Part shown: one piece after another, positions 1 through 25,365 of the stretch | How the letters are laid out: every line of letters starts with the position of its first letter | Numbering within the stretch: the stretch's first letter is position 1 | Source: a virus | Direction: 5' to 3' (one strand) | Virus record (IMG/VR): IMGVR_UViG_3300011258_000350 | Coordinates: 1-25,365 of that record | DNA length: 25,365 nt | Translations under genes and position numbers: made by a program | Notes under the pieces: generated by a model | What the model was told of the DNA's origin: nothing | Databases searched by the model: none | The model's input: only the letters and a program-made list of their open reading frames with translations

Positions 1-1
1 C

Positions 2-400
2 AACCTCACAGGGCAAGAGGCCGCTGTCACGGCCTCGTTCTTTTACAGTCCTGCAGTTGCGAACTTCTCGCTTACAGGACAAGACGCAGGCGAAATACGT
101 GACTACAACTATGCCGCTAATAACGGTAGCTTTGCGCTAACCGGACAGGCAGCAGATCTAGATAAGTCTGTACTTATAGGCGCAGCACAGGGCAGCTTCG
201 CTCTTTCAGGAAGAGAGGCTTTAATAGGTCTCGATATCAGCTTGCTAGCGGAACAAGCGAGTTTCGCACTTACAGGACAGGATGCTGCACCTAAAGCGCA
301 GTTTAACATAGCAGGTGGTCAGGGTTCGTTTACGCTAGCAGGTCAGGCCGTATCGTTTATACAGGCTGAGTTTGCAGGCTTAGGAAGTTTTGCTCTTGAC
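2..400 (+). repeat. Tandem 66-bp coding repeats (22 residues each)
   Basis: Six repeat cores (LTGQ, LTGQ, LTGQ, LSGR, LTGQ, LAGQ) occur at exact 66-bp spacing, the leucine codons starting at 5, 71, 137, 203, 269 and 335; a seventh degenerate core (FALDVSDA) follows after 60 bp. The repeats have diverged in DNA sequence but keep the protein pattern, so selection acts on the protein fold rather than on DNA. The array continues past the left edge, so its full copy number cannot be seen. Confidence 0.8.
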
Positions 401-631
401 GTATCTGATGCGGACCTACGACTTACTATACACCCGGATAACTTTGATCGTACACGTCTTATATACCTGCTGCCTCAAGAAGATGACTACACGATCTATA
501 TACCGCCATCTAATGTAGTCCTACGTACAGTAGCTCAAGATAATAGGTACACCATCGTTATACCTGCTGTAAACAACACGATCTATATTGCAGCACAGCC
601 TATGAACGACACGGTTTATATAGCCGCATAA
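2..631 (+). CDS. Repeat-containing virion protein, 5' end outside the window
   Basis: The frame is open from the left edge to TAA at 629-631, so this is the C-terminal 209 codons of a longer protein. Its first part is a tandem repeat around a [FL]xLTGQxA core; the core leucines fall at visible residues 2, 24, 46, 68, 90 and 112, an exact 22-residue period, then 132. The end of the protein changes to a shorter beta-strand repeat of the form T[IV]Y[IV][AP] (for example YTIYIPP, NTIYIAA, DTVYIAA). Alternating hydrophobic residues suggest a stacked beta structure. The next genes encode tail parts, so a virion surface, fibre or appendage role is inferred. I do not recognise a named family. A start at 242 (TTG) is possible in this frame but would cut the repeat array, so it is not preferred. 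Confidence 0.75.
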   Translation, partial: NLTGQEAAVTASFFYSPAVANFSLTGQDAGEIRDYNYAANNGSFALTGQAADLDKSVLIGAAQGSFALSGREALIGLDISLLAEQASFALTGQDAAPKAQFNIAGGQGSFTLAGQAVSFIQAEFAGLGSFALDVSDADLRLTIHPDNFDRTRLIYLLPQEDDYTIYIPPSNVVLRTVAQDNRYTIVIPAVNNTIYIAAQPMNDTVYIAA

Positions 632-641
632 AGGAAAGAAT

Positions 642-959
642 ATGGCATACAAGTGGCCTGACAAAGATAAAGACGAGATCGTAGACTTTAGCATCGACTG
701 GTCTCGCTTTCTCGGCACGGACACCATCTCTAGTGTGACGTGGTTTATCAACGATGGGGATGACGTTAAGGAAGAACTTTCAGACAACGAGACTGTGTTC
801 GGCCTGCGTTTCATTCAAGGTTCAAACACGACTACGGTATCTACTGCTCGGTTTGCAGATGGAACAAACAACGTCCGCTATACTGTTACGTGTCGTATCG
901 TCACTGCGCAGGGCTTGCAGTATGAGCGGGCTGTATTCCTGCGTGTGAGGGAGAAGTAA
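642..959 (+). CDS. Small virion protein, fibre-tail adaptor-like
   Basis: The protein has 105 residues and begins MAYKWPDKDKDEIVDFSIDW. Phage proteins of about 100 residues with this WPDKDxDEIxDxxIDWS...DTIxSxxW start are common beside tail genes and are often annotated as head-tail or fibre-tail adaptors with an immunoglobulin-like beta fold; that link is from memory of the family and could not be searched. The rest (GLRFIQGSNTTTVSTARFAD, then a beta strand ending in RAVFLRVREK) fits a beta sandwich. A GGAAAG Shine-Dalgarno sequence precedes the ATG, and the stop at 957-959 directly abuts the ATG of the tail tubular A-like gene, suggesting coupled translation. Confidence 0.6.
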   Translation: MAYKWPDKDKDEIVDFSIDWSRFLGTDTISSVTWFINDGDDVKEELSDNETVFGLRFIQGSNTTTVSTARFADGTNNVRYTVTCRIVTAQGLQYERAVFLRVREK

Positions 960-1667
960 ATGGCTTATGACTTTCTTGGGCTAGTCAACGACGTAAACCG
1001 CCGTCTCAACGAGGTGGAACTTACTTCGTCTAACTTCAGTTCGGCAAAAGGGTTCTACGCTTTCGCAAAGGATGCTGTTAATGCTTCTCTGCGCCACATC
1101 AATCAGGAAGAGTTTGAGTGGCCTTTCAATCACGTTGAGAATACAGAGATCCTGTCAGCAGGTACAGTCAGGTATAGCTACCCGTATGACGCTAAGACGG
1201 TGAACATGAACAGCTTCCGCATCAAGCGGGACGATACTCTCGGCACAGATACTGTCAGACTAAAAGTACTTAACTACGAAGAATACCTTGACAAGTATGC
1301 CGATATTGAATACAACTCTAATGCAGGAGTACGAGGGGTTCCAAAGTTTGTTATCCGTGCGCCTAGCAAAGAGCTTCTATTTGCGCCTGCTCCAGACAAA
1401 GCATACGAAGTAGTATATGAGTATTACACTATGGGTTTCGATCTGAATCTGCATAGTGATGTACCAAACCTACCTGAACAGTACAGATACGTTATTGTAG
1501 ATGGGGCTATGTATTATGCCTATCAGTTTAGAAGCGACTTCCAAGCATCTTCTGTAGCTATGGAAAAGTTTCAGATGGGTATCAAGAACTTGCGCAGCTT
1601 GCACATCAACAGGACTGAGTACATCCGCGATACTCGCGTACACCATTCCTTTAAGGGCTTTGAATAA
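960..1667 (+). CDS. Tail tubular protein A-like (adaptor/gatekeeper)
   Basis: This 235-residue protein looks like the T7 gp11 / tail tubular A group, which forms the ring that joins the portal to the tail nozzle. The N-terminal helix (FLGLVNDVNRRLNEVEL) and the following helical segment (YAFAKDAVNASLRHINQEEF) match the start typical of this group, and the C-terminal part (PEQYRYVIVDGAMYYAYQFR) is a long helix bundle. T7 gp11 is slightly shorter, at about 196 residues. The gene starts immediately after the previous stop, and its own TAA shares a base with the ATG of the next gene (TAATG), the usual gp11-gp12 order. The assignment rests on remembered family pattern plus gene order. Confidence 0.6.
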   Translation: MAYDFLGLVNDVNRRLNEVELTSSNFSSAKGFYAFAKDAVNASLRHINQEEFEWPFNHVENTEILSAGTVRYSYPYDAKTVNMNSFRIKRDDTLGTDTVRLKVLNYEEYLDKYADIEYNSNAGVRGVPKFVIRAPSKELLFAPAPDKAYEVVYEYYTMGFDLNLHSDVPNLPEQYRYVIVDGAMYYAYQFRSDFQASSVAMEKFQMGIKNLRSLHINRTEYIRDTRVHHSFKGFE

Positions 1668-3214
1668 TGGCAACACAATGGCAGACATTCCCCATTGAGT
1701 TCAGAGGTGGGCTGATTTCTAATCAGAGTCCTCTGCAACAGGGTACTAATGCCGTTGGTTCTGCCACGCTCCTACAGAACTTTGAGCCGTCCAAAGAGGG
1801 TGGCTACACTAAGATCTTGGGCTACACAAAGCATGACAGTTCTGCTGTACCGGGTAGTGGTCCTATTTTGGGCGTGAAGGTAGTTAACTCTTCTGACACA
1901 CTTGCAGTGCGCAAGGATGGCGCTGCGTCTAAGGTGTACCTGAGTACGGGGTCTGGGTGGACACTGAAAGCTACATCCGCAACGGCTGCAGGCGGCAAGG
2001 TTACCTTTGAGAATTTTGACTTTAGTTCTTCTAATATCATCGTTCTCGTAGATGGCGTTAACTACCCTGCTGTCTTTGACGATACGGCAAACACTGTCAC
2101 CTACATGACGTCTTCTGATACGACGGACGTACTGGCTGCTTCTTCTGTAGCTCGCTTCAAGTCTGCCATGTTCTACGCCAAAGGCACTAACCTTATATTC
2201 ACAGCGCCTACTACGTACAACGACTTTAGTGTTGCTAATGGTAGTGGTACTCTTAACATCGGGGATGAGATTGTCGGACTGAAAGTATTCCGTGATCAGC
2301 TAATCATCTTCGGTCGCAACAAGATTAAACGCCTTAGTGGTAACTCCGCAGCAGACTACGTTGTGTCACCTATCTCGGAGAACATCGGTTGTGTTGCGGG
2401 TCTGACTATCCAAGAAGTAGGCGGGGATTTGTTTTTCGCTTCCGTAGATGGCATTCGTTCTCTGGCTGCTACAGATCGTATTGGGGACTTCGGGCTAGAA
2501 ATCCCTTCAGATCCGATTTCTAAAAACACTTACGACTTTATGCAGTCTGCCAGCGACTTCAGTAGTGTAGTGATTAGAGAGAAGGCTCAGTACCGCATCT
2601 TTGCGTACAACTCCTCTGAACAGCAGTCTGCGGCAGGTGGTCTTCTGGCAACGAAGCTCTTACCGCAGGGCGGCAGTGGTCTGGCTTGGGCAGAGACAAA
2701 AGGCATTAAAGTATATGTTGCAGACAGTGCGTACACGGATAGCCTTGCAGAGATTGTGTTGTTCGGTAATGAAGATGGGTATATCTACAAGCTAGAGAGC
2801 GGAAGTTCTTTCGATGGCTCTAATATTAGCGCGATTTACGAGTCGCCTTTTATGCCTATCAACGATCCGCAGATGAGAAAATCTTTTTACAAGGCTACCT
2901 TTTACATTGAGCCTACGGGGTCTCTATCCCTTGATTACAATGTAAAGTATGATTTCGATAAAGGGCCTGCAGACGGTGTAGTACAGCCAGATTCAGACAG
3001 CGTTGCCGCTACAGGCGCTGCAGTATTTACATATGGCAGTACATCAGCCGTGTTTAACACTGCTACATTCGGCGGCAATCTCGACAAGGTTTATACTGAA
3101 AACATCATTGGTTCAGGTAAGACAATAGCTCTTCGTATCGAAGACACTTCTACGAACCCTACATTCACGTTGGACACTGTTCTACTAGAGTTCGCAACAG
3201 AAGACAGACAGTAA
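1667..3214 (+). CDS. Tail tubular protein B-like (tail nozzle)
   Basis: This 515-residue, beta-rich protein sits directly after the tail tubular A-like gene. In T7-like phages gp12 (tail tubular B) forms the nozzle of the short tail. The N-terminus (FPIEFRGGLISNQSPLQQGT, then LLQNFEPSKEGGYTKILGY) matches the usual start of this group, in which a GGL...SP.Q...G...LxNxxP..GG segment is conserved. Many short beta strands follow (LAVRKDGAASKVYLST, IGCVAGLTIQEVGGDLFFAS), consistent with a propeller-type nozzle. It is clearly shorter than T7 gp12 (about 794 residues), which is usual for marine relatives. Translation is coupled through the TAATG overlap at 1665-1669. Confidence 0.6.
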   Translation: MATQWQTFPIEFRGGLISNQSPLQQGTNAVGSATLLQNFEPSKEGGYTKILGYTKHDSSAVPGSGPILGVKVVNSSDTLAVRKDGAASKVYLSTGSGWTLKATSATAAGGKVTFENFDFSSSNIIVLVDGVNYPAVFDDTANTVTYMTSSDTTDVLAASSVARFKSAMFYAKGTNLIFTAPTTYNDFSVANGSGTLNIGDEIVGLKVFRDQLIIFGRNKIKRLSGNSAADYVVSPISENIGCVAGLTIQEVGGDLFFASVDGIRSLAATDRIGDFGLEIPSDPISKNTYDFMQSASDFSSVVIREKAQYRIFAYNSSEQQSAAGGLLATKLLPQGGSGLAWAETKGIKVYVADSAYTDSLAEIVLFGNEDGYIYKLESGSSFDGSNISAIYESPFMPINDPQMRKSFYKATFYIEPTGSLSLDYNVKYDFDKGPADGVVQPDSDSVAATGAAVFTYGSTSAVFNTATFGGNLDKVYTENIIGSGKTIALRIEDTSTNPTFTLDTVLLEFATEDRQ

Positions 3215-3223
3215 GGAAATAAG

Positions 3224-5185
3224 ATGGCCGGTTACACTAGGCAAGATACAGCGGATAATATCGCTAACGGCAAGATCATTGATGCGGACGACTTGGATTC
3301 CGAGTTCGACGCCGTTGAGTCTGCCTTTAATAGTACCACAGGTCATAACCATGATGGTACGACAGGAGAGGGTGCACGTATCACAGCAGTAGGCCCTGCG
3401 GGTGAGATGACCGTTACGTCTACGGCTATTCAGCCAGCATCAGACAACGCTCTGGATCTGGGGACTAGCAGCGTTGAAATGAAAGACGGGTTCTTTGACG
3501 GTACGCTCAAGACAGATGTACTTACCGTTGACGAGACGTCTACGTTTACGGGGGCTGTTACGGCATCCGCTGCAGTGTCAGTCGGTACTACTCTTACGGT
3601 TGGTGGTGCTGCTACGTTCAACGGGAATGTTACTCTAGGCAACGCGGCTTCTGATACGGTTGCGATTACAGCGGATGTAGCCTCACACGTTCTGCCTTCA
3701 GCTGACAATACGTATGACTTGGGTGCTTCTGCCTCTGAGTGGCGTAACTTGTATATCGACGGTACAGCAAACATTGACAGCCTTGTTGCTGATACTGCTG
3801 ACATCAACGGTGGTACGGTAGACGGCGCAGTCATAGGTGGTGCTACCCCTGCTGCAATTACTGGTACTACAGTTAATGGTACTACGATCACTGCAAGCAC
3901 GGGCTTTAGCGGCCCCGGCGGATCTATCACAGCCATCAACGGCTCAAACATTGCTAGCGGTACGGTTGCTAATGCTAGACTGGCTGCTACTCTTACGTCA
4001 GACACTTCAGGCAATGCTGCTTCTGCTACGGCGCTGGCTACTGCTAGGAACTTCTCGCTTACAGGTGACGTCACTGCAGCCGCAGTTAGCTTTGATGGGT
4101 CAGGCAACGTCGCGCTGAGCACTACGATTGCCGCCAACAGTGTTGCGCTAGGTACGGATACCACAGGTAACTACGTGTCTAACGTCACTGCGGGTACTGG
4201 TATTAGTGTTAGTCATTCGCCGGGAGAAGGCTCTACGGCTACTGTGACACACGGTAATACGTCAGACTTGGATGGTGTTTACGGTAGCACAGATGATGGC
4301 ACTAAAATCGACACCATTACAGTAGACGCTAACGGACACATTACAGGCGTGACTACCGGGTCTGCCTCCAGCATGTCTTTTGTTCTAGAAGACGGTGATG
4401 GTACTGAAGTTACAATCTCTAATAGCAAGGAAGTTAAGTTTGTCGAAGGTGGTGGCATTGACATCAACTGGACGGATACTGACAATGGCACTGATGGAGA
4501 TCCTTATGATCTGACTTTCACTCATGCTGATACATCTAGTCAGGCTTCTGTGAACGGATCGGGTCGTACTTACATCCAAGACATTACGCTTGACGATTAC
4601 GGTCATGTTACAGCCATTGGCACTGCAACGGAGACTGTAACGGATACGGACACTACGTACACAGCCAGCTCTGATTACGGCATGGTTCTTAGTGGTACGG
4701 AGTTTCGCCTTGCTAATGATCGTCGCCGTAATGCTACGGATCAGAACATCAAGTCAGGCAATACGCATGACTTCACTGAGTACGACCCGGCAGTTGGTAT
4801 CAAGTGGTACACTGCAGGTGCGGAGGAGATGCGCCTTGAGGATGACGGCGACCTCCACGTAGACGGTAACATCACCGCGTACTCGACTACGGTTTCAGAT
4901 GCTCGACTGAAGAAAGACATTGTAAAGATTGACGGTGCTCTCGACAAAGTGTGCAGCATTAACGGCTACACATTTACATACGAAAAAGATGACAAGAAGT
5001 CTGCAGGCGTGATCGCGCAGGAGCTTGAGGCTGTTCTGCCTAGCGCGGTTACAGAGTCGGCCACGCCTTACCACGGTGAAGAAGGTCAGATGTACAAGAC
5101 AGTACAGTATGATCAACTTCATGGACTTCTCATCGAGGCTATCAAAGAATTGAAAGCAGAGATTGAGGATCTGAAGAATGGCTAA
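3224..5185 (+). CDS. Tail fibre with C-terminal peptidase S74 chaperone domain
   Basis: The protein has 653 residues. The N-terminal part (MAGYTRQDTADNIANGKII, then HNHDGT near residue 42) is the type seen at the virion-attached end of many phage fibres. The shaft carries paired beta motifs: xLDLG...DGFFDGTL near 73-95 and YDLG...WRNLYIDG near 161-180, then ITVDANGHITGVTT near 364 and ITLDDYGHVTAIGT near 452. The last 96 residues are an intramolecular chaperone auto-processing domain (peptidase S74), starting SDARLKKDI; Ser558 is the expected cleavage and catalytic residue and a conserved lysine follows. This domain drives trimer folding and then cuts itself off. AAGGA precedes the ATG. The gene overlaps the next by 8 bases. 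It most likely binds the host receptor. Confidence 0.85.
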   Translation: MAGYTRQDTADNIANGKIIDADDLDSEFDAVESAFNSTTGHNHDGTTGEGARITAVGPAGEMTVTSTAIQPASDNALDLGTSSVEMKDGFFDGTLKTDVLTVDETSTFTGAVTASAAVSVGTTLTVGGAATFNGNVTLGNAASDTVAITADVASHVLPSADNTYDLGASASEWRNLYIDGTANIDSLVADTADINGGTVDGAVIGGATPAAITGTTVNGTTITASTGFSGPGGSITAINGSNIASGTVANARLAATLTSDTSGNAASATALATARNFSLTGDVTAAAVSFDGSGNVALSTTIAANSVALGTDTTGNYVSNVTAGTGISVSHSPGEGSTATVTHGNTSDLDGVYGSTDDGTKIDTITVDANGHITGVTTGSASSMSFVLEDGDGTEVTISNSKEVKFVEGGGIDINWTDTDNGTDGDPYDLTFTHADTSSQASVNGSGRTYIQDITLDDYGHVTAIGTATETVTDTDTTYTASSDYGMVLSGTEFRLANDRRRNATDQNIKSGNTHDFTEYDPAVGIKWYTAGAEEMRLEDDGDLHVDGNITAYSTTVSDARLKKDIVKIDGALDKVCSINGYTFTYEKDDKKSAGVIAQELEAVLPSAVTESATPYHGEEGQMYKTVQYDQLHGLLIEAIKELKAEIEDLKNG

Positions 5186-7481
5186 AAAGTTTGCTGGGTT
5201 TACCCCTGAACAACTAGGTAAGATGTTCCCTGAAGTTGCGGGTATGCAGGGGGATGAGGCAGCAGCTGTGTTGGCGGCTAGCCCTAAGCATTCTGCGAAG
5301 TTAGCGTTATTCCAAAAGAGAGCGCAAGCTATGTTGGATGGTGCGATGTTTGCGCAGGTAGGTGCTTATGTGCCGCCTCCTAAACCTGTGGCAGATCAAC
5401 AGCCAGAAGGGCCACCCCCTGAAATTGTTTCAGCCCGACAGCCACAACCACAGACCCCTCCTCCGCCGTCTCCTATCACGGGAAACCTCCAACAGCGGCA
5501 AAACGTGCTCGAAAGGCGCGAGGACAGAAACATAAGGGCCAGAGAGCGGCGTCTTGAGGCAGAGGGTAACATAGCTCGAATCGAAAGCCAGCTAAACAAT
5601 CCTGCGGCAAGCGATGAAGACAGCCCACAATTCCTGAGTCGCGATCAGCGGAGGACGCTTGAGGAGCAGCTAGAGCGTCAGAGAGATTTCGTACTACCAA
5701 ATCGTGTAGCAGCAGAAGAGCGATCCTTACAAAGATCAGAGGTTGCTGAAGATGCTCTCTCCGCTATTGAGACGCCACGCCCTGCTGAAGTGCGAGCCGA
5801 GACAGAAGAGCTACAGAGACGTGCAATAGATGACCCTGCAAGCTTCCGTCCTGATCAAGCTACACAGCTTACCACAGATGCACAACGTGCTTCAGGCGTA
5901 TTGCGTGAGGGCGTAGGGCAAGTTGGAGCCACCCCAACAGTAACTGCACAACAGGCAGTAACCGCCCCTGATGTAGCTAGTCCTATAGCGACAGAGGCTG
6001 CATCGTATGATGTTACGCTTGCTACACCTGAAGTGCAGGGTGTGCTTGACCGACTTGAAGCGGCCACTGGACGACCTAGTGCAGAAGCACTTGCTCAGGC
6101 GGCTACTATGCCCCCGGAAGAGCTGGCACAGCTAGGCCTTAGTGCGGCTCAGATTAATGAAGCCGTACAGATTGTTAAACCTGATGACCGTGCTCTCGAA
6201 GAAGGTGAACTAATCTCTGGCTCTGCGGTAGATATGGGCCGGGTACGTCAAGAGGTAAACTTCTCAGCGGCTACGGGTACGCCATCATCAGAGGCTACTG
6301 TTGAAGGTCAGCTTACTGATTTGCTGGGGCAGTTCGAAGAGGGTAAAGATCCACCATCGTGGGCTGCAGGTGCTATGCGAGCAGCTACAGCGGCGCTTGC
6401 GCAACGCGGTCTGTCTGCTTCTTCTATGGCAGGACAAGCAGTTGTACAGGCTGCTATGGAGAGTGCGCTACCTATTGCTCAGGCAGACGCAGCTAGCTTC
6501 CAGCGTTTCGAATTGCAGAACCTGTCTAACAGGCAGCAGGCTGCTTTGTTTGCTGCAGAGCAGAGGGCTTCGTTTCTCAATCTGGAGTTCAACCAAGAGT
6601 TTCAAACTCGTGTAGCGAATGCAGCTAAGATCAGCGACATCGCTAACTTGAACTTCACTGCAGATCAGAACATTGCCCTAGAGAATGCCCGTCTTGCACA
6701 GACTGTTGATCTAGCAAACCTCGACGCGAGCAATGCAAAGGTTCTGTCTGACGCTGCTGCAATGTCAAACATTGACATAGCCAACCTGAGCAACCGTCAG
6801 CAGGCGCAGGTTCAGCAGGCAAACGCTTTCCTACAGATGGACATGACTAGCCTAAGCAATGAGCAGCAGGCTCGTGTCATCAAAGCGCAGGGCATGACGA
6901 ATGCGTTGTTGTCTGACGCTGCAGCGGATAACGCCTCTAAACAGTTTAACGCTTCTTCTCAGCAGCAGAACGATCAGTTCTTCAGTAGTCTCGCTAATGA
7001 TGTTGCACAGTTTAATACTACGCAGCGTAACTCTATGGAACAGTTTAACGTAAATGAAGCCAATGCGATAAGCCAGTTCAATGCAGGCCTTCAAGATAGT
7101 AGGGATAGGTTCAACGCAAGTAACGCTTTGATCATTGAGCAGGCTAACGCGGCGTGGTTTCAGAACATTGCTACTACAGACAATGCCACAATCAATCAGG
7201 CTAACAGGGACAGGTTCTTAACTGACGCGGCTCTGACAACCAATGCCTATAACGCATTTATGCAAAGCGCACGAGACACCATGAACTTTGCTTTTAATAG
7301 CGGGGAGAATGATGAGGACAGGGCTACAGCTATCGCTGTCGAAGTGATGCGGCTAGAGGCGGCTGCGGAGGTTGCACGGAAGAACAGAAGCTCCGCCAAG
7401 TCTTCGGGGCTGTTTAGTGCTTTAGGCAGTATCGCAGGCAAGGTTCTTAGCAGCGATGTAGTCTTAAAGAAGATTTTCTAA
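5178..7481 (+). CDS. Hendecad-repeat virion protein, probable internal/ejection protein
   Basis: The protein has 767 residues. After a short helical N-terminus, residues about 65-103 are rich in proline and glutamine, followed by a charged helical region (about 105-210, RERRLEAE, RRTLEEQLERQRD) likely to be a coiled coil. Residues 487-676 are a clear 11-residue repeat: units begin DIANL, DLANL, DIANL, DMTSL and later QFN, QFN, QFN, RFN at 11-residue spacing. Hendecads usually form straight or right-handed coiled coils. There is no signal peptide. Its place between the tail fibre and a muramidase-domain protein fits a T7 gp14/gp15-like internal virion protein that forms part of the ejection channel; a tail fibre partner is the alternative. 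GAGGAT lies eight bases before the ATG, inside the fibre gene. Confidence 0.55.
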   Translation: MAKKFAGFTPEQLGKMFPEVAGMQGDEAAAVLAASPKHSAKLALFQKRAQAMLDGAMFAQVGAYVPPPKPVADQQPEGPPPEIVSARQPQPQTPPPPSPITGNLQQRQNVLERREDRNIRARERRLEAEGNIARIESQLNNPAASDEDSPQFLSRDQRRTLEEQLERQRDFVLPNRVAAEERSLQRSEVAEDALSAIETPRPAEVRAETEELQRRAIDDPASFRPDQATQLTTDAQRASGVLREGVGQVGATPTVTAQQAVTAPDVASPIATEAASYDVTLATPEVQGVLDRLEAATGRPSAEALAQAATMPPEELAQLGLSAAQINEAVQIVKPDDRALEEGELISGSAVDMGRVRQEVNFSAATGTPSSEATVEGQLTDLLGQFEEGKDPPSWAAGAMRAATAALAQRGLSASSMAGQAVVQAAMESALPIAQADAASFQRFELQNLSNRQQAALFAAEQRASFLNLEFNQEFQTRVANAAKISDIANLNFTADQNIALENARLAQTVDLANLDASNAKVLSDAAAMSNIDIANLSNRQQAQVQQANAFLQMDMTSLSNEQQARVIKAQGMTNALLSDAAADNASKQFNASSQQQNDQFFSSLANDVAQFNTTQRNSMEQFNVNEANAISQFNAGLQDSRDRFNASNALIIEQANAAWFQNIATTDNATINQANRDRFLTDAALTTNAYNAFMQSARDTMNFAFNSGENDEDRATAIAVEVMRLEAAAEVARKNRSSAKSSGLFSALGSIAGKVLSSDVVLKKIF
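6636..7205 (+). repeat. Coding region of 11-residue (33-bp) hendecad repeats
   Basis: From residue 487 to 676 the protein can be written as successive 11-residue units. The last eight, from 6942 to 7205, are in perfect register: QFNASSQQQND, QFFSSLANDVA, QFNTTQRNSME, QFNVNEANAIS, QFNAGLQDSRD, RFNASNALIIE, QANAAWFQNIA, TTDNATINQAN. Earlier units pair into 22-residue blocks starting D[IL]ANL, with two small insertions of one or two residues. The DNA copies have diverged, so this is an old protein-level repeat. Confidence 0.8.
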
Positions 7482-7499
7482 TTAGTAGGTAGAGAATAA

Positions 7500-9443
7500 A
7501 TGAGCAACAAAGATACCTTCTCGTTCGACCCTTTCGCTAGGGATATTGAGGATCAGGTTAGTACCCCTTCTAGTAATACGGGTATTATGTCTAAAGATAT
7601 GTCTTCTACTTCAGGACCAATGGGTGAGCAAATGGATGACTCGTATGATCCTTTCTCGTTCGTGGAACGCTTTGCAAAAGATCTTGTTTCGCTCTTTGAC
7701 GAGAATGAAGAAGACAAGGAAAAGCTCAAAAATACATACAGGGTTGATAAATCGCTCGAAAAGCAAGCAGCGAAGGAAAGTGTGTTGGATGAACTTGTAG
7801 TGGATTACAATGCAGCATTTGAGAGAGGCAGGTCGCTTAAAGAATCTATGGATATTGTAGAAGCACAACCTCTGTTGCCTATTGGTACTGAGGGCGTACT
7901 TCAGTCGCCTGTCCCCGTGTCGCGTCCCTCGTCTTTACAGGTGCCCCTTAGTGGCGCACCTTTTGTGGCTCCTACACCTCAACGTCGGCCTCGCGGTCTT
8001 ATGGAAAAAGACGATGAGTCGAGTGGGTATGTTCGTCTACCGCAGTTTAAAAACGATACTCCAGAGGACGACGCCCCTAAAGACGTTCCTATTATTCCAG
8101 AGCTTGTTGCTCCTGCGATGGCGACCCTTTATAAAGACACTCCAGTAAATCTGCGAGCCTTCGGAGAGTATCTGGTTAAAGGCACACTCGCATCTGCCTT
8201 TAAGGCTGTCTTAGGCAGCGACGAAAAGGTTGTGGAGGCTCCTACATTTACAGAGAGAGATCTTGCAGATTCCGACATGAAAAACTTGCAAAATATTGTG
8301 GCATCAAAAGGATTAGGCGCAGACGGCTTAAATTATAAAGACTTTGGTTATGGGGGTTCTGACAGTATTCGAGATATTGTAGCATCCGCTTCACCCACTT
8401 CAACTGTTCTCAATAGCTTCACAGACTCAGATCTCAGAATGGCTAGCTTTATTGGAAATGGGGATATCGTTGTTGAAGATGGTGATGTCTTTGTCGTAGA
8501 CACCTACGACTTTGAACCTCGGCAAAAAGACATTTACAAAAAATATCAAGAAGGCAAGACTCTTACAGAAGAAGAGCAGGGTGTTATAGATAACATGAGT
8601 ATCTTTAATAGGTTATATCACCTTGCTGACTACATGGGGAAAGAACTCAAATCACAAGATGATAATGTACGCATTCGGTTGGGTACAGTTGAAGAGGTCT
8701 ACGGGGATCAAGAGAGCGCCAGTCTTTCTTTTATAAGCAACTCTCAGTCAGAGATAGACGCTGCCCCCGCTTCTAAGCCCTCTGGTCCTGCATACGTAAA
8801 ACGTAAGAGACTTCTCGACTTTATCGGTACTGGCGAAGGTGACTACGACAGCGCAAATCGAGGTACGATCAGCGGGAACATAATCGGCTCTGAGATGACT
8901 GCTTCACGACGCGGTAAGTCGATTAGCGAAATGACAATCGGTGAGATTGCTGAGCTGCAGAAGATTTCTGATCCGAATAACGAAGAACGTCTTTTCGCGG
9001 TTGGTAAGTATCAAACAATACCAGATACGCTTGCTATGGCAGTGAAGGGTTTGGGTCTATCTGAAGACACAGTGTTCAGCCCAGAGGTGCAGGATCAGAT
9101 TGGCGTTTATCTCGTTACGGAGAAACGCCCGAAAGTGGGAATGTATCTGCGCGGAGAAGAGGGCGTATCTGCAGATGATGCTATGCTATCTCTCGCTCGC
9201 GAATTTGCATCGATCCCTGTCCCTCGTGCAGTGAAGAAGGGGGAATTCGGTTCGTGGCCTAAGACGGATCTCGTGCCGGGTGACAGTTTCTATGCGAACC
9301 CAGCTGCGACTACGGGCAACGCAGCAAGACATAGCGTAGAGGAGACTCGCGTGATACTCCAAGACGCCCAGAAGGGCTTTTCTGCTTCTAGGGCCGCGCC
9401 TCTTACTTCGCCTACTCCAGCAAGACGGGGCTTGATGTCTTAA
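7500..9443 (+). CDS. Virion protein with lysozyme/transglycosylase-like domain
   Basis: The protein has 647 residues. Residues about 436-575 resemble the lysozyme-like fold of phage muramidases and transglycosylases (lambda R / GH104 type): LLDFIGTGEGDY with probable catalytic Glu446, then RLFAVGKYQTIPDTL, then FSPEVQDQIGVYLV. This would let the incoming virion open peptidoglycan during DNA entry. The N-terminal third is acidic and low in complexity and holds two similar patches (FSFDPFARDI near 7-16, YDPFSFVERFAKDL near 49-62). The short motif G[IL]M[SE]K occurs at residues 28-32 and 166-170, and GLMS forms the last four residues. A dedicated endolysin is not seen in the window, so a role in lysis cannot be excluded. 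The domain call comes from motif reading, without a profile search. Confidence 0.6.
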   Translation: MSNKDTFSFDPFARDIEDQVSTPSSNTGIMSKDMSSTSGPMGEQMDDSYDPFSFVERFAKDLVSLFDENEEDKEKLKNTYRVDKSLEKQAAKESVLDELVVDYNAAFERGRSLKESMDIVEAQPLLPIGTEGVLQSPVPVSRPSSLQVPLSGAPFVAPTPQRRPRGLMEKDDESSGYVRLPQFKNDTPEDDAPKDVPIIPELVAPAMATLYKDTPVNLRAFGEYLVKGTLASAFKAVLGSDEKVVEAPTFTERDLADSDMKNLQNIVASKGLGADGLNYKDFGYGGSDSIRDIVASASPTSTVLNSFTDSDLRMASFIGNGDIVVEDGDVFVVDTYDFEPRQKDIYKKYQEGKTLTEEEQGVIDNMSIFNRLYHLADYMGKELKSQDDNVRIRLGTVEEVYGDQESASLSFISNSQSEIDAAPASKPSGPAYVKRKRLLDFIGTGEGDYDSANRGTISGNIIGSEMTASRRGKSISEMTIGEIAELQKISDPNNEERLFAVGKYQTIPDTLAMAVKGLGLSEDTVFSPEVQDQIGVYLVTEKRPKVGMYLRGEEGVSADDAMLSLAREFASIPVPRAVKKGEFGSWPKTDLVPGDSFYANPAATTGNAARHSVEETRVILQDAQKGFSASRAAPLTSPTPARRGLMS

Positions 9444-9455
9444 AGGACGCACACT

Positions 9456-9902
9456 ATGTTTGGTCTCCCCCTAGAGTTAATCACTATGCTGGCGTCTACT
9501 CTGCTAGGCGGTGTGATGTCCATCTGGGGGCAGAGCATTCAGTCTCGTGAAGCTACCAACAAAATGCTCATTGAGCGTTCCCAGTTCAGAGCAGATCAAG
9601 TTAACGCAGCCCGCGAGTACGGCAAGACAGACAAACACTTTGCGTGGACACGTAGAATTATAGCTCTTTCTTCTGTGTTTGCGATAATAGTCTTGCCTAA
9701 AGCTGTAGCTGTATGGTATCCTGAAGTACCCGTATACGTAGGCTATACTGAGATGACTGGCGGTTTCTTCAACTGGTTGTTTGGTCCTGCCGAAAGCATT
9801 AAGTGGGTGTATGCGCAAGGCTTCGTTATCACACCCCTCGATACACACCTAGTGTCTGCTATTGTAGGTCTGTACTTCGGTGCAGGCTTCACGAAAAAGT
9901 AA
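9456..9902 (+). CDS. Three-segment membrane protein, holin candidate
   Basis: The protein has 148 residues with three hydrophobic stretches: residues about 4-25 (LELITMLASTLLGGVMSIWG), about 67-88 (IIALSSVFAIIVLPKAVAVW) and about 127-145 (LVSAIVGLYFGAGF). Between the first two lies a charged, probably helical linker (SREATNKMLIERSQFRADQV). The size and number of segments fit a class I holin, but proteins with this layout in marine phages are usually annotated only as membrane proteins, and its neighbours are virion genes. AAAGGA is well placed before the ATG. A membrane role is likely; the exact job is not shown by the sequence. Confidence 0.6.
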   Translation: MFGLPLELITMLASTLLGGVMSIWGQSIQSREATNKMLIERSQFRADQVNAAREYGKTDKHFAWTRRIIALSSVFAIIVLPKAVAVWYPEVPVYVGYTEMTGGFFNWLFGPAESIKWVYAQGFVITPLDTHLVSAIVGLYFGAGFTKK

Positions 9903-9914
9903 GGTTATACAAAA

Positions 9915-10487
9915 ATGAACATGTTAGAAGCGCCTATTCCGGGGCAGTCTCTTACGGAACTACCACGTAACGCACCCTATGAGCGGCCTGCAGAATACGA
10001 CACTGTAGAGGAAACACTATCCTACTACATGAAGAAGGTCGTCGAAGAAGAGACGATTGACGATATCGTAGTCCTATTCCAAGTAGGCATGGACTTGCAA
10101 TCTTTTTGTAAGACGCTTGTTATGTCCGGTGCCATGAAAGGTTTGCATACTGTAGAGACGGGTATGCTCGCAGCCCCAATGCTAGGCACATTTGTTAAGT
10201 CAGTGCTTCTGGACTACGGCATTGAAGCAAAAGAGACTGCGACTGATGCTGCTGCCGAGAGTGCAGAACGCGAGAAGCAGAGGGTTTCACTGCTCATTCA
10301 ACAGGCTGTGGAAGACGCTCTTGCTAGCGATGCATCAGAGGATGATACAGGTGTGGCTCTCTTGCAGGATATCGAAGCTGCTATGGAAGAAGCGCCGCAG
10401 AATAATCCTTTGATTGACGAGGATGAAGTTGCTGCAGAAGAAGAGCCATCAGGTAACGGGCTTATGTCGCGTAAGGAGAATTTGTAA
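9915..10487 (+). CDS. Acidic virion-associated protein, unknown function
   Basis: The protein has 190 residues. The N-terminus carries APIPGQSLTELPRNAPYERP, a pattern I associate with structural proteins of marine phages that is typically followed by a helical segment like EETLSYYMKKV here. Residues about 60-105 are hydrophobic and helical (VLFQVGMDLQSFCKTLVMSG). From about residue 125 the protein becomes very acidic (EDALASDASEDD, IDEDEVAAEEEP) and is probably disordered. It ends GNGLMSRKENL, sharing the GLMS motif with the muramidase-domain protein. The stop shares a base with the next ATG (TAATG), so the two are probably made in step. Function is not recognised; an internal or assembly role is inferred from position. 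Confidence 0.55.
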   Translation: MNMLEAPIPGQSLTELPRNAPYERPAEYDTVEETLSYYMKKVVEEETIDDIVVLFQVGMDLQSFCKTLVMSGAMKGLHTVETGMLAAPMLGTFVKSVLLDYGIEAKETATDAAAESAEREKQRVSLLIQQAVEDALASDASEDDTGVALLQDIEAAMEEAPQNNPLIDEDEVAAEEEPSGNGLMSRKENL

Positions 10488-12379
10488 TGGCGGATTGGCA
10501 ATCGTTTGCAACGGGCTTTCTTGAATCCGTTGGTGAGGGGATCGACAGAAAGACCGAAAAAGCAGAAGAGTACGAAACGCGCCAGCGACTGCTAGGGGAG
10601 CGCAATCGACCTACTGTTGAAAAAGAGAAGCAGATCTATCAAAGTGCACAGCGCGTTGCAGCACAGCTACGGGAGGTTGGCGTAAGCGAATCGGCCATGC
10701 GAGCAGCCTTAAAATCAGATCCTGTTACGGGCATTTTCAAGCTACAAAGGAATGTTGAAAACGCAGTGCAGGCTACTAAAAGTGCGTATGGGAGAAACCC
10801 TACATCTGATGAATTGGCAGGTATGATGAATTACACTGCTGACAATGCTGAGGTGACTAACGCTAATCCAGCTGCAGTGAATAAACTACTGACTGATATT
10901 TATGGAGTACAGAGACCTCCTGAAATGCCTGCAGAACCTTCTGATACAGGTATCTCTGGATTTGTTCGCGGTCTTTTCGGTCCTACTACACAGTCGGTAG
11001 ATGAGAGGCTTAGGGCGGAATCGGCGGGCGACGGTCTGAGCGTATACGACTTGGCTACGTATTCTAGTGTACGGCCTTACGACCCTACAACTGCGGGTAC
11101 TTTCTTCTCTTTTCAGGCACCTAAGTTCTTCAATCCTGATGACTATGGCTCTGAACTTAACGAGCTAAGAAGGTACATGACAAAAGCAGAAACCTCCTTC
11201 ATGGCTGATGATTCCTACACAAAAGCGGTAAGTAAAATAAAGGTACACGAAGATGCTGTTCTAAATTCTCAAGTTTCAATGGTCTCTCCAGAAGAATTAA
11301 AAGAAGCTCGTGCTATTGTTGAAAATAAGCGAAGAGAGGCACTAGACCTGTACGTAGGAACAAAAGCCAAGTTTTTTGAGGCAGGCTCCTACGTAGACGT
11401 AATGAGTAGTGTGATTAATAACTACGTACCGGGCTATTCTACTAGCTTCCTTCAACGCGCAGATGATGAGAGACAGGCGGCAGATGCTGTAACACAGGCG
11501 GTAGATGCTGAGCCAACTGCTGCTGCTGCACCAGAGTCAGCGCGGACACCTATTAGTGGCGCTGAAATAGAAGAACTGGTTACCGGTGCGGGCGGCGAAA
11601 TAACTCAAGATGGTAACACTTACAGGTTCGCATTAGATGAAGTCGAGGAGGGTAAGATTTTTATAGTCGGCGTAGATGAGGAAGGTAAGGTTGAATCTTT
11701 TGAAGTTGAGGGTGAAGCAGGAAATCGTCTAACCGGAATGGAAGCCAGCGATGCGTTTCAGAGATTTGCCGAAAGAAACCTGAATCAAGAACTGCGCGAG
11801 GATCTTGCGGGACCGGCCTACGTAGACCCGGATGCTATTAAGGTTCTCCCGCTAGCTGCGCCAGTGCTGACCATGTCGCCTGAAGAAATTACGGCTGCAC
11901 TAGAGTCAGGCGATATCAAACCCGGATTGATAAACGAGAATGTTGTACGTAAACTTAGCTCTAAACAAAGATCCGCATTAGGGTATCCCGGACCGGAAGG
12001 TGCGTTTCGAATTACTGAGGCCGTAAGCGCTGACGGCGGTGCTCCAAGCGAGGAACAGATAAAGGAAAGAACGCAGCAGCTGCTCTTTAAGGAAGACGCA
12101 AAAAACAACCCAGACAAGCTGTACGTAATTCGTATGCCCGGAGGCCCTAAAAGACGGGGGTTCCGCGAAAGCCGCGTGATCAAAGGATCTATACTTGCTC
12201 AGATCCCGGATGAAGCACTTATTTCAGGAGCCACTAATCGCAATATGATCTCTGAATATACGGGAACTCCTATGGAAGAGTATGGTGATCCAATGAGTGT
12301 GGGCAAAAGAGATCCTTACTTTGAGGAAGAGGAGCTTCTCAAGTTCTTTAAAGTACGAACAAATAACGAGCAGGAATAA
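10487..12379 (+). CDS. Large virion-module protein, unknown function
   Basis: The protein has 630 residues and I recognise no domain. The N-terminus (WQSFATGFLESVGEGIDRKT) is an amphipathic helix followed by a charged helical stretch to about residue 75, a layout common in internal virion proteins. A linker rich in Ala, Asp and Glu (near AVDAEPTAAAAPESA, about 336-350) separates the helical first half from a second half with beta strands (YRFALDEVEEGKIFIVGVDE) and basic patches (RMPGGPKRRGFRESRVIKG). There is no signal peptide or membrane segment. It lies between a TAATG coupling upstream and a two-base gap downstream to the 1196-residue protein, so the two products are probably assembled together, perhaps as ejection proteins. 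Confidence 0.5.
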   Translation: MADWQSFATGFLESVGEGIDRKTEKAEEYETRQRLLGERNRPTVEKEKQIYQSAQRVAAQLREVGVSESAMRAALKSDPVTGIFKLQRNVENAVQATKSAYGRNPTSDELAGMMNYTADNAEVTNANPAAVNKLLTDIYGVQRPPEMPAEPSDTGISGFVRGLFGPTTQSVDERLRAESAGDGLSVYDLATYSSVRPYDPTTAGTFFSFQAPKFFNPDDYGSELNELRRYMTKAETSFMADDSYTKAVSKIKVHEDAVLNSQVSMVSPEELKEARAIVENKRREALDLYVGTKAKFFEAGSYVDVMSSVINNYVPGYSTSFLQRADDERQAADAVTQAVDAEPTAAAAPESARTPISGAEIEELVTGAGGEITQDGNTYRFALDEVEEGKIFIVGVDEEGKVESFEVEGEAGNRLTGMEASDAFQRFAERNLNQELREDLAGPAYVDPDAIKVLPLAAPVLTMSPEEITAALESGDIKPGLINENVVRKLSSKQRSALGYPGPEGAFRITEAVSADGGAPSEEQIKERTQQLLFKEDAKNNPDKLYVIRMPGGPKRRGFRESRVIKGSILAQIPDEALISGATNRNMISEYTGTPMEEYGDPMSVGKRDPYFEEEELLKFFKVRTNNEQE

Positions 12380-12381
12380 TC

Positions 12382-15300
12382 ATGGAAGAAGAAGATACCC
12401 TCGCAAAATATCTCACGGCCCCTGATGAGGATAACACACCTGCTGCCTTCAACTTAGAACAGCAAGACGAAGAAGATACCCTCGCTAAATATCTTCCTAC
12501 TCCTGAAGAAAAGAAAGGCCCAGCAAAACCTCAGCGGCCTGCTGTTGAGGATGCCGTACCCGACTCGCGCTTTAGCATTTCTGACTTGAAGAAAGGGCAG
12601 AACGCTAGGGATATCCGTGCCTACATGGTAGATCGCATGGGCGTTGACTTTAAGGTGGGTCAAGGGCGTAGTGACGAAGAGGTCGTAGATGCTTTCGTAA
12701 ACCAGATGCGCTACTTCAACTCTAACATCGTGTCTACTGCAGGGGAAGCCCGCTTTATTGCCAATGCAGATGAGCAGACAAAAGCACGAGCAGCGCAGGC
12801 TTACAAGCTGTACGACAATCTGGGCAACCTGTTTACAGGTGATGCAGGTGAGATCTTCGACGGTATAGGTGATTACATCTACTCAGCAGCCACTGATCCA
12901 TCGAACTACGCAGGTATCCTTACCGGTGGTATGGCTAAAGCAGGTCTTCTCGGTGGTCAGCAAGCAGGTAAGGCAGCTGTTAAGGCTGCAGTACGGACTG
13001 CTATTAAAGACGTAGGCGCAAATACTGCCTTAAAGGGTGAGGCTAAACGAGCAGCTGGCAATGTCTACAAAGATGTACTCACGAGGGCTGCTTCACAGGG
13101 GGTCCGCCTCAACAAGAAACAAAAGCAGATGGCTTACGCAGCTGCGGAGAGGGAATACGCTCTCTTCATGCAGGCCCGTAAGCGAGCACTTAGTCGTGAA
13201 GCTGTGCAGCCTATCCTTAATAAGCGACGCACCAACGCCATCCTAGCTACTGCTGGTATAGACTCTGTATTTGCGGTACTTCAGGATGCTACGCTACAGA
13301 ACACGCTCATTGATGCTGGGGCGCAGGAGACGTACAGCACACTACAGACAGGTTTTAGCTCTCTCTTAGGCGGCGTTAGTGGGATTGGAGCCTTCGTAGC
13401 GCCTAGTGGGGCGAGAAAGCTAGTTGGCGAGTCTGGGCTTAAAGATATTCGTGATCAGGCTCGTATCAAAGCCCGTCGTGACGGCAACCTAGAAGAAATG
13501 GATACGCTTCTACGTGAGGTGTCTAGAAAGCAGGAAGCGCAAAAGGCAGCTGCGGACTTCAAGTTCACACCTAAACAGGCGAAGACAGCTGGGAGTAAGA
13601 TACTGGAAGTGTCCCGCAGCTGGAAGGATAAGGTTGATGCTGGTAAGGGGCGCTACAGTGGGTTCGAAACTCCCGTAGAAATTATTAGGGAAGTTTTGCT
13701 TGGCAAAGATGGCGACGGAAAAAGCGGGTTAGTCAAGATACTAATTGACGACGGCGTAGCTGTGCCAAAGGATATGCGTATCTCTGACTTCTTCACAAAC
13801 TTGATGCAGATGCTTCCGAAAGATCAGCTCAAGCAGATAAACGAAAACATCAAGGGCTTGGGTATTACATTGGGTGATACAACACAGGTTGCTACAAGCA
13901 TTGAGGATTTGTTTGCGAAAGAGTTAAGCCGAGGCGGTCAAGTTCTTCAGGTAGCATCTCAGTTCAGAAAATATCTGGATGCAGCAACTGTGTATGGGGA
14001 TCGTGTGATTAACGGTAGCATCACTACAATTAATGAGAAGGAAGCGATTGCCGAGAACATGAAGAGGGCCAGAGTTTTTGAATACGGACAAAACGTCTGG
14101 AAGCGTATGCTCGTGTCGTCCCCTGCTACTTCAGCGATTAACATAATCGGTGCAGCGCAGTACGGCATGGGCCAGTCTCTTGCTGATCTGTTTGCTTCTC
14201 CTGTACACTATCTAGCTGCGCTGGGCTACGGCTCAGTCGGCAACAAGGCAGCTGCAGAGCAGAACTTTAGGGCTGCTAAAGTGTACGCAGGAATCACAGG
14301 GCAGCGAATGCGTAACCTGATGGACCCCTACACGACTAAAGATGCCTACATGGCGTTCCTTGAGCAGAATAAGGATGTCAAGAAGATACTTTTTGAAACC
14401 CTGACAGGCGGCATTGAACGTAGTGGTAAGAGGTTTGGTATTGATCCTGAAGATCCGGCGTACTTACTTGTCGAGAGGACTACAGATGCAGCGTCCATGC
14501 TTACAGGTGTTCGTGCTCAGGATACCTTTACTAAGTCTCAGATGTTTATGACGGAGCTTGATAAGCATATCCGTATAAAAACCGGAAAGACGTTGCAAGA
14601 GACTTTCAAAGAGGGGGCTGTAGGCAGCGTTGATAACGATGTTATCGGACGTGCTGTTGACACTACGCTGAGGTCTGTCTTTTCTAAAGACTACACAACA
14701 GATGATCAACTTTTAGGCGGTCTTGCAAAGGGGGTTGAGAACTTTTCTAGCCTCCCGCTTGTCGGTACTATCCTGCCGTTTGGCCGCTTCATGAACAACG
14801 TGATTGCAACAACGTACCAGTGGTCTCCTGCAGGCGCTCTTAGTGTTATGTCATCCTTGTACAAAAAAGGACGCGGCTCAAAGCAACCTGAAAATATATC
14901 AGAAGCATTTGCTCGTGCTGCAGTAGGCACTACCGCCTTAGCCCTAGCAGCGGACTTCAGTAAAGAGCAGCGCGAAAAAGGCATGGGTACGTTTGACGTA
15001 GACTTGGGTAACGGGCAGATTCTGGATGCGCGTAACACGTTTCCGTTTTCCCTATGGCTAACTGCCGGTAGAATTATTGACCTTAATCGAGAAGGGGAGA
15101 TGGTCCCCCGCGAACTCGTTAAAGACTTTGCCGCACAGACTGCTGTAGGTCAGTTCGCATCAGATGTGCAGTTTGCTAATGACATATATAATATCATGGA
15201 TGTTGCCTTTAACGAGGATCGTCAACTAGGAGTATCTCTTATCGGCAGTGCTTTTGCTAAACAGGGTGGTAGTATTCTTGCTGGCTTTACCCGTCCGCTA

Positions 15301-15972
15301 GATGCGATCAACAGAATGACGGGTCTTATTGCAGGCTCCGACGTAGCGAAAGATCCCCGACAGGCAGAGGGCCTACAAGCTGGCACTATTCAGGCTACGC
15401 GATACGTGGACAACCTGATCGAAATCTTTACCGATAAGCTAGAGGGTGTTACCGGAGAAGAGCTTCGAGTAGCTACCCGTGAAGGCAAGATACAAGACCC
15501 TTCTCCTCTACTTAGCGTTATGGGGATCAAGCTAAAGCCTAACAGGACTTCTACAGAGAAGGCCTATTCTATGGCAGAGATGCACCCTTGGACTGCAAAC
15601 GAGAGGAGTGCCATACCTGCATACGACAAGATCTTTAACGAGGCCATCGCACCTGCGTTTGAGGACTCAATGATGAGGCTCATTCAGTCAGAAGAGTTTA
15701 AGAAAGGCAATGTAGCCCGACGTCGTCAGCTGTTAACCGACACAAAGAACGCATTACGCTCTGGCCTACGTAAGTACCTGCTCGTATCAGGTGATGAAAC
15801 AACATCGTTGATGGCTGCTCGAAAGAAGTTAATCAACAAAGGAGACAAGAACGTGCGCTATCAAGCCAAACAAATGATGCGGGAGGAATATGAAATTGAT
15901 GCAGACATACGAGATTATAGTGAGAGAGAACTCCGGCTTTACGAGAGCCTGATTGATTACTTAAAACCGTAA
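12382..15972 (+). CDS. Giant internal virion protein, probable DNA ejection protein
   Basis: At 1196 residues this is the largest protein of the window and the last gene of the + strand module, matching the place and size of T7 gp16-type internal virion proteins that line the ejection channel. The N-terminus has a duplicated motif EDTLAKYL (residues 4-11 and 31-38). Further on are alanine-rich helices (KAAVKAAVRTAI, about 190-215), a TDPSNYAGILTGGMAKAGLLG segment near 165-185 of the kind seen in large phage virion proteins, and several glycine-rich hydrophobic stretches (FSSLLGGVSGIGAFVAP, FSSLPLVGTILPFGRFMNN) that could meet membrane. No lysozyme motif was seen in it; that activity appears to sit in the 647-residue protein instead. 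The role is inferred from size, order and composition. Confidence 0.6.
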   Translation: MEEEDTLAKYLTAPDEDNTPAAFNLEQQDEEDTLAKYLPTPEEKKGPAKPQRPAVEDAVPDSRFSISDLKKGQNARDIRAYMVDRMGVDFKVGQGRSDEEVVDAFVNQMRYFNSNIVSTAGEARFIANADEQTKARAAQAYKLYDNLGNLFTGDAGEIFDGIGDYIYSAATDPSNYAGILTGGMAKAGLLGGQQAGKAAVKAAVRTAIKDVGANTALKGEAKRAAGNVYKDVLTRAASQGVRLNKKQKQMAYAAAEREYALFMQARKRALSREAVQPILNKRRTNAILATAGIDSVFAVLQDATLQNTLIDAGAQETYSTLQTGFSSLLGGVSGIGAFVAPSGARKLVGESGLKDIRDQARIKARRDGNLEEMDTLLREVSRKQEAQKAAADFKFTPKQAKTAGSKILEVSRSWKDKVDAGKGRYSGFETPVEIIREVLLGKDGDGKSGLVKILIDDGVAVPKDMRISDFFTNLMQMLPKDQLKQINENIKGLGITLGDTTQVATSIEDLFAKELSRGGQVLQVASQFRKYLDAATVYGDRVINGSITTINEKEAIAENMKRARVFEYGQNVWKRMLVSSPATSAINIIGAAQYGMGQSLADLFASPVHYLAALGYGSVGNKAAAEQNFRAAKVYAGITGQRMRNLMDPYTTKDAYMAFLEQNKDVKKILFETLTGGIERSGKRFGIDPEDPAYLLVERTTDAASMLTGVRAQDTFTKSQMFMTELDKHIRIKTGKTLQETFKEGAVGSVDNDVIGRAVDTTLRSVFSKDYTTDDQLLGGLAKGVENFSSLPLVGTILPFGRFMNNVIATTYQWSPAGALSVMSSLYKKGRGSKQPENISEAFARAAVGTTALALAADFSKEQREKGMGTFDVDLGNGQILDARNTFPFSLWLTAGRIIDLNREGEMVPRELVKDFAAQTAVGQFASDVQFANDIYNIMDVAFNEDRQLGVSLIGSAFAKQGGSILAGFTRPLDAINRMTGLIAGSDVAKDPRQAEGLQAGTIQATRYVDNLIEIFTDKLEGVTGEELRVATREGKIQDPSPLLSVMGIKLKPNRTSTEKAYSMAEMHPWTANERSAIPAYDKIFNEAIAPAFEDSMMRLIQSEEFKKGNVARRRQLLTDTKNALRSGLRKYLLVSGDETTSLMAARKKLINKGDKNVRYQAKQMMREEYEIDADIRDYSERELRLYESLIDYLKP
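12388..12494 (+). repeat. In-frame 26-bp direct repeat, 81 bp apart
   Basis: The 26 bases at 12388-12413 recur at 12469-12494 with one mismatch (A/T at the 18th base). The offset of 81 bp is exactly 27 codons, so both copies read EEDTLAKYL. The following codons also correspond (TAPDE versus PTPEE). High DNA identity points to a recent duplication or strong constraint. Confidence 0.85.
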
Positions 15973-15975
15973 TCA
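15954..15975. terminator. Inverted repeat across the convergent stop codons (weak candidate)
   Basis: TGATTAC at 15954-15960 and GTAATCA at 15969-15975 are perfect reverse complements with an 8-base loop, and the second arm contains both stop codons (TAA forward, TGA reverse). The stem is short and A/T-rich and no U-tract follows, so it is a poor intrinsic terminator by itself. It is listed because it is the only palindrome seen at the meeting point of the two transcription units. Confidence 0.2.
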
Positions 15976-16179
15976 CTTAACGCCATACTTCTCTACTGCT
16001 TCTCGCAACCACAGAAAGCTGCTAGTCAGATGGTCTCTGGCTAGCTCTACTTCTCTGCAATCCCACACATTACCCTTGATGAGGCTCTCTACTTCGTTGA
16101 TCTTCCCGCCTAGTGTACGTACAAACGCCTTACGCTTGCGAGTGACATGTTCTTGTGCTTCTTTTTCTAGGTGGTTCAT
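15973..16179 (-). CDS. Small helical protein, possible Acb2/Tad1-type hairpin
   Basis: The protein has 68 residues and is the last gene of the - strand unit. It is highly charged and predicted to be a helical hairpin: a first helix (about 1-36, KRKAFVRTLGGKINEVESLI), a short turn (KGNVWD), and a second helix CREVELARDHLTSSFLWLRE. The spacing RE-x3-A-x3-L-x5-W-x3-A[IV] in the second helix resembles the Acb2/Tad1 hairpin domain of phage proteins that bind cyclic nucleotides and block CBASS or Thoeris. This is pattern recognition from memory, not an alignment; a small DNA-metabolism accessory protein is the alternative. The Shine-Dalgarno sequence is weak, and only three bases separate it from phoH, so translation may depend on coupling. 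Confidence 0.75.
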   Translation of the reverse strand: MNHLEKEAQEHVTRKRKAFVRTLGGKINEVESLIKGNVWDCREVELARDHLTSSFLWLREAVEKYGVK

Positions 16180-16182
16180 ACT

Positions 16183-16893
16183 CTAGATACCTTCTTTAAC
16201 AAATACTTTAACCCACTCTGCGCAAATGTCGCTGCGCACAATGTCTTCAATACCGAACTCAACAATCGGTACATCCAGCATATGTTTCTTAGCTAGGTGA
16301 ATGATCTTAGACAGGCCGTCTGCCTCCTTAAGATCTGACTGTTGTACATCCCCGTTCAATACAATCTTACTGCCTTCACCTACACGGGTGAGCAGCATCT
16401 TCAACTCATGCGTTGTGATGTTCTGCGTCTCGTCTACGATCACGAAGGCATTCTCAAAGCTACGCCCCCGCATCAGTGCAAGGGGTGCCATCTCGATGTT
16501 GCCATTCTTTATGCCGGTATCTACAGAACCTCGTCCCATGTGGCGCACTAGGACGTCCAGCACAGGCAACGCCCACGGATACGTCTTCTCCTCAAGTGTA
16601 CCGGGTAGAAATCCTATGTCCCTCCCTACAGATACGTGAGGGCGAGTGATTACGATCTTGTCGATCTGTTTAGTAGTATAAAGATCTGACGCATATGTAG
16701 CAGTTACATACGTCTTACCTGTACCTGCAGGGCCAAGCACCAGTACCTGACAGCTAGCCTTCATAAAGTCCCACAGTTTTCGTTGGGATTCTGTGCGAGG
16801 AACAAAGGCTGACGTCTTCTTCAGAGACGCATTCTTGTAGTTAGTCTTACGCCGGGTACGTGTCTGCTTCTTAGGTGGTTCAAGATCGTTCAT
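16183..16893 (-). CDS. phoH: PhoH-like ATPase
   Basis: The 236-residue protein has a clear P-loop NTPase of the PhoH family: Walker A GPAGTGKT at residues 54-61, Walker B VIVDETQN at 151-158, and the sensor-like GDVQQSD at 181-187. The fold starts after a basic tail (KKQTRTRRKT, residues 8-17) that could bind nucleic acid. PhoH is widespread in marine phages; its role there is not settled, with RNA-related functions suggested and the phosphate-stress link uncertain. AAGGA lies six bases before the ATG. The gene begins inside the endonuclease VII gene (14-bp overlap), which supports the start chosen. Confidence 0.92.
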   Translation of the reverse strand: MNDLEPPKKQTRTRRKTNYKNASLKKTSAFVPRTESQRKLWDFMKASCQVLVLGPAGTGKTYVTATYASDLYTTKQIDKIVITRPHVSVGRDIGFLPGTLEEKTYPWALPVLDVLVRHMGRGSVDTGIKNGNIEMAPLALMRGRSFENAFVIVDETQNITTHELKMLLTRVGEGSKIVLNGDVQQSDLKEADGLSKIIHLAKKHMLDVPIVEFGIEDIVRSDICAEWVKVFVKEGI

Positions 16894-17281
16894 CGTGTTT
16901 CCTTAAGTAGTGCAGAGCTTGCTCTACGCCCTCAATAGAATCCCCTAAAAAGGCAATCCCACCGTTACAAGTATTACATAACCAGCCTCTTATCTTAAGG
17001 GTGTCATGACAGTGATCTAATCTCATGAAGTGGCTTTTTGTAGCCTTGCCGCAGCATTCACAGGAGTCGGGGACTGGAGGGGCTTTTTTATGTAACTCTG
17101 TAAGCTCCTGATTCTCCTTCTGCTCACATGTCTTGCAAGACTTTACACGATAGCCATTCCTGCCAGAATCAGAGCGCACCCTAAAGGAGCTTATTGGTAG
17201 CTCCCTCTTACACCGCCTACATGTATGAAAACTCTCACCCTCATTATACTTAAGGGGTGTCTCAAACAAATCTAGCTGCAT
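16880..17281 (-). CDS. Endonuclease VII-type junction resolvase
   Basis: The 133-residue protein matches the phage T4 gp49 / recombination endonuclease VII family of HNH-like (beta-beta-alpha metal) nucleases that cut Holliday junctions and branched DNA before packaging. The core runs from Cys74 to the end: zinc ligands Cys74, Cys77, Cys102 and Cys105, the DHCH motif at 89-92, Asn106 right after the last cysteine, and the typical RGWLCNTCNGGIAFLGD stretch. An additional CxxC pair of pairs (Cys21/Cys24 and Cys49/Cys52) forms a second probable zinc site in the N-terminal half. T4 gp49 is somewhat longer (157 residues) and has a C-terminal dimer domain that is not evident here. The Shine-Dalgarno sequence (AAGAGG) is far from the ATG. 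Confidence 0.85.
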   Translation of the reverse strand: MQLDLFETPLKYNEGESFHTCRRCKRELPISSFRVRSDSGRNGYRVKSCKTCEQKENQELTELHKKAPPVPDSCECCGKATKSHFMRLDHCHDTLKIRGWLCNTCNGGIAFLGDSIEGVEQALHYLRKHDERS

Positions 17282-17288
17282 AGCGGGA

Positions 17289-17525
17289 TTAGTACCTCTT
17301 ATTATCTACGTATTGTTTCAACTCAGTGTAACCCCCGATACGACTACCATCGGGGGCGAACACTTGAGGTACGGAAGAAAGCCCTGCCTCTAGCATAAGA
17401 TGCCCTACCCACTTAGAGGAAGGGCTACTCAGATTGTATGCTGTAAAAGGCAGGGCTTTCTCGCGGAACAAGCTCTTAGCTAAGTTGCAGTAAGAGCAAT
17501 CATCTCGTGTCACAAGTACATACAT
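17289..17525 (-). CDS. Glutaredoxin
   Basis: This 78-residue thioredoxin-fold protein has the redox site CSYC at residues 10-13, the cis-proline motif SVPQVF (Pro53) and the GGYTEL glutathione-binding segment (about 64-69). Length and motifs are typical of bacterial and phage glutaredoxins (NrdH/GrxA size). Its ATG directly follows the stop of the ribonucleotide reductase gene with no gap, so it very likely supplies electrons to that enzyme, whose C-terminal cysteine pair must be reduced after each turnover. It acts in the cytoplasm. Whether it uses glutathione or thioredoxin reductase cannot be told from the sequence. Confidence 0.92.
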   Translation of the reverse strand: MYVLVTRDDCSYCNLAKSLFREKALPFTAYNLSSPSSKWVGHLMLEAGLSSVPQVFAPDGSRIGGYTELKQYVDNKRY

Positions 17526-19430
17526 CTACACAAGATCCACTATCTCACAGCTATCGCCTGAACACGCTAGCGTCTGAGAGCCTGCTGTGTTGTCTTCTAC
17601 CTCATACGAAGATAGCTTAGACCAGTCGATAGATGCTGGCATGGTGGACTTACGCTCTTCGTATACAGCTTTATCGACCTCCTGATAGGGTGCCTGCTGA
17701 TACGTGTGCTCACTGTAAGGCAGGAAGGATACGCCAGACATCTCGTCAAAGTGCTTATACACAAATGCACCCACCTCAACCCACTCATCCTTACGTACAT
17801 TGATAGTGACAGACGGCTTATGTTCACACCAGTGACGCTGATAAACAAGCCATGTTTCCAGCTGCTCTACTGCGGACATATCATGCGTAACTACTGCATT
17901 GTCAGGCGCTTTGACAGGGAAGCTGAACACAACTGTAGTGTCGGGCTTCATTACGCAAGGCTCTGACGGGACGTTCTGGTCCATCATGAACTGCGTCAAT
18001 GGATCTTTGACGTCGCCCCTGACTGTCCGAATGTAGTACGGGCTGTGTCTTGCATGAATACCGCTGGCTGAATCTACAAGCTGAGATACAGTGCCAGAAG
18101 GTTTAACACAAGTGATAGCGGCTGAAGCAGGAATTCCAAGTCTAGCACTCCATTCAGCATTAACTGATACAGCAACTTCACGAAGATGTCCAAGGGTCTT
18201 CTCCAATCCTGCGTTCTTTACAGTCATAAGAGGGTTGTCCATGATGCCAGTGAGACTGACACCTAGAAGCCTCTCTTCTTCCGTGTTCTTTTGCCAGACT
18301 TTGCGGAGGTACGGGAACTTCGTATAGGTAGATTGAAGTGTTCCCAGTATTGTTGCCAGCCTGACTTTTCGTTCGAGGGAGTCGATATCATCTGTAGCCC
18401 GGACCACAACTTCCGTAAGATTACAGAACTGATACGGACGAAGAATGATTTCACTGCAAGGATTCGTTCCAAACTCGTAGCCTCCATCCCGACGCCCAAA
18501 CTTCTCAGCCTGCTTACGTGCTGCTTCTCTATTGAAGATGCCCCGCTCCCCTGAGCCTGACTCCACAAGCGAAGTCCACTCACGCAGGAACGATGTGCTA
18601 TCAGGCTTCTCAGTATAGGAGACGGAGTTGTTAGCCAGTGCTCGCTGTCCGTTGTTCTCCCACCATGCGCCTGACTTAGCGTGACGCATTCGATCATCAG
18701 ACAGGTTAGACAGGGAGATCATTGCAGACCTACGCACACCGCCGACGACAACGACTTCGCCGATCTTACACATTAGATCATGGCACTCAACAGACGACAT
18801 CTTACGACCCTGTGCTTCTTTGAATGTACCAACAGCAAAGTTGAACAGGTTGATCAGAGGTGCAGGACCAGAGGCACGGCCCCCGAATGTCTTAAGACGT
18901 GCACCTGATGGGCGTACACGCGACGTATCCCACTTGGGGATCTCACCTGACCACAGCAGGGCGAGCACTTGCCGGAATGCTTTAGCCCAGCCTTCCTTGC
19001 TGTCTTTCACAACGACTGTCGTCTCGCTATCAAACAACTCAGGGACTTCCGGCAGCTTCGAAATGAACTGCCGCTCGACGGAGAAGCCGACGCCTGTGCC
19101 GCACAGCAGGATGAACATTGCTTCGTCGAAAGACTTGGGATCGTCTACTGGCAGGTACGAGCAGTTGTATCCTGCTACGTTGTCCCGCGCAAACGCAGGC
19201 CCTGCCGTCATCAAGGCCCGCATAGATGGCATGACTTCTAAACTGAGGATCGCCTGTGCAATCTCATGGATGATATCTGTAGGAACCTCATTATGCGGTT
19301 TTACAATATTGTCAATGTATCGCTGGGCAGTTTCCCCCCAGCTTTCTCGACGCCCCTCCTCATCAAGCCAACGCGCATATCGCGACGTGTGAATGAAAGA
19401 CTGGTAGTCAGTTGGTAAATAGTTATTCAT
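17526..19430 (-). CDS. nrdJ: Adenosylcobalamin-dependent (class II) ribonucleotide reductase
   Basis: The 634-residue enzyme reduces ribonucleotides to deoxyribonucleotides for phage DNA synthesis. The active site can be traced: NPCSEI at 323-328 gives the thiyl-radical Cys325 and Glu327, Cys90 (in AGYNCSYLPVD) and Cys336 (FCNLTE) are the reducing pair, and Cys623/Cys628 near the end are the shuttle pair. The 11-residue spacing from 325 to 336 and CxxxxC at the end match the monomeric Lactobacillus leichmannii enzyme (408/419, 731/736), so I place it in the monomeric class II group, which acts on triphosphates. No small-subunit gene is present, as expected. The ATG overlaps the MazG stop (ATGA), and glutaredoxin follows with no gap. 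It implies a host that makes or imports B12. Confidence 0.93.
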   Translation of the reverse strand: MNNYLPTDYQSFIHTSRYARWLDEEGRRESWGETAQRYIDNIVKPHNEVPTDIIHEIAQAILSLEVMPSMRALMTAGPAFARDNVAGYNCSYLPVDDPKSFDEAMFILLCGTGVGFSVERQFISKLPEVPELFDSETTVVVKDSKEGWAKAFRQVLALLWSGEIPKWDTSRVRPSGARLKTFGGRASGPAPLINLFNFAVGTFKEAQGRKMSSVECHDLMCKIGEVVVVGGVRRSAMISLSNLSDDRMRHAKSGAWWENNGQRALANNSVSYTEKPDSTSFLREWTSLVESGSGERGIFNREAARKQAEKFGRRDGGYEFGTNPCSEIILRPYQFCNLTEVVVRATDDIDSLERKVRLATILGTLQSTYTKFPYLRKVWQKNTEEERLLGVSLTGIMDNPLMTVKNAGLEKTLGHLREVAVSVNAEWSARLGIPASAAITCVKPSGTVSQLVDSASGIHARHSPYYIRTVRGDVKDPLTQFMMDQNVPSEPCVMKPDTTVVFSFPVKAPDNAVVTHDMSAVEQLETWLVYQRHWCEHKPSVTINVRKDEWVEVGAFVYKHFDEMSGVSFLPYSEHTYQQAPYQEVDKAVYEERKSTMPASIDWSKLSSYEVEDNTAGSQTLACSGDSCEIVDLV

Positions 19431-19744
19431 CGGTTGTCACCCTCTCCTCTAATGACACCACGTTCTGCACGATCATTAAGCTTTTTGAGGTTCATTCTTG
19501 CAATCTCTTCGAGGTTAGACCCATACATATTAGCCACTGCTGTAACGTAGAATAGCACATCGCCTAACTCTAATTGAATAGCCTCTGTTGTTACACGGTT
19601 GTGATCACGGAATTGCTTCTTTGCTTTTTCAGCAACCTCCCCTGCCTCACCACAAAGGCCAAGAATGTTTTCTACAAAACGATCCTGTCCTTCCAAGACA
19701 ACTTTACCTTCTACCCATTCACTGTACTGTTTCCAATCAAGCAT
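19427..19744 (-). CDS. MazG-like nucleotide pyrophosphohydrolase
   Basis: The 105-residue protein is a single-domain all-alpha NTP pyrophosphatase of the MazG superfamily. The metal-binding pattern is visible: EAGE at residues 33-36 (Glu33, Glu36), Glu39, and ELGD with Glu59 and Asp62. Cellular MazG is a two-domain enzyme of about 260 residues; phage forms are single domain. Such enzymes remove non-canonical nucleotides or, as proposed for cyanophages, alter alarmone signalling; the substrate here is unknown. It is translationally linked on both sides: its ATG overlaps the previous stop by eight bases and its TGA overlaps the reductase ATG. Confidence 0.88.
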   Translation of the reverse strand: MLDWKQYSEWVEGKVVLEGQDRFVENILGLCGEAGEVAEKAKKQFRDHNRVTTEAIQLELGDVLFYVTAVANMYGSNLEEIARMNLKKLNDRAERGVIRGEGDNR

Positions 19745-19910
19745 TGAACCGCTCCTTTACTAGTAGGTTTTTTACATTCACGTCTTCATTATCGTAAAAG
19801 ACATCCTGCACAAAGTCAAACACATCTTCTGTATGCGAATCCATATGAGAAGATAGTAAGCTGTTAGGCTCTTCTACTTCTAGTAGAAGTGTGACACTAA
19901 ACTTTTTCAT
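19737..19910 (-). CDS. Hypothetical 57-residue protein
   Basis: No family is recognised. The ATG at 19908-19910 is preferred because it lies one base after the previous stop and is preceded by an AAAGG sequence at an acceptable distance; an upstream in-frame start at 19943 would add 11 residues but overlap the previous gene by 32 bases. The product starts MKKFSVTLLLEVEEP, a beta-strand-like segment, followed by an acidic helix (SHTEDVFDFVQDVFYDNEDV) and a short basic end. It is acidic, soluble, with no cysteine and no signal peptide. It sits between another orphan and MazG, in a compact slot of the replication unit. Confidence 0.65.
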   Translation of the reverse strand: MKKFSVTLLLEVEEPNSLLSSHMDSHTEDVFDFVQDVFYDNEDVNVKNLLVKERFNA

Positions 19911-19911
19911 G

Positions 19912-20238
19912 TCAGGCACTGCCTTTTGTAACCGTAAATTCATCTAGAATAGCTTCACTCTTCTCTGCGTCTTCTTGAAGTCTCACAGATAGGAGGCCTT
20001 CAAGTAATCTGTCTGCTCTAGTAGACAAGGCTTCTGCAAGACCTCTGTCTTCTTGGCCTAGCTGCACTGAAGCAAGAAGCATACAGGCATGATGTAGTAG
20101 TTCCCAAGTTACGTTTGAATCTACATCTCCCTCATTAAATACAGATGTCTCTAAGAAAGTATCTATGCCTTGAAACATGCCTTCCTCATCGTACACAGCA
20201 GACATACTAACTGAGACAGTGTGGTTTTCTACATCCAT
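19912..20238 (-). CDS. Hypothetical 108-residue acidic protein
   Basis: No family is recognised. The frame is open further upstream to 20400, but that region overlaps the endonuclease I gene and lacks the expected composition; the start at 20238 has AAGAGGA eight bases upstream and a one-base gap after the endonuclease stop. The product begins with beta strands (HTVSVSMSAVYDEEG), then has two helical segments (WELLHHACMLLASVQLG and LSTRADRLLEGLLSVRL) and a charged C-terminus. Expression is likely coupled to its neighbours. Confidence 0.65.
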   Translation of the reverse strand: MDVENHTVSVSMSAVYDEEGMFQGIDTFLETSVFNEGDVDSNVTWELLHHACMLLASVQLGQEDRGLAEALSTRADRLLEGLLSVRLQEDAEKSEAILDEFTVTKGSA

Positions 20239-20239
20239 T

Positions 20240-20677
20240 CTACAATTCCTCTTCAATAAGAAAGGTTTTACTTTTTGTTCGCTTGCCTGTTTCTGCGAGC
20301 CACCCTTCAGGTAAGACTTTGTGAGACCACTGAAAGTTATGCTTATCGCACCACTCAAAGTACCGGCTCTTTGCGCCCTTGTACAAGCGGGCATTGGCAT
20401 TACTAAACACGAAGCGGATATCTAACTCTGGATGTTGCTTCTGTATCTCTAGATGTTTGCGCCTGTCTTCGCTATCGAAGATACCCTTTGTCTCTACGAT
20501 AATACCGTTATCCAATTCGAAGTCTGGCGTGTATGTACGATACCGCAGATCTCGCCACTTTATTCGTAGGGCTTCGTACTCAACCTTCTTCTGTTTTTCT
20601 TTTAAGTATGCAGCGACCTGTTTCTCCAAGCCGCTGCGATACCTACGGACGTTGTGTCGCCTCTTAGTAGTTGGCAT
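20240..20677 (-). CDS. Endonuclease I (T7 gp3-type Holliday junction resolvase)
   Basis: The 145-residue protein matches T7 endonuclease I, a PD-(D/E)XK enzyme that cuts four-way junctions and helps degrade host DNA. The catalytic set is visible with the right spacing: Glu18 (in SGLEKQVAAYL), Asp52 (YTPDFEL), Glu62 and Lys64 (IIVETKG), corresponding to Glu20, Asp55, Glu65 and Lys67 of T7. The basic N-terminus (TTKRRHNVRRYRSG) is typical. Length is close to the 149 residues of T7 gp3. I chose the ATG at 20675-20677, with AGGTGA eight bases upstream; a GTG four codons earlier is possible. The gene overlaps the nuclease upstream by 14 bases. Confidence 0.92.
   Translation of the reverse strand: MPTTKRRHNVRRYRSGLEKQVAAYLKEKQKKVEYEALRIKWRDLRYRTYTPDFELDNGIIVETKGIFDSEDRRKHLEIQKQHPELDIRFVFSNANARLYKGAKSRYFEWCDKHNFQWSHKVLPEGWLAETGKRTKSKTFLIEEEL
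20247..20253 (-). promoter_or_regulatory. Ribosome binding site deciding the start of the 108-residue protein
   Basis: AAGAGGA on the minus strand lies eight bases before the ATG at 20238 and inside the end of the endonuclease I gene. It supports the short form over the longer upstream frame. Confidence 0.6.
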
Positions 20678-21539
20678 CTTTGTTATCACCTATGTACACA
20701 TAGTCTACTTCTGGGGGTGCCTTAGCTTTGCTTGACCTATTAGGCATAGTCTTCAGAGTAGGGTGGCAGTCCTTCTTGAAAGAGCAAAACTTACAGTCAA
20801 TAGGTAGCACCATATTACCAGTAGTCTTTCTGCTAAACGTCTCAGGCACAGGATCGAAACACCTTTCGAAAGGCGCATCACTGTCTAGGTAGTTAGCCGT
20901 ATCCTGTATGCTACTCATAACATCTTCTACGTCTACGGTAGACGCATCTACGTACTTGAACTGCCCATTCGCTTTATTGACAGCCCACCATCCGCCAACA
21001 GATTTGTTTGCAGCTACAGCGTAGCCTACCAGCTGTGCTACATACCCAAAACTGTCATGCTCTTTGAGAACATCTACTGATGTAAACTTGTTGTTATACG
21101 ACCACGGTGACGCAGACTTTACGTCATCGATCCTGCCGTCTAATTCCATGTCGTACTCACCTTTGACCTCCTGTCCATCGGGGAGTTGCAAGGTAACTGT
21201 AGCGTTATCTTCAAACGTGACCCCCGCTGCAGTAAGCAGGCCTTTAAACACAGCCTCAACTATGTCACCCAAGATCATGTTCATCAGGAAGTAGGGCGGC
21301 AGTGCCTCCTTATTGTCTGGCTGGTTCTTTTCAAACCACAGCTGGCAGGTTGGCTTGCCAATGTTAGACATCCTTAGACGGAAGGCATCACGCCTACCAG
21401 AGCCGAACTGCTTCATCATGGCCTTCTTGATGTCGGAGGCGACCTTATCAGTCACCTCCTCCGTCATAGTTGCTTCACCCGCCATAGCCTTCTGCAGATA
21501 AAGCAGCACAGAAAGTTCTGCTGGGTGCTGCGTCTCCAT
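20664..21539 (-). CDS. Cas4/RecB-like PD-(D/E)XK nuclease with Fe-S cluster motif
   Basis: The 291-residue protein has the layout of Cas4/AddB-type nucleases. Cysteine 65 (KPTCQLWFEK) is far from the group Cys249, Cys252 and Cys258 (DCKFCSFKKDC), the four ligands expected for a 4Fe-4S cluster around the nuclease core. Between them lie Glu95 (GDIVEAVFKG), Asp130 or Asp134, the D-x-K pair at 139-141 (DDVKSAS) and Gln169 (YVAQLVGY), consistent with motifs I-IV. In T7 the matching slot holds the gp6 exonuclease, so a role in degrading host DNA, primer removal or recombination end-processing is inferred. Two bases separate it from the gene upstream. Confidence 0.82.
   Translation of the reverse strand: METQHPAELSVLLYLQKAMAGEATMTEEVTDKVASDIKKAMMKQFGSGRRDAFRLRMSNIGKPTCQLWFEKNQPDNKEALPPYFLMNMILGDIVEAVFKGLLTAAGVTFEDNATVTLQLPDGQEVKGEYDMELDGRIDDVKSASPWSYNNKFTSVDVLKEHDSFGYVAQLVGYAVAANKSVGGWWAVNKANGQFKYVDASTVDVEDVMSSIQDTANYLDSDAPFERCFDPVPETFSRKTTGNMVLPIDCKFCSFKKDCHPTLKTMPNRSSKAKAPPEVDYVYIGDNKDANY
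20686..20691 (-). promoter_or_regulatory. Ribosome binding site deciding the endonuclease I start
   Basis: AGGTGA on the minus strand lies eight bases before ATG 20677. The alternative GTG at 20689 would overlap this sequence, so the ATG start is favoured. Confidence 0.6.
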
Positions 21540-21541
21540 AA

Positions 21542-22429
21542 CTATTCTAGCTCCTCAACTTCTACGATACTGTTGACAAGTTCCTTATCTCGGTCAGACA
21601 TAAAGTCCTCGCTACTTGAAGGATTGTTCTTCTCGTACTCACTCATCACCCAGCGGTTAGTCCCTTCGATGATGTCCTTGAAGAGTTCCGCCGTAGGCTT
21701 GTCCTTCTCAGACAAATCAACACGTTCTCCGATAGCGACAACCGGCCTGAAGTAAGATTCCCCTGAGTCTCCCAGTTTCTCTTTCTTATGTGAGAAATAA
21801 AACGTATTACAGATCGGGGGAATATTACGAGAGGCAAGGGATGTGGCCGCAGTCTTGATCTCTTTGATGCTCCTACTGTTAGTCATATCGAAGACTACAG
21901 GGATGTCCGTGTACTCTTCCTTTGAAAGCGCATTACCTTCCGCGTCAGTAGGATTGTCGAGAGTAGCTAAGCCATAGTTTACATAGACACGTCGAACACT
22001 TGAGATCTTATCCCGAACAGACTTAGGCAAGGCAGACATATCTTCGATGTAGCCACTGGGTCGGCCTAGATTAAAACCACCTGTAGTATCTTTCAGATCT
22101 TGACCCAGCTTAGTAGAGAGAACAGTTTTCTGAGAGACACGCTTGTCATTATCCCAGACGGTATACTGCCAGCGAAACGCAAAAGGCCGGAAGGTTACAG
22201 TCTCACTAAAGACATCCGGTGTATTCTTGTCGATAGTAAGTTTATACGAACCTGCTTTGATCACAGGTTTTCGTAGCGCATCGCCATCAATGACGATCTC
22301 TTTTTCAATAGCGGTCTGCGACATCTTCAGCCGAGCGAGACTTACTCGTTCACTAGGCGCTGAATCAATGCCCATAAAATCTACAATATCAGCGATACCC
22401 AGATCGCTTAGTGTTACTTCTGTGCTCAT
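21542..22429 (-). CDS. Unknown replication protein, single-strand binding protein candidate
   Basis: The 295-residue protein has no motif I can name with certainty. It lies between polymerase and exonuclease, where a T7 gp2.5-like single-stranded DNA-binding protein would be expected. It has a beta-rich middle with aromatic and basic residues (TFRPFAFRWQYTVWDNDKR, RRVYVNYGLATLD) and a C-terminus rich in acid residues (SDRDKELVNSIVEVEELE), features shared by many binding proteins, though the terminal aromatic residue typical of gp2.5 is absent. Another possibility is a phage-specific accessory protein. AAGGA precedes the ATG by a normal distance, and a 45-base gap separates it from the polymerase gene, the widest gap in the - strand unit. 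Confidence 0.7.
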   Translation of the reverse strand: MSTEVTLSDLGIADIVDFMGIDSAPSERVSLARLKMSQTAIEKEIVIDGDALRKPVIKAGSYKLTIDKNTPDVFSETVTFRPFAFRWQYTVWDNDKRVSQKTVLSTKLGQDLKDTTGGFNLGRPSGYIEDMSALPKSVRDKISSVRRVYVNYGLATLDNPTDAEGNALSKEEYTDIPVVFDMTNSRSIKEIKTAATSLASRNIPPICNTFYFSHKKEKLGDSGESYFRPVVAIGERVDLSEKDKPTAELFKDIIEGTNRWVMSEYEKNNPSSSEDFMSDRDKELVNSIVEVEELE

Positions 22430-22474
22430 GTAAGTTCCTTTCTGAGCGGTAGATAAAGAGGCTTAGTTATATTC

Positions 22475-24526
22475 CTAAACGTCTTTTGTGTCAAGCCAAT
22501 TAGGCCCTATCTTAGCTTCTAAAAGTAGAGGTACATTCATCTCTACCCCGTAAGCTTCTTGTATGATGTTATTCAAGTTTCCATTTAGGTTCTCCACCAC
22601 TTGTATTACGCCCTGCGTCTCATCAGGATGAACATCAGCGACCAATGAGTCATGCACTGTGTTGACCAGACAGGATTGCATCCCTGCAATACGCTTCTCA
22701 AACTCTGTAAGAACAACAGGTACGATGTCACCTGTAGCGAAACCTTGAACAGGATAGTTCTTGATCTGCGTGAAATGGCTAGGCGTACCGTTTGCTCTAC
22801 GCATAACATGCGGGAAAGCATACTGCCTACCGCTTACGTTGGTCACCTTATTGAAACGCAATGCCTCGCTGGCTAGTTCGTTATGCCATGCTGCAATACC
22901 CTTATACTTCTCGACAAAGTGCGTGTAGTAGGCGGCTTCTGCTCTGGATCTTCCGTATCCTGTAGCCCCAAACAGAGGTGCAAACGTATGTGCCTTAGCC
23001 TCCTGCCTGTTCGTCGCCTGACCTGCATCGGAGATAACATTAGCAGTGTAACTGTGTACGTCGAAGCCTGTTTCAATCTCCTTCATTGCAACCTTGTCCT
23101 GCGCTAAGAATGCAGCAACACGAAACTCTAGCTGTGCAAAGTCAGCCTCCAAGACCTGACCGCCTTCCCAACGAGACACAAAGACACGCTTCACAGGAAA
23201 CGTATTACCCCGTGGCATGTTCTGCATGTTGGGGTTGCGACCTGAGAAGCGCCCTGTTGCCGTGATGTGCTGCGTAAGACCTACATGCAGGAAGCCGTCC
23301 GTTTTAGTAAACACCCTGATGCCATCAACAAAGCTAGACAAGTAGCTGCTCACAGCTGACAGCCTCTTCAAGTTAGACAGGAACGAGACAGCAGTATCCA
23401 TGTTATTAGTGCGGGCTGTGGCGATCAGGGAATCCAGCCTATCTTTACCTGTACCAAAACCATTTGCAGTTACCCAAGCGGCAGACGGCGCAGCAAAACC
23501 TAAACCTGCCCGTTCGCTTAACTCCTCCAGCTGATACCCACGGGCCAGACAGTCCTTGCACTTATTGGGTTTAGCGTAGCGTGTCCCGTCTTTCTTTATC
23601 TTGTACACCTTTCCTTCGCCGTCACACGTAGGGCAGGTAAAGCATCGCGTTTTCTTAAGCAGAATAGAGTTCGCGTCTACTGCATCCTTGAACTCTTTCT
23701 TTGTATCAACACCATCGAACTGCGCTTCCCACGTAGACTTATCTTTTACGCGACGTGAGAAGATAACATGCGACATCTGCTCAGGCGAGTTGAGGTTGAT
23801 CGGCGTGTCGCCCATAAGACTGCGCACTTCTTTCTGTAGCGTAGCCTCAAGCGCAGCCTTCTCTTCCTCAAACTCCCTTCCGACTTTATCTAGTTCGTCC
23901 TTATCAACGGCGAAGCCTGACATGTACATTCGGGTAAGGGTTTTGGTTGCGGTAAAGGTACTTGCTTTAACGGCTTCAAGGGAAGCACTTGCACTGTCGG
24001 CAAAGTCTCGTTCGATGCTGAGGTACAACTCGCCAGTAGTGCGCAGGTCAGCACGAAGATAGTGGCACAACTCTTGTAGGGGTATTTCATCTGTATTGTA
24101 TCCTTCCTTGAAGTAACGCTTCAGCGTATCATCTTTCTGTACAGACAACCTGCGCCTCTCAGCACAGGCTGCTAGGGATAGAGGCTCTTTCTGGCCCCGC
24201 AACAATAGGTACTCAGCAAGCATGGTATCATATATGTTACCATCGTACGTAAAACCACAAGCCCACAGCCACGCTAGATCGTGCTGCAAGTTGTGACCTA
24301 TGAGCAGGCTAGTCTTGTTGAGCATTGCTTGAACGAATGCCGAGCCGGTGGCGTCTGTATCTTTAGAGTCCCGGTGATCCAGCGTTATGATGTGTGTCTC
24401 TTTGTTAGCATCCTGAACATCAAGCATACCTACCTGAACCAGTTTGTTCCCCTGCTCGAAGGGGTCCATGTGGTTCTTACCACCTCGCTGTGTGGTTGTG
24501 TTCTCGACGTCTAGAACTAACTTCAT
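22475..24526 (-). CDS. polA: Family A DNA polymerase with DnaJ-type zinc-finger insert
   Basis: The 683-residue replicative polymerase has an N-terminal 3'-5' exonuclease domain (DVE at 6-8, LIGHNLQHDLAWL, YDTMLAEYLL) and a C-terminal palm: motif A DFAQLEFR with Asp462, motif B KAHTFAPLFG with Phe515, and motif C VHDS with Asp626. Between them, residues about 295-330, sits a CPTCDGEG...CKDCLARG pair, the pattern of the DnaJ central zinc domain. A DNA polymerase with a partial DnaJ domain is known from SAR116 phage HMO-2011 and relatives. The ATG at 24524-24526 is preferred over one seven codons upstream, because it overlaps the stop of the small upstream gene as ATGA and gives the usual start MKLVLDVE. 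Confidence 0.93.
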   Translation of the reverse strand: MKLVLDVENTTTQRGGKNHMDPFEQGNKLVQVGMLDVQDANKETHIITLDHRDSKDTDATGSAFVQAMLNKTSLLIGHNLQHDLAWLWACGFTYDGNIYDTMLAEYLLLRGQKEPLSLAACAERRRLSVQKDDTLKRYFKEGYNTDEIPLQELCHYLRADLRTTGELYLSIERDFADSASASLEAVKASTFTATKTLTRMYMSGFAVDKDELDKVGREFEEEKAALEATLQKEVRSLMGDTPINLNSPEQMSHVIFSRRVKDKSTWEAQFDGVDTKKEFKDAVDANSILLKKTRCFTCPTCDGEGKVYKIKKDGTRYAKPNKCKDCLARGYQLEELSERAGLGFAAPSAAWVTANGFGTGKDRLDSLIATARTNNMDTAVSFLSNLKRLSAVSSYLSSFVDGIRVFTKTDGFLHVGLTQHITATGRFSGRNPNMQNMPRGNTFPVKRVFVSRWEGGQVLEADFAQLEFRVAAFLAQDKVAMKEIETGFDVHSYTANVISDAGQATNRQEAKAHTFAPLFGATGYGRSRAEAAYYTHFVEKYKGIAAWHNELASEALRFNKVTNVSGRQYAFPHVMRRANGTPSHFTQIKNYPVQGFATGDIVPVVLTEFEKRIAGMQSCLVNTVHDSLVADVHPDETQGVIQVVENLNGNLNNIIQEAYGVEMNVPLLLEAKIGPNWLDTKDV

Positions 24527-24675
24527 TTGCCTTTGCCCGGATGCCATTCGATATGCGTCTTAAGGGATGATCGCATCTCCTTCATGATAAGGTCAAGTTC
24601 CTTAAGACGCTTGTCCATCTGTTTAATTTTATCTTCCAGATCGACGACCCGGTTCTCTAACATGTGCATGTGCAT
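24523..24675 (-). CDS. Small 50-residue coiled-coil protein
   Basis: The frame runs from ATG at 24673-24675 to TGA at 24523-24525, starting MHMHMLENRVVDLEDKIKQM. After the start it is a single amphipathic helix with leucine, valine and isoleucine at heptad positions (LENRVVDLEDKIKQMDKRL), then a short basic tail ending WHPGKGK. AAGGAG is nine bases upstream. The stop overlaps the DNA polymerase ATG by four bases (ATGA), which supports both calls. It resembles other small coiled-coil proteins such as SlyX in pattern only. A role as a polymerase or helicase partner is inferred from its position. Confidence 0.75.
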   Translation of the reverse strand: MHMHMLENRVVDLEDKIKQMDKRLKELDLIMKEMRSSLKTHIEWHPGKGK

Positions 24676-24684
24676 AGTTCATCG

Positions 24685-24690
24685 CTCCTT
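24685..24690 (-). promoter_or_regulatory. Ribosome binding site of the 50-residue coiled-coil gene
   Basis: AAGGAG on the minus strand lies nine bases before ATG 24675. Three in-frame ATG codons follow closely (ATGCACATGCACATG); the first has the best spacing. Confidence 0.6.
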
Positions 24691-24702
24691 CTGTTGTACA
24701 TA

Positions 24703-25365
24703 TCAAGAGGTATATAGGCTTCTGTCTCCATCAAGATCACAATGCAGCACACCATGCCAGCCACCCTTTAGTTTGTTCTTTGCGATGTTCAGGTGGCGTT
24801 GCGTGTCTTGTTCATCAGCACCCTCTACCTGTGGGTTCTTAGAGATGAGTACCATCAAGTCAGACTCAGCTGCCTTACCTGTCTTACTGCCTTCCATCAT
24901 TGATTGATCTAAGAACACCTTACCCTCTGCTGCTGCAGATAGCTGAGACATCCAGACTACAGCACACTTGTACTGCTTTGCAATATTACGTGCATAGATA
25001 GAAGCATCCTTCAAGTATACATCTGTCTTGTCAGACGTCTTACTAGAGAACTTATCGCCCATATCTAGAATAACAATGTCTGGTTTCTCGTGCTTTACTA
25101 CCGCCTCTACCCAAGAAAGGTTTTTGTTAGTGCTGTCTTTGATCCTGACATTTTGTTTTACTGTATCGTACCTTTCCGCTGCTAGGCTTACGTTACTGTG
25201 TACCTCATCCATCGTCATGTTAGTAGCGGCACTAAGATACCTAGCACCTACACGCTCGTAGCTCTCTTCATTACACAAGACGATACACTTAGCACCCTGA
25301 TGCGCGAACCCGTCTGGCCCTGCAATCAGGGAGGCGTGAAAGGATGTCTTACCTGTGTTAGGTCT
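24703..25365 (-). CDS. DnaB/T7 gp4-type replicative helicase, 5' end outside the window
   Basis: The frame is open to the right edge, so only the last 220 residues are visible. The first codons read RPNTGKTS, the P-loop (Walker A) end of a RecA-like helicase domain. Then come the catalytic glutamate in VLCNEESYERV, Walker B IVILDMGDKF, and the H3 motif AVVWMSQLSA, all in the order of DnaB-family replicative helicases. A TTG at 25278 is not the true start, since the P-loop lies upstream. Whether a primase domain is fused at the N-terminus, as in T7 gp4, cannot be seen. The gene ends 27 bases before the small coiled-coil protein. Confidence 0.88.
   Translation of the reverse strand, partial: RPNTGKTSFHASLIAGPDGFAHQGAKCIVLCNEESYERVGARYLSAATNMTMDEVHSNVSLAAERYDTVKQNVRIKDSTNKNLSWVEAVVKHEKPDIVILDMGDKFSSKTSDKTDVYLKDASIYARNIAKQYKCAVVWMSQLSAAAEGKVFLDQSMMEGSKTGKAAESDLMVLISKNPQVEGADEQDTQRHLNIAKNKLKGGWHGVLHCDLDGDRSLYTS

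Follow-up and report, generated by a model that had tools for sequence, protein, structure and literature searches.

A diverged Acb2/Tad1-hairpin-like protein family at the end of the early operon of putative HMO-2011-type phages

The virus contig considered here (25,365 bases, IMG/VR record IMGVR_UViG_3300011258_000350, referred to throughout as the window) encodes a small protein, P0001, that carries a sequence motif reminiscent of phage-encoded cyclic-nucleotide sponges. This raises the question of whether P0001 belongs to the Acb2/Tad1 hairpin superfamily and, if so, whether it is likely to serve as a counter-defence protein in the way that its better-known relatives do.

The gene and its place in the phage genome

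The DNA polymerase encoded in the window is most similar to those of Roseobacter phages CRP-603, CRP-2, and CRP-207 (67-69%), followed by that of Puniceispirillum phage HMO-2011 (57%). Based on this ranking we take the window to derive from an HMO-2011-type phage, a common kind in the ocean. The features that bear on P0001 are as follows.

12382..15972, plus strand: convergent large late gene (1196 aa), whose stop codon abuts the stop of P0001
15973..16179, minus strand: P0001 (68 aa), diverged Acb2/Tad1-hairpin-like protein without a recognised product name
15994..16056, minus strand: codons for P0001 residues 42-62, the RE-x3-A-x3-L-x5-W-x3-A[IV] part, inside the predicted second helix (residues 42-65 in the model made with the wide alignment)
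16183..16893, minus strand: PhoH-like gene (phrog_170, 1.9e-79), directly upstream of the P0001 ORF
16880..17281, minus strand: endonuclease VII-like gene

According to the ORF list and translation, the P0001 ORF starts with an ATG at 16179 and its stop ends at 15973 on the minus strand (68 codons). On the plus strand, the frame read across 15973-16179 is interrupted by three stops. Most compared pairs of the ORF are under purifying selection, with dN/dS values of 0.06-0.49 in 11 of 12 pairs and 0.82 in the remaining pair, which has only four differences. The stop of the PhoH-like gene ends 3 nt before the P0001 start, and P0001 is the last gene of the early operon. The initial annotation had described a 68-residue protein in this interval at the end of a DNA metabolism operon; the ORF is confirmed, on the minus strand, and so is its position at the end of that operon. 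Scans for promoters and terminators around the P0001 gene found none.

Relatives of P0001 were sought in both cultured and uncultured phages. A tblastn search of 50,697 phage records recovered CRP-207 gp38 (E 0.005), and from CRP-207 gp38 the search led on to CRP-2 and CRP-603. These three cultured HMO-2011-type roseophages encode orthologues (CRP-207 gp38, CRP-2 gp43, and CRP-603 gp43) that occupy the same place, share 25-29% identity with the window protein, and are recorded as “hypothetical protein.” Searches of IMG/VR added 42 loci of the family (L003, L004, and L011-L050). Our family alignment, A3, comprises 20 of the 25 distinct full-length family proteins, the window protein included; it omits five near-identical sequences (L031, L035, L037, L040, and L041) and three partial ones (L026, L027, and L036). 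The branch to which the window protein belongs contributes three sequences. One scan of genome contigs found no family member, and we therefore regard the gene as phage-borne.

The genomic context is well conserved across the family. An upstream neighbour (PhoH, endonuclease VII or, in one case, only RNR) was recognised in all 40 loci with a flank, and the same upstream slot is seen in CRP-207, CRP-2, and CRP-603; in the CRP-207 branch it is the endonuclease VII-like gene, not PhoH, that directly precedes the family ORF. Using the late proteins of the window and of CRP-207 as queries, we found relatives of the convergent late gene in the corresponding position in 30 of the 40 related contigs.

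Other small genes stand at the end of this operon in four more phages of the HMO-2011 type, CRP-1 (gp29), HMO-2011 (gp20), CRP-345 (gp38), and CRP-235 (gp20), and in CRP-13 (gp34). They were considered as members of the same family and rejected, as they gave no PF24729 match at E≤1. CRP-13 gp34 (L007:3215-3466) is an unrelated basic protein whose start resembles an AT-hook (PF02178, E 0.024, under the cut-off). A changeable last gene of the early operon would fit an accessory, host-facing role.

Two further observations concern the PhoH-like gene. The protein encoded at 16183-16893 has its nearest counterpart in the cobavirus Lentibacter phage ICBM2 (79.7%), and the DNA polymerase is of the HMO-2011 type; judged from these differing affinities, the early region of the window is a mosaic. 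Moreover, in CRP-2 and CRP-603 the PhoH match starts 150 and 141 bases, respectively, before the annotated start of gp42 (L005:2501-3214 and L006:2501-3205), and the annotated starts are therefore probably too far downstream.

Relationship to the Acb2/Tad1 hairpin superfamily

P0001 carries the motif R42-E43-x3-A47-x3-L51-x5-W57-x3-A61-V62, exactly the spacing that the initial annotation had given for the Acb2/Tad1 hairpin, and the spacing proves genuine in proteins of that kind. Among 67 distinct canonical hairpin proteins, 29 carry the exact string, against none of 1639 other ORF translations from the loci examined; the canonical count is partly built in, as that set was retrieved with the pattern T[KNE]LEx..W (T-x-L-E..W). 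The shorter core A-x3-L-x5-W-x3-A occurs in three of the 1639 translations, two of which, T4 Vs.4 and L062, are true hairpin proteins. The motif is a real signature and not a chance pattern.

The initial annotation had also proposed an HMM search, which found profile similarity that is weak for P0001 and consistent across the family. The best Pfam match of P0001 is PF24729 (Acb2_Tad1_hairpin; 15.4 bits, E 0.022), under the curated cut-off of 27 bits, and five other family members score 12.8-17.2 bits or not at all. For comparison, two undoubted hairpin proteins, P0016 and P0014, score 88.4 and 73.8 bits. In a member-by-member Pfam scan, PF24729 is matched by 18 of 20 family proteins (best E 0.0012), and any other model by at most three. 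Similarly, 17 of 20 members match phrog_1454 (best E 6.3e-7), the PHROG to which the same undoubted proteins belong (P0014, 123.7 bits; P0016, 113.4 bits); P0001 itself has no match to it at E≤1. For P0001 alone, PADLOC and NCBIfam yielded nothing, and PDB sequence searches with P0001, A1, and A3 found nothing relevant, the A1 and A3 profiles returning only sigma factors, ATP synthase b, a coiled coil and similar proteins, all at E>0.2. The kinship part of the Acb2/Tad1-like label thus stands, through the 18 Pfam and 17 PHROG matches; for P0001 itself the label falls under the Pfam cut-off.

Profile-profile comparison gives the same picture. Aligned by hhalign with eight canonical proteins, A3 (20 sequences) reached a probability of 96.4 (P 1.4e-9), and 97.2 in the run with controls, in which 300 column shuffles stayed at or below 7.6 and the reversed alignment scored 0.2. 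Because column shuffles break helical periodicity, more weight falls on the decoy and reversed controls; rotated alignments keep most of the domain intact and were not counted as controls. A profile of the sister branches matches the window protein from end to end (46.6 bits, E 2.9e-13). Outside the family it also picks up a true hairpin protein (30.6 bits, E 2.8e-8), the next decoy scoring 10.6 bits. The three window-type sequences are much weaker on their own: against an HMM of 68 canonical sequences they score 6.4, 5.9, and 5.7 bits, no better than decoys, vs. 13.3-22.1 bits for the sister branches, and hhalign with the window branch alone gives 61.2, or 11.3 without the canonical proteins L061 and P0011. 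The window branch thus appears to be linked to the superfamily mainly via the sister branch, by full-length match and synteny. Weak scores are to be read against the divergence of the superfamily itself, in which the two studied Acb2 proteins, T4 Vs.4 and p26, match each other in phmmer at only 18 bits (E 0.026). Judged by these comparisons, the P0001 family is very probably a distant homologue of the Acb2/Tad1 hairpin superfamily, the homology being seen at the profile level for the family and through orthologues for the window protein.

Several known proteins place this kinship in context. Acb2, the cyclic-nucleotide sponge of T4 (Vs.4) and Pseudomonas phage p26, is like P0001 a small phage protein with superfamily profile similarity. 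The P0001 core A-[KR]-x2-L-x5-W-x3-A-V aligns without gaps with A66-K-T-K-L70, W76, and A80-V81 of T4 Acb2, and P0001 is 20 residues shorter than the T4 protein (88 aa). The C-terminal helical hairpin of Tad1 (CbTad1) names the same Pfam domain. Tad1 also carries an N-terminal beta-sheet region, as described in the review PMC12043709; P0001, at 68 aa, lacks such a region and is predicted to be helix only in both AlphaFold2 models. The members of phrog_1454 are short hairpin proteins of Gordonia, Paenibacillus, Arthrobacter, and Streptomyces phages, and the group also includes gp61 of Curtobacterium phage Yotsuba, annotated as “cyclic nucleotide sequestering protein.” P0001 and Yotsuba gp61 have in common N-x2-D-x-RE-x3-A-x3-L-x3-F-[ML]-W-L, with 31% identity over 58 columns. 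Most phrog_1454 proteins have an FxYHxP-like start, a basic residue in helix 1, and T-K-L-E, whereas the window family has an LEKEAxxF start and an [HY]G[IV]K end.

Some of these hairpin genes are of interest in their own right. Yotsuba gp61 lies directly before gp62, annotated as nicotinate ribosyltransferase (L063:1117-2057), and the two are possibly a pair of counter-defence genes. Sulfitobacter phage phiCB2047-B (HQ317387) encodes a 188-aa “hypothetical protein,” SUFG_00048 (L009:2575-3141), in which a true Acb2_Tad1 hairpin (33.4 bits, over the cut-off) comes after a RyR domain (40.5 bits). This hairpin gave the only relevant match in our PDB searches, “Acb2 homolog 43” (9ptq, E 0.00027), and SUFG_00048 is a possible fused sponge in an N4-like roseophage. 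In the IMG/VR loci L061 and L062 the hairpin stands alone, without RyR, and in two others (L077:37-483 and L084:55-465) it is C-terminal, behind a domain of ~90 residues.

Ligand positions, conserved residues, and predicted structure

The residues on which cyclic-dinucleotide binding by T4 Acb2 is known to depend are not retained. For T4 Acb2, PMC12657218 describes the substitutions Y8A and F82C, with Y8A disrupting cyclic-dinucleotide binding and F82 stacking on the bound base, and lower binding is reported for T68M in PMC12657230. The positions of Y8, T68, and F82 and the basic residue of helix 1 are all replaced in P0001, which lacks the FxYH(xP)-type N-terminal motif and has the non-aromatic E63 in place of F82. 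In p26 Acb2, the positions of this kind would be Y11 and K26.

These positions were followed in A6, an alignment of 52 sequences (20 family and 32 canonical proteins), in which the retrieval pattern by itself enforces the invariance of the canonical proteins at positions 49, 51, 52, and 57 and leaves positions 24 and 42 free. At residue 49, the T68 position, the family has D, E or K (20/20) vs. T in 32/32 canonical proteins, the latter mostly built in by the pattern. All 32 canonical proteins have a basic residue at position 24, which none of the 20 family members shares, and R42 is found in 32/32 canonical proteins vs. 6/20 of the family, the window branch being among the six. Invariant within the family are instead E7, A8, F19, N37, E43, W57, G66, and K68, with H or Y at 65, and both chain ends are among its most conserved positions. 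Placed by alignment and predicted secondary structure, the invariant N- and C-terminal residues would share the open end of the hairpin, where Acb2 has Y8 and F82.

The predicted structure depends on the alignment supplied. With the 20-sequence family alignment, AlphaFold2 returned one helix (residues 3-65; pLDDT 85.9, pTM 0.39) and no hairpin; with A6, to which the 32 canonical proteins contribute, it predicted two helices (3-37 and 42-65; pLDDT 93.9, pTM 0.73). The hairpin is thus partly borrowed from relatives, as it is predicted only with canonical sequences in the alignment. Foldseek with the hairpin model gave no match at E≤0.001, and six CbTad1 chains appeared at ranks 4, 5, 9, 12, 15, and 18 (E 2-4). 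VIA-align with the same model gave no match at Z≥8 and no Acb2 or Tad1 chain among the 50 matches listed. For a two-helix model such fold-search negatives say little.

Possible roles in phage-host interaction

We see an even chance that P0001 represents a strongly diverged branch of the hairpin superfamily that acts in sponge-type counter-defence with an altered ligand pocket. Adding the slight chance of an ordinary Acb2, a sponge of some kind is a roughly balanced prospect. P0001 is not filed as Acb2, because it falls short of the curated cut-off and lacks the ligand positions. Starting from the observed gene, its conservation, its kinship, and its place, P0001 would be a small helical-hairpin protein, self-assembling into an oligomer like its relatives, that sequesters a nucleotide-type immune signal of the host early in infection and so may protect the phage from an abortive response. 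Its pocket would differ from the known one, the known contacts being gone and invariant E7 and A8, together with G66, K68, and H/Y65, standing at the chain ends. Such a sponge may be directed against CBASS or Thoeris. We give Thoeris no preference over CBASS, since nothing in the data points to it. The host context is weak: in the class of G001, a genome reached via an Alphaproteobacteria MAG, 14 of the 385 genomes sampled match the CD-NTase model PF18144, a figure for the class level and not for Rhodobacterales. A more specific form of the altered pocket seems rather unlikely: the scaffold would be kept, and E7-A8-(F/H)11 and [HY]65-G66-K68 would capture a signal that known Acb2 and Tad1 do not bind, which would suggest that pelagic alphaproteobacteria have a nucleotide-signalling defence yet to be described.

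The best-surviving alternative, which we hold possible though clearly less probable than a diverged sponge, is that the family descends from Acb2/Tad1 and no longer holds a nucleotide, the hairpin having become an oligomerisation module or a binder of a host or phage protein of the replication/nucleotide operon. Replacement of the known ligand positions and the fixed place at the end of a PhoH/endonuclease/RNR operon agree with this. However, the operon place is no argument against a sponge, because canonical hairpin genes occupy similar places: gp51 of Gordonia phage Remus adjoins thymidylate synthase, and T4 vs.4 lies in the early region. The strong conservation of both chain ends, the site of the known pocket, also argues against loss of binding.

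It is improbable that P0001 is an ordinary Acb2, holding cyclic di- and trinucleotides in the known pockets and blocking CBASS as T4 Acb2 does. The motif, the profile kinship, and the R42 kept by the window branch would suit this, but the protein scores under the Pfam cut-off and has neither the FxYHxP-type N-terminus, basic residue 24, T49, nor an aromatic residue in place of E63. Equally improbable is a chance likeness to the hairpin in the amphipathic pattern of a small, unrelated helical protein of the phage, as the one-helix model, the weak scores of the window branch alone, and the irrelevant PDB profile matches might suggest, but against which stand the recurrence of one Pfam model and one PHROG across the family and shuffled and reversed controls far below the real score.

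Judged by titles and abstract openings, the literature searched contains no description of an Acb2-like gene from these phages, and PMC9038755 nowhere uses the word CBASS in its text. If P0001 and its relatives are indeed sponge-type counter-defence genes, nucleotide-signalling immunity would press on the pelagic hosts of HMO-2011-type phages. Because purifying selection acts on a gene whose product has altered contact residues, the family would be a concrete place to seek new ligands, and it is open to testing, as three cultured phages on isolated hosts, CRP-2, CRP-207, and CRP-603, carry the gene.
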